Assembly: GCF_000768065.1 (NCBI RefSeq)
Contig: NZ_JRKM01000001.1
Location: 1-64,000 of the forward strand
Source of the DNA: Aquabacterium sp. NJ1
GTDB lineage: Bacteria; Pseudomonadota; Gammaproteobacteria; Burkholderiales; Burkholderiaceae_C
DNA length: 64,000 nt
Direction: 5' to 3'
Part shown: one piece after another, positions 1 through 64,000 of the stretch
Layout of the letters: each line of letters starts with the position of its first letter
Position numbering within the stretch: position 1 is the first letter of the stretch
Translations under genes and position numbers: made by a program
Notes under the pieces: model-generated
The model's database searches: none
Told to the model about the DNA's origin: nothing
The model's input: the letters and a program-made list of their open reading frames with translations, nothing else

Positions 1-1
1 G

Positions 2-101
2 GCCTAACGCCAAAGTTAACCGGCGCCGTAGCGCGAAGCGCGGAGGGTACCGCTACAGGCCCTGGCCTGTAGTGGCGTCCGCGTTGAACGACCAGTTAGG
101 C
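2..101 (-). repeat. attC recombination site 6 (farthest from attI)
   Basis: GCCTAAC (2-8) and GTTAGGC (95-101) bound an imperfect palindrome of 100 bp with a central stem around GCTACAGGCC/GGCCTGTAG. It is the shortest and most divergent attC in the window; its inner arm reads GTTAACCGG, with an insertion compared with the other copies. The cassette it terminates lies to its right. Confidence 0.85.
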
Positions 102-663
102 TGGGGCGCGCAGGAGAGAGCGTTGAGAACACGCAAACCTGACATGCTTTGATCTTGCTTGGCATTGCCATTGCCGCGCTCCCTTGGATGTTTGTTGTTG
201 CTGCATTTTGCACTGAACCGAATGACTTAGGGCGAGGGCGGCACACCATGGTGGTGACGGCGTCACCGAAGCGATATGGACACGCTGATTTCGAGCGCCA
301 GGCAGTGGTGGCGAAAGCCACGGCTGCGGGCTGTTGTACGTTGGCTTGCCAGCGCACTCAACACCGCACTGGCCGCCGCAGGACGGCCAGCCACAAAGCG
401 ATGGCGAGTGGCATTTTGGCGCTACTGAGCGGCCAGCAGGCTGCCGTAGGACAGACAGCCAGATTGAGACTTTGCGCTGCGCCACGTGGCGGAACTTGAG
501 GGCAGTAAAGTGCCAAACCTGAAGACGCGGACAGATGTGGGAGCGGCAGAGAGAAAGGCCGTGGCACGCATCAGTGCTCTCGCGCAAAACACCGATGGCT
601 ATTGATGTTCAGGTGGTATGACATAAATGCAGCCTTGCCTAAACGCAGTGCCAAAAACCGAAG
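102..663 (-). other. Gene cassette, family X copy 1, no convincing long gene
   Basis: This cassette of about 560 bp lies between two attC sites. It is homologous over most of its length to the cassettes at 782-1287 and 1819-2263; long shared blocks lie around 430-600. Minus-strand reading frames of 70-160 codons exist, but they are not kept between the three copies because of stops and indels. The only frame shared by all three is a 17-codon ORF at the cassette 5' end (571-624). Function is unknown; a structured RNA or a micropeptide is possible. Confidence 0.7.
571..624 (-). CDS. Putative 17-residue micropeptide of cassette family X (copy 1)
   Basis: The minus-strand frame reads MSYHLNINSHRCFAREH and then TGA. 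An AAGG Shine-Dalgarno-like element lies 8 nt before the ATG, and the ATG is 40 nt from the cassette boundary, where cassette genes normally start. Same-length frames occur at the same place in the two sister cassettes. The surrounding DNA is also conserved, so selection for coding cannot be shown from this window. Confidence 0.3.
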   Translation of the reverse strand: MSYHLNINSHRCFAREH

Positions 664-781
664 GCCTAACGCCCAAGGTAAGCGGCACCGGAGCACCGAA
701 GGTGCGCAGGGCACCAACAAGGGCCAAGACAATGGCGAAGCCTTGGCCCTTGTTGGTGTCCGCTTGACCGCCCAGTTAGGC
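664..781 (-). repeat. attC recombination site 5
   Basis: Cores GCCTAAC (664-670) and GTTAGGC (775-781) enclose a 118-bp imperfect palindrome. The long central stem pairs AAGGGCCAAG with CTTGGCCCTT around an AATGGCGAAG-type loop. It ends the family X cassette at 782-1287. Confidence 0.9.
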
Positions 782-1287
782 TGGGGCGCGTAGGAGAGGG
801 CGTTGAGGCCGCGAGAACCTGGCTGCGCTTAATGATGCTTGGCCTGTGCATGGCCGCTCCCTTGATTTGATTTCCAGAGATTCTGCCTGATGCTGGATGG
901 CTGTAGCCATGAGGTTTCTCCGCGCTGACCGCCGAAGGACGGGCGGCCAGCTTGGCGGCGGCATGTGGAGAGATTGCGTGGCTCATCATCACCATTGCCT
1001 GCCGCAGGACAGGTAACCATTTGGCGATGACATGTGGCACTTTGGCGTTGCTGGCCGGCGAGCAGGCTGCCGTAGGACAGACGGCCAGATTGAGACTTTG
1101 CGCTGCGCCACGTGGCGGAACTTGAGGGCAGTGAAGCGCCAAACCTGAAGATGCGAACAGATGTGAGAGCGGCAGAGAGAAAGGCCGTGGCATGCATCAG
1201 TGCTCTCGCGCGAAACATAGATGAATATTGATGTTCACGTGGCATGACATGAAGCAGCCTTGCCAAGATGCAGCGTCAAAAAGTGGG
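782..1287 (-). other. Gene cassette, family X copy 2
   Basis: Second diverged copy of the family X cassette, about 506 bp. It shares long blocks with copies 1 and 3, for example the segments ending near 1250, 650 and 2224. A 145-codon minus frame (829-1266) is interrupted or shifted in the sister copies and is not taken as a gene. The 17-codon frame at 1197-1250 is kept. Confidence 0.7.
1197..1250 (-). CDS. Putative 17-residue micropeptide of cassette family X (copy 2)
   Basis: Reads MSCHVNINIHLCFAREH then TGA, with AAGG 7 nt before the ATG. It differs from copies 1 and 3 at a few residues and has no indel. One base is missing just upstream of the ATG relative to the other copies, so the reading frame is kept where flanking DNA is not. 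Confidence 0.3.
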   Translation of the reverse strand: MSCHVNINIHLCFAREH

Positions 1288-1405
1288 GCCTAACGCCAGA
1301 GGTAAGCGGCGCCGGAGCACCGAAGGTGCGCAGGGCACCAATACAGGCCATGAGAATGCCGAAGGCATGGCCTGTATTGGCGTCCGCTTGACCGACCAGT
1401 TATGC
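1288..1405 (-). repeat. attC recombination site 4 (hybrid cores)
   Basis: Left core GCCTAAC (1288-1294), right core GTTATGC (1399-1405), 118 bp. The right core is the variant carried by the cassette to its right (1406-1700), whose other end also shows this variant at 1701-1707. Confidence 0.9.
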
Positions 1406-1700
1406 CAGCGAGCTTAAACGAAGCCAGACTGGTGAGCGCGAAGCCAGGACCATTTGGTGCGCTTGGCCTTGGAGAGGCACTAGCGACAGCGCTTTGAAGC
1501 GAAGGCAATGCCCGGCGCGAAGTACCAGGAAAGAGGCCGTGGTCGTGTGACTGTGCGAGTCCTGCGATGAGGCGATGGAAGGCAAAGGACACGGCCGGGA
1601 ATAGACGCTCAGCCATATGCATGATCAGGACTTCGCGCCGGCAAGGTTGAGGTGCGCATGAGGTGCTGACAGCCAAGTTCTATGCATGAAGCAAGCTGGG
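1406..1700 (-). other. Short gene cassette with private core sequence, content unknown
   Basis: This cassette of about 295 bp is unrelated to family X. Its two ends carry the same unusual core hexamer (TTATGC and its complement GCATAA), whereas all other junctions carry TTAGGC. A minus frame from 1676 runs through the attC site and a 20-codon frame starts at 1687; neither has a clear ribosome-binding site. No gene is called. Confidence 0.6.
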
Positions 1701-1818
1701 GCATAACGCCCAAGGTAAGCGGCACCGGAGCACCGAAGGTGCGGAGGGTGCCAACAAGGGCCAAGACAATGGCGAAGCCTTGGCCCTTGTTGGTGTCCGC
1801 TTGACCGCCCAGTTAGGC
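1701..1818 (-). repeat. attC recombination site 3 (hybrid cores)
   Basis: Left core GCATAAC (1701-1707), right core GTTAGGC (1812-1818), 118 bp. The arms and central stem are almost identical to the site at 664-781. Confidence 0.9.
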
Positions 1819-2263
1819 TGGTAGCAGATGCCAAGGCGGGCGAGAACAAGCAAGACTTGTGAGGTTTGGCGATGATGCTTGGCCGTGGCATGGCCTCGCT
1901 CCCTTGATTTGATTTACGGGGATTTTGCCTGATGCACCAGGACCTCGGCAATGCGGTTTTCACGCGCTGCCCGCCGCAGGACGGGCGGCCCACAAGGCGA
2001 TGATCTGAGGCACGTTGGCCCAGCTGATTGGTGAGCAGGCTGCCGAAAGGACAGACAGCCAGATTGAGACTGTGCGGCGCGCCCGGTGGCGGACCTGGAG
2101 GCGATTAAAGCGCCAAACCTGAAGACGCGAACAGATGCGTGAACGGCAGAGGAAAAGGCCGTGGTGTGCCTCAGTGCTCTCGCGCAAAACATCGATGGCT
2201 ATTGATGTTCAGATGGCATGACATGAATGCAGCCTTGCCCAAACGCAGTGCCAAAAAACGAAG
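1819..2263 (-). other. Gene cassette, family X copy 3
   Basis: Third copy of the family X cassette, about 445 bp. The last 170 bp (2060-2263) align closely with copies 1 and 2. An extra base near 2048 (GAAAGGACAG against GTAGGACAG) breaks the frame of the longer minus ORFs. The 17-codon frame at 2171-2224 is intact. Confidence 0.7.
2171..2224 (-). CDS. Putative 17-residue micropeptide of cassette family X (copy 3)
   Basis: Reads MSCHLNINSHRCFAREH then TGA, one residue different from copy 1, where two of the three base changes are silent. AAGG lies 8 nt before the ATG, which is 40 nt from the cassette edge. Confidence 0.3.
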   Translation of the reverse strand: MSCHLNINSHRCFAREH

Positions 2264-2383
2264 GCCTAACGCCCAAGGTAAGCGGCGCCGCAAGGAGCGC
2301 AGCGACTGAAGGGCACCAACAGGGGCCAGGACAATGGCGAAGCCATGGCCCTTGTTGGCGTCCGCTTGACCGCCCAGTTAGGC
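2264..2383 (-). repeat. attC recombination site 2
   Basis: Cores GCCTAAC (2264-2270) and GTTAGGC (2377-2383), 120 bp, same architecture as the other sites. It terminates the cassette that carries the DUF4359-like gene. Confidence 0.9.
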
Positions 2384-2474
2384 TTGTGGCTAGGTGCGCG
2401 GTGATACAAGTTCACGGCAACTCCATTAGGTTCGAATGCCCACAGAAGTTGTGGCAGCGTCGGGGCGCTGAAGT

Positions 2475-2750
2475 TCAAAAGTCCTTGTGCGAGTCGATAA
2501 CAAACACCATACCCAGCAAGCCCACGGAGACGGTCTTGTTGTTGATGCTCGTGTAGGACGCTACGCCCAGCGAATGATAGTTGCTGGAAAAAGCAGTCAA
2601 CGCCCCTACGCCCAACAGACCGGCCAATGGACTGCGTTCTGCAATGGACTCCTTGATCTGGTTTCGGTGCCGTTCAGCGGATGGATTGAGAGCAAATGCT
2701 GCGATAGCGATTGCGCCAGTTATTGCGGCAGTCTTTACTGCTGGTGTCAT
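2475..2750 (-). CDS. Small DUF4359-like cassette protein
   Basis: A 91-residue protein lies in the second cassette from attI. The first 25 residues form a hydrophobic segment (AAITGAIAIAAFALNPS) that is a signal anchor or single membrane helix. The C-terminal half, with S-Y-x-S-I-N-N-K-T-V-S-V-G-L-L-G-M-V-F, resembles the conserved end of small DUF4359-type membrane proteins. The ATG lies about 30 nt inside the cassette with a GGAAG element upstream, as expected for a cassette gene, and the stop is 92 nt before the attC core. The function is unknown and the family call rests on recalled motif similarity only. Confidence 0.6.
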   Translation of the reverse strand: MTPAVKTAAITGAIAIAAFALNPSAERHRNQIKESIAERSPLAGLLGVGALTAFSSNYHSLGVASYTSINNKTVSVGLLGMVFVIDSHKDF

Positions 2751-2780
2751 GAAAGCTTCCAGAGATGATGTTCAGGAGTG

Positions 2781-2900
2781 GCCTAACGCCAAAGGTAAGC
2801 GGCGCCGGAAGGAGCGCAGCGAGTGGAGGGCACCAACAAAGCCCATGAAAATGGCGAAGCCATGGGCTTTGTTGGCGTCCGCTTGACCGACCTGTTAGGC
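2781..2900 (-). repeat. attC recombination site 1 (nearest attI)
   Basis: Cores GCCTAAC (2781-2787) and GTTAGGC (2894-2900), 120 bp. The stop codon of the neighbouring MltR-like gene (TAA, 2895-2897) is supplied by the R'' core itself, a common arrangement in compact cassettes. Confidence 0.9.
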
Positions 2901-3491
2901 ATCAGTGGCCTGCTCCCCATTTGGCCGTTTTGTTACGCGCTCAACTGCGTTCTTTGCCTTTTCGCGCATGGCGGCCTTCTCTTCTTTGGTGGGGCTATCG
3001 TCTGGCTTGTGTTCCGGGCCTACTGTTTCAATCGCCGCCTTTTGAATGGCTGCAAGCAATCCACTAACGGCTGCAGTAAAGTGCCCTCTTGCACGATGCT
3101 TGTTCTCTTGATACGAGAATCTTAGGCTCTTGCATTGGTCGGCTATAGCCTTGTCATCGAAAGATATTATTTCTGCGTGGTGGGCGAACTTATTTCTTAT
3201 GGAACGTATGGTATCCAGATCTGCTCTGCACTCCTTGGATATTTTTCCAAGATAGAAGGCCATTTTTATTCTTGCTGAGAACGACGCAAGTGGTGCATTT
3301 CCATCGAAAAGATCGCTCTCTATTTTTTTGTTGGCGACAAGGGATAGATACAACAAGTCAGATAGCGCTTTATCTAGGAAGGCCGCAGCAAACAAGGCGC
3401 ATCCTCGATCGGATTCGTCGGTGAGCGCTTTTCGAAAGGCTACGAAGTCGTCGAGCTGCTTCTTAAAGAATTTGTTGATTTCTTCGTTCAT
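2895..3491 (-). CDS. MltR-like (mannitol operon repressor family) protein in first cassette
   Basis: A 198-residue protein. The core matches the MltR family: ESDRGCALFAAAFLDKAL near residue 25, then APLASFSARIKMAFYLG and LDTIRSIRNKFAHH near residues 68-115. In Escherichia coli MtlR lowers expression of the mannitol operon; family members in mobile DNA have no assigned role. The C-terminal 40 residues are charged and probably disordered. It occupies the first cassette, starting about 45 nt from the attI core and ending inside attC. Its base composition is visibly more AT-rich than the chromosome, which suggests transfer. Expression would come from an integron promoter or its own; no promoter was identified. 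Confidence 0.85.
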   Translation of the reverse strand: MNEEINKFFKKQLDDFVAFRKALTDESDRGCALFAAAFLDKALSDLLYLSLVANKKIESDLFDGNAPLASFSARIKMAFYLGKISKECRADLDTIRSIRNKFAHHAEIISFDDKAIADQCKSLRFSYQENKHRARGHFTAAVSGLLAAIQKAAIETVGPEHKPDDSPTKEEKAAMREKAKNAVERVTKRPNGEQATDA

Positions 3492-3535
3492 CGATTAATT
3501 GTGTTTGCGCTTGGTATCGTGCGGTGTTGGGTGAG

Positions 3536-3600
3536 GCCTAACGCGATGTAGACGACACCCCAGTCCCAATCGATCACGGGTTCGGGGCATACAAGTGGGA
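3536..3600 (-). other. attI recombination site (core and approximate extent)
   Basis: GCCTAAC at 3536-3542 (GTTAGGC on the minus strand) marks the junction between the first cassette and the integrase-proximal region. It has no palindromic partner, as expected for attI. The right limit is a guess because integrase-binding sites of attI cannot be defined by eye. Confidence 0.65.
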
Positions 3601-3677
3601 GTCTATCCGCCAAGTTACGCGACGCGTCATCCTACAAAAAGTGGACTTGCGCCTACAGACATATCTGTTTATGATGC

Positions 3678-3693
3678 CTGTATAAAAATACAG
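3678..3693 (+). promoter_or_regulatory. LexA (SOS) box of intI
   Basis: CTGTATAAAAATACAG matches the LexA consensus CTGT-N8-ACAG exactly. It lies 12 bp upstream of the intI ATG and overlaps an A/T-rich element that could be the -10 box. In Vibrio and mobile integrons LexA represses intI until DNA damage; the position here implies the same control. Confidence 0.9.
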
Positions 3694-3705
3694 AACATCA
3701 GGGTT

Positions 3706-4710
3706 ATGCGACACACGTTCGGCGACACCGCTTCGCCTTTGCCTCAGTTGCACTCGCAGCGCTTGCTGGATCAGGTGCGCGAACGAGTGCGGTATCTGCA
3801 TTACAGCTTGAGGACCGAGGATGCCTATGTCTACTGGGTGCGGGCCTTCATCCACTTTCATGGCAAGCGCCATCCTCGGGAGTTGGGCCTGCCGCAGGTC
3901 GAGGCGTTTCTGGCGCACCTGGCCAATGAGCGTCATGTGGCGTCGTCAACGCACAAGCAGGCGCTCTCGGCGCTGATTTTTCTATACAGCAAGGTGCTGG
4001 GGCAGGACGTGCCGTGGCTGATGAACATCGGGCGGCCCAAGTCGGGCCCCAAATTGCCCGTCGTGTTGACCGGCACGGAGGTGGCCCAGGTGCTTTCGGC
4101 CCTGGACAGCCGTCATCGCCTGATCGGGCAGTTGCTGTACGGCACAGGCATGCGCTTGATGGAGGGTTTGCGCCTGCGCATCAAGGATGTCGACTTCGGC
4201 CACGGGGCCATCGTGGTACGGGATGGCAAGGGCGGCAAGGATCGCACCGTCATGCTGCCCGATCGCCTGGCTGAGGCGCTGCGGGCACAGATCGCCCGGT
4301 CCCGCATGTTGTGGGAGCAAGACCGCGCGGCCGAGCGCGCGGGCGTCTGGTTGCCCACTGCGCTGGAGGCCAAAAATCCGAGATTGGGACAGACCTGGGG
4401 CTGGCAATGGTTGTTTCCTTCGGAAGAACTCTCGGTTTGCCCGCGCGCCGGCGTAGAGCGGCGCCACCACGTGCTGGACAAGACCTTTCAGCGCGCGTTC
4501 AAGAAGGCCGTGGGTCTGGCGCAACTCGCCAAGCCCGCCACGCCACACACGCTGCGGCATTCGTTCGCGACCCACCTGCTGCAGGCACGCTATGACATCC
4601 GCACGGTGCAGGAATTGCTGGGGCACGCGGATGTCAGCACCACCATGATCTACACGCATGTGCTCAAGGTCGGCGGCGGTGGCGTGCAGAGCCCGCTGGA
4701 TGTGCTGTGA
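3706..4710 (+). CDS. intI: Integron integrase IntI
   Basis: A tyrosine recombinase of 334 residues that inserts and excises cassettes at attI and attC. The SAM-like N-terminal domain spans about 15-105 and the catalytic domain about 120-330. Catalytic residues are R150 ([14 protein letters not shown]), H281 and R284 ([12 protein letters not shown]), H307 (LLGHAD) and Y316 (MIYTH). The integron-specific insert is present between the conserved patches (WGWQWLFPS ... RRHHV), which separates IntI from XerC/D. The ATG at 3706 was chosen over an in-frame ATG at 3595 because the LexA box and likely promoter lie between them. The next gene, rimO, is 103 bp downstream. The gene looks intact. Confidence 0.96.
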
Positions 4711-4813
4711 CGATGCTGCTGAGCAGAAATAATGGGCAACACCCCCTGGTTTCCGGGCTCGGCTTGCCCCCAGGCGCGCCCGTGCATGGCAATTTGCCGG
4801 ACAATGTCGCCCC

Positions 4814-6235
4814 ATGAGTGCAGAACAGACCCAGATTCCCACCGGTGGCGCGCCCGCGGCACCCGCCCAAGCCCCCAAAATCGGCTTCGTCTCCCTCGGT
4901 TGCCCCAAGGCGCTGACCGATTCGGAGTTGATCCTCACGCAATTGCGTGCCGAAGGCTACGAAACCAGCAAGACCTTCAATGGCGCGGATCTGGTGATCG
5001 TCAACACCTGCGGCTTCATCGATGACGCGGTCAAGGAAAGCCTGGACACCATCGGCGAGGCCCTGGCCGAAAACGGCAAGGTGATCGTCACGGGCTGCCT
5101 GGGCGCCAAATCCGGCGTGGACGGTGGCAACCTGATCAAGGAAGTGCACCCCAAGGTGCTGGCCGTCACGGGCCCCCACGCCACGCAAGAGGTGATGGAC
5201 GCCGTGCACATCCACGTGCCCAAGCCGCATGACCCGTTCATTGACCTGGTGCCCGAAGCGCGTGGTGTGGCGGGCATCAAGCTCACGCCCAGGCATTTCG
5301 CCTACCTCAAGATCAGCGAAGGCTGCAACCACCGCTGCAGCTTCTGCATCATCCCCAGCATGCGGGGTGACCTGGTGTCGCGCCCGATCGGCGAGGTGCT
5401 GACGGAAGCCAAGGCCTTGTTCGAGTCCGGTGTCAAGGAGTTGCTGGTGATCAGCCAGGACACCAGCGCCTACGGAGTGGACGTGAAGTACCGCACCGGC
5501 TTCTGGGACGGCAAGCCGGTCAAGACACGCATGTACGACCTGGTCGAGCAGCTGGGCACCATGGCACAGGAGCATGGCGCCTGGGTGCGCCTGCACTATG
5601 TCTATCCCTATCCGCATGTCGATGACATCATCCCGCTGATGGCCCAGGGTCTGGTGCTGCCCTACCTGGACGTGCCCTTCCAGCACGCGCACCCCGATGT
5701 GCTCAAGCGCATGAAGCGCCCGGCCAATGGCGAGAAGAACCTCGACCGCCTGCGCCGCTGGCGCGAGATGTGTCCTGAGATCGTGGTGCGCTCGACCTTC
5801 ATCGCCGGCTTCCCTGGCGAGACGGAAGAAGAGTTCGAATACCTGCTGGACTTCCTCAAGGAAGCCGAGATCGACCGTGCCGGCTGCTTTGCGTATTCAC
5901 CCATCGAGGGCGCGCCGGCCAATGAGCTGGAAGGCGCCTTGCCTGACGAAGTTCGCGAGGCGCGCCGCGCGCGTTTCATGGCGGTGGCCGAGCAGGTGTC
6001 GATCGCCAAGCTGCAGCGCCGTGTGGGCGCCACCATGCAGGTGCTGGTTGACAGCGCGCCGGCCCTGGGCCGCAAGGGCGGCGTGGGCCGCAGCTATGCC
6101 GATGCGCCCGAGATCGATGGCACCGTGCGCCTGCTGCCGCCCGAGAAGGCCAGCAAGACGCTCAAGGTGGGGGAGTTCACCAAGGCGCGCATCGTGGCCG
6201 TCGAGGGCCATGATCTGATTGCCTTGCCGATCTGA
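4814..6235 (+). CDS. rimO: Ribosomal protein S12 methylthiotransferase RimO
   Basis: A radical SAM enzyme of 473 residues that adds a methylthio group to an aspartate of ribosomal protein S12. The N-terminal UPF0004 domain has the three cluster cysteines in [20 protein letters not shown] and TGCLGAKSG. The radical SAM motif [15 protein letters not shown] follows near residue 172. The C-terminal part is a TRAM domain. Length fits the family. It is a core gene immediately behind the integron integrase and marks the chromosomal flank. Confidence 0.97.
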
Positions 6236-6308
6236 TCGATCAGGTCCGTACGTACGCACGCCTACACGCTCACCCCAGCGCCCAAGCACACCAAGGAAGC
6301 CCGCCCCA

Positions 6309-7508
6309 GTGGACGCCACCAAGCTGATTCACCACCCTTACCAGGCCCCGGGCGGCTTCCAGGCCGTGGTGCCTGGCGTGCACAAGGCCTCCACCGTGAT
6401 CTTCGAGAACACGGCGGCCCTCAAGACGCGGCAGTGGAAGGACAAGAGCGGCTACACCTACGGCCTGCATGGCACGCCCACCACCTTCGTCCTCGAAGAG
6501 CGGCTGGCCACGCTGGAAGGCGGTTTGCAGACCTTGCTGGCACCATCTGGTCTGTCGGCGCTGGCGCTGGTCAACATGGCCTGTTTGCGCGCGGGCGACG
6601 ACGTGCTGATCCCCGACAACGCGTATGCGCCCAACAAGGACTTCGCACGGGGCGAATTGGCGCAATGGGGCATCAGCCACCGCTTCTATGACCCGATGGA
6701 TGCCACCGCGCTGGCCGGGATGATCACCGAGCGCACGCGCCTGCTGTGGCTGGAGGCCGCCGGATCGGTGACCTTGGAGTTCCCCGATCTGTTGGGCTTG
6801 CTGAATGTGGCCCGCGCGCACCCAAAGCTGGTGACGGCGCTGGACAACACCTGGGGCGCAGGGCTTGCGTTTGATGCGTTTGACCTGGACTTGCCCGACA
6901 AGGGGGGCTCGCGCGGGGTGGACATCTCGGTGCACGCCCTGACCAAATACCCCTCGGGTGGTGGCGACGTGTTGATGGGCTCGGTCACCACGCGTGACGA
7001 GCACCTGCATCTGCAGATGAAGATGACGCACATGCGGTTGGGCCTGGGCGTCGGTGCAAATGATGCCGAGTTGGTATTGCGAGGTTTGCCCAGCTTGCCG
7101 CTGCGTTATGCCGCCCACGACGCGGCCACCAGGCAGATCGCGCAGTGGCTGAGCACGCGGCCGGAAGTGTCACGGGTGTTGCACCCAGCCTTGCCGGCTT
7201 CTCCAGGCCATGCGCATTGGGCGCAGTTGTGCAAGGCGGCAGGTGGCTTGGTATCGGTGGTGTTCGACGGCGCTCGCTACAGCCCTGAGCGTGTTGACGC
7301 GTTCGTGGACGCGCTCCGGCTGTTCAAGATCGGTTACTCATGGGGTGGTCCGATGAGCCTCGTGGTGCCCTATGGCTTGAGAGGCATGAGGCAGTTTGGC
7401 GAGCTGGCCGGGCAAGCCGACGGCACGCTGGTGCGCTTTGCCATCGGCTTGGAAGAGGTCAGCGATCTGCTGGCCGATCTGGAGCAGGCACTGAGCGCGC
7501 TGGCCTGA
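6309..7508 (+). CDS. metC: Cystathionine beta-lyase
   Basis: A PLP enzyme of the Cys/Met metabolism family, about 399 residues, that cleaves cystathionine to homocysteine in methionine synthesis. The PLP lysine is K213 in HALTKYPSGGGDV, and LTYGLHGTPT-like and SWGGPMSLV segments are also typical. A GTG at 6309 is taken as the start. The frame is open further upstream into rimO, but the family N-terminus (DATKLIHHPYQAP) begins here. It lies about 75 bp after rimO and may be co-transcribed with it. Confidence 0.93.
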   Translation: MDATKLIHHPYQAPGGFQAVVPGVHKASTVIFENTAALKTRQWKDKSGYTYGLHGTPTTFVLEERLATLEGGLQTLLAPSGLSALALVNMACLRAGDDVLIPDNAYAPNKDFARGELAQWGISHRFYDPMDATALAGMITERTRLLWLEAAGSVTLEFPDLLGLLNVARAHPKLVTALDNTWGAGLAFDAFDLDLPDKGGSRGVDISVHALTKYPSGGGDVLMGSVTTRDEHLHLQMKMTHMRLGLGVGANDAELVLRGLPSLPLRYAAHDAATRQIAQWLSTRPEVSRVLHPALPASPGHAHWAQLCKAAGGLVSVVFDGARYSPERVDAFVDALRLFKIGYSWGGPMSLVVPYGLRGMRQFGELAGQADGTLVRFAIGLEEVSDLLADLEQALSALA

Positions 7509-7571
7509 CGCATCAACCAGGCCGCGGTTCAGCAGTCCTCAGCCCAACTCACGGCCCGATCCCCTGGCCGA

Positions 7572-8474
7572 CTACTGCCCGGCCGCGTGCAAGGCATTGC
7601 CTGCCGCAATCGGGTCGCCGGTGCGCTCGAACACCTTCAGCCAGGTGCCGTAGCTGGGCATTTCCTTGACCTTCCAGGGATGGAAGCCCGGCTTATAGTA
7701 GGCCAGGTAGTAGCCGATCGTGGGGATGAACAGGCCGCCCGGCTTGTAGAACCACCACAGGCCACGGGCCCAGAGCTTGGTGCGCTGCCACAAGCTGAAA
7801 CCGTCCACCTTGAACATGTGGTTCATGATGCGGGCCACCGTCAGAGGGAAGCCGAAGGTGATGGCCAGCATGGCCATGCTGCGTCGAAAGTACCCCGCCT
7901 TGGCCACCTGGGTGAGCACGTCAAAGGCCACGGCCTTGTGCTCGACTTCTTCGATGGCATGCCAGGCGTACATGGCACGCACCCGCGGGTCACTGGCTTC
8001 AAGCAACTCCCGGCGCTCGAAGAAGCAGGTGCACATCATCGAGGTGAGGTGCTCCAGCGCGGCCGTCGCAGCCAGGCGCTGGGTGGGCGTCGTCATCTTG
8101 GGCGCCTCGACGAAGAACATCGTTTCGAGCTGCTTGTTGATGTCATCGATGTCCACGCCCTGGGCCTTGAGCCGGTCATTGAACTGCCGGTGGATCAGCG
8201 TGTGCTGTGCTTCCTGTCGAATGAAGTCCTTCACTTCCTGCTGCAGCTTGGGCGAGGTCACGCCGTCACGAAACTCTCTCACGCTGGTGATGAAGAACTT
8301 CTCGCCCATGGGGAACAGGGTCGACATCGCGTCAAAGAAACGCGTCTTGAACGCGTCGTTGGCCATCCAGTATTTGGGGATGTCGCCGTCGAGACCAAAG
8401 TCCAGGTTCTCGCGGGGAACGATGGGGGCGTGGTCCAGCGTATCCGTCTTCGTCTGGGTCGTCTGGGTATTCAT
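7572..8474 (-). CDS. PF10118-type metal-dependent hydrolase
   Basis: A 300-residue protein of the COG3687/PF10118 family. Carboxylate and histidine motifs in helices are visible: FIRQEAQHTLIHRQFN, ALEHLTSMMCTCFFERREL and WHAIEEVEHKAVAFDV. They resemble a ferritin-like di-metal site, although the family is labelled a hydrolase. Two hydrophobic stretches lie near residues 195-220 and 240-260. It is 11 bp behind the AraC regulator on the same strand, so it is probably the regulator's target. Its substrate is unknown. Confidence 0.85.
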   Translation of the reverse strand: MNTQTTQTKTDTLDHAPIVPRENLDFGLDGDIPKYWMANDAFKTRFFDAMSTLFPMGEKFFITSVREFRDGVTSPKLQQEVKDFIRQEAQHTLIHRQFNDRLKAQGVDIDDINKQLETMFFVEAPKMTTPTQRLAATAALEHLTSMMCTCFFERRELLEASDPRVRAMYAWHAIEEVEHKAVAFDVLTQVAKAGYFRRSMAMLAITFGFPLTVARIMNHMFKVDGFSLWQRTKLWARGLWWFYKPGGLFIPTIGYYLAYYKPGFHPWKVKEMPSYGTWLKVFERTGDPIAAGNALHAAGQ

Positions 8475-8485
8475 GTGATAACTCC

Positions 8486-9550
8486 TCAGTTTGAGGACTG
8501 TTGCTGACGTCGCCATGCGCTGGGCGACAAGCCGGTCCAGCGCTTGAAAGCGCGGGTGAAGCTATGGCGGTCGGCAAAGCCCAGTTGGGCGCTGAGTGAC
8601 TCGATGTCACATTGCGCGGTCAACAGACCGGTGCGCGCCATGTCGAGGCGGCATTGGGTCTGGATGTCGGTGAACTGTTGGCCCTCTTCGCGCAGCCGGC
8701 GCTGCAGAGTGCGTGGGTGCAGCCCGAGCCTATCGGCCATGCGATCCAACCCCTGGCCCAGCAGGGCCGGTTGCTGGCGGAAGGCGCGCTCCAGTTGCTT
8801 GTCGAGCTTTTCTTCAGCAAGGGGCAGTTGTTGGCGCACCAGCTCCTGCGCGCGCTGGTGCAGGCCGGGTGAAGCACCGGGCAGGGGCATGTCCAGCAGC
8901 CTGGTGGCAAACACGGCGGCATCGCGGCCTTGCAAGGTGCGAATCGGCGCCGGGAACCCTGCGGTCATGGCCTGAAAGCGCGGGTGGGGTTGGTGCCGCA
9001 TCTCGATGTGGTGAATGAGATTGGTTTGCCCCAGGGCGAGACGCACGATCTTGCTGATCGCGGCGAAGATCGCTTCGACGAAGTAACCACGCGAGGTCGC
9101 GTCGACCAGGGGCGTATCGACCTCCAGCACCAGCGCAGAACTGGCGCCGTGCTCCTCGACGTGCAACGAGAGGTTGGGCATGGTCATGCCCGCCCACTGC
9201 AAGGCCGGCAAGGCGTGGCGCAAGGTCGGGCTGGTCGCCAGAAAGGTTTCCAGCGCGGGCATGTGGTCAAAGGCAAAGTGCTCGCCCATGACCAGCGGGA
9301 AATGGAAATTCGGTGCCGCCTGCTCCACACACTGCTGCATCAGCCTGACCAGGGCGCTTTTGCGAACCATCGCCACGTTGCTGGCGTTGAGGTTGACGCC
9401 CGCGGCGCTGAACAGGGGGTCGATGTTGAAGCGGCAATGCATGGCGGCCTTGATCCAGGCGTTGGCGGCCACGAAGGGAACGAGCTCGCCACCCGCGGCA
9501 CTGGGCAGCGGGGCGCTGGTGAGCGAGGTGGTGCGGGACGTGTCAAGCAT
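8486..9550 (-). CDS. AraC-family regulator with arabinose-binding-like N-terminal domain
   Basis: A regulator of about 354 residues. The N-terminal two thirds (FVAANAW ... ALQWAGMTMPNLSLHVEE) match the Arabinose_bd-type domain of OruR/ArgR-like AraC proteins. The C-terminal 90 residues form the double helix-turn-helix (DRLGLHPRTLQRRLREEG, then LGFADRHSFTRAFKRWTGLSPSAWR). An in-frame ATG at 9568 is an alternative start, and neither has a strong ribosome-binding site. It is co-transcribed with the PF10118 gene and probably controls it. Confidence 0.9.
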   Translation of the reverse strand: MLDTSRTTSLTSAPLPSAAGGELVPFVAANAWIKAAMHCRFNIDPLFSAAGVNLNASNVAMVRKSALVRLMQQCVEQAAPNFHFPLVMGEHFAFDHMPALETFLATSPTLRHALPALQWAGMTMPNLSLHVEEHGASSALVLEVDTPLVDATSRGYFVEAIFAAISKIVRLALGQTNLIHHIEMRHQPHPRFQAMTAGFPAPIRTLQGRDAAVFATRLLDMPLPGASPGLHQRAQELVRQQLPLAEEKLDKQLERAFRQQPALLGQGLDRMADRLGLHPRTLQRRLREEGQQFTDIQTQCRLDMARTGLLTAQCDIESLSAQLGFADRHSFTRAFKRWTGLSPSAWRRQQQSSN

Positions 9551-9862
9551 GTGTCTGACTGTAGGCATGCCGGACTGTCGCGACCAGCACCCTGCGCGAC
9601 AGATAGGGGGTCGTTTGCGACAAGCAGACGTAAAATGCCATCAGACCAATGGGGGGCACCGCTCTCTGGGCTTGTCATGGACTGCCCCATGCTGGAGAGC
9701 GAGAAGCCATGGCATGGCGTGCAGGGAAACTCACCGCCGTGCTCGATCAGCCTGTCATACCTTCAGGGGATGTCCAGCAGGATGATCCGCGCCAAGTCAA
9801 TGGCCTGAGCAACCCACTCAGGCCGGCCCTTTTACCGAAAGGGCCAGCGTCGCTGCGCTCCT
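9551..9862. other. Intergenic region between the AraC gene and smpB
   Basis: About 310 bp without a convincing gene. It should hold the promoter of the araC-type operon on the minus strand and the end of the smpB transcript. An 8-bp hairpin GGCCTGAG/CTCAGGCC lies at 9802-9824 but has no T-tract, so it is not called a terminator. Short frames here do not resemble proteins. Confidence 0.5.
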
Positions 9863-10327
9863 TCAGTCCTTCGGACTGGATGAGACTTTGTGTCTCATCA
9901 GTCGGCCCTTTTCACGTTCCCAGTCGCGGTCCTTGATGGTGTTGCGCTTGTCGTGTTCGGCCTTGCCCTTGGCCAGGGCGATGTCAGCCTTGACCCGGCC
10001 ACCTTTCCAGTGCAGGTTCAAGGGCACGATGGTGTAGCCCTTTTGCTCCGTCTTGCCGATCAAGCGGCGGATCTGCTCCTTGTGCATCAGCAGCTTCTTG
10101 GTGCGGTCCGCCTCGGGCTTGACGTGGGTGGAGGCCGATCGCAAGGCGTTGATGCGCAAGCCGATCAGGAACACCTCGCCATCCTTGACAACCACATAAC
10201 CATCGGTCATCTGCACTTGCCCTTCGCGGATGGCTTTCACTTCCCAGCCTTCCAGCACCACACCCGCCTCGAAGCGTTCTTCAATGTGGTAGTTGAAATG
10301 GGCTTTTCTGTTCTCTGCGATGGACAT
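9863..10327 (-). CDS. smpB: SsrA-binding protein SmpB
   Basis: A 154-residue tmRNA-binding protein needed for trans-translation. Family signatures are [30 protein letters not shown], the [12 protein letters not shown] segment and a basic tail, [24 protein letters not shown]. The ATG at 10327 gives the usual N-terminus MSIAENRKA. It is divergent from ratA with about 45 bp between the start codons. No ssrA gene was seen in the window. Confidence 0.97.
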
Positions 10328-10373
10328 GTTTGGGCGCGGCACGTCGCCGACGTCTTTAAAATACCGACATTCT

Positions 10374-10853
10374 ATGAAGCACGTCCACAAGTCCGTCTTG
10401 CTTTGGTACTCCCCCCGTGAAATGTATGGGCTGGTGACCGACGTTCAAGCCTACCCCCAGTTCCTGCCCTGGTGCGACCGCGCCGAGGTTGTCGAGACCC
10501 ACGACGACGGTGTCACCGCACGCGTTCACATCGCGTTTGCCGGTGTGCATCAGGCTTTCACCACGCGCAATGTCAATCAGCCTGGCGCGAGCGTGAGCAT
10601 GCGCCTGGTCGATGGCCCGTTCTCGAAACTGGAAGGCACCTGGCGCTTCACCCCACTGCAAAAGCCTGGGCAGCCTGTTGACGCCTCGGCTGATCCAGCT
10701 GATTCGCCTGCCTGCAAGGTCGAGTTCGACCTCAGCTATGCGTTTTCAAGCCGTGCATTGTCGCTGGTGATCAGCCCGGTGTTCGACCGCATCGCCAATA
10801 CTTTTGTCGAGGCCTTCGTCAAACGTGCGGAGCAGGTGCATGGCCCCCGCTGA
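10374..10853 (+). CDS. ratA: RatA / COQ10-type START-domain protein
   Basis: A 159-residue protein of the polyketide cyclase/START family. Typical segments are [34 protein letters not shown] and [21 protein letters not shown]. coli RatA binds 50S subunits, and other members act as ubiquinone-binding chaperones. The smpB / ratA-rnfH arrangement is conserved in proteobacteria. The stop overlaps the rnfH start by 14 bp. Confidence 0.93.
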
Positions 10854-11196
10854 AGCTGGTGTGACCTTGCATGTGGAGGTGGCGCTGGGCCTGGCGCCCC
10901 GTCGCGTGCACCTTGTTCGCCTGAGCTTGCCGGCAGGCAGCACGGTGCGGGATGCCTTGTTCGCGGCCGACATCTGGTCTATGGATGACACCTTGACCCT
11001 GCAGGCCATCGAGTCAGGTGAGTGGACCGTCGGTGTATGGGGGCGCAAGGAACGCCCCGGCCATGTCCTGCGGGATCAGGACCGGGTCGAACTTGTCAGG
11101 CAACTGAAAGTGGACCCGAAAGAGGCGCGGCGCGTGCGCTACCGCGCACAAGGGGAGAAGTTACCCAGGGGCATCCACCGCTCCCCGAAGACCTGA
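10840..11196 (+). CDS. rnfH: RnfH family protein
   Basis: A 118-residue ubiquitin-like fold protein (UPF0125). Motifs include VEVALGLAPRRVHLVRLSLPAGSTVRDAL, GVWGRKERPGHVLRDQDRVELVRQLKVDPKEARR. Its function is not established. It is translationally coupled to ratA by a 14-bp overlap and ends 20 bp before the convergent DUF4124 gene. Confidence 0.93.
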   Translation: MAPAEAGVTLHVEVALGLAPRRVHLVRLSLPAGSTVRDALFAADIWSMDDTLTLQAIESGEWTVGVWGRKERPGHVLRDQDRVELVRQLKVDPKEARRVRYRAQGEKLPRGIHRSPKT

Positions 11197-11216
11197 TCAA
11201 GCCAGGCCTGACCAGC

Positions 11217-11747
11217 TCACTTGCCGCAGTTTGCGGCGATGGCCTCTTCGTTGCGCTGGGTTTCTTCGGCGCGGGCCTTGTCATCCAGGAACTCGCGCTC
11301 GCCCTTTTGATTGGTGCGCACGATGCGGATGCCGTCGGCCAAGGTGCGCTGGTAGCTGCGGGCACGCTGGCAGTTGTCCGCCTTTTGCTTGGCGATCTTC
11401 TCGTCCTCGGCCTTCTGTTTGGCAGCCTTTTCCTCTTCCGCCTTCTTGCGACGGGCTTCGAGTTCCGGGTCGGCCTTGGAGGCGGCGGCCGCTGCAGGCG
11501 TTGCTGCCGCGCTGGCGGCCGAAGCCGCTTCCGCAGCCCTGGCGGCCGCTCGAGCGGATGCAGCTGGGCGAGTCAGGATGTCCTTGTCAGGCGTGCCAGC
11601 GGGTGGCGGGCGGTCGCTGTATTGAATGGCGCCGCTGGCGTCGCGCCATTTCCACTGCATGCCAGCCTGGGCCGACGAACCGAGCACAAGCAAGCCAGCC
11701 ATCAGCAAGGCGGGCAGGACGGATGATGAGGCGCGCACTTTTTTCAT
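11217..11747 (-). CDS. DUF4124 domain periplasmic protein
   Basis: A 176-residue protein with a signal peptide (KKVRASSSVLPALLMAGLLVLGSSAQA, cleavage after about residue 28). A DUF4124 segment follows (WKWRDASGAIQYSDRPPP), then an Ala-rich stretch and a Lys/Glu-rich coiled-coil (RRKKAEEEKAAKQKAEDEK). The start at 11747 places the signal peptide at the N-terminus; upstream in-frame codons are unlikely to be used. Its role is unknown; the family is common in beta- and gammaproteobacteria. Confidence 0.88.
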   Translation of the reverse strand: MKKVRASSSVLPALLMAGLLVLGSSAQAGMQWKWRDASGAIQYSDRPPPAGTPDKDILTRPAASARAAARAAEAASAASAAATPAAAAASKADPELEARRKKAEEEKAAKQKAEDEKIAKQKADNCQRARSYQRTLADGIRIVRTNQKGEREFLDDKARAEETQRNEEAIAANCGK

Positions 11748-11845
11748 GTGGCGCAGTTTATCCGGACACCCGCTGGCGTATCCCCCGGAAATGAGCGTAT
11801 TCAGCCTGTCAGTTTTCCCGCTGCCGGAAAAGTGCTGACTCTGCG

Positions 11846-11851
11846 TATAAT
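11846..11851 (+). promoter_or_regulatory. Likely -10 box of guaB
   Basis: A perfect TATAAT lies 26 bp before the guaB ATG in the otherwise GC-rich gap. No good -35 hexamer is seen 16-18 bp upstream. Confidence 0.5.
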
Positions 11852-11877
11852 CCGCTTTTGCGTCTGGAGCCCTGTTC

Positions 11878-13350
11878 ATGCGCCTGCTTGGTAAAGCCCT
11901 CACGTTTGATGACGTGTTGTTGGTGCCCGCGTACTCTCAAGTGTTGCCCCGCGACACTTCGCTGGCCACCCGTCTGTCTCGCAACATCCAATTGAATCTG
12001 CCACTGGTATCCGCCGCCATGGATACGGTGACGGAAGCCCGCCTGGCGATCGCGATCGCCCAGGAAGGCGGTATCGGGATTGTTCACAAAAACCTCACGG
12101 CCAAGCAACAGGCCGCCGAAGTCGCGCGTGTCAAACGCTACGAATCCGGCGTGTTGCGTGACCCCATCACGATTTCCTCGGGCGTCAAAGTCCGGGACGT
12201 GATCGAGCTGTCACGCCAGCACGGGATCTCCGGCTTCCCGGTGGTGGACGAAGGCAAGGTGGTCGGCATCGTGACCGGCCGCGACCTGCGCTTCGAAACC
12301 CGCACGGACATCCCGGTGCGCGACATCATGACGCCGCGCGAACGCCTGATCACCGTCAAGGACGGCGCCAGCCAGAACGAAGCCAAGGCCTTGATGCACA
12401 AGCACAAGCTCGAGCGCGTGCTGATGGTCACCGACTCGTGGGAACTGCGTGGCGTGTTCACCGTCAAGGACATCACCAAGCAGAACACCTTCCCCAACGC
12501 CGCCCGTGATGCACACGGCAAGCTGCGCGTAGGCGCCGCCGTTGGCGTGGGCGAGGGCACCGAAGAGCGTGTCGAGCTGCTGGTCAAGGCCGGCGTGGAC
12601 GCCCTGGTGGTGGACACCGCCCACGGCCACAGCCACGGCGTGATCGAGCGCGTGCGCTGGGTCAAGAAGAACTTCCCGCAAGTGGACGTGATCGGCGGCA
12701 ACATCGCCACCGGCGCGGCCGCGCTGGCCCTGGTCGAAGCTGGTGCCGACGGCGTCAAGGTCGGTATCGGCCCTGGCTCCATCTGCACGACGCGTATCGT
12801 GGCCGGTGTGGGCGTCCCCCAGATCATGGCCATCGACAACGTGGCCACCGCGCTGCAAGGCACGGGCGTGCCCCTGATCGCCGACGGCGGGATCCGCTAC
12901 TCGGGCGACATCGCCAAGGCCATCGCCGCAGGTGCCAGCACCGTGATGATGGGCGGCATGTTCGCCGGTACCGAAGAGGCACCAGGCGAAGTCATCTTGT
13001 TCCAGGGCCGCAGCTACAAGAGCTACCGCGGCATGGGCTCGATCGGCGCCATGAAGGACGGCTCCGCTGACCGCTACTTCCAGGAAAACGACGAAACGAC
13101 CAACCCGAATGCCGACAAGCTCGTGCCCGAGGGCATTGAAGGTCGCGTGCCTTACAAGGGCTCGGTCGTCACCATCCTGTACCAGATGGCCGGTGGCCTG
13201 CGCGCCTCCATGGGCTACTGTGGTTGCGGCACCATCGAGGACATGAAGAACCGCGCCGAGTTCGTCGAGATCACGGCTGCCGGTATCCGCGAAAGCCACG
13301 TCCACGACGTGCAAATCACCAAGGAAGCACCCAACTACCGCATGGAGTGA
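11878..13350 (+). CDS. guaB: IMP dehydrogenase
   Basis: A 490-residue enzyme that oxidises IMP to XMP, the committed step of GMP synthesis. The TIM barrel is interrupted by two CBS domains (about residues 95-205). The catalytic loop [13 protein letters not shown] carries the active cysteine, and [18 protein letters not shown] and the flap region follow. Length and ends match the family. Together with guaA downstream it forms the guanine nucleotide pathway, with an MFS gene inserted between them. Confidence 0.98.
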
Positions 13351-13411
13351 GTAGTTGATGTAATGGTGCAGGCCCTTGGTGGCCGCCTCACCGAACCACC
13401 ACAGGATTGCG

Positions 13412-14665
13412 ATGGGTTCTCAAAGCGGCCGCCAGGCGGCCATGCCTTTCATCATGGTGACGGTGCTGCTCGACATGATGTCGATCGGCATCATCGCGCC
13501 CGTGTTGCCCAAACTCATCGGGACCTTCATGGACTCGGGGGCGGGCACCTCCATTGGTTACGGCGCGGCTCAGGCCGCGTTTGCCATTGCGCAGTTCTTC
13601 AGCGCGCCGGTGCTGGGGGCACTGTCCGACAAGTACGGCCGCCGCCCCGTGCTGCTGCTGGGCTTGTTCGGCATGGGCGTCAACTTCTTCGTCACCGCGC
13701 TGGCCACCCAGTTCTGGATGCTGTTGGCGGTACGGGTGATGGGGGGTGCCGTGTGCGCCAACATCGCCGTGGCCAATGCCTATGTGGCTGACATCACGCA
13801 GCCCAAGGACCGCGCCAAGAACTACGGCATGCTGGGCGCCATGTTCGGCCTGGGCTTCATCCTCGGCCCCGTGATGGGCGGCGTGTTGGGCGACCACAAT
13901 GTGCACTGGCCGTTCTTCCTCTCGGGCACGCTCTGCCTGCTGAACTGCCTGTACGGTTACTTCGTGCTCCCTGAATCGCTGGCGCAAGATAAGCGTCGCG
14001 AGTTCCAGATCACACGCGTCAACCCCTTCAGCTCTTTGGCTCGCTTGCGTGAACTCAAAGGGGTCGAGACCCTGATGTGGGTGATGGGCCTGTCCATCCT
14101 GGCGCAGTTCTGCCTGCACACCAGCTGGTTCCTCTACAACGAGTTCAAATTCGGCTGGACGCCCAAGGACAACGGCATGTCGCTGTTCGCCGTCGGCATG
14201 ATGGCCGTGCTGGTGCAAGGCGGTTTGCTGCGCCAGATCCAGAAGGTCATCCCCACGCACAAGCTGGTGCGCATCGGCCTGGTGTCGTCCACCATCGCCT
14301 TTGTGGCCTGGGGGGCCGTGCCTGAAGGCTGGATGATGTACGTGGTCATCGTGGCCAATGTGTTTGGCTACATGGTCCAGCCGGGCCTGCAAAGCCTGGT
14401 CGCCAACGCGGTGGACCCTACCCGCCAGGGCGAAAGCATGGGCGCCGTGTCATCGATCAACAGCGTGGCCGCGGTGCTGGGCCCTTTGATGGGCACGCCT
14501 TTGCTCGCGGCTGTGTCCCACTACCCCCATGGCGACTGGCGCGTGGGGGCCCCGTTCTACCTGTGTGGCGCCATCCAGGCCGTGGCCGCCACCATTGGCC
14601 TGCGCTACTTCAGCAAGGCCGAGCATGCCCATGAGTCCCCCGCCACGCGCGGTGTGAACGCCTGA
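13412..14665 (+). CDS. MFS transporter, TetA-like family
   Basis: A 417-residue protein with 12 predicted membrane helices. The motif A loop [16 protein letters not shown] lies between helices 2 and 3, and [12 protein letters not shown] between 5 and 6. Related proteins are annotated as TCR/Tet family drug:H+ antiporters, but the substrate here is unknown. It sits between guaB and guaA on the same strand, so purine-related export is possible but unproven. The ATG at 13412 was chosen because it immediately precedes the first helix region. Confidence 0.88.
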
Positions 14666-14691
14666 ACCAGATTGCTCCAAGAGATCCCAAC

Positions 14692-16275
14692 ATGATGCAC
14701 GACAAGATCCTCATCCTCGACTTCGGCTCCCAGGTCACCCAGCTGATCGGCCGACGCGTTCGCGAAGCCCACGTCTACTGCGAGATCCACCCCAGTGACG
14801 TGAGTGATGAGTTCATCCGTTCGTTTGCGCCCAAGGGCATCATCCTGTCGGGCAGCCACGCCTCCACCTACGAAGACCACCAACTGCGCGCACCGCAAGC
14901 CGTGTGGGATCTGGGCGTGCCCGTGCTGGGCATCTGCTATGGCATGCAGACCATGGCCGTGCAACTGGGTGGCAAGGTCGAATGGAGCGACCACCGCGAG
15001 TTCGGCTACGCCGAGGTGCGCGCCCACGGCCACACCAAGCTGCTCGATGGCGTGCAGGATTTCGCCACGACCGAAGGCCACGGCATGCTCAAGGTCTGGA
15101 TGAGCCACGGCGACAAGGTCACCGTGCTGCCCGAAGGCTTCAAGCTGATGGCCTCGACGCCCAGCTGCCCGATCGCCGGCATGGCCAATGAAGAGAAGGG
15201 CTACTACGCCGTTCAGTTCCACCCCGAGGTCACGCACACCGTGCAGGGCCATGCGATGTTGACGCGCTTCGTGCGCGAGATCAGCGGTTGCAAGGGCGAC
15301 TGGATCATGGGCAACTACATCGAAGAAGCCGTTGCCAAGATCCGTGAACAGGTGGGCACTGAAGAAGTGATCCTGGGCCTGTCGGGCGGTGTGGACTCGT
15401 CCGTGGCCGCTGCGCTGATCCACCGCGCCATCGGGGATCAACTGACGTGCGTGTTCGTGGACCACGGCCTGCTGCGCCTCAATGAAGGCCAGATGGTGAT
15501 GGACATGTTCGCTGGCCGCCTGCATGCCAAGGTCGTGCACGTGCAGGCACAAGACCAGTTCATGGGTCACCTCAAGGGTGTGACCGACCCCGAGCAAAAG
15601 CGCAAGATCATTGGCCGCGAGTTCGTCGAAGTCTTCCAGGCCGAAGCGGCCAAGTTGACCAACGCCAAGTGGCTGGCCCAAGGCACGATCTATCCCGACG
15701 TGGTCGAGTCCGGCGGCACCAAGTCCAAGAAGGCCACCATCAAGAGCCACCACAATGTGGGCGGCCTGCCTGAAACGCTTGGCCTGAAGTTGCTGGAGCC
15801 GCTGCGCGAACTGTTCAAGGACGAAGTGCGCGAGCTGGGCGTGGCCCTGGGCCTGCCCGCCGACATGGTCTACCGCCACCCCTTCCCGGGTCCTGGCCTG
15901 GGGGTGCGCGTGCTGGGCGAGGTCAAGCCCGAATACGTGTCGCTGCTGCAACGCGCCGACCACATCTTCATCGAAGAGCTGCGCAAGACCATCGACCCCG
16001 AAACGGGCAAGAGCTGGTACGACCTCACGTCGCAAGCCTTCACCGTCTTCCTGCCCGTCAAGAGCGTGGGCGTGATGGGTGACGGCCGTACCTATGAATA
16101 CGTGGTGTCGCTGCGTGCCGTGGAAACCAGCGACTTCATGACCGCCGACTCGGCCGAGCTGCCTTACGCGCTGCTCAAGAAGGTGTCGAGCCGCATCATC
16201 AATGAAGTGCGCGGCATCAACCGCGTGGCTTACGACGTGTCGAGCAAGCCGCCTGCCACCATCGAGTGGGAATGA
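14692..16275 (+). CDS. guaA: GMP synthase (glutamine-hydrolysing)
   Basis: A 527-residue enzyme that aminates XMP to GMP. The class I glutamine amidotransferase domain has its nucleophile in [12 protein letters not shown] and the His/Glu in QFHPEVTHT. The PP-loop ATP pyrophosphatase domain has [13 protein letters not shown], and the GMP synthase C-terminal dimerisation domain ends in PPATIEWE. The 3' end of guaA is a known insertion target for genomic islands, and an integrase gene follows 220 bp downstream. The coding sequence is intact. Confidence 0.98.
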
Positions 16276-16321
16276 TTTGAAGACGGTTCATACCGTCCCA
16301 GAACGTCTCATGAATGCATTT

Positions 16322-16350
16322 AAGCCCTTGATCTTCAAGGGCTTTTTTGT
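16322..16350 (+). terminator. Rho-independent terminator after guaA
   Basis: An AAGCCCTTGA stem, a TCT loop and TCAAGGGCTT, followed by TTTTTGTTTTT. It lies 46 bp after the guaA stop and is probably now inside the element end, retained or supplied by it. Confidence 0.9.
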
Positions 16351-16438
16351 TTTTGACGTCCCATGAGGTTTCATGACATCCCGAGGTTTTTGTCGGCACG
16401 GAAGACGGTTGATTTTCTGAGTCAATTGATCTTTGATT

Positions 16439-16468
16439 GCTTACCGTCTTGATGCTCTGACGGTAAGC
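16439..16468 (+). promoter_or_regulatory. 10-bp inverted repeat upstream of the ICE integrase
   Basis: GCTTACCGTC and GACGGTAAGC are perfect inverted arms with a 10-bp spacer, ending 27 bp before the int ATG. This is a likely operator for the integrase itself or for an excisionase/regulator. Shorter related direct repeats (GAAGACGGTT at 16279-16288 and 16401-16410) lie nearby. Confidence 0.6.
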
Positions 16469-16495
16469 GATGCAAGGTAAGAGAGGGGTTACCCA

Positions 16496-17773
16496 ATGGC
16501 ACTGACAGACACCAAACTCAAGAACCTCAAGCCCACGGACAAGGTCTACAAGGTGGTGGACCGTGATGGGATGTACGTCGTCGTCTCCCTCAAAGGAACG
16601 CTGACGTTTCGCTATGACTACCGGCTCGCGGGGCGTCGGGAGACGCTCACACTGGGGCAGTACGATGAGTTCCAGGCGTCGCAGCCCAAACGCCCTCCCG
16701 AGGACATCAAGTACGGAGATCCGCTTTCGCTGGCTGACGCGCGCGATCTGCTGGCCAGAGCGAAGAACATGGTCAGCCGAGGGGAGTCGCCAGCGCGTGT
16801 GAAATCTGAAGCCAAGAAGGAATGCCAAGAGTCAGGCACCTTCGAGTTCTTTGCAGACATCTGGTTGCGAAACGGCGGCCTGGCGGACAGCACGGCGGCG
16901 ATGCGCAAGAGCATCCTGGATCGCGATGTGCTGCCCAAGTTCGGCAAACGCAAACTGGAAGAGATCACATCCAGCCAGGTGCTCGCGCTGTGCGAAAAGA
17001 TCAAGGAGCGCGGCGCTCCGGCCACGGCAGTTCATGTACGCGAGGTCATCCAGCAGGTGTACCGGCACGCCATGTCCAGGGGGCTCAAGATCGAGAATCC
17101 CGCTGAAGCGGTGAAGGCTTCGGCCATTGCCACCTTCAAGCCCAGGGAGCGCGCATTGACGCCTGGGGAGATTCACCAGTTCTTTTCGGTGCTGGACACC
17201 ATCGGCACCTTGCCCACGCTTAAGCTGGCGGTGAAGTTCATCTTGCTGACCATGTGCCGCAAAGGCGAGTTGTTGCTGGCGACCTGGAAAGAGGTGGACT
17301 TTGATGCGGCCACCTGGACGATTCCGCCGGAGCGGATGAAGGCTAGGCGGGCGCATGTGGTCTATCTCAGCAGTCAGGCACTCGATCTGCTGGTTGGCCT
17401 CAAAACCTGTGCTGGAAGCAGCCCATATTTGCTCCCCGGTCGGTATGAGACCGACAAGCCGATGAGCGAAGCAACGCTCAACCGCGTGATCACGGCGGCG
17501 GTGGAAAAGGCCCAGAAGGACGGAATGGACCTCCCTCACTTCTGCGTGCATGACCTGCGCAGGACGGCATCAACACTGCTGCACGAGGCTGGCTTCAACA
17601 CTGACTGGATCGAGAAGTGCCTGGCTCACGAGCAAAAAGGCGTGCGTGCCGTCTACAACAAGGCGGAATACGCCGAGCAGCGCCGGGCCATGTTGCAAAG
17701 CTGGGCCGAGATGGTGGACGGCTGGATCAGAGGTAGCAAGGCGACGCCTGTTGCTTTGAGAGCGGTTGCCTGA
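16496..17773 (+). CDS. int: P4-type tyrosine integrase of the ICE
   Basis: A 425-residue site-specific recombinase. The N-terminal DUF4102-like arm-binding domain (residues 1-100) is followed by a SAM-like core-binding domain (about 115-205) and the catalytic domain. Catalytic residues are the Arg in LTMCRKGELLLATW, His and Arg in HDLRRTASTLLHEAG, His in CLAHEQKG and Tyr in AVYNKAEY. It lies 220 bp behind guaA in the same direction, which fits an integrase that uses the guaA 3' end as attB. It appears intact. Confidence 0.94.
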   Translation: MALTDTKLKNLKPTDKVYKVVDRDGMYVVVSLKGTLTFRYDYRLAGRRETLTLGQYDEFQASQPKRPPEDIKYGDPLSLADARDLLARAKNMVSRGESPARVKSEAKKECQESGTFEFFADIWLRNGGLADSTAAMRKSILDRDVLPKFGKRKLEEITSSQVLALCEKIKERGAPATAVHVREVIQQVYRHAMSRGLKIENPAEAVKASAIATFKPRERALTPGEIHQFFSVLDTIGTLPTLKLAVKFILLTMCRKGELLLATWKEVDFDAATWTIPPERMKARRAHVVYLSSQALDLLVGLKTCAGSSPYLLPGRYETDKPMSEATLNRVITAAVEKAQKDGMDLPHFCVHDLRRTASTLLHEAGFNTDWIEKCLAHEQKGVRAVYNKAEYAEQRRAMLQSWAEMVDGWIRGSKATPVALRAVA

Positions 17774-17868
17774 TGTGCGATGGATTGGCGGGAGGGCGGA
17801 TGTTGTTGGTATTCGCACTGCATTGATATTGTGGGAAAAGTTAAACCTTGTTTGATTTTTGGCGTCAG

Positions 17869-17900
17869 ATTCAATCAATAGTTTTCGATTGATTGGAATT
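17869..17900 (+). promoter_or_regulatory. Candidate AbiEi operator
   Basis: Imperfect inverted repeat ATTCAATCAAT / ATTGATTGGAAT, about 18 bp upstream of abiEi. AbiEi antitoxins are known to repress their own operon by binding inverted repeats in front of it. An extended -10-like TGTGATATT lies between the repeat and the ATG. Confidence 0.5.
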
Positions 17901-17917
17901 TGTGATATTTTTATTGC

Positions 17918-18676
17918 ATGGCTGGAAATTCAAGACACTCTTTGCTCAGGCGGCTTCAGTCGGACATGCCCCGTGGCGCGCCCTTCGGGCTGGCCGAGTT
18001 GGAGCGTCTGGGCATCTCACCCACATTGGCTGCCCACTACGTTGAAAGCGGGTGGCTGCTGCGGCTTGCGCAGGGCGTCTATGCCTTCCCGGGCGATGAC
18101 GTGAACGTGCATGGTTCGATCAAACTGCTGCAGAGCAGGGTGACAGGCCTGCATGTGGGCGGCAAGACGGCGCTGGCTCTGCAAGGGGTCAGGCACAACC
18201 TCTCGACACGAGAGCAGTGGGTGCTGTGGGGGGATGTGCGTTTCGCCGTGCCAGACTGGTTCACCTCCCGATTTCCGGCACGGTATGCCTCGGCGCGGTT
18301 GTTTGAGTGGGCGGACGAGGGCTTGGCTAAGAAAAGCATCACCACGCCACCAGGACTGCCACCTGGCTTGCTGGTGTCGGCGCCTGAGCGCGCGCTGTTG
18401 GAAATGCTCTATGACGTCGGTACGCGTCAGAGTCTGGAAGAGGCGCGCAACCTGTTTGACGGCGTGCGGAACTTGCGCAAAGACATGTTGGGTCACTTGT
18501 TGGCGTGCTGTACCAGTGTCAAAACTGTGCGCCTGTTCCTTGCGTGGTCTCGCGAAACGGGACTGGTGGATGTGGACGAATTCTTGCAACGCTACACGCT
18601 GCCAGTTGGGAGCGACAAGCGCTGGATGTCTCGCATGAAGGACGGCAGTTTGTTGACACTCAAACCTCATGGATAA
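17918..18676 (+). CDS. abiEi: AbiEi type IV antitoxin
   Basis: A 252-residue protein. The N-terminal winged-helix region (FGLAELERLGISPTLAAHYVESGWLLRLAQGVYAFPGDD) is typical of AbiEi antitoxins, which repress the operon and neutralise the nucleotidyltransferase AbiEii. The C-terminal domain continues to LLTLKPHG. The stop overlaps the abiEii start by 8 bp. As cargo of an ICE it would stabilise the element or act in abortive phage defence. Confidence 0.9.
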   Translation: MAGNSRHSLLRRLQSDMPRGAPFGLAELERLGISPTLAAHYVESGWLLRLAQGVYAFPGDDVNVHGSIKLLQSRVTGLHVGGKTALALQGVRHNLSTREQWVLWGDVRFAVPDWFTSRFPARYASARLFEWADEGLAKKSITTPPGLPPGLLVSAPERALLEMLYDVGTRQSLEEARNLFDGVRNLRKDMLGHLLACCTSVKTVRLFLAWSRETGLVDVDEFLQRYTLPVGSDKRWMSRMKDGSLLTLKPHG

Positions 18677-19580
18677 GGTCTACGCGGACACTGTGCGCCT
18701 CCTCCTGAAGGTAGCACCCGATGTATTTGCCAACGACATCTTTGCGATGAAGGGCGGCACAGCCATCAACCTCTTCGTGATGGACATGCCACGCCTCTCT
18801 GTTGACATCGACGTCGTCTACACACCATGGGCCACTACGCGAGAGCAAGCCCTCACCGAAATCGCGACCGAGATAGAGGCCATTGCGGCGAGGGCGACCA
18901 AATTGGGACTGAACGCACGCAAGGTGCGGAGCAAAGACCTTGCTGAGACCAAGCTCCTGATCGAGAACGACGAAAGTCAGGTGAAGGTCGAGGTCAACGT
19001 GGTGTTCCGAGGCTCAGTGTTGCCGGTTGAGAAGCGCCCCCTGATGCCCAAGACCGCTGACATGTTCAGTGCGGAATTGACCCTGCCTGTGTTGGCGACG
19101 GCGGAACTCTATGGCAGCAAGTTGGTGGCAGCCATGGATCGTCAGCATCCACGGGACTTGTTTGACGTGTGGCAAATGTTCGAGTCAGGCGGGTTCACGG
19201 ATGCAGCGGTTGAATGCTTTGTGACGTACCTGGCCGGGCACAATCGACCAACGCATGAGGTGTTGTTCGGGAATGAGAAAGACATTGAGGCGGAGTACCA
19301 CAACAACTTCGTTGGCATGACCACGGAGCCAGTCAGCCTGGAAACACTTTTGGCTGCCAGAGACCGATTGCGCAGAGAGTTGCCTCAGCGCTTGACTGCC
19401 GCGCAAAGGCAGTTTTTGAGCGGCCTGGCACAAGTGCAACCCGACTGGTCATTGTTGGCCTGTCCGCATGCGGCAGAACTGCCGGCCCTCCGTTGGAAGC
19501 TGGCAAACCTTCAGACGTTCAAGGAGCGGCGTCCTGAAGACTTTGAAAGCCAGGCCAAAAAATTGGCCGAATTGTTGTGA
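18669..19580 (+). CDS. abiEii: AbiEii nucleotidyltransferase toxin
   Basis: A 303-residue protein of the AbiEii/AbiGii/MenT family. The nucleotidyltransferase motifs are KGGTAINLFVMDMPRLSVDIDVVY near residues 28-52 and a KVEVNVVFRG strand near 112. Related enzymes add nucleotides to tRNA acceptor ends or use GTP. It is translationally coupled to abiEi and appears full length. Confidence 0.92.
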   Translation: MDKVYADTVRLLLKVAPDVFANDIFAMKGGTAINLFVMDMPRLSVDIDVVYTPWATTREQALTEIATEIEAIAARATKLGLNARKVRSKDLAETKLLIENDESQVKVEVNVVFRGSVLPVEKRPLMPKTADMFSAELTLPVLATAELYGSKLVAAMDRQHPRDLFDVWQMFESGGFTDAAVECFVTYLAGHNRPTHEVLFGNEKDIEAEYHNNFVGMTTEPVSLETLLAARDRLRRELPQRLTAAQRQFLSGLAQVQPDWSLLACPHAAELPALRWKLANLQTFKERRPEDFESQAKKLAELL

Positions 19581-19778
19581 TGGCTTGGTTGTTGGCGCGG
19601 ACATGCATTTGGCTTTGCTGCCGGAATGCTTCATTCTTTGCGATGAACGTCTCATAGAACACGCATTGATGACACACAACTCAACCTGATCGGTTTAGGC
19701 CATTGTGCTGCTGGGCGGTGGGATGTGTGAGGCAGGCAAAAGAAACTGAACTTGCGAAGCCCCGAGTTTGGCCCCAAG

Positions 19779-19790
19779 ATTGCATGCAAT
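19779..19790 (+). promoter_or_regulatory. Palindrome upstream of the DUF6088 gene
   Basis: ATTGCATGCAAT is a perfect 12-bp palindrome 18 bp before the ATG at 19809. It is a candidate autoregulatory operator of the winged-helix protein encoded downstream. Confidence 0.4.
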
Positions 19791-19808
19791 TTCAATGAGA
19801 ACTCAGTC

Positions 19809-20441
19809 ATGACTGCTGTTTCGGAGGTTTCCAAGAAACAGGTGAGTGGCGCTGCTGAGCGTCTGGCTGCCTCGCTGCGTCCTGGGCGGGTGTACCGGCG
19901 GGAGGCGTTGGCTGAAATGAGCACGGCGGTAGACCGTCACCTGCGTGAATTGGTCAAAGATGGTCGTGTGAAGAAACTGGCGCAGGGGATGTACTACGTG
20001 CCGAGGGTGTCCAGTCATGGGCCCGTGCCACCCGAGGATGCTGAAGTGGTTGGCAATTTCCTGCGCGATACCGAATTTCTTGTTTTCTCGCCTTCGGCAT
20101 ACAACGCAGTGGGCCTGGGTACAACGCAGCTTTACAACTGCACGCTGGTCTACAACCACAAGCGACATGGCGTGTTCAAGCTCGGTAATCGGCAGTTCGA
20201 TTTCCGGGTGAAACCACGTTTCCCCAAAAAGCTCACGCCGGAGTTTTTGTTTGTCGATCTGCTCAACAACCTTGAGCAGTTGGCCGAAGACCGTGATGCA
20301 GTCCTGCGGCGAGCACAGACCAAGCTGCCATCGTTTGACCCTCGCAGGCTCAAACGCGCGCTCTCGAAGTTTGGCTCAGTGGCCACACGCAAGCGCACCA
20401 AAGGTTGGCTGAATGTCTCAGTTTCTCCATGCCCGCAATGA
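19809..20441 (+). CDS. DUF6088 family protein (AbiEi-like antitoxin), apparently without partner
   Basis: A 210-residue protein. An N-terminal winged helix with SLRPGRVYRREALAEMSTAVDRHLRELVKDGRVKKLAQGMYYVP is followed by a domain rich in YNAVGLGTTQLYNCTLVYNHKRHGVFKLG. This matches DUF6088, a relative of AbiEi antitoxins usually encoded with a nucleotidyltransferase. No such partner follows; the next genes are convergent. It may be an orphan antitoxin that cross-acts with the nearby AbiEii, or the partner was lost. Confidence 0.82.
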   Translation: MTAVSEVSKKQVSGAAERLAASLRPGRVYRREALAEMSTAVDRHLRELVKDGRVKKLAQGMYYVPRVSSHGPVPPEDAEVVGNFLRDTEFLVFSPSAYNAVGLGTTQLYNCTLVYNHKRHGVFKLGNRQFDFRVKPRFPKKLTPEFLFVDLLNNLEQLAEDRDAVLRRAQTKLPSFDPRRLKRALSKFGSVATRKRTKGWLNVSVSPCPQ

Positions 20442-20518
20442 CTTCGGCTACCTGCTTGCGGTAGTCGTTGACGAGCGAAGCCTTGATTCTTTATTTGTAT
20501 TCAATGGGGTGGAGAGGG

Positions 20519-20914
20519 TTAGTCCGGGAAGCGCTCAATGTGCGCCTCACCCCTGCGCCCGACGTAGACCACATGGCGGCCTGCAATCCAGACCGTGTAG
20601 GCCACACAACCCGCTCGCTGAGACAGCTTCTTGAACTCGGGGTACATCACGCGACCCTGCTGCGCACCCAAAATGACAGCGCGCACGGCGTCGCCGTCAA
20701 AAGCATCGGCAATGTTGTGTTGCGGGCGCTCGAAACTGAAATCGGCGGTGCTACCGTCGGGCAGGTAATAGGTCGTGCGGCCGGAACGGTAGTCCACGTG
20801 GTAGGACTCCACTCCAGCACTGACAAGTTGGCCTATCACCTGGCCGAAGTGGATGGCGCCTTGGTTGGAGGCTTCAAAGGTGGACTGGACCGCGGCACGG
20901 GTGGTTTCGTTCAT
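20519..20914 (-). CDS. DUF1398 family protein
   Basis: A 131-residue protein of the DUF1398/YbcV family, with AIHFGQVIGQLVSAGVESYHVDYRSGRTTYYLPDG near residues 20-54 and AVRAVILGAQQGRVMYPEFKKLSQRAGCVAYTVWIAGRHVVYVGRRGE. The biochemical role is unknown. It follows the marR gene by 33 bp on the same strand and is probably its regulated partner. Confidence 0.85.
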   Translation of the reverse strand: MNETTRAAVQSTFEASNQGAIHFGQVIGQLVSAGVESYHVDYRSGRTTYYLPDGSTADFSFERPQHNIADAFDGDAVRAVILGAQQGRVMYPEFKKLSQRAGCVAYTVWIAGRHVVYVGRRGEAHIERFPD

Positions 20915-20947
20915 GGTTTGTGTTTAGGTGAAGTAATGACTGTTGGA

Positions 20948-21418
20948 TCAGGCGGTGGGGATGCCTTTGAGTTGGTGGTGTTGCACCAGGGCTCGCATGG
21001 TCTGCGTCAGCGCCAGGCGCTCTGCGGGGGACAGATGGCCAAAGAAGTGGGCGTCGTTTGCATCGGCCAGCGCGGCCAGTAGCGGCACGAGCGCCTTGCC
21101 TTTGGTTGTGAGTCCCAGGCTTTGCTCGCGGGCACTGCCATCGGCCAGTTGCCGTCCAGCCAGGCCTTTTTCTTCCAGACGCGACAGCACCTTGGAAGCC
21201 GCTCCCTTGGTAGTGCCCAGGGCCTGGATCAGCGCGGCGTAGGTTGTTTCGTCTTGCGACCAGAGCGTGCGCAACGCCACCCATTCGGTGACGGTGACGC
21301 CCTCTGCTTCCAAAGTCTGCTGGAAGCGGAGGGACACGTGGTTGGAGACAAAGCGCAACCAGAAGCCCAAGTGGGCTTCCAGCGGCGAAGGTGTGGATTG
21401 CTTTTTGTGTCTGGTCAT
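20948..21418 (-). CDS. MarR-family transcriptional regulator
   Basis: A 156-residue winged-helix repressor. The recognition region is QALGTTKGAASKVLSRLEEKGLAGRQLADGSAREQSLGLTTKG. The ATG at 21418 was chosen because the long upstream extension runs through the operator palindrome. Two 17-bp inverted operator arms abut the start codon, so autorepression together with the DUF1398 gene is very likely. The inducer is unknown. Confidence 0.92.
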   Translation of the reverse strand: MTRHKKQSTPSPLEAHLGFWLRFVSNHVSLRFQQTLEAEGVTVTEWVALRTLWSQDETTYAALIQALGTTKGAASKVLSRLEEKGLAGRQLADGSAREQSLGLTTKGKALVPLLAALADANDAHFFGHLSPAERLALTQTMRALVQHHQLKGIPTA

Positions 21419-21420
21419 TA

Positions 21421-21463
21421 GGTTTCCAGGGAAACTATTTGCAATGTAGTTTCCTTGGAAACC
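21421..21463 (-). promoter_or_regulatory. Double MarR operator
   Basis: GGTTTCCAGGGAAACTA and TAGTTTCCTTGGAAACC form 17-bp inverted arms that match at 16 positions with a 9-bp spacer. Each arm is itself a small palindrome (GTTTCC-NN-GGAAAC). The element lies directly upstream of the marR ATG, so it offers two dimer-binding sites over the promoter. Confidence 0.85.
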
Positions 21464-21757
21464 AATGTCAAGGCGTTGGCGATCTATTATTGGGCCTAGT
21501 AACCCCCCGCAACTCAGTGCAACCAAGTGTCATGGCAGGGTGAATGGGTGTCTCCGCTGTATCGGTTCTTCCATCGCTGCCGTCAGGAGTGGCAACGAGT
21601 AGCGTTCAGCCAAAATTGAAGGCATGGAGACTTGGCATTGGCGATTGGAAAGGCGGTACGTGGAGTCGTTGACGACCATCCGCACTCGCCGATCAAGAGC
21701 CAAGGGGGTTGCAGGCGTACATGAGTGGTTATAGGCTGATAGGCACGAGGTGCCCAC

Positions 21758-22084
21758 ATGCGAAAACTGCTTTTCATCGGCTTTGTTGCGTTAGGCGCGC
21801 TGGTTGGATTGCTAGCCTCAGCAAAAGACGACTGGGCAACACGGGTCGTCATGATGAGTATTGGCGCGCTCTTTGGTGCGCCGCTGGGCGCAGCCTTCGC
21901 CGGTTGGGGAAAGCAAGTGCGACATGAAGACACAGATGACAACGAGTCTGACTTGCCTGGGACGAGCACGTCAGCAAAAGACCTGAGTGCGAACTATTGG
22001 CGCGACAAGGGGTATCCGCCATTGATGAAGCCGACTGACGCTGAGCCGGACATGCACATGTTCGATCCCGATAAGTTGGGATGA
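21758..22084 (+). CDS. Small membrane protein of the ICE, function unknown
   Basis: A 108-residue protein with two hydrophobic helices (FIGFVALGALVGLLASA and VVMMSIGALFGAPLGAAFAGWG) and an acidic, polar C-terminal half. It runs convergently with traG and its stop abuts the traG stop. No family was recognised. Possible roles such as entry exclusion or a mating accessory are guesses based only on position. Confidence 0.6.
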   Translation: MRKLLFIGFVALGALVGLLASAKDDWATRVVMMSIGALFGAPLGAAFAGWGKQVRHEDTDDNESDLPGTSTSAKDLSANYWRDKGYPPLMKPTDAEPDMHMFDPDKLG

Positions 22085-24853
22085 TCACTTCTTCAGCAGA
22101 TCTTTTATAGCGTCTTTGACATTGTCGACAGATGCTCCCGCGTCTTTGGCAACTTGTTTGCTCGATTGCTTGAGCAGAGAGCGTGTGGATGACAGTGTTC
22201 CATCTTCAGCTCTAATGAGCTCGGATTTGGTGTCGAATTCTGAGCGGCTCGCATCGACTTGGCCTTTAATCCGTGCCCCTTGCGTTTGTACTTCCTCTCT
22301 TGTGGCGGTTGGGGCGGTGGGTTGCTGTTTGCCTGGCAGCCCTTTTGGGGCTCTGAGAACCTGTTGTTCGTTGTTCTGCCTATGTGCATTGATGTCAGGA
22401 GTTAGCCGCGCATCGCGGCGCTCCTGAGCGTGTTGCCTGTCCAGATCAGGAAATGAAGCAGGCAATGCGGTGCCATCAGAAAACGTCCGATTGGGACGGA
22501 GAGACTGTCTGGCCAATTCTGCTTCCATCAATGTGTGGGCCGCAGCGCTGTCGCCGCCATACTGCTCGGCATATCGAGTGAACATCGCTAGGTTGTGGGG
22601 ATCTTGTGCGATATCAATGGAGATCGTCTCGCCTCGCTCGTAAGCGTTTGACACCCTTTCGGCGAATGCTGTTCTCTCGGCTAGGCTGGCTTCAGCCCTT
22701 TCAGAGCGCGATGTCGTTGACGCTAGTCGAGATGACATGTCTCTGGCCTGCTTGGAGTCGTTGGAGACCAGGCTGCTGAAGCTCTCGTCTCTTGAAACGC
22801 GATCGCCAAATTGCTTGAATTCAGCCAACTGCTCGCTACTCATGCTGCCCAGGACCTTCTGTTCTTGCGCGGATAGGCCAGACAGATAACTCTTGTCTGC
22901 GCGCGCACTCAATTTTCCACCAGCCACACGGTTGTTAAAGCCGAGTTGCGCTGATGCCCCAAATGCAATGGTGGCGACCTGCGTTTGTGTCATGCCTGTG
23001 CTGTCAGCAACGCTCTTGGTGATCTGATCAAGTTTGTTCAGTGTTTCGCCAAACTGTTCAAAGCTGCTTTTGGTGGATCCGCTGCTATTTCGCGATGAGC
23101 GCATCGAACTGAGTCCACGGCTCAATGCTTCGGTGAGTACGGTGGAGCGATCCGAACTGGCAGCCAAGGCTTCGCTGCGTGCCGCAGTGACCTGCCTGCT
23201 TGCGTCGGACACATCCTGTTCAGACACCCGCATGGACACTACCCGCGAAGCAAACCCCTGGTTGCGCAGCAGGCTGACGGCAGTTCGCCCGGTCAGGCTG
23301 TTCGACGAAAAGGTGTTGCCACTGAGGTCGTTTTGCCAACTGCTCATGAACGCCGAGGTTCGGTTCGGTGTCAGTTGCGCCTGGTCCATGGTGACGTTGC
23401 CCATGTTCATGTTACCGGTGGCAGCAGATGCTGTGCTGCCAGTCAGCATGCTTTGCAGTCCAGACAAACCACCCACCAGGGCGGTCCCGACACCCTCCAT
23501 CTTCTTCAAAGCCGCCCAGGCAATGACAGGAATGCTGATCGCAAGGTAGCCCACAACAGCCTCACCTGAGATGGCGCCCGAATAGATCGTCGAGGCGGTT
23601 TGCAAAGACAGGGCCTTGGTGCCCGAGCCGATGTCCGAAGCCGCAGCCAGATCGTAGGCCGCGTAGATGGACGCCATGTAGTTCAGCACCGCGTACAGCG
23701 GGGGCCACAGTTGGATCCAGATCAGGATGGCAGCGTAGCCTTTGAAGGCCAGCATCGTGTCGCGCCCGCTGGTCAGCAGCAAGAGCAGCACCATCAAGGG
23801 GAACAATGCGTAGGTGAGCGCTTCAATGACGTTGCGGAACACGGGCAGGGCTTGCTCGGCCACCTTGCCGTTGTTGATCCACGCGGCGTTCTGCTGAGCG
23901 ACGGCCTGTGCCCGGCCAACGGCCAGCACCATGGCCGCTGGATCGTTGACCTTCTGCCCGACGATGGTGCTGGTGTCGTTGATCGCATTGAGCATGGCGC
24001 TTTGGCGGATCAAGTCGGCAGCGGTGGTGGCCGCATCGGCGATGTTGTTCTTGATGTACGCCTGCTGAATCTGGTTGGCGATGATGGCTGCGGCAGCAGC
24101 ACCAGGCAGGGTGGGGTTCAACTGGAAGGCCAGGCGGCCCTGAATCTGGTTGATCTGAGCAGGCAGTCGGCCATTGAGGTTGGTGTAGATGTTAGGGCAG
24201 GTGTCCACATCAATGCCTGCAGCACTGGTGACCGTGCTGAAGCGTGCAGGATTGGGCGTGGCCATGAGGGGCCAGACATCTGCGGATGTCGAGAACACGG
24301 CAGGGCTAATCGTGCCGTCGATCAGGTCATACATCGTGCAGTTGTGGATGAAGTTGATCAGGTCGGTGCGGAAGTTGGGATCCTGGAACGTCACCTTGCT
24401 GGTGCTCCTGATCAGCCGGTTGCCAAACATCAGGCCATTCTTCTCGTAAGTGAGTTCGCTGGGCAAGGCGCCCGGGCCGGGAATGGTCTGGAAGGCGGTT
24501 TCGAACAGGCCGGTCAGGGTGTGGCCGATGGTGCTGGTGATGCTGCCGAGCATGACCATGCCGAAGGGCACGTTGGCCACGACCTTGACTGGGGCTCCAC
24601 CTGTCTTGTCCACGATGCCCACGGTGGCCCTGGGCAGGATCAGGATGGAGAACACGAGCAATACCGTGCCCAGCCACTTCCAGCCCTGGAGCTTCTCCGG
24701 GGCAAAGGCGTACGCGATCAGGGCGGCCACGAAGCCGCAGAACGCCACGGCGGCAACGGCCGACATGTAGTCGCCAGAGGCGTGGATAGCCGCTGCTGCG
24801 TTGAAGACGCCGAACAGGCTGTCCGCGTTCTGGTAGGCATAGATCTCCCACAT
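22085..24853 (-). CDS. traG: Conjugative transfer protein TraG
   Basis: A 922-residue inner-membrane mating-pair stabilisation protein. The N-terminal TraG_N domain has membrane helices near residues 30-75, 95-115 and 335-460. A long polar and Gln/Ser-rich C-terminal region with coiled-coil character follows (about 480-922). In F it is needed for pilus assembly and mating-pair stabilisation. It is the last gene of the minus-strand tra operon, 24 bp after traH. Confidence 0.92.
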   Translation of the reverse strand: MWEIYAYQNADSLFGVFNAAAAIHASGDYMSAVAAVAFCGFVAALIAYAFAPEKLQGWKWLGTVLLVFSILILPRATVGIVDKTGGAPVKVVANVPFGMVMLGSITSTIGHTLTGLFETAFQTIPGPGALPSELTYEKNGLMFGNRLIRSTSKVTFQDPNFRTDLINFIHNCTMYDLIDGTISPAVFSTSADVWPLMATPNPARFSTVTSAAGIDVDTCPNIYTNLNGRLPAQINQIQGRLAFQLNPTLPGAAAAAIIANQIQQAYIKNNIADAATTAADLIRQSAMLNAINDTSTIVGQKVNDPAAMVLAVGRAQAVAQQNAAWINNGKVAEQALPVFRNVIEALTYALFPLMVLLLLLTSGRDTMLAFKGYAAILIWIQLWPPLYAVLNYMASIYAAYDLAAASDIGSGTKALSLQTASTIYSGAISGEAVVGYLAISIPVIAWAALKKMEGVGTALVGGLSGLQSMLTGSTASAATGNMNMGNVTMDQAQLTPNRTSAFMSSWQNDLSGNTFSSNSLTGRTAVSLLRNQGFASRVVSMRVSEQDVSDASRQVTAARSEALAASSDRSTVLTEALSRGLSSMRSSRNSSGSTKSSFEQFGETLNKLDQITKSVADSTGMTQTQVATIAFGASAQLGFNNRVAGGKLSARADKSYLSGLSAQEQKVLGSMSSEQLAEFKQFGDRVSRDESFSSLVSNDSKQARDMSSRLASTTSRSERAEASLAERTAFAERVSNAYERGETISIDIAQDPHNLAMFTRYAEQYGGDSAAAHTLMEAELARQSLRPNRTFSDGTALPASFPDLDRQHAQERRDARLTPDINAHRQNNEQQVLRAPKGLPGKQQPTAPTATREEVQTQGARIKGQVDASRSEFDTKSELIRAEDGTLSSTRSLLKQSSKQVAKDAGASVDNVKDAIKDLLKK

Positions 24854-24877
24854 GGCATCCCCTGTGGTCGGTGAAGG

Positions 24878-26335
24878 TCAACGAGCCATGTAAGCAGCCT
24901 GCTGCCCAAGCATGTCCATCACGTGCTGCGGCATGCTGGATCGCAATTGCCGCTCCAACTGTTCCAGGTGGCTGGAGACAGCCCGGTAAGAACCGACCTT
25001 CTGATACAGGAGGTTCTTCTCTTGAGAGAGTTGCTGCAGCATGACCAGGGCGCGTTGACGAATCTGGACCGCCTGTTCGCGCTGTGTCTTTTGCAGTTGA
25101 TAGTCCTTGTCGAGCGCAGCCAGGCCGACGCGCAGATTGCGCTCCAGGAAGACATAGGCATAGTCCGCTGCGATCACGTCACGGTATTGCGCGATGAGGC
25201 TGTCTGCCAGGCCCGATCCTGGGATGGTCGCGCCCACCGACAGCATTTTGTAGACCGGCTCGGTGGTCTGGTTGACGAAGCCGACCTCAGCCGAATTGTT
25301 GGGAATGGCGGTGCGGGTGGCGATCTTGTCCGCAATGGAGCGCATCAGTGTCTCGACTTTGGCGGTGAATGGCGTGTGCGTGTACGTGGTGTTGAGGGTC
25401 ACGGCATCACAGTTCACGTAGTCATTGCACTTGAGCAGGTGCTGGGTGACGTTCACACCGGCCCCGGCGCTCTGGCCATAAAGCAATTGGCTGATCGAGG
25501 TGAGTGTGGCGGCGATGGGTTCCGGGTCGCGGGCGGCTTCTTCCGGGTGGTAGATGACGGTGCCCACCATGCTCATGATCAGTTCACGCTCCTGATCGTC
25601 CAGGGAGACGCCGGTGTACTTCAGGGCCTTCCAGGTCAGGTTGCCCACGAAGGGCGCCTTGTTGCGCACATTGGCATCGCCTGAGGTGCGAGCCGAAGCG
25701 AGGATGCTGGGCCGGTCGGACGCACAACGCCTGCGTGCCGCGTCCCGGTCACTCTCCATGCCCATCTCGATGGCCAGGTCGGCGCAGGTCTCCTGCGAGC
25801 TGTAACCCGTGGCCTCGGCCGCTGTGCTGACGATGGCTTTGGCTGTTTCGCAGGAGTTGATGCGGGCGTTGTTGATCCAGGTTTCCAAGCCCTTGGCCCA
25901 CTTGCTCAAGCCACCCAGGAGTGGTGAGACGGCTTCCAGGGCCAGTTGAAAGGCGATGCCCGGCAGGGCTGCGGTGATGTTCTTGAGCATGTTCTTGAAC
26001 TCGGTGGCGGTGATGTGAGAGAACGAACCGCCGAACACGTCGATGCCGCCACATCCAGCCTTGGCGCTTGGGAACTGGATGGCGGCGAGTTGGTACACCT
26101 TGTTGGGGGAGCGCATGAACAGACTGCCGCCGGTGTAGGTGTTCATGGTCTGGCCACGGAAAGCGCCAGGCGCTGTGTAGTTGCCGATGGCACCCAGGTT
26201 GTTGAACATGTTGTTCACTTCGGCATTGAGGTCCCCTGCATGCAATGGCAGCGGCGACGCGATGAGCAGGGCGGCCATCAGGGTGGCGACTACTCGTCTC
26301 CAAAGCGGTGCCGTCGCCGTGTGTGTCTGGATCAT
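24878..26335 (-). CDS. traH: Conjugative pilus assembly protein TraH
   Basis: A 485-residue periplasmic protein with a signal peptide (LMAALLIASPLPLHAGD). The TraH core is seen in MFNNLGAIGNYTAPGAFRGQTMNTYTGGSLFMR and CGGIDVFGGSFSHI, with C-terminal coiled coils. TraH works with TraF, TraW, TraU and TrbC in F-type pilus extension. It is 9 bp downstream of traF. Confidence 0.94.
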   Translation of the reverse strand: MIQTHTATAPLWRRVVATLMAALLIASPLPLHAGDLNAEVNNMFNNLGAIGNYTAPGAFRGQTMNTYTGGSLFMRSPNKVYQLAAIQFPSAKAGCGGIDVFGGSFSHITATEFKNMLKNITAALPGIAFQLALEAVSPLLGGLSKWAKGLETWINNARINSCETAKAIVSTAAEATGYSSQETCADLAIEMGMESDRDAARRRCASDRPSILASARTSGDANVRNKAPFVGNLTWKALKYTGVSLDDQERELIMSMVGTVIYHPEEAARDPEPIAATLTSISQLLYGQSAGAGVNVTQHLLKCNDYVNCDAVTLNTTYTHTPFTAKVETLMRSIADKIATRTAIPNNSAEVGFVNQTTEPVYKMLSVGATIPGSGLADSLIAQYRDVIAADYAYVFLERNLRVGLAALDKDYQLQKTQREQAVQIRQRALVMLQQLSQEKNLLYQKVGSYRAVSSHLEQLERQLRSSMPQHVMDMLGQQAAYMAR

Positions 26336-26344
26336 GATCTGCTC

Positions 26345-27271
26345 CTATTGAAGAAGGACTTGCCTGTTCACGCTGGGTAACATGGCCTGGGCAGCCGGTG
26401 TGCTCACGGTGGTGATGCGCTCCAGCAATTCGGATTCAGACAGCACACCAAAGCCAATGGGTGTGATCTGCCCGGTGTAGGGCTGGGCCAGGAACACGGC
26501 TGGCACCTGGGTGACCTTCAGGGTGTTGGCGATGCCGTTGTCGGCCCGGGCATCTGCAAAGCCAGGCATGGGACCGCCATCCACGCTGATGGCCACCACC
26601 TTGATGCCGTGGCGCGCCTCGAAGGCCGTCAGCGTGGGGGCGAAGGCGTGGCAGTACGGGCAGTCACTGCGGAAGAAAAAGAACAGGACGTGGTCCTTGC
26701 CCAGCGAGGCGATCGATTGGGATCGGCTGAGCAACTGATCCCGGTCGAACACCTCAAGCGCCTTGGCGTTGACGGGGCGGCCGTGCACGGTGGGGTCCAG
26801 CTCCGGTGTGGCCCAGGCGACGCGCTGGGCGACGTCGGCAAAGTAGGAAGCTCGGGCCACGACCTTGGCTTCCAGTTCCATGTAGCGGCGCACATTGGCC
26901 TCGGTCGGCCGCATGATCGCGATGTTGCGGTAGGACTCGACCGCCTTTTGCAGCCTCTCGAATTCGACCAGTTCTGGCGCTTTGGCCGGGCGAGTGGCCG
27001 GTATGGGGGGCGCTGCTGAAGTGAGCGGCGTGAGGGCGGGCGTCTTGGGTTGAGACGCAGGGTTGTCAGGTAGCTCGGGTTCGGGATCTTCGTAGAAGTG
27101 CCATCCTCGCCATGCATCGGACCAGTAAGGCGCGGCAATGGGCTCGTCCGGTTTTGACGAGGCTTGTGCCTGTGCCTCGGGTGCTGAGTTGATGCATGCG
27201 AAAGCGAGGAGGGCGACGCTGGCAAGGCGTCTGAAAAGACCTGAGCGAGAGGACGGAGATGGGCGAGGCAT
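26345..27271 (-). CDS. traF: Conjugal transfer protein TraF (thioredoxin-like)
   Basis: A 308-residue periplasmic protein with a signal peptide (FRRLASVALLAFACINSAPEAQAQ). The C-terminal thioredoxin fold carries an active CPYC motif in FFFRSDCPYCHAFAPTL, plus VTQVPAVFLA. The Cys pair is kept here, although F TraF lacks a CXXC, so it may act as a disulfide oxidoreductase for the Cys-rich TraN, TraU and TraH. The start at 27271 gives the signal peptide at the N-terminus. Confidence 0.93.
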   Translation of the reverse strand: MPRPSPSSRSGLFRRLASVALLAFACINSAPEAQAQASSKPDEPIAAPYWSDAWRGWHFYEDPEPELPDNPASQPKTPALTPLTSAAPPIPATRPAKAPELVEFERLQKAVESYRNIAIMRPTEANVRRYMELEAKVVARASYFADVAQRVAWATPELDPTVHGRPVNAKALEVFDRDQLLSRSQSIASLGKDHVLFFFFRSDCPYCHAFAPTLTAFEARHGIKVVAISVDGGPMPGFADARADNGIANTLKVTQVPAVFLAQPYTGQITPIGFGVLSESELLERITTVSTPAAQAMLPSVNRQVLLQ

Positions 27272-27281
27272 GTTGATCTCC

Positions 27282-27716
27282 TCATTGCAGCGACTTGGGC
27301 GGCATGCCATCGAGGCAGTAGTTGATCCCGAACTCGATGGATTGTTTGCGAGGGGCCTGGGCGCCAGGTAACCAGACACCGTCTTGCCAGAAGGTCACCT
27401 TCAGGCGGCTGCAACCAGGCTGGTGGTAGCGCTTGTCGGTGGTGACGTCGATCGATATGGGGGTGTTGGCCTTGAAGCGCTGGCTGATGGCGTCGGCCGA
27501 TTCGCCGATCAGGGTGCCGTGTGCCTGTCCGTCTGGCGCTTGCAGTGCCATCACCATCAGCACCCTGGCGTCTTTGACGGGCATTCGATCGACGGACGGT
27601 TCGGGCGATTTCTCAGGCGTTTGCGTTTGTGCTTGGCAATTCAATGCAAATGCCATCGCCATCGCCATCGCCGTGATGGCATTGACCTTGATCAGTGTCA
27701 TGAGGTGCCGTGTCAT
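27282..27716 (-). CDS. Periplasmic ICE protein of unknown function
   Basis: A 144-residue protein with an N-terminal hydrophobic segment (NAITAMAMAMAFALNCQAQ) that looks like a signal peptide. The mature part contains two widely spaced cysteines (QPGCSRLKVTFWQDG and GINYCLDGMPP). The ATG at 27716 overlaps the traN stop as ATGA, which decides the start over an upstream TTG. Its position between traN and traF suggests a secretion-system accessory factor. No family was recognised. Confidence 0.75.
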   Translation of the reverse strand: MTRHLMTLIKVNAITAMAMAMAFALNCQAQTQTPEKSPEPSVDRMPVKDARVLMVMALQAPDGQAHGTLIGESADAISQRFKANTPISIDVTTDKRYHQPGCSRLKVTFWQDGVWLPGAQAPRKQSIEFGINYCLDGMPPKSLQ

Positions 27717-30037
27717 TGGCAACGCCCCTGTCCGTAGTAGCAGTTGGGCACCTTTGCGCTGTTGCCGCTTTGGATGGCTCCCAGGTTCGGGTTGTTGGGC
27801 ACGATGGAGGCGTAGAACTCGGTGAGGTCCATCGCCGCGAAGTCCAGGCTTTGCAACTGAGGGATGGTGAAGCCTGAGCAGTCGGGGTTCTGGCCGCTGC
27901 CCCAGCCCTTGCCAATCTGCATGCGCCCCTGCTCATTGACGATCCGGGCGAGCTTGCTGTTGAAGCAGCATTTGCCTGTGGTGTGCTCCAGGCAGGACAC
28001 GCAGGCACCAAGAACGCGAAGACACGATGAGCACCACGAGCCCGTGGCGTGACACAGCCCTGCGCCTTCTCTCATGGCCAGCTTGCCCTCTTCTTCATTG
28101 CAGGACATCATGGACATGACGATGTAGATCACCACAGCGATGGCCAGCGACCAGGGATCGAACGCGACCACCATGCTGTCGCCTGCATAGAGCACCGACG
28201 ATCCGGCGGGCAGGGCGGTGCCGTTGACGGCCACGGTGACGCCGTAGCTCGTGAAGGAGCCGCTGAAGCCACCGCTGGTGAGCAGTGCGGACATGCCCTG
28301 GTAGATGAACTCCCGGTTCTCGGAGTTCATCAGCACGTCGTAGACCAGGCGTGAGCCCACGCCGAAGGTGCTCTGGTTGCTCATCCCAGCCCCGGCGCTG
28401 TCCGAGTCGCAACAATCTTTGAACAGACGGTCTCGGCAGTGGTTGCTTTCGCCTTTGAACACCTGCATCAGTTTGGTGTCCAGGTACACACCGGCTTCTC
28501 GGGCGGCTTCCAGCATCGACATGGAGCGGGCAAAGTCCGCGTCGTTCGTGTAGCTCGTATTGAAGCAACTGTCCCCCAGGCAAAAGACATTGGATGGGCA
28601 GTTGGTGGCTGTCGTGATCGTTTGAGCGGCGGCTGGGCAGGTGTAGCTGTCCTGGTAGACCTCGCACATGCCTGTGGCAGCGTTGGTTTGCTTGCATGTG
28701 CTGCTGCCCGGCGTGCAGCCTTGGCTCAGCAAGGGGGCGCATTCGTCTGTGGGGGCGCCGGATGTGCAAGACAGGGTGCGCTCGTAGGACCAGCAAGCGC
28801 GGGTGACGGCTCGGCCATCGATTACCTTGGTGGCGGGGCCATCCACGCACCTGTCGGCGGTGGTGACGGTGCAGCGTCCGCCTGCTTCGAGTGGGGCACT
28901 CTTGTCATCCCAGACATCGGTTTCGATGTGGTTCATGGTGGGCTGCTGGAAGGACAAGGGGATGCTCCAGCCAGAAGCGCCGACCAGGCTGGCCGCGCCC
29001 GCATCCTGAGCGCAGCGGGTCTCTGTGCGGCTGATCGCGACGGAGGGGCCGCTGTCACAGCCCACGCGGGGGCGGGGCATGGTGAGCGTGAAGCAGCGAT
29101 CTGCCGGGCCCGCCGATTGGATGCGGCTGAACCAGTAGGCCTGCAACTGGTCGCCGCGCACGGTGCCGGTTGGGCAGGCATAGACCGGCGTGCCGAACTG
29201 GAAGTTGTAGTTGCACTGGCCAGATGAGCAGCCGGATCCAGGCATCATGACCACCTTGAAGGGGCGCCAGCAATGGCCACCCCAGTGTGGTGAGAGGTCG
29301 GTGACGAATGTAGGTTGGGTGGCTGGCATGCTGGGCAATTCCAGGTTCTGCCACCCGATGCAGGCCCCATTGCCTCCAGCCGCATAGAAGCGAAATTGCT
29401 GCAACTGGTCGGTGCGGATGCGGCACTGGGCCTCGGCCACCATGTAGTCGGCACCATTGCGATTGGCCTGACCATGCGCAAACCAGTCGCCAGCGGTGCA
29501 ACTGGGGACGAGTTCGACTTGCACCGTCAGATCCCGCCGGGTGGCGTAGTTACCCACGCCGTTGTAGCGCTGGCACTGTTTGGTGACCGCGCCTGCTGGC
29601 GTGGTGATGTCGGCGGTGGCGCACCCGCTGTAATACGAGGAGAGACTGCCAAGGGCCAGTGACGGGTTGGCTGCGATATCGCGTGCACCCATGACAGCGG
29701 GGTCGTAAGGCGAAATGGCTGTGCGTGGCGTGTTGGCCGAGTTGAGCGCGCCGCGTTGGGCCTGGCATACCGGGTCATCGGGCGTGCTGGTGCAGGCGGT
29801 GAGGCGCGCGTTGGCCGGGCCTGACAGACTGGGTTGGCCGTAGTAGGCCGCCTCAGCGGGCGTGCGGGTGTATCCCGGCACATTGGCCGTTGCATTGGGG
29901 GCGCTGACCGTGCCCCGAATCACCGGGTTGGCCGCTTGACCAGCGGCGGTGCCTTCTTCGTGTGGCCCAGCCAGGGCCATCGTCTGCGTCGTGACGAAGC
30001 ACCAGAGGGTGAAGCAGGTGACGACTCGGCGCAGCAT
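27713..30037 (-). CDS. traN: Mating-pair stabilisation protein TraN
   Basis: A 774-residue, very cysteine-rich outer-membrane protein with a signal peptide (TCFTLWCFVTTQTMALA). TraN features include the CFNTSY / CRDRLFKDCCDSDSAG region and the C-terminal GSWCSSCLRVLGACVSCLEHTTGKCCFNSKLARIVNEQGR block. In F it contacts recipient outer-membrane proteins during mating. It lies 8 bp downstream of trbC. Confidence 0.94.
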   Translation of the reverse strand: MLRRVVTCFTLWCFVTTQTMALAGPHEEGTAAGQAANPVIRGTVSAPNATANVPGYTRTPAEAAYYGQPSLSGPANARLTACTSTPDDPVCQAQRGALNSANTPRTAISPYDPAVMGARDIAANPSLALGSLSSYYSGCATADITTPAGAVTKQCQRYNGVGNYATRRDLTVQVELVPSCTAGDWFAHGQANRNGADYMVAEAQCRIRTDQLQQFRFYAAGGNGACIGWQNLELPSMPATQPTFVTDLSPHWGGHCWRPFKVVMMPGSGCSSGQCNYNFQFGTPVYACPTGTVRGDQLQAYWFSRIQSAGPADRCFTLTMPRPRVGCDSGPSVAISRTETRCAQDAGAASLVGASGWSIPLSFQQPTMNHIETDVWDDKSAPLEAGGRCTVTTADRCVDGPATKVIDGRAVTRACWSYERTLSCTSGAPTDECAPLLSQGCTPGSSTCKQTNAATGMCEVYQDSYTCPAAAQTITTATNCPSNVFCLGDSCFNTSYTNDADFARSMSMLEAAREAGVYLDTKLMQVFKGESNHCRDRLFKDCCDSDSAGAGMSNQSTFGVGSRLVYDVLMNSENREFIYQGMSALLTSGGFSGSFTSYGVTVAVNGTALPAGSSVLYAGDSMVVAFDPWSLAIAVVIYIVMSMMSCNEEEGKLAMREGAGLCHATGSWCSSCLRVLGACVSCLEHTTGKCCFNSKLARIVNEQGRMQIGKGWGSGQNPDCSGFTIPQLQSLDFAAMDLTEFYASIVPNNPNLGAIQSGNSAKVPNCYYGQGRCQ

Positions 30038-30045
30038 GACGATCC

Positions 30046-30816
30046 CTAACCCTTGAGCCGTTGGATGAAGGCGCCGGCGTCCTTGCTGAAGCGGGGTGTG
30101 CGGTGCTGGATGTGTCCCAGAGCGTAGTCCAGGCTCACGTCTCCGGCCAGGCGGACATAGTCATTGGGAGGCGCACAACTGCCTCGGCCACCATCACCAC
30201 AGGGCGTGCTGTCAGCGCCCTCACGCACCAGCACAAAACTGGGCACCTGTGTGATGGCGTAGCGCTCGAAGGCTTGCGGATCGATCTGGAAGGCCACCGA
30301 CTGACCCGCCAACAATGCCTGTGTTCGGGCGACGGTGTCACGGAGGGAGCCATTGAACAGGCCTCTGATCAGTAGGGATGCCTTGGTACGTGCCGCTTGG
30401 CTGACAAGTCTCTTGAGGGTGGCCTCGGGCATCGACAGGCTGATGAACACCATCAGGATCGGGCCACCACTCAGAATGGTGCCGGGTGGCTGGGCGGCTT
30501 TCATCTGCAGGGCGTAGGCTTTGGACAGCGCTTCGAGGTCCACAGGCGCTTTGACTTGAGGCTGTGGCAGCACGTCAATTCTTGGGCCTCCTGTGCTGGG
30601 CACACGTTGCAAGTCAGCGGCGCTGGGCACGCCGTGCGCTTTCTGTGCACGCTCGATGTCCTGCTCCGTGATGGTGGGTTGCGCGCGCCTGGCTCGAGCC
30701 ATGTCTTCATCGGTGATGACCGGCGAGGTTTGGGCCTGTGCGCTCAGCGCAAGCAGCATGGACAGGCCAAGACCGAAGCCCCAGCGTGAAGGTTGATGGA
30801 AGTCAGAAGCCGACAC
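30046..30816 (-). CDS. trbC: Type-F pilus assembly protein TrbC
   Basis: A 256-residue periplasmic protein with a signal peptide (GFGLGLSMLLALSAQAQT). The TrbC_Ftype domain is recognised from PILMVFISLSMPEATLKRLVSQAARTKASLLIRGL and ITQVPSFVLVREG, a thioredoxin-like fold without CXXC. It acts with TraW in pilus extension; here TrbC and TraW are separate, with traU between them. It overlaps traU by 14 bp. Confidence 0.92.
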   Translation of the reverse strand: MSASDFHQPSRWGFGLGLSMLLALSAQAQTSPVITDEDMARARRAQPTITEQDIERAQKAHGVPSAADLQRVPSTGGPRIDVLPQPQVKAPVDLEALSKAYALQMKAAQPPGTILSGGPILMVFISLSMPEATLKRLVSQAARTKASLLIRGLFNGSLRDTVARTQALLAGQSVAFQIDPQAFERYAITQVPSFVLVREGADSTPCGDGGRGSCAPPNDYVRLAGDVSLDYALGHIQHRTPRFSKDAGAFIQRLKG

Positions 30817-31855
30817 AGCAGTTCCTTTTGCGAAACAACATGAAGGCGAAGTCTTCGCCGCGCACGGGGTATTCCTTGCCGGCCCCCCAGATCACCGTGC
30901 TGCGCCCGAAAGGCTGGCAGCACCTGCCGCCGTCCTTTTCAGTGTTGGGGATGGGGTAGGTGAGCTGTGTCTTGTAGGCCGTCTTGTCCATGACGGGCTC
31001 GAAGTAGGGGCCACACAGGCCGGGCGTGCCATGCCATCCCCAGGCGATCAACTCGCGGTGCATCTTGGCGGTCAGGCGCTGGGCCAGCAGAACGGCTGTG
31101 CGAACGCCGCCCAGGTGGTAGGGCACCTGGCCATCCAGTGGGTAAATGCCGCCCTGGCATCCGGCACACCAGAACAGTTCCTTGATGCCAAAGCCCAGTG
31201 AGGCGGCCACGCAATCGGCGGCGCAAGCGGCAATCGCGATGGGGTTGGCGAACAGCACCGCATCGGGGTTGAGGATCAGGGTCAACTCGTCGTCGTTCCA
31301 CAGCGGATCGACCTCGGTGAGGTAGGCCAGATCGAAGCCGCCCTTTTCCAGGCAGGGGAAGTCGGCCACGACCTCCAGCCAATAGAGCATCGGGTTCACA
31401 TAGAAATGGGCCTGGTAGAAGCTGCCGCCATCGCCGTCGCCTTCAGCGTGGGTGAAGCGTGCGGCCTCCGGGGCAGGCAGGCCTGGGTTCAGATCGATGC
31501 CGCCCAGTGAGGTCAGGCAGAACGGTTTGCGCACCACTTCGACATGGCGAGCCGGTTCCCAAAAGCCGATCGACAAACCGATGACCGGGTTCACGCCGCA
31601 ACTGCACACAGGGCTGCCCGGGTTGGCAATGTCTTCCTGGCCGCCAAAGTTGGCGATGGGGATGCTGCCCAGGCTGATGGGCAGGATGCAGCTCCAGCAG
31701 ATGTCTGTGACGGGGTTGGGGAACTTGCCGGTGCAGGTGGCAATGCCCGCCGCGTGGCTGTGCTGGCTGGTCATGGCCAGCCAGCAAATCAACAGGATCG
31801 CCGCGATGTGATCCCACGATGGGCGCAATCTGGCGTTTGGCGTGGTCCGGGTCAT
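30803..31855 (-). CDS. traU: Conjugal transfer protein TraU
   Basis: A 350-residue periplasmic protein rich in cysteine. After a signal segment (AAILLICWLAMTSQHSHAA) comes the TraU domain, with CWSCILPISLGSIPIANFG, CSCGVNPVIGLSIGFWEPARHVEVVRKPFC and FWCAGCQGGIYPL. In F it is needed for DNA transfer and pilus formation. It overlaps traW by 4 bp. Confidence 0.95.
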   Translation of the reverse strand: MTRTTPNARLRPSWDHIAAILLICWLAMTSQHSHAAGIATCTGKFPNPVTDICWSCILPISLGSIPIANFGGQEDIANPGSPVCSCGVNPVIGLSIGFWEPARHVEVVRKPFCLTSLGGIDLNPGLPAPEAARFTHAEGDGDGGSFYQAHFYVNPMLYWLEVVADFPCLEKGGFDLAYLTEVDPLWNDDELTLILNPDAVLFANPIAIAACAADCVAASLGFGIKELFWCAGCQGGIYPLDGQVPYHLGGVRTAVLLAQRLTAKMHRELIAWGWHGTPGLCGPYFEPVMDKTAYKTQLTYPIPNTEKDGGRCCQPFGRSTVIWGAGKEYPVRGEDFAFMLFRKRNCCVGF

Positions 31856-32502
31856 GGCGTCACCTCCAACTCATCCACGCGCAGTCGCTTGCCTTCCTGA
31901 GAGACCAGGGCGGGCACCTGTGCGATGCCCAGGCGCCGGGTCAGCACGCCTTGCTGGTCGTAGTAAACCGGCGTGCGCCAGGCTTTCATCAGGTCCAGAT
32001 AGGATCCAGCGGTCAGGATCGCCTTGACCTGGCCCCGGTAGCGCTGGATCAACTCCTGCGCGCGCCTTACCTGCCGTGCATCACGGGCGTCGAAGAACAG
32101 CAGGCGTCTGGACAGGGACACCACGTCCAGCGGGTTGTGGCGCGAGCCAGCGGCAAACATCAGGTGCCCCAGGGGATCCAGGATGTTGCGATCCAGCGTG
32201 AAGCTGGGATCGAAGTAGTAGGTGCGCGGTTGTTGTGTGGTGCGCAGCCCTGCCACAGGCTGTGGCTGGCGCACGGCCTGAATGCCGCGCTCACGGGCTT
32301 GCTCCTGCAGTCGAGCCAGTTCACCACTGGCTTGCTTTTCTCGCAGGCGTTGCGTGATGAAGTCCAGCAGGTTGGCTTCGCTGATCGGGTAGGTCGGACC
32401 GATGCTGCCCAGGTCCACGCCCCAAGCGCATGAGCCCGCACCTGCGCATGCCATGCTCAGCAGGCAGGCCATCACCATCACATGTGGGCCCCTGGGTTTC
32501 AT
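31852..32502 (-). CDS. traW: Conjugal transfer protein TraW
   Basis: A 216-residue periplasmic protein. Signal region MVMACLLSMACAGAGSCAWG, then LGSIGPTYPISEANLLDFI and the conserved YYFDPSFTLDRNILDPLG segment of TraW. The C-terminal part (LLFFDARDARQVRRAQELIQRY) resembles the TrbC-like fold. The ATG at 32502 overlaps the stop of the upstream gene as ATGA and is preferred to a TTG at 32523. Confidence 0.92.
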   Translation of the reverse strand: MKPRGPHVMVMACLLSMACAGAGSCAWGVDLGSIGPTYPISEANLLDFITQRLREKQASGELARLQEQARERGIQAVRQPQPVAGLRTTQQPRTYYFDPSFTLDRNILDPLGHLMFAAGSRHNPLDVVSLSRRLLFFDARDARQVRRAQELIQRYRGQVKAILTAGSYLDLMKAWRTPVYYDQQGVLTRRLGIAQVPALVSQEGKRLRVDELEVTP

Positions 32503-32993
32503 GGCTGACCCTGACCGTTGCAACGGATGCGTTGAGAGAGTTGGCTTAGCAGGGCGTCACGCTGCGCCAGTTGGCTGGGGTGGCTGGCGCTGACCATGCC
32601 CATGAGGACAGGGTCACCGCTGCCCTGGGCAATGGCCTTGCGCAACTCCAGTGCGGTGAGGGGGCGCCCGCAGCGTTGCGCGAACGCGCGCAAGTAGGCC
32701 TGAGCACCGTCGCGCGCGGCTGGCGCGATTTGCGCCAGCAGTGCCAGGTAGTCCTCCAGTGGCACGTCGTCTGGCGTGGACGCAGGCGTGCTGGTGCTAT
32801 GAGTGACTGGGCTGCTGTGGGCGCGACTTTCGGCCAGTTGCTGGGGCGGCCTCTTGGTCGCGGTTTGTGCCTGAACGTGGGGTGCAGATGCCAAACCAGC
32901 GAACCAGATGCACAGGATCAAACGAGGCGCCGAGTGGCGCACGTCATTGCGGCCATGGCGGTGTCGCTGGAGGTGGCTTGGCAAGGCTTGCAT
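32499..32993 (-). CDS. Exported protein of the tra operon, function unknown
   Basis: A 164-residue protein with a hydrophobic signal-like segment (LILCIWFAGLASAPHVQAQ), a Ser/Thr/Pro-rich linker and a C-terminal helical domain (EDYLALLAQIAPAARDGAQAYLRAFAQRCGRPLTALELRKA). It lies between the signal-peptidase-like gene and traW with a 4-bp overlap to traW, so co-expression with the mating apparatus is certain in outline. No family was recognised. Confidence 0.75.
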   Translation of the reverse strand: MQALPSHLQRHRHGRNDVRHSAPRLILCIWFAGLASAPHVQAQTATKRPPQQLAESRAHSSPVTHSTSTPASTPDDVPLEDYLALLAQIAPAARDGAQAYLRAFAQRCGRPLTALELRKAIAQGSGDPVLMGMVSASHPSQLAQRDALLSQLSQRIRCNGQGQP

Positions 32994-33003
32994 GTCATGC
33001 TCC

Positions 33004-33621
33004 TCAGAACAGGGGCCGCACGAGCCCGATGACCTGCTCGGCGCGAACCAGACCGCTGCTGCGGTAGCGCGAATCAAAGCTGTCGGGGCTGCTGCCCTGG
33101 ACGTAGTAGCTGCCCGGTGGGATCACCGTCGGCTGAATGGGATCGAGCCCACGGTGGTCGAAGGTCTGCGCCTTGGCCTGTCCCACTACCTCCCCGTTGA
33201 TCATCACCCTGCGGTCTTGGACGGTGACGGTGTCACCGGGCAGGCCCCTGACCATCTTGAAGAAGGGCTGGCCGCGCAGGCCCGGGTAGTGCTGCTGCGC
33301 ATCGCCAGCAAAGGCGAACAGGATGTAGTCGCCCCGGTGCAAGGTGGGCGGCGCAGCCTGTGTCCAGGGCACGCCAAATGTGGTGATGTAGGCCACACGG
33401 TAAGGCAGGCTGGGCGTCCAGTTGAAGACAATGGGCAGGCGTGGGGTGGGATCCAGGAACAGCCGGACGTAGGCCAGTGCCCAGATGGCGAACACGGGGA
33501 GGTAGAGGTACCAGCGGCGACGCATATGGGCCAGTTGCTCGGAAAAGGATTGCCGAGCTTGGCGATAGCTGCGCACATGCCAGGGCACAGGCGGCGGGAT
33601 GCGGACGATCTGCAAGGTCAT
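33004..33621 (-). CDS. Conjugative transfer signal peptidase (S26, TraF/TrhF type)
   Basis: A 205-residue membrane protein with one helix near residues 35-58 (WYLYLPVFAIWALAYVRLFL). A signal-peptidase-like domain follows: NWTPSLPYRVAYI holds the candidate catalytic Ser, FKMVRGLPGDTV the Lys, and a box near the end reads PGSYYVQGSSPDSFDSRY. It probably matures the pilin or another exported Tra protein. The ATG at 33621 overlaps the trbI stop. Confidence 0.9.
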   Translation of the reverse strand: MTLQIVRIPPPVPWHVRSYRQARQSFSEQLAHMRRRWYLYLPVFAIWALAYVRLFLDPTPRLPIVFNWTPSLPYRVAYITTFGVPWTQAAPPTLHRGDYILFAFAGDAQQHYPGLRGQPFFKMVRGLPGDTVTVQDRRVMINGEVVGQAKAQTFDHRGLDPIQPTVIPPGSYYVQGSSPDSFDSRYRSSGLVRAEQVIGLVRPLF

Positions 33622-33989
33622 GGCATCCCCACTTTCTGGCGCAACTGGGCCGTCAGATCCACGGTATGGGGTGTCGGCCCGGCCACAGCGCCTTTGAGTA
33701 CCACCAGGCATGCGCAGTCGCGGGGCAATTCCTCCAGCGCAATGGGCAGGCGTTGGGCAAAGGTGCGTGCCATCAACATGGCGTTTTGCCGATCGTCTTC
33801 CGAGCCTGCCTTGGTGAGCAGTTGCGTGAACTCGGCTTCCTTTTGCCGGTACACCTCGGCCACATCGACCATGCCGATGCGCAGCGCCGGGCGGACCACG
33901 GTACGGTCATAGAGCAGCAGGGCGGCAGCAACCACGATCAGGGTGAGCAGCGACTGCACCAGGGCAGGGATGAGGCTGATCGCTTTCAT
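33618..33989 (-). CDS. trbI: Type-F transfer protein TrbI
   Basis: A 123-residue inner-membrane protein. One N-terminal helix (LIPALVQSLLTLIVVAAALLLYDRTV) is followed by the TrbI_Ftype periplasmic part (VDVAEVYRQKEAEFTQLL ... LPRDCACLVVLKGAVAG). In F, TrbI influences pilus outgrowth and retraction. It overlaps traC and the signal peptidase gene by 4 bp each. Confidence 0.9.
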   Translation of the reverse strand: MKAISLIPALVQSLLTLIVVAAALLLYDRTVVRPALRIGMVDVAEVYRQKEAEFTQLLTKAGSEDDRQNAMLMARTFAQRLPIALEELPRDCACLVVLKGAVAGPTPHTVDLTAQLRQKVGMP

Positions 33990-36601
33990 ACGGTGTGCCC
34001 CCTGCGCCGCAGCAGTTCAGTGATGGCGGCATCGATGCTCAGGCCTTGCGCACGCAACTCGTCGATGGGCGCGTTGTCCTCCAGCTTGTTGGAAAACAGC
34101 AGGTGCGTGGCCGGATCCAGGATGTTGCGCGCCACCCCTTCGCCCACCGGGGAGGAGATGTACAGCTCGGAGTACACGCCTGCCTCGGTCCTGAGTGAGT
34201 TCAACAAGCGCTTCTTGGGCTCGTCCATGGTCAGTCGGCCCTTGCGGTCCAGCATTTCGATGGATTCGGGCTTCTGGCGCAGCAGGAACACCCAGTCCGA
34301 GCAGTTGAACGCAGCTTCCATCTGGGCCGAGCCATAGAAGTCGTCGGCGCTCTGGGTTGCTGTGCCCAAGGCCCCGCCGTATTTGCGGGCGCGCCGGGCG
34401 GCTTCCTCGATCACGGCGGCCTTGACGGGGTCATCGGCCCCAATGTCACCGAGTTGCTGCTTGAGCTCATCAATGAACAGCACCTTGCGCCGGTTGCGGC
34501 TGAGGTACATCTCGCCAGTGATCTGGTGCAGCAACAGGATGTTGACAACGGCGTGCAGGTCGGGGCGACGCTTGAGTTCCTCGTTTTCGATGACGATGAA
34601 GTCGTTGCTGAAATCGACGTTGCTGGGCCCTTCGAAGAATCGCTCGTACTGGCCGCCTCGGGTGTAGGGGTTGAGCATCACGGCCAGGTCCTTGATGCGC
34701 TGATCGTTGACCAGGCCCAGGGCTTCGATGTTGCCGGTCTTGAAGGCCTCGCGCAGGGCCGTGATGGTCAGGTCGTTGCCATGCTCGGCGAACAGCTTGA
34801 GCACCATGGCCGAGATGGCCTTGTACTGCACCTCCTCCAGCGTGTGCTGCATGGAGCACATCTTGGAGATGGCCGGCACCAGCATGTCGATGTCCTCGTG
34901 GATGTCAACGATGTTGGTGAAGGGGTTCAGGCAGATGTCCACATCGGGGCGGAACTCGATGTAGGTGCCCTTGGCCTTGCGGCACAGTTTCTCGAAGGAG
35001 CGGCCCAGGTCCAACATCCAGACCTTGGCGTCGATGGCCCGGTAGGACCAGGCCATCTCGTTCATCAGCACCGACTTACCCGAACCCGGCGCGCCGATGA
35101 TGGCGAAGTTGTAGTTGCCCAGGTCGTTGTCGAAGATGTCCAGGGTCATCAACTGCCCACGGCGCCCGCCGAACACCAGGGCGGGTGTGCGTGTGCCGCG
35201 CCACTCCGCAATCAACGGGGCGAGGTGGATGGCGTTGGCCATGGTCTTGCGCGAGACACGACGCATCTTGGCCAGGTCGCCATGGAAGCGCGGCGTGAGG
35301 GTCATGGGCAGGCTGGCCAGCAGCGCCTGGCGGTGCATGTACACGTCGGCGTTGAGCTGAAAGCCCCGGCCACGCCAGATGGCGTTGGCTGCTTCGTGGG
35401 CCGCCACCGCCTTGCGTGGTGGCGAGAAGATGGCCAACTGGTGGTACAGGCTGACCAGGCTGCCACCGGTGTCGATGGCCTGGGCGGCGGCGGTCCAGTC
35501 CTGCAGCTTCTTGCCCACGTCCGGCATCACGTCGGCCATCTTGCTCTTGGCGTTCTGCGTGGCGCGCACATGGTTGGCGGTGACCGTGGCCTTGGTGGCA
35601 TTGGGGTCGAGCACATGCACGCCCATGGTCAGCAGGAAGGGCGCGCTGTATTGAAGGGCCGGTTGCATCAGATCGCCGATCAACGAGCCCATCTGCCACA
35701 GGGCGAAGCGCTCAGGGAAGGACTTGATGGAGTAAAAGCGCGCCTCCAGTTCGTCCGATCCGGTCTCCTTCCACAGGCGCAGGCCGCTGGGTGTCGGGTC
35801 CTGTATGGTGTCGAAGTCGATGATCTGGTCGCGCAGTTCGCGCCCATCGTCGTAATGCAGGTCCGGCGCGTCGGTCTGCGAGATGCGGTCAGGGTTGGTG
35901 AACAGTGCGCACCAGTTGATCAGGTCAGCGGCATCGCAGACCCGGTTGGGCAGGGAGGCCGAGCGCAGTGTGGAGGCCATGGACTCGCGCTGGGCCATCA
36001 CCTCTTCGCGCTTGGTCATGTCCTGGGCGTCACCGGGCAGGGTGACGCTGAGCATCAGGCGGAAGTCCCGGATCGTGTAGTGAAAGCCCGAGGTCAGCGA
36101 GGATTGCGCGCCTCGCAGCAGGTGGCCTACGCGTTGGCGGGCCAGGGTGTGGAAGAGGTTGTCGTTGCGGGCAGGTCTCCCCCAGTGTTTGGCCTTGTCG
36201 GCCTGGTCTTCGTCTTCCACTCGCAAGTTGGCGTAGCGGCGCAACTGACCGCGCACATGGGGTGAGGCGAACAGGTGGAACTGGATGCCCGCGCCCGTCG
36301 GGCAGTTGGCGTACAGCGAGATCAGCACTTCGGCCATGCGTTCATCTGCGCCCGACTGCGGCATGACCTCCAGCATGAAGCCCAGGCCATCGCGGTTGAC
36401 GAAGATCTTTTCATCGGCGAGGTAGGCGGAGTAGGGCAGCCACGCGGCGAATTGCTCTGCCGGTGTGTCAGGCGGCGCGCCCAGGCCCATGGCTTCGAAC
36501 AGGCCTGGGCGTGCGGGCCTGCGCACGGCGTGAGCCGCGTCCATGGCAACGCTGGCTGCTGTCGTGACCGTTGAGGTGGCTGTGGCTGAGGGGGTGGGCA
36601 T
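33986..36601 (-). CDS. traC: Type IV secretion ATPase TraC
   Basis: An 871-residue VirB4-type ATPase that energises pilus assembly. The N-terminal TraC_F_IV domain (FAAWLPYSAYLADEKIFVNRDGLGFMLEV) is followed by the ATPase domain with Walker A APGSGKSVLMNEMAW and Walker B region RRKVLFIDELKQQLGD. Length matches F TraC. A long open frame on the opposite strand (34454-36265) is a composition shadow. Confidence 0.96.
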   Translation of the reverse strand: MPTPSATATSTVTTAASVAMDAAHAVRRPARPGLFEAMGLGAPPDTPAEQFAAWLPYSAYLADEKIFVNRDGLGFMLEVMPQSGADERMAEVLISLYANCPTGAGIQFHLFASPHVRGQLRRYANLRVEDEDQADKAKHWGRPARNDNLFHTLARQRVGHLLRGAQSSLTSGFHYTIRDFRLMLSVTLPGDAQDMTKREEVMAQRESMASTLRSASLPNRVCDAADLINWCALFTNPDRISQTDAPDLHYDDGRELRDQIIDFDTIQDPTPSGLRLWKETGSDELEARFYSIKSFPERFALWQMGSLIGDLMQPALQYSAPFLLTMGVHVLDPNATKATVTANHVRATQNAKSKMADVMPDVGKKLQDWTAAAQAIDTGGSLVSLYHQLAIFSPPRKAVAAHEAANAIWRGRGFQLNADVYMHRQALLASLPMTLTPRFHGDLAKMRRVSRKTMANAIHLAPLIAEWRGTRTPALVFGGRRGQLMTLDIFDNDLGNYNFAIIGAPGSGKSVLMNEMAWSYRAIDAKVWMLDLGRSFEKLCRKAKGTYIEFRPDVDICLNPFTNIVDIHEDIDMLVPAISKMCSMQHTLEEVQYKAISAMVLKLFAEHGNDLTITALREAFKTGNIEALGLVNDQRIKDLAVMLNPYTRGGQYERFFEGPSNVDFSNDFIVIENEELKRRPDLHAVVNILLLHQITGEMYLSRNRRKVLFIDELKQQLGDIGADDPVKAAVIEEAARRARKYGGALGTATQSADDFYGSAQMEAAFNCSDWVFLLRQKPESIEMLDRKGRLTMDEPKKRLLNSLRTEAGVYSELYISSPVGEGVARNILDPATHLLFSNKLEDNAPIDELRAQGLSIDAAITELLRRRGHTV

Positions 36602-36622
36602 GGCGCAACCTTTGAGGGAGGT

Positions 36623-37300
36623 TCAGTTGCTGGGGTCAAGGCTGTCGGTAGGCGGCAGCAGGGGCCCTGTGTCCGAGTTGTCCGGGGTGTATGGCGACAG
36701 GCGCTGCTGGCCTGCGGGCCGAATGGGCGATGTGCTCTGTTCTGGCGTGGCGGGTTTGACGGTGGCTCCCATCGGAGGTCGTATGGGCGCATAGGCGTCA
36801 CGGATCTGGCGCTGTGCGTGGTCGATCAGCCATTGACCCGCATCAATCTGGACATAGACATAGCCCTGGTCGTAGAGGTCGCGGTCGGCGTCTTCCCAGG
36901 GCTTGAACCACAGCCGCAGGATCCGGGCCGATGAGCGCAGTGGCAGCGCCAGGCTGGGGGGCTGCGCCAAGGGTAGGGCAGTGGCTTTGGCGGATGCCAC
37001 CGCTGATGCCGGGCGAGGCTGTGGCGACCCGGGTGCAGGATTGGTGGCTGACTCGCCATGGGATTTGGTGGCCATGCGGCGCTTGGCCACCTGGGCGGGC
37101 AGGTTGTCCTGCACGGCGTTGGCATAGGTGCCCGATACCGACGTGCAAGTCACCCCGTCCGGGGCTTTGCAGGCGTAATCGGAGCTGCCGCCCAGGCCGG
37201 AGAGGTTCATGCAACCCGACAAGCTCAGCAGCAGGCAAACCAGAAGCCAGATCGGGCGTACGGGGTGGGCGCGGGCAGTGAGGTGACCAGGGGCGTTCAT
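36623..37300 (-). CDS. traV: Outer-membrane lipoprotein TraV
   Basis: A 225-residue lipoprotein (VirB7-like) of the core complex. The signal peptide ends in the lipobox LSLSGC, followed by [32 protein letters not shown], the typical TraV cysteine region. A Pro-rich middle and a [18 protein letters not shown]-like segment near residue 165 follow. The ATG at 37300 overlaps the dsbC stop by 4 bp. Confidence 0.92.
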
Positions 37301-38142
37301 GGCTGAACCTCCAGAGTGGACGGTTTCAGGCGGGCCTGGATCACCTGGTGATCGACGTAGCCTTCGGTGCGGCTGCCATCTGCCCAGATCAGGGTGGGCG
37401 TGGCTTGAACACCCAGGCGCTGCGCCAAAGCCAGGTTGCGGGCCACGGGGTGATCGCATCGCCCTGGGGCATTGATCACGGAGGTATCGCCCTGCACCAT
37501 GTAGCGCTGCCAGGCTTGAGCCCGATCCTGGGCGCACCAGAGGGCGATGGGCTTGGCCTCACCCTGAAAGGGCAGGATGAAGGTGTAGACCGTGACGTTG
37601 TCGATCCGGGCCAGCTCCGGTTCCAGTTGTTTGCAATAGCCACAGCCCGGGTCGCTGAACACGGCGATCTGCCGCTGGCCGTTGCCCCGCACGGTCTTGA
37701 TGGCGTCTGCCAGTGGCAGTTGGTCAAAGGCAATAGGGGCTGATGTTGGCGCCGATGTCGGTGCTGATGTTGTTGCAGGCGTAGCGGGTGCCATCGCGCC
37801 CTGCCTGGCCGCCAGGGCCAGCCGTGGCCCGGTGATGTCGGTCATGGTTTGTGTGTCAAAGACATGGCCGAACACGAAGTAGCGCGGCTGGCGGGCCGAC
37901 ACATAGGCCACGTTCCCATTCATCCAGACTTCGTACAGCCCGCCAATGGGCGAAGGCAGCACCTGGGTGAAGCGTGTGCTGGGGTTGGCCTTCCTGAGTG
38001 CGACCAGGAGGCGGGCCTCTTCTGATGGTGGAGTGCCCGCCCAGGCGATGCCATTGACCAGCATCGTGAACAGAGCCCAGATCAGCATCACGGGCTGAAG
38101 CCTGCCTCGCAGAGGCGGGCGCATGTCAGTAGTTGTCATCAT
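37297..38142 (-). CDS. dsbC: DsbC-type thiol:disulfide interchange protein of the T4SS
   Basis: A 281-residue periplasmic protein. Signal peptide ([22 protein letters not shown]), DsbC-like dimerisation domain, an Ala/Thr/Pro linker with repeated APTS units, then a thioredoxin fold with CGYC in [16 protein letters not shown]. It presumably isomerises disulfides in TraN, TraU and TraH. An in-frame ATG at 38124, just after the traB stop, is an alternative start. Confidence 0.92.
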
Positions 38143-39667
38143 TGGCGGCTTTCAGGTAGCGGTCTTCGCGGGCGGGCTCAGCCGAGCGCACCAGCGTGCT
38201 GGAGGGGGTGCCACCGGTACTGGTGTAGGCGTTGGCCGACATCGGTACGTCGATGCGCACGCCCTTGGTGATCACTACATCGACTTCGCGGCTGGCATCG
38301 ATTTCGATCACCGGAAACGTGTTCTCGGCGAGCTTGATGTAGTACTGGGCCAGGCGGTCCAGGGCTTTGCCCACACCGGTGCCGATGCCTGCGCGGTAGG
38401 CGTCACTGCCGCTGCCACCGCTGCTGGCGATCGTGCCCAGGGCAGAGGTGCTGTAGGTGGTCGATGAAGTCGCCAGGCCCTGACCGATGCCGCTGACCAC
38501 GCCTGCCAGCAGTGCATTGGCCAGCATCTGGCCTTGTTTGGTGACCAGCCGCCCGCGCATGCCCACCTTGCCGTCTTCGCCATAGACGCTGCCCTGGATC
38601 TTGACTTCCAGCGTGGCGCCGTCCGGGCGGACACAGGACAGGTTCTCGGTGCGCAGGTAGGCGCGCTCCGAGCTGATGTCGCCGTAGCCTGCCGCGATCA
38701 CGAAGCAGTCGCGGTATTCCCCCCGAAAACGGTTGGGCAGGACGGAGTTGTCCGAGAGCCGGATCAGGACAGGATGCGGGTTGGATTGAGCCTGCCCGCC
38801 CGTGGGGGCATCCAGGCCACCAAGCAGGGTGCCGCGCGTGAAGCTGACGGGCAGGAAGGTCGAGACGGTTCGGGTGTCGGCCGTTGACGGTGATCCGGGC
38901 GTGGCATTGTTTGTGGTGCTTGCCGTGGTGCCTGTTGCAGCGGCCTTGGCCGTTTCACGGTCCACCAGAGAAATGCGGGTCAACACCGGGGCATTGAGAG
39001 GCATGTCCTGCGGTGCAATGCCCGGATCACCGAGGGGCAAGGTGCCTGCGGGCGATGTGCCGAGTGGCAGCGGTGGGGGGATGTTGACGCTCTGCCCCGG
39101 AAGCTTTGCCAGAGGAGGCGCGGTGGACGCCGGAGGTGGTGGAAGGGGCAGGCTGGATGCCGGTGGCATCGTTGGGGGAGCGGGTGTACTTGACGCCGCC
39201 GCAGTGTTAGGTGCCGAGGGCATGCTGGCAGCCTGGCTGGCCGAGGTGAGTTTTTGCTCCAGTTCGGCAAAGCGCTGCATGGTGCGGGCCTCGAAAGCCT
39301 GCCGGTCCTTGTTGAGCCGGTTCTGCTCATCGCGCTCGTTCTCGTATTGCGCCAGCTTGCGCCCTGCGGTGCCCACCCACTGGTCTACCGGGTTGACCTG
39401 TTGTCCTGGTGGCATCACCCCGATGTTGGTGACCGTGGCAGGCTGCGTGCTGCCGTTGTTCTTGGCGTCTGTGGTGGGCGAGCGCGTGTCGGTGAGGGCG
39501 AAGATCAGCCACAGCAGGCCGACGCCACACACCAGGATGGCTGCCAGGGTGACGTACTGGCGCTGCCGTGCAGACAGCCTTTGAAGGGCACTGCCCATGG
39601 CCCCCTTGATGCGGTCTGGCAACCCGGTGACGCGGCCGTTGGCTGCTTGGTCGAAAGGCGTGTTCAT
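38126..39667 (-). CDS. traB: Conjugal transfer protein TraB
   Basis: A 513-residue VirB10-like protein linking inner and outer membranes. One N-terminal helix ([22 protein letters not shown]), a coiled-coil near 100-140, a long Pro-rich spacer (about 145-215), then the TraB/TrbI beta-barrel domain with [24 protein letters not shown] and [11 protein letters not shown]. Length and order fit F TraB. It overlaps traK by 4 bp. Confidence 0.94.
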
Positions 39668-40548
39668 CGCATGGCCTCCTGCCGGATCACGAACACATTC
39701 GTGGTTTCTCCGGGTTGCAGGTTGTGGTTCTCGATGGACACGCCCATGACTTGGGCGCCTTCGCGGTCAAATTCCTGCTCGGCCAGCACCATCAAGGTCG
39801 GGCTGATGTTTTGCAGCAGGTATTTCTCGCCGACCAGGCCTCGCCCTTCGTAGCGGCGCATCAGGGACAGCCTCGCTTCAAGCCACAGGGGAACGAGGCG
39901 GTTGACCTCCTCGACCCGCACGTCGGGAGGCACCCGGTCCGAGGCCATCGCCACCAGCAAGGCCTTCATGGCACGGATGTGGTTAGCTGAAGTTCCCGAC
40001 GGACTTGGGTTTGTGTTGTTCGGCGTCAGCAGCCTGGCACTGGGGTCCCGGATGACGATGGTGTCTGCGGGGGTGTCCGAGCGATGCAGCAGCAGCGTGT
40101 AGGTGGCCTGGGTGCTGGAGACAAACAGATTGATGGGCTTGCTGGACTTGCCCACGGGTCGGATGTAGACCTCGCCCTTGTCCTTGTCGCATTCGAGGAC
40201 CAATTCACCCGTGGGGTTGATGGCCGGACTGTTCTGAATATTGGTGCCGGGGAGAGGGGCGCCGTTGGCCAGGGAACTGGTTAATGGCGTGGCCGCTGAC
40301 GTGCTGGCGCAGTTGCTCGAATAAATGTTGCCGAACACATCGGTGATGGGCGCGCCATCGATGCGGATGCGTGTGGGCTCCTTGATCGACACCATGGCTT
40401 CAACGGAGACACCGTCGCGGGCTTCGACCAACTGGAGCGCCCTGACGGGGCTTGGTGCCGTTGCCATCCCAACGGCTGTCGCCGTGGCCACCAGCAGGCT
40501 TGCCAGCGCCGTGGAGGGCTGCTGGCGTGGCTTGAGATCAGCTCGCAT
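39664..40548 (-). CDS. traK: Type-F secretin TraK
   Basis: A 294-residue periplasmic/outer-membrane VirB9-like protein with a signal peptide near residues 12-36. It contains a domain typical of TraK (MVSIKEPTRIRIDGAPITDVFGNIYSSNC) and a C-terminal region, MGVSIENHNLQPGETTNVFVIRQE. With TraV and TraB it forms the outer-membrane core complex. It overlaps traE by 11 bp. Confidence 0.92.
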   Translation of the reverse strand: MRADLKPRQQPSTALASLLVATATAVGMATAPSPVRALQLVEARDGVSVEAMVSIKEPTRIRIDGAPITDVFGNIYSSNCASTSAATPLTSSLANGAPLPGTNIQNSPAINPTGELVLECDKDKGEVYIRPVGKSSKPINLFVSSTQATYTLLLHRSDTPADTIVIRDPSARLLTPNNTNPSPSGTSANHIRAMKALLVAMASDRVPPDVRVEEVNRLVPLWLEARLSLMRRYEGRGLVGEKYLLQNISPTLMVLAEQEFDREGAQVMGVSIENHNLQPGETTNVFVIRQEAMR

Positions 40549-41101
40549 TGGGAACCTCCTTGAAGGTCTTGAGGTGCATGCGTGCCCCGTTGAAACTGAA
40601 CTCGATCAGGTAGGCCTTGAGGTCGTTGGCGGTCTCAAAGCCATTGACCAGGGTGCGCAGGCGGCCACGCACCACCACGCTCTGCTTGTCCTCGCTGGGC
40701 ACCAACTGCTGCGGCATGAACATCGTGCTGGCGTTGATGCGCTTGAGCCTTTCGGCCTCGACCTCCTGCCGGGTCTTGAGTGCGCCGTACTGGTCGGGCT
40801 CCACATAGCCGAGCAGGATGTTTTTCTTCCAGTCGATCGATGAGGGCGTGACGTCCAGCACCAGCCAGGCCATGAAGCCACCCATCTGCTCCAGGTATTC
40901 GCCACTGGCCTTGTCTCGGCTGACCCAGAAGGTCTTGTCGATCGTGGGTGGCACGACCACCGTGCGAACGGTGCCAATCAGGTTGAGGATGACGAGCAGC
41001 GCGACAACATGACCTGAAGCCAGGACGCCCACCGCAAGCCCCAGGCTGCGGTTGCGGCGGCGCATCTCCTTGATGTCGCTGTTGAGTCGCTCGAAGTCCA
41101 T
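40538..41101 (-). CDS. traE: Conjugal transfer protein TraE
   Basis: A 187-residue inner-membrane protein (VirB5-locus position, VirB8-like fold). One helix (LGLAVGVLASGHVVALLVILNLIG) is followed by a periplasmic domain containing KTFWVSRDKASGEYLEQMGGFMAWLVLDVTP and VRGRLRTLVNGFE. It is an essential pilus assembly factor, 14 bp downstream of traL. Confidence 0.93.
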   Translation of the reverse strand: MDFERLNSDIKEMRRRNRSLGLAVGVLASGHVVALLVILNLIGTVRTVVVPPTIDKTFWVSRDKASGEYLEQMGGFMAWLVLDVTPSSIDWKKNILLGYVEPDQYGALKTRQEVEAERLKRINASTMFMPQQLVPSEDKQSVVVRGRLRTLVNGFETANDLKAYLIEFSFNGARMHLKTFKEVPNAS

Positions 41102-41115
41102 GGCGTGCTCCAGAC

Positions 41116-41415
41116 TCAGCCGACCATGCGGCGGATGTGCGAGGGCGGGGTGGCGCGCATCGCGGTCATGGGGCTGGGCGGCAGGTGCCAGTACAGCCAG
41201 TGCATCGCGAAGGCCTGGTGCTTGTCGGCCTTGATGCGGGCGATCCAGCGCGACAGGAAGATCCCCGCACCTGCGCAGGCCGCAAAGGCCAGCTTGGTGC
41301 CAGACAGGTAGCCGACAAAGAAAAAGAAGATCACCGGGGCGGCCACATCGATGTCCCAGAAGCCGATCTTCCAGGGGTCATCCAGGCGACGAGGGATGTA
41401 GGTGTCGGCTTGCAT
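41116..41415 (-). CDS. traL: Type IV pilus assembly protein TraL
   Basis: A 99-residue membrane protein (VirB3-like). YIPRRLDDPWKIGFWDIDVAAPVIFFFFVGYL at the N-terminus is the family hallmark, followed by a second helix. It sits between the pilin gene and traE as in F. Confidence 0.93.
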   Translation of the reverse strand: MQADTYIPRRLDDPWKIGFWDIDVAAPVIFFFFVGYLSGTKLAFAACAGAGIFLSRWIARIKADKHQAFAMHWLYWHLPPSPMTAMRATPPSHIRRMVG

Positions 41416-41443
41416 ATCAGGCTCCTGCAGGTTCGAGCTGAGC

Positions 41444-41857
41444 TCAGACGACCGCGCCCATGATGGCGCCCGCGATCACCAGGCCTACCGCACCGAAGAT
41501 GGCCAGCCCCACGTAGAACAGCACCGGCCCGAAATTGCGCAGGGCCGACAGCGAGATCAGGGCGACCACGAAACCGACGAAGCCGACCAGGGCCTTGACG
41601 CTGGGGCCCAACGCGGAGATCTGGGCGAGGGCGGATGTCAGCGGCCCGGTGATGCCAGTGAAGGCCACCAGGTCAAGGGCAAAGCCCGGCATGGACAGGC
41701 CCAAGCCCAGGGCGAGCATGGCCAGCGCCGAGGCCACACGCCAGCGCTTGTGTGTGGGCTTGTCGGCGACTCGGCCACTGGATTGGTGGCTTTGCTGGCC
41801 GTCCAAATGGACTGAGGGGCGAGCAGGCGTGAAGGGATGGATGATGGCTGTGCGCAT
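41444..41857 (-). CDS. traA: Pilin precursor TraA
   Basis: A 137-residue protein. A long polar leader is followed by a hydrophobic signal region ending ALGLGLSMPGFA. The putative mature pilin of about 73 residues has two hydrophobic helices (SVKALVGFVGFVVALISLSAL and NFGPVLFYVGLAIFGAVGLVIAGAIMGAVV). Size and topology match F-type pilins. The start at 41857 is chosen because the upstream extension reaches into the neighbouring gene. Confidence 0.85.
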   Translation of the reverse strand: MRTAIIHPFTPARPSVHLDGQQSHQSSGRVADKPTHKRWRVASALAMLALGLGLSMPGFALDLVAFTGITGPLTSALAQISALGPSVKALVGFVGFVVALISLSALRNFGPVLFYVGLAIFGAVGLVIAGAIMGAVV

Positions 41858-41985
41858 GGGAATCTCCTGGCTGGGTTGCGCGTCAAGGCCTGACGCAGGC
41901 GGGGGCGATCCTGCGAACGTGCGGGCACGCTTCAGGAGGGGGATGCGGTGGGCGAACGGGCTCACGGGGGAGGGCCATTGGTGTG

Positions 41986-42660
41986 TCATGGCACCCCCTC
42001 GGATGAGGCTGTGAAAACGACCTCAACACGACGATTGCGCGCACGGCCCTCGGGCGTGTCGTTGCTGGCGACGTAGCAGCACAAGCCCCGGGCATCGATG
42101 CGCATGTCATTGGTCTGCCCGGGACTGATGCGCTTGATGTGATCTCGAACAGCGCCAGCCCGTGCCAGCGCGATGGCCTGATTGGGCGCATCGGGGCCGA
42201 CGTTGTCGGTGCGTCCTACGATGAGTACACGCTCGGCACGTCCCAGCGCTCTGGCTGCGTTGTTCAGCAAGGTCCGATGTGCAGGTGTCAGCACCGCGCT
42301 GTCGGTTGCAAACTCCAGGACCAACACCTGAGGCTTGCGCAGCGGGGCAGGCGTGGTCATTTGAGCTGGCGCGACGGATTCAAGGGCGCGGACATTGCCT
42401 TGCATCGACGGCTGTGTCTGCGGATCTGCGACGGCCACCGCCAGTGTCTTGGGTGTGGTGGTCGGACAGGCAGGCTCGACGCACTGGGCAAAGTACGCAT
42501 CGCGACCACGTTCAAGCTGCGCGATGTGTGAGGCGTTCGGTTGGGCTTGCGGTGTCTCGATTGCATGGTCTTGTTTGGCAGGCAAGGTGCAAGACGAGAA
42601 TGCAAACAGAATCACCGCTGCCGAGGCGCTGGTCATGGCGATGTCCTGTACGCGTGTCAT
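41986..42660 (-). CDS. OmpA-family lipoprotein of the tra operon
   Basis: A 224-residue protein with a lipobox-like FAFSSC after a hydrophobic segment. A C-terminal OmpA peptidoglycan-binding domain follows: FATDSAVLTPAHRTLLNNAARAL, VGRTDNVGPDAPNQAIALARAGAVRDHI, and EGRARNRRVEVVF. It probably anchors the transfer machine to peptidoglycan. The ATG overlaps the transglycosylase stop by 4 bp. Confidence 0.9.
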   Translation of the reverse strand: MTRVQDIAMTSASAAVILFAFSSCTLPAKQDHAIETPQAQPNASHIAQLERGRDAYFAQCVEPACPTTTPKTLAVAVADPQTQPSMQGNVRALESVAPAQMTTPAPLRKPQVLVLEFATDSAVLTPAHRTLLNNAARALGRAERVLIVGRTDNVGPDAPNQAIALARAGAVRDHIKRISPGQTNDMRIDARGLCCYVASNDTPEGRARNRRVEVVFTASSEGVP

Positions 42661-43199
42661 GGCGACACCCGAGCGGCAAGGATGAACAGGGGCAGCTTTG
42701 CGTCTGCGGGCCCTTGCGGCCGTACTGCGGTTGCCTGTGCGGACCGGATTGCCGAGGCGGGCAACTGCCGATAGACCTTCCAGGCGTAGCGCCTGCGCGC
42801 TTTCTGGCAGGCGTCACCCTTGAGTTGGGTGCAGGCGGCGTTGTAGGCTCCCACACCGTCCCAGCTGAGGCCTTGCTTGGCCAGGGTTTGAGCGAGCAGC
42901 CAGGCGCCCACGTGGATGTTGGTGCAGGGGCTGTACAGGTCGCGCTCGGAGATGCCGAACCGCGCCAACGCAGGCAGGTTCGAACTGTTGATCTGCATCA
43001 GCCCGATGTCATAGCTACCTGTGCGTTGCCGGTGGCTGAGGTTGAGTGCTTTGGGATTGAGATGAGACTCAACCTTGGCAACGGCATACAGCAGTTGTGA
43101 TGAAACGCCATACCGCTGAGCCGCCTCGTCCCAGCAAGCCAGGGCGTGTGTCGGCACGCTCAGCAGCGCAAGACATCCAGACAAGAGACCCCATTGCAT
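42657..43199 (-). CDS. Lytic transglycosylase of the tra operon
   Basis: A 180-residue SLT-domain protein (VirB1-like) with a signal peptide (LLSGCLALLSVPTHALA). The catalytic Glu is in LLYAVAKVESHLNP, and the GSYDIGLMQINSSNLPAL and VGAYNAAC motifs are present. It opens peptidoglycan for pilus assembly. It is the first gene of the tra operon as read on the minus strand; the operon promoter should lie in 43200-43397. Confidence 0.93.
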   Translation of the reverse strand: MQWGLLSGCLALLSVPTHALACWDEAAQRYGVSSQLLYAVAKVESHLNPKALNLSHRQRTGSYDIGLMQINSSNLPALARFGISERDLYSPCTNIHVGAWLLAQTLAKQGLSWDGVGAYNAACTQLKGDACQKARRRYAWKVYRQLPASAIRSAQATAVRPQGPADAKLPLFILAARVSP

Positions 43200-43397
43200 G
43201 GCGCACTCCCAACAAGACCGATGTGGCCGCCAATGCACGTTGCATGGCGGGACGGACGGGGTGAGACCGGCACGATGCCGATCAAGGTCTTGTTCAGGTC
43301 AGCCGCGGCTGGAGGGCCTTGGCGTGGTCAGGGCACGTGAATCGCTTGGAGATTCTTCATGCCATGTGCAGGTCAGAGCGCTGGGGGGCCGATGGCG

Positions 43398-43883
43398 TCA
43401 GCGTGTCTGTGAGGTGTGTTCTGCTCGAAAGCGCTGGGCCATGTTGACCCGAGCTTGTTGCAGGACGAGGGCACCCGTCTCATCCGACAACCGACACAGC
43501 GCCACGCAGGCGGTGGTCAAGTGGTCGAGTTGAAACTTCGGGTTGGGGTGCCGGTTGGCAGGTGAGCGCTGTAACTCAAGGAGCAGGTCGTACTGCGGTC
43601 GCCACATGGCCTCCCGACGACGAGGCGTGTTGGGCGAGCGGGCCACAAGGTCGGTACCGAGGAAGCCGAAAATCTGTCTTGCTGCGTCGGGGCCGGCGAA
43701 GGTCAGGGAGACGCAGGCGCTGATCAGGTCAGGGAATCGAAAGATCGGGCCGATGTTGAGATCGGACTTGAGTACGCCATAGAGCCAGACATGCTCTTCA
43801 AGCCACAGCCGTGTTTCGATGACGTCAGGAGGCTGAAGCTTGTTGATCTGGGCGGTCTTGGTGGGCAGTGCTGCGGTGAGCAT
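43398..43883 (-). CDS. ICE protein of unknown function upstream of the tra operon
   Basis: A 161-residue mostly helical protein without signal peptide or membrane helix. Recognisable only by composition: VIETRLWLEEHVWLYGVLKSDLNIGPIFRFPDLISACVSL, then a basic region and TTACVALCRLSDETGALVLQQARV. It could be a helix-rich regulator of the tra operon, but this is a guess from position. It lies about 200 bp before the transglycosylase gene and is divergent from arsR. Confidence 0.65.
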   Translation of the reverse strand: MLTAALPTKTAQINKLQPPDVIETRLWLEEHVWLYGVLKSDLNIGPIFRFPDLISACVSLTFAGPDAARQIFGFLGTDLVARSPNTPRRREAMWRPQYDLLLELQRSPANRHPNPKFQLDHLTTACVALCRLSDETGALVLQQARVNMAQRFRAEHTSQTR

Positions 43884-44063
43884 GGCTCGTACCTCTGTTG
43901 TCTGCTGCAGTGTTTGCTCTGGAGAGCGCGTGATTGAAGCTTAGGTGCCAGGGGTGCCTTCGTCGCGTGTGAATGAGAGCTTTGAGCAGGGGGTTTTGAC
44001 ATCAGGGGGCACTGGCACAGGGGGGCGCAACTGCGTTGATGGGGGCTTGACATTGTTTGATGA

Positions 44064-44079
44064 TTCAATCACCATTGAA
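44064..44079 (+). promoter_or_regulatory. ArsR operator
   Basis: TTCAAT-CACC-ATTGAA is a perfect inverted repeat that ends 2 bp before the arsR ATG. A TTGACA hexamer at 44047-44052 is a likely -35 box, so the repeat covers the -10 region and transcription start, as expected for an ArsR/SmtB repressor. Confidence 0.7.
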
Positions 44080-44081
44080 AT

Positions 44082-44435
44082 ATGGAAGAGCAAAACGTCG
44101 TTAAATCCCTCGCCGCATTGGCCCAGCCCGTGCGTTTGCGTGTCTTTCGCGCCTTGGTTGTCGCAGGGCCGCAAGGACTCACGCCCGGGGATTTGGCGGC
44201 GCAGTTGGAGGTGGCCGCCACCACACTGTCCTTCCACCTTAAAGAGTTGATGTACGCCGATCTGGTTAGCCAGGAGCGCGATGGACGTCACCTGATCTAC
44301 CGCGCGGCCTTTGAGCACATGGATGACCTGCTCGGCTATCTGACCGAACACTGCTGCCAGGGTAAGCCCTGCGCGCCCACGCCCGCCACCCCATCTGGCA
44401 AGGTCACGCGCAAGCGGGCCTGCACCACCTGCTGA
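44082..44435 (+). CDS. arsR: Arsenite-responsive repressor ArsR
   Basis: A 117-residue winged-helix repressor. The DNA-binding helix EVAATTLSFHLKELMYADLV lacks the ELCVCDL cysteine motif of plasmid R773 ArsR. Instead C91, C92 and C97 (HCCQGKPC) form a C-terminal triad like that of Acidithiobacillus ArsR, and a further CTTC ends the protein. It is the first gene of the ars operon and presumably represses it through the operator that abuts its start codon. No Shine-Dalgarno sequence is visible. Confidence 0.95.
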   Translation: MEEQNVVKSLAALAQPVRLRVFRALVVAGPQGLTPGDLAAQLEVAATTLSFHLKELMYADLVSQERDGRHLIYRAAFEHMDDLLGYLTEHCCQGKPCAPTPATPSGKVTRKRACTTC

Positions 44436-44446
44436 AAGAGCTTTCC

Positions 44447-44920
44447 ATGAAACGTTTTCATGTCCATGTGCATGTCACCGATCTGGCCAGGAACGTTGAC
44501 TTCTATTCCAAGATGTTCGGCACCCAGCCAGCCCGGCTCGAAGCAGACTACGCCAAGTGGATGCTCGATGAACCCGCTGTCAACTTCGCGATTTCAACGC
44601 GCGGACACGGCCATACCGGCGTTGATCACCTGGGCATCCAGGTTGACACCGAAGCCGACCTGCAGGCCATGAAGGCCCAGGCTCAGGCCGCCGACCTGTC
44701 ACTGATTGACGAAGGGGCCACCACTTGCTGCTACGCCCAAAGCGACAAGCATTGGATCGTCGATCCCCAGGGCCTGCCCTGGGAGCACTTCCAGACGCTG
44801 GGCAGCATCCCTGTGTTTCGTGAAGGCGAGCCGGTGCAGGCTGAATCAGCCAGCGCTTGCTGCACGCCCAAGGTCACGGGCAAGCCGATTGGCATCCCGG
44901 TCAAATCTTCGTGCTGCTGA
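44447..44920 (+). CDS. arsI: ArsI/CadI-type C-As lyase
   Basis: A 157-residue dioxygenase of the vicinal oxygen chelate fold that cleaves the carbon-arsenic bond of methylarsenite. Metal ligands are likely H5 or H7, H61 and E113 (PWEHF). The adjacent cysteines C94-C95 in ATTCCYAQSDK, which bind the arsenical in ArsI, are present. The tail holds two more Cys pairs (ACCTPK, SSCC). It lies 11 bp behind arsR. CadI-type cadmium induction is an alternative label for the same family. Confidence 0.9.
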   Translation: MKRFHVHVHVTDLARNVDFYSKMFGTQPARLEADYAKWMLDEPAVNFAISTRGHGHTGVDHLGIQVDTEADLQAMKAQAQAADLSLIDEGATTCCYAQSDKHWIVDPQGLPWEHFQTLGSIPVFREGEPVQAESASACCTPKVTGKPIGIPVKSSCC

Positions 44921-44928
44921 GGCCAAAC

Positions 44929-45423
44929 ATGAACGATAAGTTGTTGAATGTTCTGTTCATTTGCACAGGTAACTCGGCCCGCTCCATCTTGGCAGAGGGC
45001 ATCCTCAATGCCATGGGCGGTAACCGTTTCAAGGCGTATTCGGCAGGTAGCCACCCTAGAGGGGAGGTGCATCCGATGGCGCTTGACGTGCTCCAACGGC
45101 TGGGCATGGCTCAAGACGGCTTTCGCAGCAAGAGCTGGGACGAGTTCGCTTCGCCCGATGCGCCCGTGATGAACTTTGTCTTCACCGTTTGCGACAACGC
45201 CGCTGGCGAGATCTGCCCGGTTTGGCCGGGGCAACCACTGACGGCGCATTGGGGTGTTTATGACCCTGCAGCCATGGATGGCAGTGACGACAAGCGGCGT
45301 CAGGCCTTCAATGACGTTGCGCAGATCCTCAAGCGCCGTATCGAGTTGATGCTGGCCTTGCCTCCGCACAGTCTGCATGCCTTGTCCATCCAGGCCCAAC
45401 TCAACGCCATTGGCAAAATTTGA
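44929..45423 (+). CDS. arsC: Arsenate reductase, low-molecular-weight phosphatase type (copy 1)
   Basis: A 164-residue protein with the CX5R loop in LFICTGNSARSILAEGILN (nucleophile near residue 13) and the distal Asp region WGVYDPAAMDG. Reduces As(V) to As(III), probably coupled to thioredoxin or glutathione. The second and third redox cysteines of the staphylococcal enzyme are not in their usual place; C-D-N-A-A-G-E-I-C is present near 84-92. Followed after 8 bp by a second, diverged copy. Confidence 0.9.
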   Translation: MNDKLLNVLFICTGNSARSILAEGILNAMGGNRFKAYSAGSHPRGEVHPMALDVLQRLGMAQDGFRSKSWDEFASPDAPVMNFVFTVCDNAAGEICPVWPGQPLTAHWGVYDPAAMDGSDDKRRQAFNDVAQILKRRIELMLALPPHSLHALSIQAQLNAIGKI

Positions 45424-45431
45424 AGCCCACC

Positions 45432-45935
45432 ATGACCACCCACGTTCTGATCCTTTGCACGCATAACTCCGCCCGCAGCGTGCTCTCCGAAGGCATGCTC
45501 AATCACCTTGCCGCCAAGTTGGGCAAAGACGTCAAGGCACACAGTGCAGGCAGCGCGCCCAGCGGCCGCCTGAATCCCTTCGCCATCGAAGCCCTGAACA
45601 ACGCGGGTATCGACACATCGGCCTACCGCAGCAAAAGCTGGGACGAGTTCAGCACCGACGGCGCACCGCCCCTGTCCATCGTCATCACGGTGTGCGACAG
45701 CGCGGCTGCCGAGACTTGCCCGGTGTTCTTTGGTGGCAAGGGGCAGCCTGTCAAGGTGCACTGGGGCTACCCCGATCCGTCTAACGCCGAGGGCGGGGAC
45801 GAAGGCAAGCGCCGTGCGTTCGAGCTGACGCGCCAGGCCATTGGCTACAAGATGCTGCAGTTGCTGGCTTTGCCGCTGGACACCATGGATCAGGGTGCCT
45901 TGCTGGTGGCCCTCAACGACATTGCCCGCAGCTGA
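45432..45935 (+). CDS. arsC: Arsenate reductase, low-molecular-weight phosphatase type (copy 2)
   Basis: A 167-residue paralogue of the preceding gene. The CX5R loop is LCTHNSARSVLSEGML, the CDSAAAETCP segment near residue 85 matches the redox pair of copy 1, and WGYPDPSNAEGGDE carries the distal Asp. The ATG at 45432 is preferred to an in-frame TTG at 45420 inside copy 1. The Thr-His in the loop (against Thr-Gly in copy 1) may change substrate preference. Confidence 0.9.
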   Translation: MTTHVLILCTHNSARSVLSEGMLNHLAAKLGKDVKAHSAGSAPSGRLNPFAIEALNNAGIDTSAYRSKSWDEFSTDGAPPLSIVITVCDSAAAETCPVFFGGKGQPVKVHWGYPDPSNAEGGDEGKRRAFELTRQAIGYKMLQLLALPLDTMDQGALLVALNDIARS

Positions 45936-45946
45936 GGACATTGACG

Positions 45947-47029
45947 ATGAACACCACCACTGCCGCCCTGGCACCGCGCCAACCGGCCCCCGAGCCCATG
46001 AGCGTCTTCGAACGCTACCTGACTGTGTGGGTCTTTCTGTGCATCGTGATCGGCATTGTGCTGGGCCAGGTGCTGCCCGGGGTCTTTCAGACCATCGGCC
46101 ATATGGAAGTCGCCAAGGTCAACCTGCCTGTGGGCCTGCTCATCTGGGTGATGATCATCCCGATGCTGGTCAAGGTGGACTTTGGCAGCCTGTCGCAGGT
46201 CAAGCAGCACTGGAAGGGCATCGGCGTGACCCTGTTTGTCAACTGGGCGGTCAAACCCTTCTCGATGGCGTTGCTGGGCTGGCTCTTCGTGCGCCACCTG
46301 TTTGCGCCTTACCTTCCTGCTGGTCAACTCGACAGCTACATCGCGGGCTTGATCTTGCTGGCCGCCGCACCCTGTACGGCCATGGTGTTTGTGTGGAGCC
46401 GCCTGACCGGTGGCAACCCCCTGTTCACCCTGTCGCAAGTGGCACTGAATGACAGCATCATGGTGTTTGCGTTTGCCCCCATCGTGGCGCTGTTGCTGGG
46501 CCTGTCGTCCATCGTCGTGCCCTGGGACACCCTGGTGACCTCGGTGGTGCTGTACATCGTGATCCCGGTGGCCTTGGCCCAGATGTTGCGCAAGGCACTG
46601 CTCCAGCGCGGCCAGGCGGCCTTTGATGCGGCATTGGCCAAGATCGGCCCGTGGTCTATCACCGCCTTGCTGGCCACACTGGTGCTGCTTTTTGCCTTCC
46701 AGGGTGAAGCCATCATCAAGCAGCCCCTGGTGATTGCCATGTTGGCGGTGCCCATCCTGATCCAGGTCTTCTTCAACTCGGCACTGGCTTACTGGCTCAA
46801 CCGCCGCGTGGGTGAATCGCATGAGGTGGCCTGCCCATCGGCCTTGATCGGCGCCAGCAACTTCTTCGAGCTGGCCGTGGCCGCCGCCATCAGCCTGTTC
46901 GGCTTCGAGTCGGGCGCGGCACTCGCCACCGTGGTGGGCGTGCTGATCGAGGTGCCCGTGATGCTGCTGGTGGTCCGTGTGGTCAACCAGAGCAAGGGCT
47001 GGTACGAGCAAGGGCAATGCAGAGCATGA
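45947..47029 (+). CDS. acr3: Arsenite efflux transporter Acr3
   Basis: A 360-residue transporter of the BASS superfamily with 10 predicted helices. The essential cysteine of Acr3 is in LAAAPCTAMVFVWSRLTGGNP (helix 4), and the NSALAYW and LIGASNFFELAVAAAISLFG regions are characteristic. It exports arsenite or antimonite with the proton gradient. The ATG at 45947 is used; its stop overlaps the next arsC start by 4 bp (ATGA). Confidence 0.95.
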   Translation: MNTTTAALAPRQPAPEPMSVFERYLTVWVFLCIVIGIVLGQVLPGVFQTIGHMEVAKVNLPVGLLIWVMIIPMLVKVDFGSLSQVKQHWKGIGVTLFVNWAVKPFSMALLGWLFVRHLFAPYLPAGQLDSYIAGLILLAAAPCTAMVFVWSRLTGGNPLFTLSQVALNDSIMVFAFAPIVALLLGLSSIVVPWDTLVTSVVLYIVIPVALAQMLRKALLQRGQAAFDAALAKIGPWSITALLATLVLLFAFQGEAIIKQPLVIAMLAVPILIQVFFNSALAYWLNRRVGESHEVACPSALIGASNFFELAVAAAISLFGFESGAALATVVGVLIEVPVMLLVVRVVNQSKGWYEQGQCRA

Positions 47030-47451
47030 GCACCGTCACGATCTTTCACAACCCAATGTGCGGCACCTCCCGCAACACCCTGGCTTTGATTCGCAATGCG
47101 GGTATTGAGCCACAGGTGATCCACTATCTGGAAACGCCACCGAGCCGTGACGAACTGGTCCGGCTGATTGCCGCTTGCGGCAAGTCAGTGCGTGAGGTCC
47201 TGCGCAGCAAGGGCGAGGTCTATGACGAACTCAAACTGGATGACACCAAGTGGACGGACGACGAGTTGCTGGACTTCATGATCGCGCACCCGATCCTGAT
47301 CAACAGGCCCATCGTGGTCACGCCCATGGGTACGCGGCTGTGTCGTCCTTCCGAGTCGGTGCTGGACATCCTGGCGCAAGCCCAGCAAGGCCCCTTCACG
47401 AAAGAAGATGGTGAAGTGGTGATCGATGAACAGGGGCGTCGCCTTGTCTGA
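47026..47451 (+). CDS. arsC: Arsenate reductase, glutaredoxin-dependent type
   Basis: A 141-residue ArsC of the plasmid R773 family. The active cysteine lies in [18 protein letters not shown] and the arsenate-binding arginines in [23 protein letters not shown]. It is the third arsenate reductase in the operon and of a different fold from the two phosphatase-type enzymes. It is translationally coupled to acr3. Confidence 0.96.
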
Positions 47452-48175
47452 ACAATCCGATTTATTGGCGGATCTGCCGCAGGTGGCGGCCGAGCACTTT
47501 CAGGTGCCGGACCTGCCCCGTCTGCGTTCGACGCAACCCTCGACGCACGCGCCGCGCTTTTTGCTGCTGTACGGTTCTTTGCGGCAGCGCTCTTTCAGCC
47601 GCCTGGTGGTCGAAGAGTCAGCGCGCTTGCTGCAGGCCATGGGGGCCGACGTGAAGATATTCAATCCCAGCGGCTTGCCGTTGCCGGATGATGCGCCAGA
47701 CACCCACCCCAAGGTCGTCGAGTTGCGTGAGTTGACAAACTGGTCCGAAGGCATGGTGTGGTGCTCGCCTGAGCGCCATGGCGCGATGACCGGCATCATG
47801 AAAGCGCAGATTGACTGGATCCCCTTGAACAGCGGTGCCGTTCGCCCCACGCAAGGCAAGACCCTGGCGGTCATGCAGGTCAGCGGCGGCTCGCAGTCGT
47901 TCAATGCGGTCAACCAGATGCGGGTGCTCGGGCGCTGGATGCGGATGATCACAATCCCCAACCAGTCCTCGGTGGCCAAGGCCTTTTTGGAGTTTGATGA
48001 GCACGACCGCATGAAGCCCTCCAGCTACCACGACCGTGTGGTGGATGTGCTGGAAGAGTTGGTCAAGTTCACCTTGCTCACGCGTGACGTCGCGCCTTAT
48101 CTGGTGGACCGCTACAGCGAGCGCAAGGAAAGCGCAGAAGCTTTGATGAAGCGCGTCAACCAGGCGGCGATCTGA
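47426..48175 (+). CDS. arsH: ArsH organoarsenical oxidase
   Basis: A 249-residue NADPH-dependent FMN reductase family protein. The FMN-binding P-loop is [19 protein letters not shown], then [23 protein letters not shown]. ArsH oxidises methylarsenite to the less toxic pentavalent form and can reduce quinones. The start at 47426 overlaps arsC by 26 bp; a later start is possible. It is directly adjacent to the sigma factor gene. Confidence 0.95.
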
Positions 48176-48724
48176 ATGATGACAGCCGTGCAAGAGCTGC
48201 CTTGTCTGTTGGTCGCGTGGCATGCCCACGAGCGGGAGTTGCGGGGCTGGTTGATCAAGCATGTTGAAAATCAGGAGACGGCGCATGACCTGCTGCAAGA
48301 CGTCTTCATGAAGGCCCTGCGCCAGGGACAGGGTTTTTGTGACATCGCCAATGCCCGAGCCTGGCTGTACGAGGTTGCACGCAATGCCGTGACCGACCAC
48401 ATGCGTCGTCGCCGTGAGTGGGTGGAGCTGCCCGATGACTTGCCCGCTGCACAAGACGATGCTGTGCCTGCGGTGGATAGTCTGGCATCTTGCTTGCCCC
48501 GCGTCCTGGGTGAGTTGAGTGACGAAGACCGGGATGCCATCACCGAGTGCGACCTCAATGGCATGAGCCAGGAAGACTACGCCCGCAAGCTGGGCTTGAG
48601 TTTGCCCGGCGCCAAATCGCGTATCCAGCGGGCCCGCAAACGGCTGAGGGCGCAGTTGACGCAATCCTGCCAGGTGACGCTGGACCCGCAGGGGCAAGTC
48701 TGCTGTTTTGTGCCTCGTACCTGA
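48176..48724 (+). CDS. sigZ: ECF sigma factor, SigZ type
   Basis: A 182-residue extracytoplasmic-function sigma factor. Region 2 is seen in HDLLQDVFMKALRQGQGFCDIANARAWLYEVARNAVTDHMR and region 4 in SDEDRDAITECDLNGMSQEDYARKLGLSLPGAKSRIQRARKRL. The short tail has C-Q-V-T and VCCFVPRT, a cysteine-bearing end common in SigZ proteins that might sense thiols or metalloids. No anti-sigma gene is adjacent. It is the last gene of the arsR operon; the next two operons carry a shared ECF-like promoter. Confidence 0.9.
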   Translation: MMTAVQELPCLLVAWHAHERELRGWLIKHVENQETAHDLLQDVFMKALRQGQGFCDIANARAWLYEVARNAVTDHMRRRREWVELPDDLPAAQDDAVPAVDSLASCLPRVLGELSDEDRDAITECDLNGMSQEDYARKLGLSLPGAKSRIQRARKRLRAQLTQSCQVTLDPQGQVCCFVPRT

Positions 48725-48743
48725 TGCTTTTCCATTTGACGCC

Positions 48744-48769
48744 TGCATCTTTTTGACAGCATGTGCGTC
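48744..48769 (+). promoter_or_regulatory. Putative ECF (SigZ-type) promoter in front of arsP
   Basis: The element reads TGCATC, 16 nt, CGTC, then TTCTTG-NN-TGACA. The same elements with the same spacing occur at 54255-54280. A CGTC -10 box and 16-nt spacing are typical of ECF sigma factors, and one is encoded 20 bp upstream. Confidence 0.6.
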
Positions 48770-48819
48770 TTCTTGACTGACAGGCTTGACCTGATGACCT
48801 AGAAGATCACACTGCTGCC

Positions 48820-49872
48820 ATGAACACCACTGCATCCCCCGCGCCCCAGGCGACGCCCTTGATTCGTTGGCTGGTGGGCCTGGCCCTGGTGGCCCCCATT
48901 TGGTTTTGGGCCTACGGACACCTCACGGACTTCGCCGACGCGGTCTTGAGCCTGACTGGGCTGACACGCCAAAGCGCCCTGGGCGAGGCCCTGCATTTCT
49001 TCTTTTTTGATACGCCCAAGGTCTTGCTCCTGCTGACGGGCATCGTGTTCGTCATGGGCATCGTGCAGACCTTCTTTGCCCCGGAGCGCACCCGCGCCTT
49101 GCTGGCGGGCAAGCGAACGGGTGTCGGCAATGTGCTGGCGGCCCTGTTGGGCATCGTCACCCCGTTCTGTTCATGCTCGGCCGTGCCCTTGTTCATTGGC
49201 TTGCTCTCGGCGGGTGTGCCGTTGGGCATCACCTTCTCGTTTCTGATCTCGGCGCCCATGGTCAACGAGGTGGCGTTGACGCTCCTGTTTGGCATGTTCG
49301 GCTGGAAGGTGGCGGGCCTCTACCTGGGGATGGGCTTGCTGGTGGCCATCGTCTCAGGTCTGGTGATCGGCCGCCTGCACATGGAAAATCACCTGGAGGA
49401 CTGGGTGCAGGTCATTGCGCGGGGTGAAGCCGTTCACGTGCAGGAAGAACGCCTGAACTGGGTGCAGCGCTTCGAGGCGGGCTGGGGGCATGTGCGCGAG
49501 ATTGTGGGCAAGGTCTGGCCCTATGTGATCGTGGGTATCGCGCTGGGCGCCGGCATCCACGGTTATGTGCCTGAAGATTTCATGGCCTCCATCATGGGAC
49601 GCGAGGCTTGGTGGTCGGTGCCGGTCGCAGTCTTGCTGGGTGTGCCCATGTACACGAACGCAGCGGGTGTCATCCCCATCGTGGAAGCGCTGATCGGCAA
49701 GGGGGCCGCCCTGGGCACCGTGCTGGCGTTCATGATGAGCGTGATCGCCTTGTCCGCACCTGAAATGATCATTTTGCGCAAGGCCCTCAAGCCCCGCCTG
49801 ATTGCCACCTTTGTCGGCATCGTCGCCTTGGGCATCTTGCTGGTGGGCTATGTATTCAACCTGGTTCTGTGA
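48820..49872 (+). CDS. arsP: ArsP/DUF318 family permease
   Basis: A 350-residue permease with about 8-10 membrane helices in two repeats. The cysteine-containing motif is IVTPFCSCSAVPLFIGLLSAGVPLG, and the second repeat has GVPMYTNAAGVIPIVEAL. Campylobacter ArsP exports trivalent organoarsenicals such as methylarsenite. Together with ArsI and ArsH in the previous operon this gives three ways to deal with methylarsenite. It is followed after 24 bp by a thioredoxin-like gene, a common neighbour of this family. Confidence 0.87.
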   Translation: MNTTASPAPQATPLIRWLVGLALVAPIWFWAYGHLTDFADAVLSLTGLTRQSALGEALHFFFFDTPKVLLLLTGIVFVMGIVQTFFAPERTRALLAGKRTGVGNVLAALLGIVTPFCSCSAVPLFIGLLSAGVPLGITFSFLISAPMVNEVALTLLFGMFGWKVAGLYLGMGLLVAIVSGLVIGRLHMENHLEDWVQVIARGEAVHVQEERLNWVQRFEAGWGHVREIVGKVWPYVIVGIALGAGIHGYVPEDFMASIMGREAWWSVPVAVLLGVPMYTNAAGVIPIVEALIGKGAALGTVLAFMMSVIALSAPEMIILRKALKPRLIATFVGIVALGILLVGYVFNLVL

Positions 49873-49896
49873 ACCGCCATCCTCAAGGACAACACC

Positions 49897-50130
49897 ATGA
49901 AAGACATCAAGGTTCTGGGCTCCGGCTGTGCCAACTGCAAGACCACCATCGCGCTGATCGAGCAAATTGCCCATGAGAAGGGCGAGGAGATCAAGATGGA
50001 CAAGGTGCAAGACATGCGGGCCATCATCGGCTATGGCGTCATGTCCACCCCAGGCGTGGTCATCGATGGCAAGGTGGTGCACGCGGGTGGCGTGCCCAGC
50101 CGTGACAAGATTGCGCAGTGGTTCGCATGA
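49897..50130 (+). CDS. Thioredoxin-like redox-active disulfide protein
   Basis: A 77-residue Thioredoxin_3-type protein with CxxC in LGSGCANCKTTIALIEQIA and the cis-Pro segment MSTPGVVIDGKVVHAGGVP. It may reduce or hand over metal to the ArsP permease. The N-terminal domain of the ArsA fusion at 56947 is a paralogue. The stop overlaps the osmC start as ATGA. Confidence 0.9.
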   Translation: MKDIKVLGSGCANCKTTIALIEQIAHEKGEEIKMDKVQDMRAIIGYGVMSTPGVVIDGKVVHAGGVPSRDKIAQWFA

Positions 50131-50564
50131 GCGCCCCGGCCACGAGCAAGCTCACGTTTGACGTGGTGTCGGTGCGGCTGAGCGCGCATGCCAGTCAGGC
50201 CCAATGCAAGCAAGCCACCATCTCACTGGACACCGACTTGGCTGGCAACGCCCAGGCCTTCAACCCGGCGGAGTTGTTGCTGGCGGCTTTGTCTGCTTGC
50301 ATGCTCAAGAGCATCGAGCGGGTCATGCCCATCTTGAAGTTTGAACTGCGGGGTGTCGAGGTGCGTGTGCATGGCGTGCGTCAGGACGTGCCGCCCCGTA
50401 TGGAATCGATCACCTACGAGATCGTGGTCGATACAGACGAGCCCGATCGCAGGCTGGCCTTGCTGCACGAAAACGTCAAGAAGTACGGAACGGTGTTCAA
50501 TACTGTGGCGCCGGGCACCGAACTGTCGGGCGTGTTGCGTCGCAAAGACGCGGCCATGGCATGA
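50127..50564 (+). CDS. OsmC family protein
   Basis: A 145-residue OsmC/Ohr fold protein with the peroxidatic-type cysteine in LLLAALSACMLKSIERV. The usual second cysteine is missing: the segment reads KYGTVFNTV where OsmC proteins normally have Y-C-P/T-V. It therefore may not be a classical peroxidase. The start overlaps the thioredoxin stop by 4 bp. Confidence 0.88.
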   Translation: MSAPATSKLTFDVVSVRLSAHASQAQCKQATISLDTDLAGNAQAFNPAELLLAALSACMLKSIERVMPILKFELRGVEVRVHGVRQDVPPRMESITYEIVVDTDEPDRRLALLHENVKKYGTVFNTVAPGTELSGVLRRKDAAMA

Positions 50565-50571
50565 GCGTTGA

Positions 50572-51855
50572 ATGATGAATACCACTGCGCTGCCCTTGAA
50601 CACCGCCGAAGCACTCAACCTGGGGTGCTATTGCCGCACGCTGAGCACCGACAAGTTGCAAGGTCAGTTGGAGAAAGACGCCAGCTTGGCGGGCATGGCG
50701 CAAGACATCGCCCGCACGCGCCCGCACCTGTTTTCCTCCACCGTGGTCTTTCTGTCCCAGCCGGTTGTCGAGCAGATGCGGTTGGCCGTGCAAGCGCTGG
50801 AGCGCGTCATGGCGCAACCTGCGTACCAGTCCCAGGCGTTGGCGCGCGCACCGGCCATCGCCCGACATGACTTCGGTCCCCTGGGCATGTTCATGGGCTA
50901 TGACTTCCACCTCGGGGCGCTCGGGCCCAGGCTCATCGAGGTCAATACCAATGCGGGTGGCGCCATGCTCAATGCGGCACTGTCCCGAGCCCAGCAATCG
51001 TGCTGCGAGGTCATGAACTGGGCATTTCAGCCTGACCCCACGCTGGTAGGTTTGGAAGATGCGTTCTTTGAGATGTTCACCAGCGAATGGCGCAGCCAGC
51101 GGGGCGACGCGCCCATGGGCCTGGTGATCATCGTGGACGACGATCCCGCCGCTCAGTACCTGGCGCCCGAGTTCGAGCTATGCCGCCAGATGCTGAAACA
51201 GCGCGGCCTGGATGCCCGGATCGTGGCGCCCGAAGCCCTTGAATGGCGCGATGGTCAGTTGCGGGTTGATGGCAGCGTGGTCGGCATGGTCTACAACCGG
51301 CTCACCGATTTCTACCTGGCCGAGCCTGCGCACGGCGCTTTGAAAAGTGCCTATGAAGCCGGCGCCGTGGTGATGAGCCCGCACCCGCGTGCACATGCTT
51401 TGCACGCCGAGAAGCGCAACTTGGTCGCCCTCAGCGACACGGCGCTGCTGGCAGCATGGGGCGTGAGCGAGGCCGATCGTGCGCTGCTGGCGGCGGTGGT
51501 GCCACCCACCGTGCAGGTCACGCCCGAGCGGGCTGAGGAACTTTGGGCGCAACGCCGCCAGTGGTTCTTCAAGCCCGAATCGGGCTATGGTGGCAAGGCC
51601 GTCTACCGCGGCGACAAGCTGACGCGCCGCGTCTGGCAGGACATCACCTCGGGCGGTTTCGTGGCGCAGGCGATGGTGCCGCCCAGCGGGCGCCTGATCG
51701 AGGTAGACGGCGTGCAGACCGACCTCAAGTTCGACATCCGGGCCTACGCTTACGCAGGGCAGGTGCAGCTCCTGGCTGCGCGCATGTACACCGGGCAGAC
51801 CACCAACTTCCGCACGCCCGGTGGTGGGTTTGCGCCTGTCGTCATCGTGCCTTAG
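50572..51855 (+). CDS. ATP-grasp-like ligase of unknown substrate
   Basis: A 427-residue protein. The central RLIEVNTNAGGAML and C-terminal WFFKPESGYGGKAVYRGDKL and TDLKFDIRAYAY segments look like the nucleotide- and metal-binding parts of an ATP-grasp fold. Cysteines in LGCYCRTL open the protein. ATP-grasp ligases join a carboxylate to an amine or thiol, for example glutathione synthase. It is followed by a class II amidotransferase 9 bp later, suggesting a two-enzyme step in thiol or peptide metabolism linked to metalloid resistance. Product unknown. Confidence 0.7.
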   Translation: MMNTTALPLNTAEALNLGCYCRTLSTDKLQGQLEKDASLAGMAQDIARTRPHLFSSTVVFLSQPVVEQMRLAVQALERVMAQPAYQSQALARAPAIARHDFGPLGMFMGYDFHLGALGPRLIEVNTNAGGAMLNAALSRAQQSCCEVMNWAFQPDPTLVGLEDAFFEMFTSEWRSQRGDAPMGLVIIVDDDPAAQYLAPEFELCRQMLKQRGLDARIVAPEALEWRDGQLRVDGSVVGMVYNRLTDFYLAEPAHGALKSAYEAGAVVMSPHPRAHALHAEKRNLVALSDTALLAAWGVSEADRALLAAVVPPTVQVTPERAEELWAQRRQWFFKPESGYGGKAVYRGDKLTRRVWQDITSGGFVAQAMVPPSGRLIEVDGVQTDLKFDIRAYAYAGQVQLLAARMYTGQTTNFRTPGGGFAPVVIVP

Positions 51856-51864
51856 GAAATAGCC

Positions 51865-52686
51865 ATGTGTGAACTCCTGGCCATGTCCAGTTCGCGACCA
51901 AGCCACCTGACGTTTTCACTTCAGGCCTTGACCGAGCACTCGGTGCACGGCAGTCGAGATGGGTGGGGCGCAGCGTTCTACGCGGGGCGCGATGTGGCGT
52001 TGTTTCGGGAACCGGGGGCTGCCAGTGGCAGTGCTTTGGTCGATTTTTTGCAGACCCAGGGACCCAGCACGACGCTGGCCATCTCCCACATCCGGCACGC
52101 AACGATGGGCGAGGTGGCACTGGCCAACACCCAGCCGTTTGTGCGAGAGGTGATGGGGCGGATGCACGCGTTCGCCCACAACGGCAATTTGCCCGGCGTT
52201 CAGCATCACCCCGGTCTGACCCTGGGTCGGTACCGGCCCCTAGGCAACACTGATTCTGAACATGCATTTTGTGTGTTGCTGGACCGAATCCATGAACTGT
52301 GGACCACCACCGAGGTGCCCACGCTGGATGCACGGCTGAGTGTGATCTCAGCCTTTGCAAGCGAACTGCGTCAACTGGGTCCAGCCAATTTTTTCTACGC
52401 AGACAGTGATGTCCTGTTTGCCCATGGTGACCGTCGGCTGCAGGCAGAGGACGGGCGCACGCGATCGCCTGGACTGTGGGTGCTGGAGCGCCGATGCGAG
52501 GATAGCGACAAGGCGCTGCATGCCGATGGCATATCGGTCGATCCCGGGTTTCAGGACCTCGTGCTGATCGCGAGTGTCGCCTTGACTGATGGGCCTTGGA
52601 GGGCCTTTGCTGAAGGGGAACTGGTGGCCATAACAATGGGCACGGTGCTCAAATCGGTCAGCCTTGATGAACCTCCACGGGCATGA
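51865..52686 (+). CDS. Class II glutamine amidotransferase (YafJ/EgtC-like)
   Basis: A 273-residue Ntn hydrolase. The catalytic cysteine would be Cys2 (MCELLAMSS) after loss of the first Met. SRDGWGAAFYAG, ISHIRHATMGEVALANTQPF and AHNGNLPG are the class II glutaminase motifs. YafJ-like proteins and EgtC (gamma-glutamyl hydrolase of ergothioneine synthesis) are the closest named types. The tight spacing to the ATP-grasp gene suggests a joint reaction involving a gamma-glutamyl group. Confidence 0.88.
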   Translation: MCELLAMSSSRPSHLTFSLQALTEHSVHGSRDGWGAAFYAGRDVALFREPGAASGSALVDFLQTQGPSTTLAISHIRHATMGEVALANTQPFVREVMGRMHAFAHNGNLPGVQHHPGLTLGRYRPLGNTDSEHAFCVLLDRIHELWTTTEVPTLDARLSVISAFASELRQLGPANFFYADSDVLFAHGDRRLQAEDGRTRSPGLWVLERRCEDSDKALHADGISVDPGFQDLVLIASVALTDGPWRAFAEGELVAITMGTVLKSVSLDEPPRA

Positions 52687-52755
52687 TTAACTGCGTGGTG
52701 GCCGTTACCACATCAACGTCGATTCTTTTGGTGTTTGACTACTCAAGGAGTGAAC

Positions 52756-53940
52756 ATGAGCCAAGCTGAAGTTGTGATCTGCCATCCCGTCCGTACCGCC
52801 ATCGGTACTTATGGCGGAGCCCTCAAGGATGTCGCTGCCCCTGATCTGGGTGCCGCCGTTATCCGGGAGAGCCTCCAACGCTCGGGCCTGCCCGCCGACC
52901 AGATCGCATCGCTCATCATGGGCAATGTGATCCAGGCGGGTGTGAAGATGAACCCGGCTCGGCAAGCGGGCATCGGTGCTGGCTTGCCCGTCGAGGTGCC
53001 TGCGATGACCGTGAACCGGGTCTGTGGTTCCGGTGCCCAGGCCATTGCCAGTGCCGCACTGGAGATCTGGTCAGGCATGAGCCAGGTCGCCCTGGCCGGT
53101 GGCATGGAAAACATGGACCGTGCGCCCTACCTGCTGCCGCAAGGCCGTTGGGGCGCGCGCATGGGTGACGCCACACTGTTCGACAGCATGCTGTACGACG
53201 GCCTGAACGATGCCTTCAGCGGCAAACATTCCGGTTGGCACACCGAAGACCTGGTGGCGCTCAAAAACATCAGCCGGGAAGACCAGGACCGCTGGGCCTT
53301 GCGCTCTCAACAACGGTTTTCAAAGGCCCAGGCCGATGGCCTGTTCGACGCCGAGATCGTGACCGTCGAAGTGCCTGGTCGCAAGGGCCCCACGCTGTTT
53401 GCCCGTGACGAACACAACCGCCCCGAGACCACGGCCGAATCCCTGGCCAAACTCAAGCCCGCTTTCCGCAAGGAAGGCACCATCACGGCGGGCAACGCGC
53501 CCGGCCTCAACACCGGGGCGGCGGCCATGATCATGGCCGAGCGCAACTGGGCCGAAAGCCATGGCTTGACGCCCATGGCGCGCCTGGTGAGTTACGGCGT
53601 GGGCGCGGTGGAACCCGGCATGTTCGGCCTGGGGCCTGTGCCTGCCGTACGCCAAGCCCTGAGCCGTGCCAATTGGTCGGTTGCGGATGTTCAGCGCGTC
53701 GAGATCAACGAGGCCTTTGCCGCCATTGCCCTGGCTTGCCTGCGCGAGTTGGGCCTGTCAGAAGACATCGTCAACGTCGAGGGGGGCGCCATCGCCCACG
53801 GTCATCCGATTGGCGCCAGCGGCGCGGTGCTGACTACCCGCCTGCTCCATTCGATGAAGCGCGATGGCCTCAAGCGGGGCGTGGTGACCTTGTGCATCGG
53901 CGGTGGCCAAGGCATCGCCCTGGCGCTGGAATGCATCTGA
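52756..53940 (+). CDS. Thiolase / acetyl-CoA C-acetyltransferase
   Basis: A 394-residue thiolase with the acyl-Cys in VNRVCGSGAQAIAS, the NEAFAAIALA motif, the GGAIAHGHPIGASGA histidine and the CIGGGQGIA second cysteine: a full active site. Start at 52756 with AAGGAG 7 nt upstream. Usual role is acetoacetyl-CoA formation or fatty acid breakdown. Its link to the arsenic cargo is unclear; it may be metabolic hitchhiking cargo. Confidence 0.93.
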   Translation: MSQAEVVICHPVRTAIGTYGGALKDVAAPDLGAAVIRESLQRSGLPADQIASLIMGNVIQAGVKMNPARQAGIGAGLPVEVPAMTVNRVCGSGAQAIASAALEIWSGMSQVALAGGMENMDRAPYLLPQGRWGARMGDATLFDSMLYDGLNDAFSGKHSGWHTEDLVALKNISREDQDRWALRSQQRFSKAQADGLFDAEIVTVEVPGRKGPTLFARDEHNRPETTAESLAKLKPAFRKEGTITAGNAPGLNTGAAAMIMAERNWAESHGLTPMARLVSYGVGAVEPGMFGLGPVPAVRQALSRANWSVADVQRVEINEAFAAIALACLRELGLSEDIVNVEGGAIAHGHPIGASGAVLTTRLLHSMKRDGLKRGVVTLCIGGGQGIALALECI

Positions 53941-53951
53941 AGGAGTTGATG

Positions 53952-54185
53952 ATGGAATCACCTGTTCACCACCTGTCGGACTTATTTGCCCAGTTGGGGC
54001 TCCCTTCGGATGCCCGGGGGATAGGCGACTTCATTCGCGAGCACAGCCCTTTGCCCGCTGGTGTGTCCTTGCCAGACGCCAGCTTTTGGACTGCCAGTCA
54101 AGCGCAGTTCCTTCGGGATCAGTTGCAAGCGGATGCAGATTGGTCCGAAAAAATCGACCAACTGGCGACCATGCTGGCAGGTTGA
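53952..54185 (+). CDS. DUF2789 family protein
   Basis: A 77-residue protein that matches DUF2789 along its length: ESPVHHLSDLFAQLGLPSD, FIREHSPLPAGVSLPDASFW and DWSEKIDQLATML. AGGAG lies 6 nt before the ATG at 53952, which therefore is preferred to the ATG at 53949. Unknown function; 11 bp behind the thiolase gene. Confidence 0.88.
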   Translation: MESPVHHLSDLFAQLGLPSDARGIGDFIREHSPLPAGVSLPDASFWTASQAQFLRDQLQADADWSEKIDQLATMLAG

Positions 54186-54254
54186 TCTGTGACGGTGCCC
54201 TGTCATCCCGATAAGGGTGCGCGCGGGCGCAGAGCTGGTTTGGGCGCTGCGTCG

Positions 54255-54280
54255 CGCATCCTTTTCATGAATGGTGCGTC
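54255..54280 (+). promoter_or_regulatory. Putative ECF (SigZ-type) promoter in front of the ATPase-ArsA operon
   Basis: CGCATC, 16 nt, CGTC, then TTCTTG-NN-TGACA, the same pattern as at 48744-48769, with TTTT following the first element in both. It ends 35 bp before the ATG at 54316. Confidence 0.6.
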
Positions 54281-54315
54281 TTCTTGTATGACACCTGCTA
54301 TCAAGGAGAGACGTC

Positions 54316-54522
54316 ATGTGCATGGGATACGCCAAAGACATTGCCATCTGGGCCTGCGAAACAGAACTGAAGCGCCGTCAAGACGCTTTGATCCTCTGGG
54401 GAGAGGCCTTGCTTGAGCGCAACATTGATGGTGACGGACCGGATGCTCAAAGCAGGCATACGCCAAGCTCGAAAGAAGCAGACCATGGTTTGAAGGTGAA
54501 CAAGACAGTGGCCATGGCATGA
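54316..54522 (+). CDS. Small protein coupled to the P1B ATPase
   Basis: A 68-residue hydrophilic protein beginning MCMGYAKDIAIWACETELKRRQDALILWGEALLE, with two early cysteines and a helical first half. AAGGAGAG lies 7 nt before the ATG, and the stop overlaps the ATPase start by 4 bp. It is therefore probably translated and coupled to the ATPase. No family was recognised; a metal-binding or regulatory accessory role is speculative. Confidence 0.6.
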   Translation: MCMGYAKDIAIWACETELKRRQDALILWGEALLERNIDGDGPDAQSRHTPSSKEADHGLKVNKTVAMA

Positions 54523-56882
54523 CCGAAAAACTCTCGCTGCAGTTGGCGCTCGTCCTGCCAGGGGTGCCGGACGAACGGGATGCCTGTATCCAGCGATTGA
54601 CGGATGTGTTGCAGGCACAAGGGCTGGAGAAAGTGCATGTGACCCAGCAGGATGGCAAGCCCCTGCTGTGCCTTCACTACGACCCTACGACCATCAGGCC
54701 GACTCAGGTGCGGGACATGGCGCAGGCAGCCGGTGCCCAGCTCAGCGCGAGGTACCAGCATGAGCTGATGCGCATCGACGGCATGGACTGCGCCACCTGT
54801 GCCACCGTGATTGAGCACGCCTTGCAGCGTCTGGAAGGCGTCGAAGAAGCGGCCGTCAGTTACGCGGCCGAACGAATGCGTCTGGAGTACGACACCCAGC
54901 GCGTGTCTCGCCAAGCCATCGTGCAGCGTCTCCAGGCACTGGGGTATAGCGTGCGGGAGCCTGAGCACGAAGAGACCTGGTTTGAGCAATACCGGGAGTT
55001 GATCGTGAGCGCCGCCGCGGGCGCGTTGCTGCTGGCCGGATGGCTGGTGGGCACGAGGCAAGGTGTGAGCACCCCACTCGTATCCGCCGGTTTGATGGGT
55101 GCATCGATGGTGATTGGCGGCTACTACGCCATGCGCGATGCCTGGCAAAGCATCCGAGAGCGGGTGCTGGACATTGACGTGCTGATGATCGTGGCGGCCA
55201 TGGGCGCGGCGGCCCTGGGGCAATGGGCGGAAGGGGCGCTCCTGCTGGTGCTGTTCAGCCTGGGCCACGCCTTGGAACACCTGGCCATGGACCGCGCCCG
55301 CCATGCCATGGAGGCACTGGCCAACCTGGCACCCAAGACAGCCCTGGCTCTGCGTGATGGTGCGGAGCTGGAGTTGCCCGTAGAAAGCCTGCAGCGGGGT
55401 GACCAGGTGCTGGTCAAGCCAGGTCAGCGCATCGCGGCAGACGGCAAAGTGCTGGAAGGCGTCTCGGCCGTCAATCAGGCGGCCATCACCGGCGAGTCGA
55501 TGCCGGTGGACAAGGCGGTCGATTCCCTGGTGTTTGCCGGGACCGTGAACGGTGAGGGCTTGCTGCGCGTCGAGGTGACCAAGCTGGCCAGGGACAGTTC
55601 ACTGGCGCGCATGGTGCATCTGGTGGCCGAGGCGCAAACCGAGAAGTCGCCGACCCAGCGCTTCGTCTCACGGTTCGAGAAGGTCTTTGTGCCTTTGGTC
55701 CTGCTGGGCGTGGCGGCGCTGATCGTGATCCCACCCTTGCTGGGCATGCCCTTTGCCGAATCGTTCTACCGGGCCATGGCCGTGCTGGTGGCAGCCTCGC
55801 CGTGTGCCTTGGCCATTGCCACGCCTTCGGCCGTGCTGGCTGGCGTGGCCCGTGCCGCACGGGGCGGCGTGCTGATCAAGGGGGGCATGCATCTGGAGAA
55901 CTTACGCAGCTTGTCGGTCATGGCGTTTGACAAGACAGGCACGATCACGACGGGCAAACCCAGCGTCACCGATGTGATCGCCCTCGATGGCAGCGAAGCT
56001 GATTTGCTGACCATGGCCGCGAGCATCGAAAGCCGCAGCGGGCATCCGTTGGCTCAGGCTGTGGTGCAGGCCGCACGCGCACGCCAGTTGGCCTGGCCCG
56101 AGGCCACCGATGTGCAGTCCGTCACCGGCAAAGGCATGCACGCGGTGGTGTCGTCCAGACCGGTGAGCATCGGCAACCTGCGCTTGTTTGAAGCCGAAGG
56201 GGTGCCCGATACCGTTCGCACGCAAGTGCTCGGCCTGGAAGCGCTTGGCAAAACCACCATGTTGGTGCGACGTGAGGGCACCTTTGTAGGTTTGCTCGCT
56301 TTGGCGGACACCCCGCGTCTCGGCATGCGCGACGTGTTCGCCCAGTTGGCGTCCTTGGGCATCCGCCAGACCGTCATGCTCACAGGGGACAACGAGCCTG
56401 TCGCGAAGGCAGTTGCGGCCTCCGTGGGCATCACAGATGTGCGCGCTGGCCTGCTGCCCGAGGACAAACTCAAGGTCATCGATGAGCTGATGCGTGACCA
56501 CCAGCAAGTGGCCATGGTCGGGGATGGCGTGAACGACGCTCCCGCGATGGCTCGCGCTACCATCGGCATTGCCATGGGTGGCGCAGGCACCGACGTGGCC
56601 CTGGAAACCGCCGATGTGGCCCTGATGGGGGATGACCTGTCGAGGCTACCGTTTGCCATCGCACTGAGCCGTGCCTCGCGCAGCATCATCCAGCAAAATC
56701 TCTGGGCGGCATTTGGGGTCGTGGCGCTGCTCATCCCTGCCACCCTGTTGGGACTGGCGAGCATGGGTGTGGCTGTGTTGATTCACGAGGGTGCCACGGT
56801 CTTGGTGGTGCTCAACGCCTTGCGCCTATTGCGTTTCAGGGAGCCCAAAGCTGGACGGGCAGGGCAAACAGGCGCACAGTGA
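54519..56882 (+). CDS. P1B-type heavy-metal ATPase with SPC motif
   Basis: A 787-residue metal efflux ATPase. Residues 1-75 look like a degenerate HMA domain without CXXC. The second HMA domain has C91 and C94 (GMDCATC). Eight helices are predicted, with the membrane metal site S427-P-C429 (ASPCALAIATP). The phosphorylated Asp is D471 (DKTGT), the SGHP and GDGVNDAP motifs are present, and HEGAT lies in the last helix pair. SPC with HEGxT is the P1B-4 signature (Co/Fe/Zn), but such pumps usually lack a CXXC HMA domain. Substrate is therefore uncertain. Confidence 0.93.
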   Translation: MTEKLSLQLALVLPGVPDERDACIQRLTDVLQAQGLEKVHVTQQDGKPLLCLHYDPTTIRPTQVRDMAQAAGAQLSARYQHELMRIDGMDCATCATVIEHALQRLEGVEEAAVSYAAERMRLEYDTQRVSRQAIVQRLQALGYSVREPEHEETWFEQYRELIVSAAAGALLLAGWLVGTRQGVSTPLVSAGLMGASMVIGGYYAMRDAWQSIRERVLDIDVLMIVAAMGAAALGQWAEGALLLVLFSLGHALEHLAMDRARHAMEALANLAPKTALALRDGAELELPVESLQRGDQVLVKPGQRIAADGKVLEGVSAVNQAAITGESMPVDKAVDSLVFAGTVNGEGLLRVEVTKLARDSSLARMVHLVAEAQTEKSPTQRFVSRFEKVFVPLVLLGVAALIVIPPLLGMPFAESFYRAMAVLVAASPCALAIATPSAVLAGVARAARGGVLIKGGMHLENLRSLSVMAFDKTGTITTGKPSVTDVIALDGSEADLLTMAASIESRSGHPLAQAVVQAARARQLAWPEATDVQSVTGKGMHAVVSSRPVSIGNLRLFEAEGVPDTVRTQVLGLEALGKTTMLVRREGTFVGLLALADTPRLGMRDVFAQLASLGIRQTVMLTGDNEPVAKAVAASVGITDVRAGLLPEDKLKVIDELMRDHQQVAMVGDGVNDAPAMARATIGIAMGGAGTDVALETADVALMGDDLSRLPFAIALSRASRSIIQQNLWAAFGVVALLIPATLLGLASMGVAVLIHEGATVLVVLNALRLLRFREPKAGRAGQTGAQ

Positions 56883-56946
56883 TTCGGCTGTCGGCCCGTC
56901 GTTGCGCTGAAAATGCCGTCAAGAATTCAAACCAAGGATCATCGTC

Positions 56947-58950
56947 ATGGAAATCAAAGTTCTAGGCTTGGGGTGCAGCAAGTGCCATATCACCATCGAG
57001 ATGATCGAGCGGGAAGCCAAAGCTTGCGGCGTCGCCGTAGAGGTCATCAAAATCGAGAACCCGGACGAGATCAAGCGCCTGGGCGTCAAGGCCACGCCTG
57101 CCGTCATGATCGGTGACCTGATCGTGCACAGCGGTGGCTTGCCATCGCATGAAGCCGTGCAGTCCTGGCTCAAGCCGCAGCCCCACCATCAACCACTGGG
57201 CTTTCTGAGCCGTCCAACCAGGCATCTGTTCTTCACGGGCAAAGGTGGCGTCGGCAAGACCTCACTGTCCACCGCAACCGCGCTGACGCTGGCAGACGCG
57301 GGCAAAAAAGTCTTGCTGGTAAGCACGGACGCGGCGTCGAACCTCGATGAGATGCTCGGTATTGAGCTTCGCAACATCCCCACGCCCGTGCCTGGCGCGC
57401 CAGGGCTGTCGGTGCTCAACATCGACCCGGATGTGGCAGCTGAGACCTACCGCCAGCGTGTCCTGGCACAAATGGAGGCGCAAACCACCGAGGCTGAGCG
57501 GGCCACGGTGCGCGAGCAGTTGTCCGGCTCCTGCACAACCGAGATCGCATCCTTCGACGAGTTCTCAAACCTGCTGGCGGGTGACGCCGCCGACTACGAC
57601 CACATCGTGTTTGACACGGCGCCAACAGGGCACACGCTTCGCCTGTTGAGCCTGCCCAAGGCCTGGAGCGGCTTTCTCAAGGACAACGACCGGGGCGCCT
57701 CCTGCCTGGGACCGCATTCGGGACTGAAGATGCAGGAAGTGCGTTTCAATGCGGCACTCACCGCCCTGTGCGACCCGGTGCTCACCACCATCGTGCTGGT
57801 GGCGCGTGCCGACCGCAGCGCGCTGGCCGAAGCGGCGCGCACCTCCGATGAGTTGCGCGCGCTGGGTTTGAACAACCAGCAGTTGGTGATCAACGGTGTG
57901 TTCAAGGCCACCGACCCGAATGATGGCGTCGCCCGCGCCATCGAGGCCCTGGGTCAACAAGCGCTGGACGCGATGCCCGAAGCCCTGCTGGCCTTGCCCC
58001 AAAGCACTGTGCCTTTGCGAGCGTTTGACACGGTGGGCCTGCCAGCCTTGCGCGCCTTGTTGACCGACTCGCCACCAGCCAACGGGCAAGCTCACTCATT
58101 GAACGATGAGTTGCCCCTCTCAACGGAACACATCGACAAACTGGTGGACGAGTTGGCTGCGACCGGGCGCGGCCTGATCATGGTGATGGGCAAAGGCGGC
58201 GTCGGCAAGACCACGATCGCAGCGGCGCTGGCCATCGGCCTGGTCAAGCGCGGGCATGCGGTTCACCTGAGCACCACCGACCCGGCTGCTCACCTGGCCA
58301 TGACGCTCGATGGCGAATTGCCTGGCTTGCAAGTCGGGCGCATTGATCCCAAGGTGGAAACCCAGCGCTATATCGACAAGATCATGGCGACGCGTTCGCC
58401 TGGGCTGGACGAACAAGAGCGTGCGTTGCTGCTGGAAGATTTGCAGTCGCCCTGCACCGAAGAGGTCGCTGTGTTCCATGCGTTCTCGCGCACGGTGGCA
58501 GAAGCGCGCAGTGCCTTCGTGGTGCTGGACACGGCGCCCACCGGCCACTCGCTGTTGCTGATGGATGCCACCGGGGCTTACCACCGGCAGATGACGCGTG
58601 AGTTCGAGGGCAAGGCCTCCGTGCATGTGGTCACGCCGCTTATGCGACTGCAAGATGCCAGCTACACCCGCATCATCCTGGTCACGCTGCCGGAAGTGAC
58701 GCCGGTGTCCCAAGCCGCGGCCCTACAGGATGACTTGCGTCGCGCCAAGATTGAACCGTATGCATGGGTGGTCAACAAGTCCATCCTGGCAGCGGGTACC
58801 CATGACCCCTTGCTGCAGGCCCGACTGGATGGCGAGCGGCGGCAGATGGCCAGGTTGGCGGCTGGACTGGCTCAGCGGACCTTTGCCGTGCCATGGGTCG
58901 CGCAAGCGCCCGTCGGTCTGACGGCGTTGTCTGCGTTGCTGGCGTCATGA
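56947..58950 (+). CDS. arsA: Thioredoxin-like domain fused to arsenite ATPase ArsA
   Basis: A 667-residue fusion. Residues 1-76 form a Thioredoxin_3-like domain with C10 and C13 (LGLGCSKCHITIEM) and the cis-Pro segment KATPAVMIGDLIVHSGGLP. Residues 92-380 are the first ArsA half with Walker A GKGGVGKTS (98-106), a signature DTAPTGHTLRLLSLP and the metal cysteine in LSGSCTTEIASFDEFS. Residues 405-665 are the second half with GKGGVGKTT (415-423), DTAPTGHSLLLMD and the metal cysteine in LQSPCTEEVAVF. ArsA normally receives arsenite from the separate chaperone ArsD, itself a thioredoxin-like fold. No arsD is in the window, so the fused domain may replace it. The pump partner would be Acr3. Confidence 0.93.
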   Translation: MEIKVLGLGCSKCHITIEMIEREAKACGVAVEVIKIENPDEIKRLGVKATPAVMIGDLIVHSGGLPSHEAVQSWLKPQPHHQPLGFLSRPTRHLFFTGKGGVGKTSLSTATALTLADAGKKVLLVSTDAASNLDEMLGIELRNIPTPVPGAPGLSVLNIDPDVAAETYRQRVLAQMEAQTTEAERATVREQLSGSCTTEIASFDEFSNLLAGDAADYDHIVFDTAPTGHTLRLLSLPKAWSGFLKDNDRGASCLGPHSGLKMQEVRFNAALTALCDPVLTTIVLVARADRSALAEAARTSDELRALGLNNQQLVINGVFKATDPNDGVARAIEALGQQALDAMPEALLALPQSTVPLRAFDTVGLPALRALLTDSPPANGQAHSLNDELPLSTEHIDKLVDELAATGRGLIMVMGKGGVGKTTIAAALAIGLVKRGHAVHLSTTDPAAHLAMTLDGELPGLQVGRIDPKVETQRYIDKIMATRSPGLDEQERALLLEDLQSPCTEEVAVFHAFSRTVAEARSAFVVLDTAPTGHSLLLMDATGAYHRQMTREFEGKASVHVVTPLMRLQDASYTRIILVTLPEVTPVSQAAALQDDLRRAKIEPYAWVVNKSILAAGTHDPLLQARLDGERRQMARLAAGLAQRTFAVPWVAQAPVGLTALSALLAS

Positions 58951-58997
58951 CATGAATTGCTGGCGCAGGCCACGGTTTGGCGACCAAGTCGCGGCAG

Positions 58998-59032
58998 AAA
59001 AAGGCTCGCTGATCAACGGATGATCAGCGAGC
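58998..59032 (-). terminator. Rho-independent terminator, minus strand
   Basis: On the minus strand a 12-bp perfect stem GCTCGCTGATCA / TGATCAGCGAGC with a 5-nt loop is followed by CTTTTTC. It would end a transcript coming from the small ORFs at 59024-59771. On the plus strand there is no T-tract. Confidence 0.8.
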
Positions 59033-59230
59033 ACAAGACGCATCGCTGTCATCACGGTGCGCCACCGGCTCAGGGAGGAAAAGCCGGGCCGAGGTACGAA
59101 CCAGCGGCACGGTAATGATAATGGGCTTCATCCAAACAGGCGCTGAACTCCAAGAGGTCCGGCGCTCGGATCGCGTGTTGCCACCTGCATATGGCCAACT
59201 TTCCGGGTGAAGTTCGACAAGCTGCCGCAA
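59024..59230 (-). CDS. Small ORF ending in the terminator, possible remnant
   Basis: A 68-codon frame whose stop lies inside the terminator hairpin at 58998-59032. The internal segment MKPIIITVPLVRTSAR (from 59131) resembles the N-terminus of small hypothetical proteins seen in conjugative elements, but the rest does not, so it may be truncated or frameshifted. Apart from this ORF and the terminator, the stretch 58951-59283 shows nothing else. Confidence 0.3.
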   Translation of the reverse strand: MRQLVELHPESWPYAGGNTRSERRTSWSSAPVWMKPIIITVPLVRTSARLFLPEPVAHRDDSDASCAR

Positions 59231-59283
59231 TGGCTCATTCAGCGCGCCTGGTGCCAGTTTGCTGGTCGCATGGCTCGTGTGCC

Positions 59284-59568
59284 TCAGGCTAGTTGATCAG
59301 GCGGCGCAGCCGCGAGGCAAAGAATCACCAGGTGATGGATGTAAGTGCCGATGTCGGCAATGGCGTGAGCTTTGTCGACGATGAAAAAGACTTCTCCTTC
59401 TTGTGGCAGGTCGTGCCACGCGCTTGTATCGAACATGTTGTGGTGGAACTTGTCCCCTATGGCGAATGCCTGAAACGTGCTGCCAGCTTCGATTTGCGCA
59501 ACCGGGTCATTGCGCATGGATCGAATCCGGATCTCCAGAGCGTGGATGACGGGCTTTAAACTCTTCAT
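59284..59568 (-). CDS. Hypothetical protein of the ICE cargo
   Basis: A 94-residue protein beginning MKSLKPVIHALEIRIRSMRNDPVAQIEAGSTFQAFAIGDKFHH, with a later EGEVFFIVDKAHAI and a cysteine near the end. It looks like a small beta-rich domain. The ATG overlaps the stop of the upstream minus-strand ORF as ATGA, and a terminator lies 250 bp downstream. No function is assigned. Confidence 0.6.
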   Translation of the reverse strand: MKSLKPVIHALEIRIRSMRNDPVAQIEAGSTFQAFAIGDKFHHNMFDTSAWHDLPQEGEVFFIVDKAHAIADIGTYIHHLVILCLAAAPPDQLA

Positions 59569-59771
59569 TTGAATTCCTGGGTAACAGAGAGGCGCCCATT
59601 GTTGGTTGTCGCATCAGCTGCCTTGCGGGCTGTTTTCCGAATCGAGCGGCCATGGCGATCTGTCTGAATTTCAGAACTATTTGCCACCGAGTTGGTCGTG
59701 CCCACACCGTGCGTCACATCGTCTTGGCGTACGCGGACATCGCCAGCAACCCGAACTGTTGAGAGCCACAT
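59565..59771 (-). CDS. Possible small gene coupled to the 94-residue ORF
   Basis: A 68-codon frame beginning MWLSTVRVAGDVRVRQDDVTHGV and rich in Thr, Asn and basic residues. Its ATG shares a CATG palindrome with the ATG of the divergent LOTUS-like gene at 59770. The stop forms an ATGA overlap with the start of the next gene, which is the main support. No family similarity. Confidence 0.3.
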   Translation of the reverse strand: MWLSTVRVAGDVRVRQDDVTHGVGTTNSVANSSEIQTDRHGRSIRKTARKAADATTNNGRLSVTQEFK

Positions 59772-60633
59772 GGACAAAGCAGAACAGATCCTGCCCAACC
59801 AAAGCACCTGTGATGAGGTGCTTCGCAAGGTCGGCCGCAATGTGCTGTTGTTTCAGCAGATCGAGGCACTGCTGAAATTTCTCGTGGCCAACCACAGGAG
59901 AGATGGCAGCACGTCGAATTTCGAAGAACGGCAGCAGCAGCGCACTGAGAAGGCGCACAAGCAGATGATGGGTAAGTTGGTCGAGCAATTCACCGATGGC
60001 ATCCTCTCTGACGCGGGTGAGCCAACTGTCGAGCCGGAGGACCTCACCGAGGTGTGGATGTCATTCACGTTCACGACATCCGGGGACCGCGAGTTCTACG
60101 AGGTGCAACGTGCGGACATGAAGCGCATGGTGGACGAGCGCAACGAGCTGATTCACCATTTCATGCCTCGTTGGCAACCAGACTCTGTGGAGAAGATGGC
60201 CGAGGCAGCCAAGTATCTCGATGAGCAGCGTGCCAGAGTGCTGCCCATGTTTGAACATCTACGATCTGTCTCCAAGGCGCTGATTAATGCTGGGCAATCC
60301 ATGGCCGCGTTCATGGCGTCCGAAGAGGGCCAGCGCCACTTCGAGTTGATCCTGTTGCAGCACAGCCCTTTGGTTTCGGTTCTGAAAGACGTGGCTGAAC
60401 AAAAGCATCGCGCTGATGGCTGGGCCTACCTTGCTGACGCGGGGCGCATTGCATGGCTGCAGGAGCCCGAGGCGGTGACGCACATGAAGGAGCGACATGG
60501 CCATGCCACTCTCAAAAGGCTGGCGTTGGCCTCAGATCTCTTCGACGTGTTTGATGAACCCTTGCCCGGAGGCGGATACCGTACCTTGTACAAAGCCAAA
60601 GCCGGGTCCACGATCAAGCGCGACGGTGTTTAG
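59770..60633 (+). CDS. OST-HTH/LOTUS-like domain protein
   Basis: A 287-residue protein. A helical region of about 200 residues (CDEVLRKVGRNVLLFQQIEALLKFLVANHRRDG, then DMKRMVDERNELIHHFMPRW) is followed by a C-terminal domain, GWAYLADAGRIAWLQEPEAVTHMKERHGHATLKRLALASDLFDVF, that resembles the LOTUS/OST-HTH fold with its associated domain. LOTUS domains bind RNA in eukaryotic germ granules and occur in bacterial NYN nucleases; here no nuclease domain is seen. The stop overlaps the convergent membrane gene by 4 bp. Confidence 0.65.
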   Translation: MDKAEQILPNQSTCDEVLRKVGRNVLLFQQIEALLKFLVANHRRDGSTSNFEERQQQRTEKAHKQMMGKLVEQFTDGILSDAGEPTVEPEDLTEVWMSFTFTTSGDREFYEVQRADMKRMVDERNELIHHFMPRWQPDSVEKMAEAAKYLDEQRARVLPMFEHLRSVSKALINAGQSMAAFMASEEGQRHFELILLQHSPLVSVLKDVAEQKHRADGWAYLADAGRIAWLQEPEAVTHMKERHGHATLKRLALASDLFDVFDEPLPGGGYRTLYKAKAGSTIKRDGV

Positions 60634-60857
60634 CTTCGTTTCCCTCTCAACGCCAAGCCGGCGCCGACCACGGCAGCCAGTACAACTGCACAGCCCCACG
60701 CGATGAAAAAAGCATTTGCTGCCGATGGGTTTGTATCGAACAAGCTTCCCTGTCCATGGCGCACAAGTACACCGTACGCGTACAAACCGGACCAAGCGAG
60801 AGTGGTTGCTGTTATTGCGCCCAACAGCGCACCCAGTAGGACGCGAATGACTGTCAT
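60630..60857 (-). CDS. Small membrane protein, putative immunity protein to Tae4
   Basis: A 75-residue protein with two hydrophobic helices (VIRVLLGALLGAITATTLAWSGLYAYGVLV and ANAFFIAWGCAVVLAAVVGAGLAL). The ATG at 60857 overlaps the tae4 stop as ATGA, the position expected for an immunity gene. Known Tai4 immunity proteins are periplasmic and soluble, so if it protects against Tae4 it does so differently. Assignment is by context only. Confidence 0.55.
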   Translation of the reverse strand: MTVIRVLLGALLGAITATTLAWSGLYAYGVLVRHGQGSLFDTNPSAANAFFIAWGCAVVLAAVVGAGLALRGKRS

Positions 60858-61468
60858 AGGATAGGGAAGAACAAGATGCTCTTTGAATCGCGAAGGTCGG
60901 ACCAAATACCTGGAATAACGATCCCAAAACGAGCACGCAAGCCCGTGCCAAATCCCGTCATTTTCTCGCCATTCCATAGGTCAATGTGACCACCTGTGCC
61001 CCTTCCTGCGGCCTCGCCATCTCTGCGCCAGTAACCACCAAAGAAAATGATGCCTGTTCGGCCTTGAACCTTCTTCGCCCAATCACTTCCAGTGATGTCC
61101 TCTGGCTTCGTTGGCAAGCCGCAAAACGGGTGTCTCTTTAGCCATGACGCCAGCTCATCCGCTTTGGTCGCAGCAAATTTGCCGTTCAACATGATGCGGC
61201 CAATCGTCTGACCTTTTACATCGACATTGGCCGGGGTAAACGACTTCATCGTGAGTCCGACCTTGTGAAAGGTCGCGCTCATTCTGATGGCACACTGATT
61301 GTCAAAGCCATCAGGAGCCTTGCCTGTCTTGGGGTCAACGTAGGGATCGCCCATGACGTAATTGCTCCACAAGTCTGCGAATTTGATGGCTTCTACATTG
61401 ACCTTGCAAATTGAATCAGGTGTGGCATTCGTTCTGATCTTTGCGCTTTGCTTCAGGGCTTTGGTCAT
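60854..61468 (-). CDS. tae4: Type VI secretion amidase effector Tae4
   Basis: A 204-residue protein of the Tae4 family, peptidoglycan amidases that cut between D-glutamate and diaminopimelate. The catalytic cysteine is C59 in FDNQCAIRMSATF and the histidine H161 in GRGTGGHIDLWNG. FADLWSNYVMGDPY at the start of the fold and the FGGYWRRDGE strand are also typical. No signal peptide, as expected for a T6SS cargo. ATG overlaps the PAAR gene stop by 4 bp. Confidence 0.88.
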   Translation of the reverse strand: MTKALKQSAKIRTNATPDSICKVNVEAIKFADLWSNYVMGDPYVDPKTGKAPDGFDNQCAIRMSATFHKVGLTMKSFTPANVDVKGQTIGRIMLNGKFAATKADELASWLKRHPFCGLPTKPEDITGSDWAKKVQGRTGIIFFGGYWRRDGEAAGRGTGGHIDLWNGEKMTGFGTGLRARFGIVIPGIWSDLRDSKSILFFPIL

Positions 61469-62034
61469 GACGCCTCCGTCATGTGCTCAAGCGCTTCTTC
61501 ACCCCAAAGCGTTTCATAGTCTTGCTCGTTCTCGGTGATGACGCGCGGCAACTGGCCGTTTTCATCCAGTCGGCCAGAGAAAGTCCGCCCATCAACCGTT
61601 TTGATAAACCAAGGCAATCCAACGAGCGTGGCGGTCCCGTTGGAGACGACAAGTTGTGTTTGCTCATCGAACTTCACCGGATTGCGCGCTTCGGCAGCCA
61701 CATACCCTGCGGCGACAGCACTTGCCGCTTGAGAGGCGGCTGCGGCTTGAGGGTTGGAAGACCCACCATCGGATACCGTTGACACGGCTTGGCCTGCAAT
61801 CAACGTAGCTCCGCATACGCACTTGTCGCCGTGGCGGGCAGCAGGTTTTCCATCGATGATCATCGTCGGATCACCTGTGACGATCACCGTCGGGCCATGT
61901 CCACGCTTCGGGCACGTTACCTGATCGCCGACACGGGCAATGCCTTTGCCGTGCGTGTCGGTCATCACTGACGCTTCAATCACAACGCCACCGTGGTCGG
62001 TCTGGTCACCCAGAACGATGAAGGATCGTCCCAT
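61465..62034 (-). CDS. PAAR-domain protein
   Basis: A 189-residue protein. Residues 1-85 are a PAAR fold (HGKGIARVGDQVTCPKRGHGPTVIVTGDPTMIIDGKPAARHGDKCVCGATLI), the tip of the T6SS spike. An Ala-rich linker follows, then a small C-terminal domain (PVKFDEQTQLVVSNGTATLVGLPWFI) that may adapt the cargo. First gene of the PAAR-Tae4-membrane protein operon. No other T6SS gene is in the window, so delivery would need a host system. Confidence 0.9.
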   Translation of the reverse strand: MGRSFIVLGDQTDHGGVVIEASVMTDTHGKGIARVGDQVTCPKRGHGPTVIVTGDPTMIIDGKPAARHGDKCVCGATLIAGQAVSTVSDGGSSNPQAAAASQAASAVAAGYVAAEARNPVKFDEQTQLVVSNGTATLVGLPWFIKTVDGRTFSGRLDENGQLPRVITENEQDYETLWGEEALEHMTEAS

Positions 62035-62127
62035 TTGTCTTGCCCTGTCTTTTTGTTGCCCGGACTCTATCAATCAGGTGTAACGAAATTGTTTCGCTCG
62101 TAATTCAAATCAATGAATGGACCAAAT

Positions 62128-62751
62128 TCAAGCTCTTCGGTGAAAGTCCCTGATCGCTGTCCCCATCAGCGTGCCGATGACCACAGGCACGCATGGCACG
62201 GCCAGGGGGTGCAAGGTGATGGGCAGCACAAACGCCAGGACGGTTGCGCAACTGGTCAGGATGGCCAAGCAGGCATACAAGGCGAACATCTCCGGGCTGT
62301 GGTGCAGGAACTCCTTGGCTTTGACCAGTCGCACAAGGCAGCCATCCACCAAGGCAGCAGCCGGGAAGGCCAACAGCCAGGGGAGCCACTCCAGCAGCAT
62401 GGCCAGGCGGAAGCTGGCGAGCAGCAGCAGTGCGTCAATCGAGCGGAAGTAGGGGTTGTTGAACAGCCGTTGGTTGACCGAGGCCATTTCTCGCCCGACT
62501 GCTGCGTTGACGCCATCCACGGGGCCCGCGTCTTTGGATGAGGGGACGGGTGATGCCTGACGTGCAGCATGCTGCATGCTCATCGCACGCGACAGCATGC
62601 GGATGCCCGCGTCTTTGCCCCAGAACACCGCCGCATTGGCGTATTCCGTGCGCAGTTGCTCTATGAACCGTTCTGGCGGGTGGGCGGACGGCACATAGAG
62701 CACCAGAACCAGCAATGCCAGCAGAGACACCACGGCCATCGCCCTGATCAT
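62128..62751 (-). CDS. DUF4400 integrating conjugative element membrane protein
   Basis: A 207-residue membrane protein with one N-terminal helix, a polar loop with SRAMSMQHAARQ, a LFNNPYFRSIDALLLLASFRLAMLLEWLPWLLAFPAAALVDG region and two more C-terminal helices. This is the DUF4400 family, regularly encoded directly after traD in ICEs. The ATG overlaps the traD stop by 4 bp. Function unknown. Confidence 0.88.
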   Translation of the reverse strand: MIRAMAVVSLLALLVLVLYVPSAHPPERFIEQLRTEYANAAVFWGKDAGIRMLSRAMSMQHAARQASPVPSSKDAGPVDGVNAAVGREMASVNQRLFNNPYFRSIDALLLLASFRLAMLLEWLPWLLAFPAAALVDGCLVRLVKAKEFLHHSPEMFALYACLAILTSCATVLAFVLPITLHPLAVPCVPVVIGTLMGTAIRDFHRRA

Positions 62752-64000
62752 GCCGCCCTCCTGATGGGTTGATCGTCCCCTTGCGCATCCGGATCCAGGA
62801 TGGGGAAGCGGCCTTTGATGATGCGCCCGCCAGACACCGAGGCAAAGTACTGAAGGTTGGGCAGTTTGCCCAGGACATCGGCGGGCACCATCTCCTCGAA
62901 GCTCTCGGAGAGCTGGCTTGAATAGCTGGTCGAGAAGTCACCCAGATGGGTGTCTGCACCATGCCCCAGCCCAACGCGCATTGAGTGGATGGCGGTCTTG
63001 CCAAAGGTCTCCACGATGAAATCCTGCGTGGGGCGATCCTTCGATCGCAGGGCGATCAGGTTGTTCAGGTTACCCAGAGCCATGCGCGCCGCCGCTTCGC
63101 TGCCCAGGCGTTTGGCCAAGTCGGCAAGTGTCTGCATCGCACAGGTGGTGTAGATACCGCCTTCCGCACCCTTGTTGAGGATCTCGATCAAGGGCTGGTT
63201 GATGACGTTGGCCACCTCATCCACAAACAGGGCAATGCGCCGGTAACCGCCCAGGTTGTAGCGCATGCCCGCCCGTGCGGCCAGGTCGGCCAATGCCAGT
63301 GCGCCGATGGCAGATGCCACCGAAGGGTCCGGCAGCGAATCCAGGCACATGTACAGCACATGTCCGCCGCGCTCGATTTTCTCGAAGTTCATGATCGGGC
63401 GCATGTCGTTGGCGTCGAACGGGTCGGGCGACAGCGTGCGGCCCAGGTCGCCCGAGGTCAGCATCGACAGCACGGGCAACAGGTTGGCGGTGATCTTCTG
63501 GTAGTGCTCGCGGTTGTGCCTGAAGGTTCGCACCTGGGCATCGATCACCTTGCTGCGTTGTGACTGGGCAATGTGGTGTTCGTAGTACGCGACGAAAGCC
63601 ATCAACTCGGCGCTGGCAGCTTCTGATGGACGCTTCATGTGGCCTCGATGGGCCTCCTGCATCAGCTTCTTCATCTCGGGCAACTCGCGCCAGGCGGGCC
63701 CTAAAGTTTCCTCATAGAAGCGGCGCAGAGAGCCCTCCAGCACGGGTTCGATGCCACCCTCGATGTAGCGGGTCAGCTTGGCCAGGTTGGGTCGTTCTTC
63801 CAGTTCGACCAGGCCTTGGACGACCACGTTGACCGCATCCCAGCCGAAGGCGGAGAACGCGCCAGCCGTGTCCGGCGGCATGATCGATTGGATGCGGGAT
63901 GCAATCTCGGTGGGCTTTTGCCAGTTGAAGGTGAAGTCCAGCCGCACACCGGCTTCCGGGAAGGCCGGGTGAAACTCCATGAAGGTGTCGGGCTCACGCC
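62748..64000 (-). CDS. traD: Coupling protein TraD (N-terminus beyond window)
   Basis: The C-terminal 417 or so residues of a SXT/TOL-class conjugative coupling ATPase; the frame remains open through the right edge. GYRRIALFVDEVANVINQPLIEILNKGAEGGIYTTCAMQTLADLAKRLGS is the Walker B and following region, and ALGNLNNLIALRSKDRPTQDFIVETFGKT the C-terminal ATPase part. The Walker A part lies outside. TraD would pump relaxase-bound DNA into the F-type channel encoded at 22085-43199. Confidence 0.93.
   Translation of the reverse strand, partial: REPDTFMEFHPAFPEAGVRLDFTFNWQKPTEIASRIQSIMPPDTAGAFSAFGWDAVNVVVQGLVELEERPNLAKLTRYIEGGIEPVLEGSLRRFYEETLGPAWRELPEMKKLMQEAHRGHMKRPSEAASAELMAFVAYYEHHIAQSQRSKVIDAQVRTFRHNREHYQKITANLLPVLSMLTSGDLGRTLSPDPFDANDMRPIMNFEKIERGGHVLYMCLDSLPDPSVASAIGALALADLAARAGMRYNLGGYRRIALFVDEVANVINQPLIEILNKGAEGGIYTTCAMQTLADLAKRLGSEAAARMALGNLNNLIALRSKDRPTQDFIVETFGKTAIHSMRVGLGHGADTHLGDFSTSYSSQLSESFEEMVPADVLGKLPNLQYFASVSGGRIIKGRFPILDPDAQGDDQPIRRAA

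Follow-up and report, generated by a model that had tools for sequence, protein, structure and literature searches.

A thioredoxin domain fused to ArsA in Aquabacterium sp. NJ1 and its relatives

The fusion gene and its surroundings

The window, by which we mean the whole analysed stretch of 64,000 nucleotides from Aquabacterium sp. NJ1, carries a same-strand cluster of arsenic genes, which also includes a SigZ-type sigma factor and OsmC, and a gene in which a thioredoxin-like domain stands in frame before ArsA. The features are as follows:

44082..47451, + strand: arsenic genes (ArsR-like, ArsI-like, two ArsC, Acr3, Grx-type ArsC), by similarity to annotated genes of loci L093/L094, Acr3 by TIGR00832
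45941-47029, + strand: Acr3 (TIGR00832, 395.9 bits vs 282.8)
47426..48175, + strand: ArsH-like gene, 83% to the annotated arsH of L094
48820..49872, + strand: ArsP_1 permease (PF03773, E 3.3e-74)
49897..50130, + strand: free Thioredoxin_3 paralogue (Pfam, NCBIfam, domain tree)
54519..56882, + strand: heavy-metal P1B ATPase, 64 bases upstream of the fusion (Pfam, NCBIfam)
56934..56938, + strand: AAGGA, ribosome-binding-like, 8 bases 5' of the ATG, read directly
56947..58950, + strand: thioredoxin-ArsA fusion gene, 667 aa, zero internal stops (Pfam, NCBIfam)
56947..57174, + strand: Thioredoxin_3 domain of the MtH895/ArsE type, residues 1-76 (Pfam; AF2 pLDDT 93.8; nearest PDB fold 1ilo)
56974..56985, + strand: CxxC (C10-S-K-C13); C13 in 47/47 and C10 in 46/47 full-length fused domains
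57175..57213, + strand: short linker, residues 77-89, the least conserved part (mean pairwise identity 0.41)
57238..57261, + strand: Walker A of half A1 (GKGGVGKT), read in the sequence and alignment
57532..57534, + strand: C196, equivalent of E. coli ArsA C113, in LSGSC (alignment to 1f48)
57703..57705, + strand: C253, equivalent of E. coli ArsA C172 (alignment to 1f48)
58189..58212, + strand: Walker A of half A2 (GKGGVGKT), read in the sequence and alignment
58453..58455, + strand: C503, equivalent of E. coli ArsA C422, in LQSPC (alignment to 1f48)

The ArsR-like gene is annotated merely as a helix-turn-helix protein in L093 and L094, and the two ArsC are, judged by their motif, presumably of the LMW type.

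The coordinates, strand, length and domain layout of the fusion gene are those given by the sequence-only reading. Both Walker A motifs and the metal cysteines in LSGSC and LQSPC held up in direct reading and in the alignment to 1f48, and C10 and C13 were again found within the 76-residue Thioredoxin_3 domain. Residues 1-76 matched Pfam Thioredoxin_3 (E 5.6e-19), and the protein matched Pfam ArsA_ATPase in two stretches (E 1.2e-86). With NCBIfam TIGR04291 (arsen_driv_ArsA) it scored 723.8 bits, above the equivalog cut-off of 650. The alignment also contains counterparts of H148, S420 and H453 of E. coli ArsA, which we take to be metal ligands together with C113, C172 and C422. The AF2 model of the whole protein reached a mean pLDDT of 76.5 and a pTM of 0.71, and Foldseek placed the closed ArsA of L. 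ferriphilum (9nbw) nearest to it, with a TM of 0.91 by target length. In every test of ArsA membership that could be made, the protein came out as an ArsA. It has the same two halves, P-loops and metal ligands as the known members (TIGR04291; E. coli 1f48, L. ferriphilum 9nbl/9nbw) but differs from them by the additional N-terminal thioredoxin and by belonging to an ArsD-free ArsA group.

Alignment, AF2 model and fold match all show a compact thioredoxin fold with a CxxC for the N-terminal domain, as in the MtH895/ArsE family. In a fold search with the domain alone, MtH895 (1ilo) came first, followed mostly by thioredoxins, with ArsD (3mwh) at rank 45 by E-value. MtH895/ArsE is the best match in both structure and sequence; the member with a solved structure, 77 residues long, stands alone, whereas the domain here is fused. 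Against NCBIfam TIGR00412, the domain of the window scored 58.2 with a cut-off of 62, which 14 of the 17 other fused domains exceed. ArsD (PF06953; 3mwh), the partner of ArsA, also has a thioredoxin-like fold, but its CCxxxxC and its C-terminal CC pair are absent from the fused domain, and its gene stands on its own, next to ArsA of another group. The fusion gave no match to PF06953, and the fused domains have two conserved cysteines, whereas C12, C13 and C18 were kept in all 17 of the ArsD sequences. The domain is a thioredoxin that appears to be of the MtH895/ArsE type, not an ArsD.

Because our class of intact domains was picked by the CxxC pattern, we state the frequency of this motif over all 47 full-length fused domains, that of the window and that of L063 included; 46 have it, the exception being L063, which has lost the first cysteine. 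C13, T50, P51 and G63 are invariant in the 47 sequences. Mean pairwise identity amounts to 0.59 for the domain and 0.79 for ArsA. In 16 hand-chosen close pairs, some with dS >1, the dN/dS of the domain (Nei-Gojobori) ranged from 0.10 to 0.39 in 16/16, vs 0.04-0.17 for ArsA. This shows that the domain is under purifying selection where it is present and hence does something where it is retained.

Spread, origin and repeated loss of the fused domain

Of 408 encoding loci in genome contigs, we examined the 80 best. An intact in-frame CxxC domain precedes ArsA in 45 of them, one domain lacks the first cysteine (L063), one is cut by the contig end (L068), 11 loci carry remnants and 22 have no domain. 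Both P-loop lysines (K104, K421) and the six metal ligands are kept throughout, in 45/45 intact, 11/11 remnant and 22/22 domainless loci; in the remnant locus L083 ArsA is interrupted by a stop. Of the 397 genomes in a family-level sample, which overlaps with the 80 loci in some of the same contigs, 122 contained ArsA (E<=1e-60). Counting as fused those matches that start at residue 1 or 2 (G743 is cut by the contig end), 18 genomes are fused, including that of Aquabacterium sp. NJ1. An order-level sample of 399 genomes had 40 with ArsA and two with the fusion, that of Aquabacterium sp. NJ1 included; in a class-level sample of 370 genomes, it was the only fused one of 11 with ArsA.

The fused architecture is therefore real, as the sequence-only reading had proposed, and a sequencing read-through artefact is ruled out by the recurrence of the same fusion in 45 of the 80 related loci and in 17 further genomes of the family sample. 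Of 2230 plasmid records 60 were listed, and among these a match over nearly the full query occurred once, in Ideonella dechloratans, with Trx_3 and arsA as separate genes. At L093 of this organism the two adjoin, 7 bases apart, in an Acr3-ArsP cluster, and the Trx_3 groups with the free domains rather than in the fused clade. One fused gene, L028, sits on a contig labelled Schlesneria (Planctomycetota) and falls within the same clade as those of Burkholderiales, which reflects either a transfer or a binning error.

Searches of the literature on the architecture or its parts, in which few subscription journals were covered, did not find the thioredoxin-ArsA fusion. Genes for redox-active disulfide protein 2, of the MtH895/ArsE family, occur in ars operons, as does arsA together with acr3 (Castillo and Saier 2010, PMC2963123); in the searched part of that text the word "fused" is absent and "fusion" appears twice, each time on a different subject.

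In a tree of the domains, 46 of the 47 fused ones formed one clade against nine free ones (support 100/100). The free paralogue at 49897, considered earlier as a possible source of the fusion, lies outside this clade and is not supported as the source. The remaining fused domain, of L021 (8001-9989), grouped with another free type (99/99) and may represent a second, independent fusion, with a single clade of all 47 not being rejected (p-AU 0.204). From the single clade, an MtH895/ArsE-type thioredoxin would have been joined to ArsA once, probably long ago and in or near Burkholderiales.

The domain has been eroded many times. The 11 loci with remnants only, a class detectable where ArsA remains recognisable, lie dispersed between intact relatives in the ArsA tree, a quick tree (LG+G4) with long-branch warnings for L095out and L096. 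Given its starred branches, the remnant label must change 7 times or more, equally few changes being needed in 34 of 500 shuffles, and the intact label 11 times or more. DNA comparison of remnants with intact relatives uncovered clean deletions that leave the start region in place and ArsA in frame, of 72 bases in L060, 132 + 6 in L047, 162 in L069 and 138 net in L072; in L083, L092 and L086 such comparisons yielded no single clean breakpoint. A CxxC persists in some remnants (L050, L060).

The second arsA of the genome itself (L099) has a deletion of 234 bases, about the whole domain, with the upstream region retained, including the AAGGA; its ArsA is, in addition, interrupted midway and split into two frames. 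It belongs to a second ars cluster (C1:2158000-2177000) with Acr3, ArsP, a free Trx_3 and a thiolase.

From the start regions retained in the deletions we infer that translation of ArsA begins at the thioredoxin start codon. Since ArsA was kept while the domain was repeatedly deleted, despite purifying selection where it is present, the domain looks like a useful add-on, an accessory rather than a required part.

ArsD and efflux genes among the relatives

According to a review of ars genes, arsD and arsA are nearly always adjacent (PMC6205960). The absence of arsD noted earlier for the window could be extended to the whole genome (17 contigs, completeness 100), in which PF06953, whose control matched only in Lactococcus lactis, found no ArsD; on this search, an arsD elsewhere in the genome is rejected. 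For partner searches we used 80 hand-chosen genomes of the 121 other ArsA genomes: 17 fused, 42 near unfused and 21 distant. The 42 are the best-scoring unfused genomes of the near ArsA group, those whose match stops short of full length, remnants included, with 68-87% identity over the aligned part vs 53-55% in the distant group, the two groups being set apart by match identity.

Within the sample, ArsA divides sharply into a group that uses ArsD and a group free of it. ArsD scored above the cut-off in all 21 distant genomes, where it directly adjoins ArsA, vs 1/17 fused and 1/42 near unfused ones. In these two exceptions, G737 and G532, it adjoins a second ArsA, of the distant group, so that ArsD stands at a near-group ArsA in none of the 59 sampled genomes, fused or unfused; a match in G657 below the cut-off (22.2 bits, away from its arsA) was left uncounted. 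As an association in this sample, the near ArsA group works without ArsD. The domainless relatives do so likewise, so the fusion is not needed to dispense with ArsD and, judged from these gene contents, ArsD-independence does not appear to hinge on the fused domain.

An ArsE-type thioredoxin (TIGR00412) other than the fused one was present in 0/17 fused, 9/42 near unfused and 4/21 distant genomes; 33 of the 42 near unfused genomes have neither ArsD nor an ArsE-type thioredoxin. The counts of 0/17 vs 9/42 (p 0.048, uncorrected for kinship) point weakly to a mutual exclusion of fused and free domains. The genome of Aquabacterium sp. NJ1 breaks this pattern with two free domains and one fused, and when it is added (1/18) p becomes 0.26.

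Among the efflux proteins, Acr3 exceeded the cut-off in 11/17 fused, 28/42 near unfused and 14/21 distant genomes, and its distance from the near-group arsA was no more than 1 kb in 8/17 fused and 7/42 unfused ones. In the window Acr3 lies about 9.9 kb upstream of the fusion on the same strand, and a second Acr3 is found elsewhere in the genome. ArsB (E<=1e-30) was detected in 0/17, 0/42 and 5/21 genomes, respectively, by a search that matched 1 of 14 controls and missed E. coli, a control that we expected to hold arsB. Among the loci, L036, L050 and L078 do hold ArsB. ArsP_1, searched in the fused genomes only, occurred in one of the 17. By the same models, 6/17 fused genomes have neither Acr3 nor ArsB, and 5/17 are also without ArsP. 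In flanks of up to 8 kb, 29 of the 45 intact loci showed no Acr3, ArsB, aquaporin, ArsH or ArsC, and among the non-ars neighbours of fused genes no family was common to more than a few loci.

In L014 (6075-6773), L015 (4851-5552) and L058 a major intrinsic protein of the aquaporin family takes the place of Acr3 in the ars operon. The L014 gene was tested with PF00230, and similar genes occur in L071 and L076.

Possible roles of the tethered domain

New here are a near ArsA group without an ArsD partner, fused or not, and a domain that is selected where it is kept yet repeatedly eroded. This bears on how ArsA obtains arsenite without ArsD. We favour, with a probability of about 0.45, a two-half, ArsD-free ArsA with a tethered, accessory thiol reductant of the MtH895/ArsE type, a role that is read from its fold and motif. 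The tethered CxxC would keep the metal-site cysteines of ArsA in, or return them to, a reduced, arsenite-receptive state; the reduced ArsA would then deliver arsenite to an efflux protein, in many cases Acr3. Other cellular thiols could replace the domain, which may be why it has been deleted so often. We count in favour of this reading the metal ligands and P-loop lysines, the CxxC, T50-P51 in 47/47 domains, the dN/dS values, the MtH895 fold with two cysteines, the single clade and the nearby Acr3 of 8/17 fused genomes, and against it the fused genomes with neither Acr3 nor ArsB and the intact loci devoid of the counted partner genes.

The sequence-only reading had suggested a built-in metallochaperone or reductant. 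Of this, two points stand: the domain is a conserved dithiol module linked in cis with ArsA, and ArsD is absent. The domain as a simple stand-in for ArsD is not supported: unfused relatives also have no ArsD at their near-group ArsA, most of them have no ArsE-type thioredoxin either, and the domain has repeatedly been lost. The main rival to the tethered reductant is nevertheless an ArsD-like metallochaperone, whose C10/C13 dithiol would bind As(III) and hand it over to the ArsA site. It gains from the absence of ArsD beside near-group ArsA, from free ArsE-type genes found next to ArsP permeases both in the window and at several loci, and from the fold shared with ArsD, including a distant match over 55 columns of the cis-Pro half (hhalign, 95.8%). 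The cysteine loop, however, lies outside that match and a third conserved cysteine is absent, and together with the ArsD-free unfused members, 33/42 of them with no TIGR00412 domain at all, and the repeated losses this speaks against a metallochaperone, which we hold to be less likely than the reductant.

A bolder idea is that thioredoxin-ArsA forms a self-contained, redox-primed arsenite ATPase, independent of ArsD and of classical pumps, with an unrecognised membrane partner or a Get3-like, redox-controlled role. Its basis is the five fused genomes without Acr3, ArsB and ArsP and the aquaporin-family gene in the ars operons of L014 and L015. We hold it to be improbable, at odds that are slightly lowered by the E. 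coli control which the ArsB search missed.

In much the same low range, and a shade beneath, we place a domain that reduces the thioredoxin-type (LMW) ArsC and so releases arsenite next to ArsA. An LMW-type ArsC accompanies 14 of the 16 intact loci that have any counted ars gene, and a Trx-ArsC complex (2ipa) stands at rank 13 among the fold matches of the domain, but such ArsC are equally common beside domainless (8/9) and remnant (3/4) genes, and 31 of the 45 intact loci have no ArsC in their flanks. We consider it very unlikely that the domain is a relic without function that is being lost, with the fusion persisting only for the start codon of ArsA: the forced changes of the remnant label in the quick tree, the clean in-frame deletions and the first cysteine lost in L063 agree with it, but purifying selection in all 16 pairs and the CxxC retained in all full-length domains but one speak against it.

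Least likely, with very small odds, is that the fused ArsA handles another metal together with the neighbouring P1B ATPase, which the earlier reading had brought up on the grounds that the gene sits with a P1B ATPase rather than with Acr3. The arsenic cluster of the window, overlooked in that reading, does contain Acr3. Besides the short distance of 64 bases in the window, this idea has in its favour a close whole homologue of the ATPase (94%) directly upstream in L013, the only such case among the 80 loci; L018, L049 and L050 carry just fragments, and the P-type ATPase of L057 is distant (about 30%) and in pieces. The P1B ATPase is not a conserved partner of the fusion. As it is so rarely upstream while Acr3 lies within 1 kb in 8/17 fused genomes, it is a poor hint of a non-arsenic metal, and the canonical ArsA metal ligands and the relatives located with Acr3 and ArsC likewise argue against one.

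Returning to the tethered reductant, the losses have left natural matched pairs of close ArsA with and without the dithiol domain, even inside one genome, in which the fusion was undone repeatedly while the start codon stayed. These pairs, together with the split between the two ArsA groups, make a helper role of the domain directly testable.

Some further observations concern the neighbouring genes. The P1B ATPase (54519-56882) contains an HMA domain together with SPC and HEGAT motifs, a combination that we take to be P1B-4-like. The product of 50572-52686 is ATP-grasp-like by eye, with no Pfam or NCBIfam match, and its gene adjoins one for a class II glutamine amidotransferase. One or both genes have homologues in L013, L015, L016, L024, L032, L047 and L052, and the two are possibly an arsenic-linked small-molecule module. 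On the minus strand, an ORF at 62748-63980 resembles, by eye, a conjugation coupling protein, a hint that an integrative element adjoins the ars cluster.
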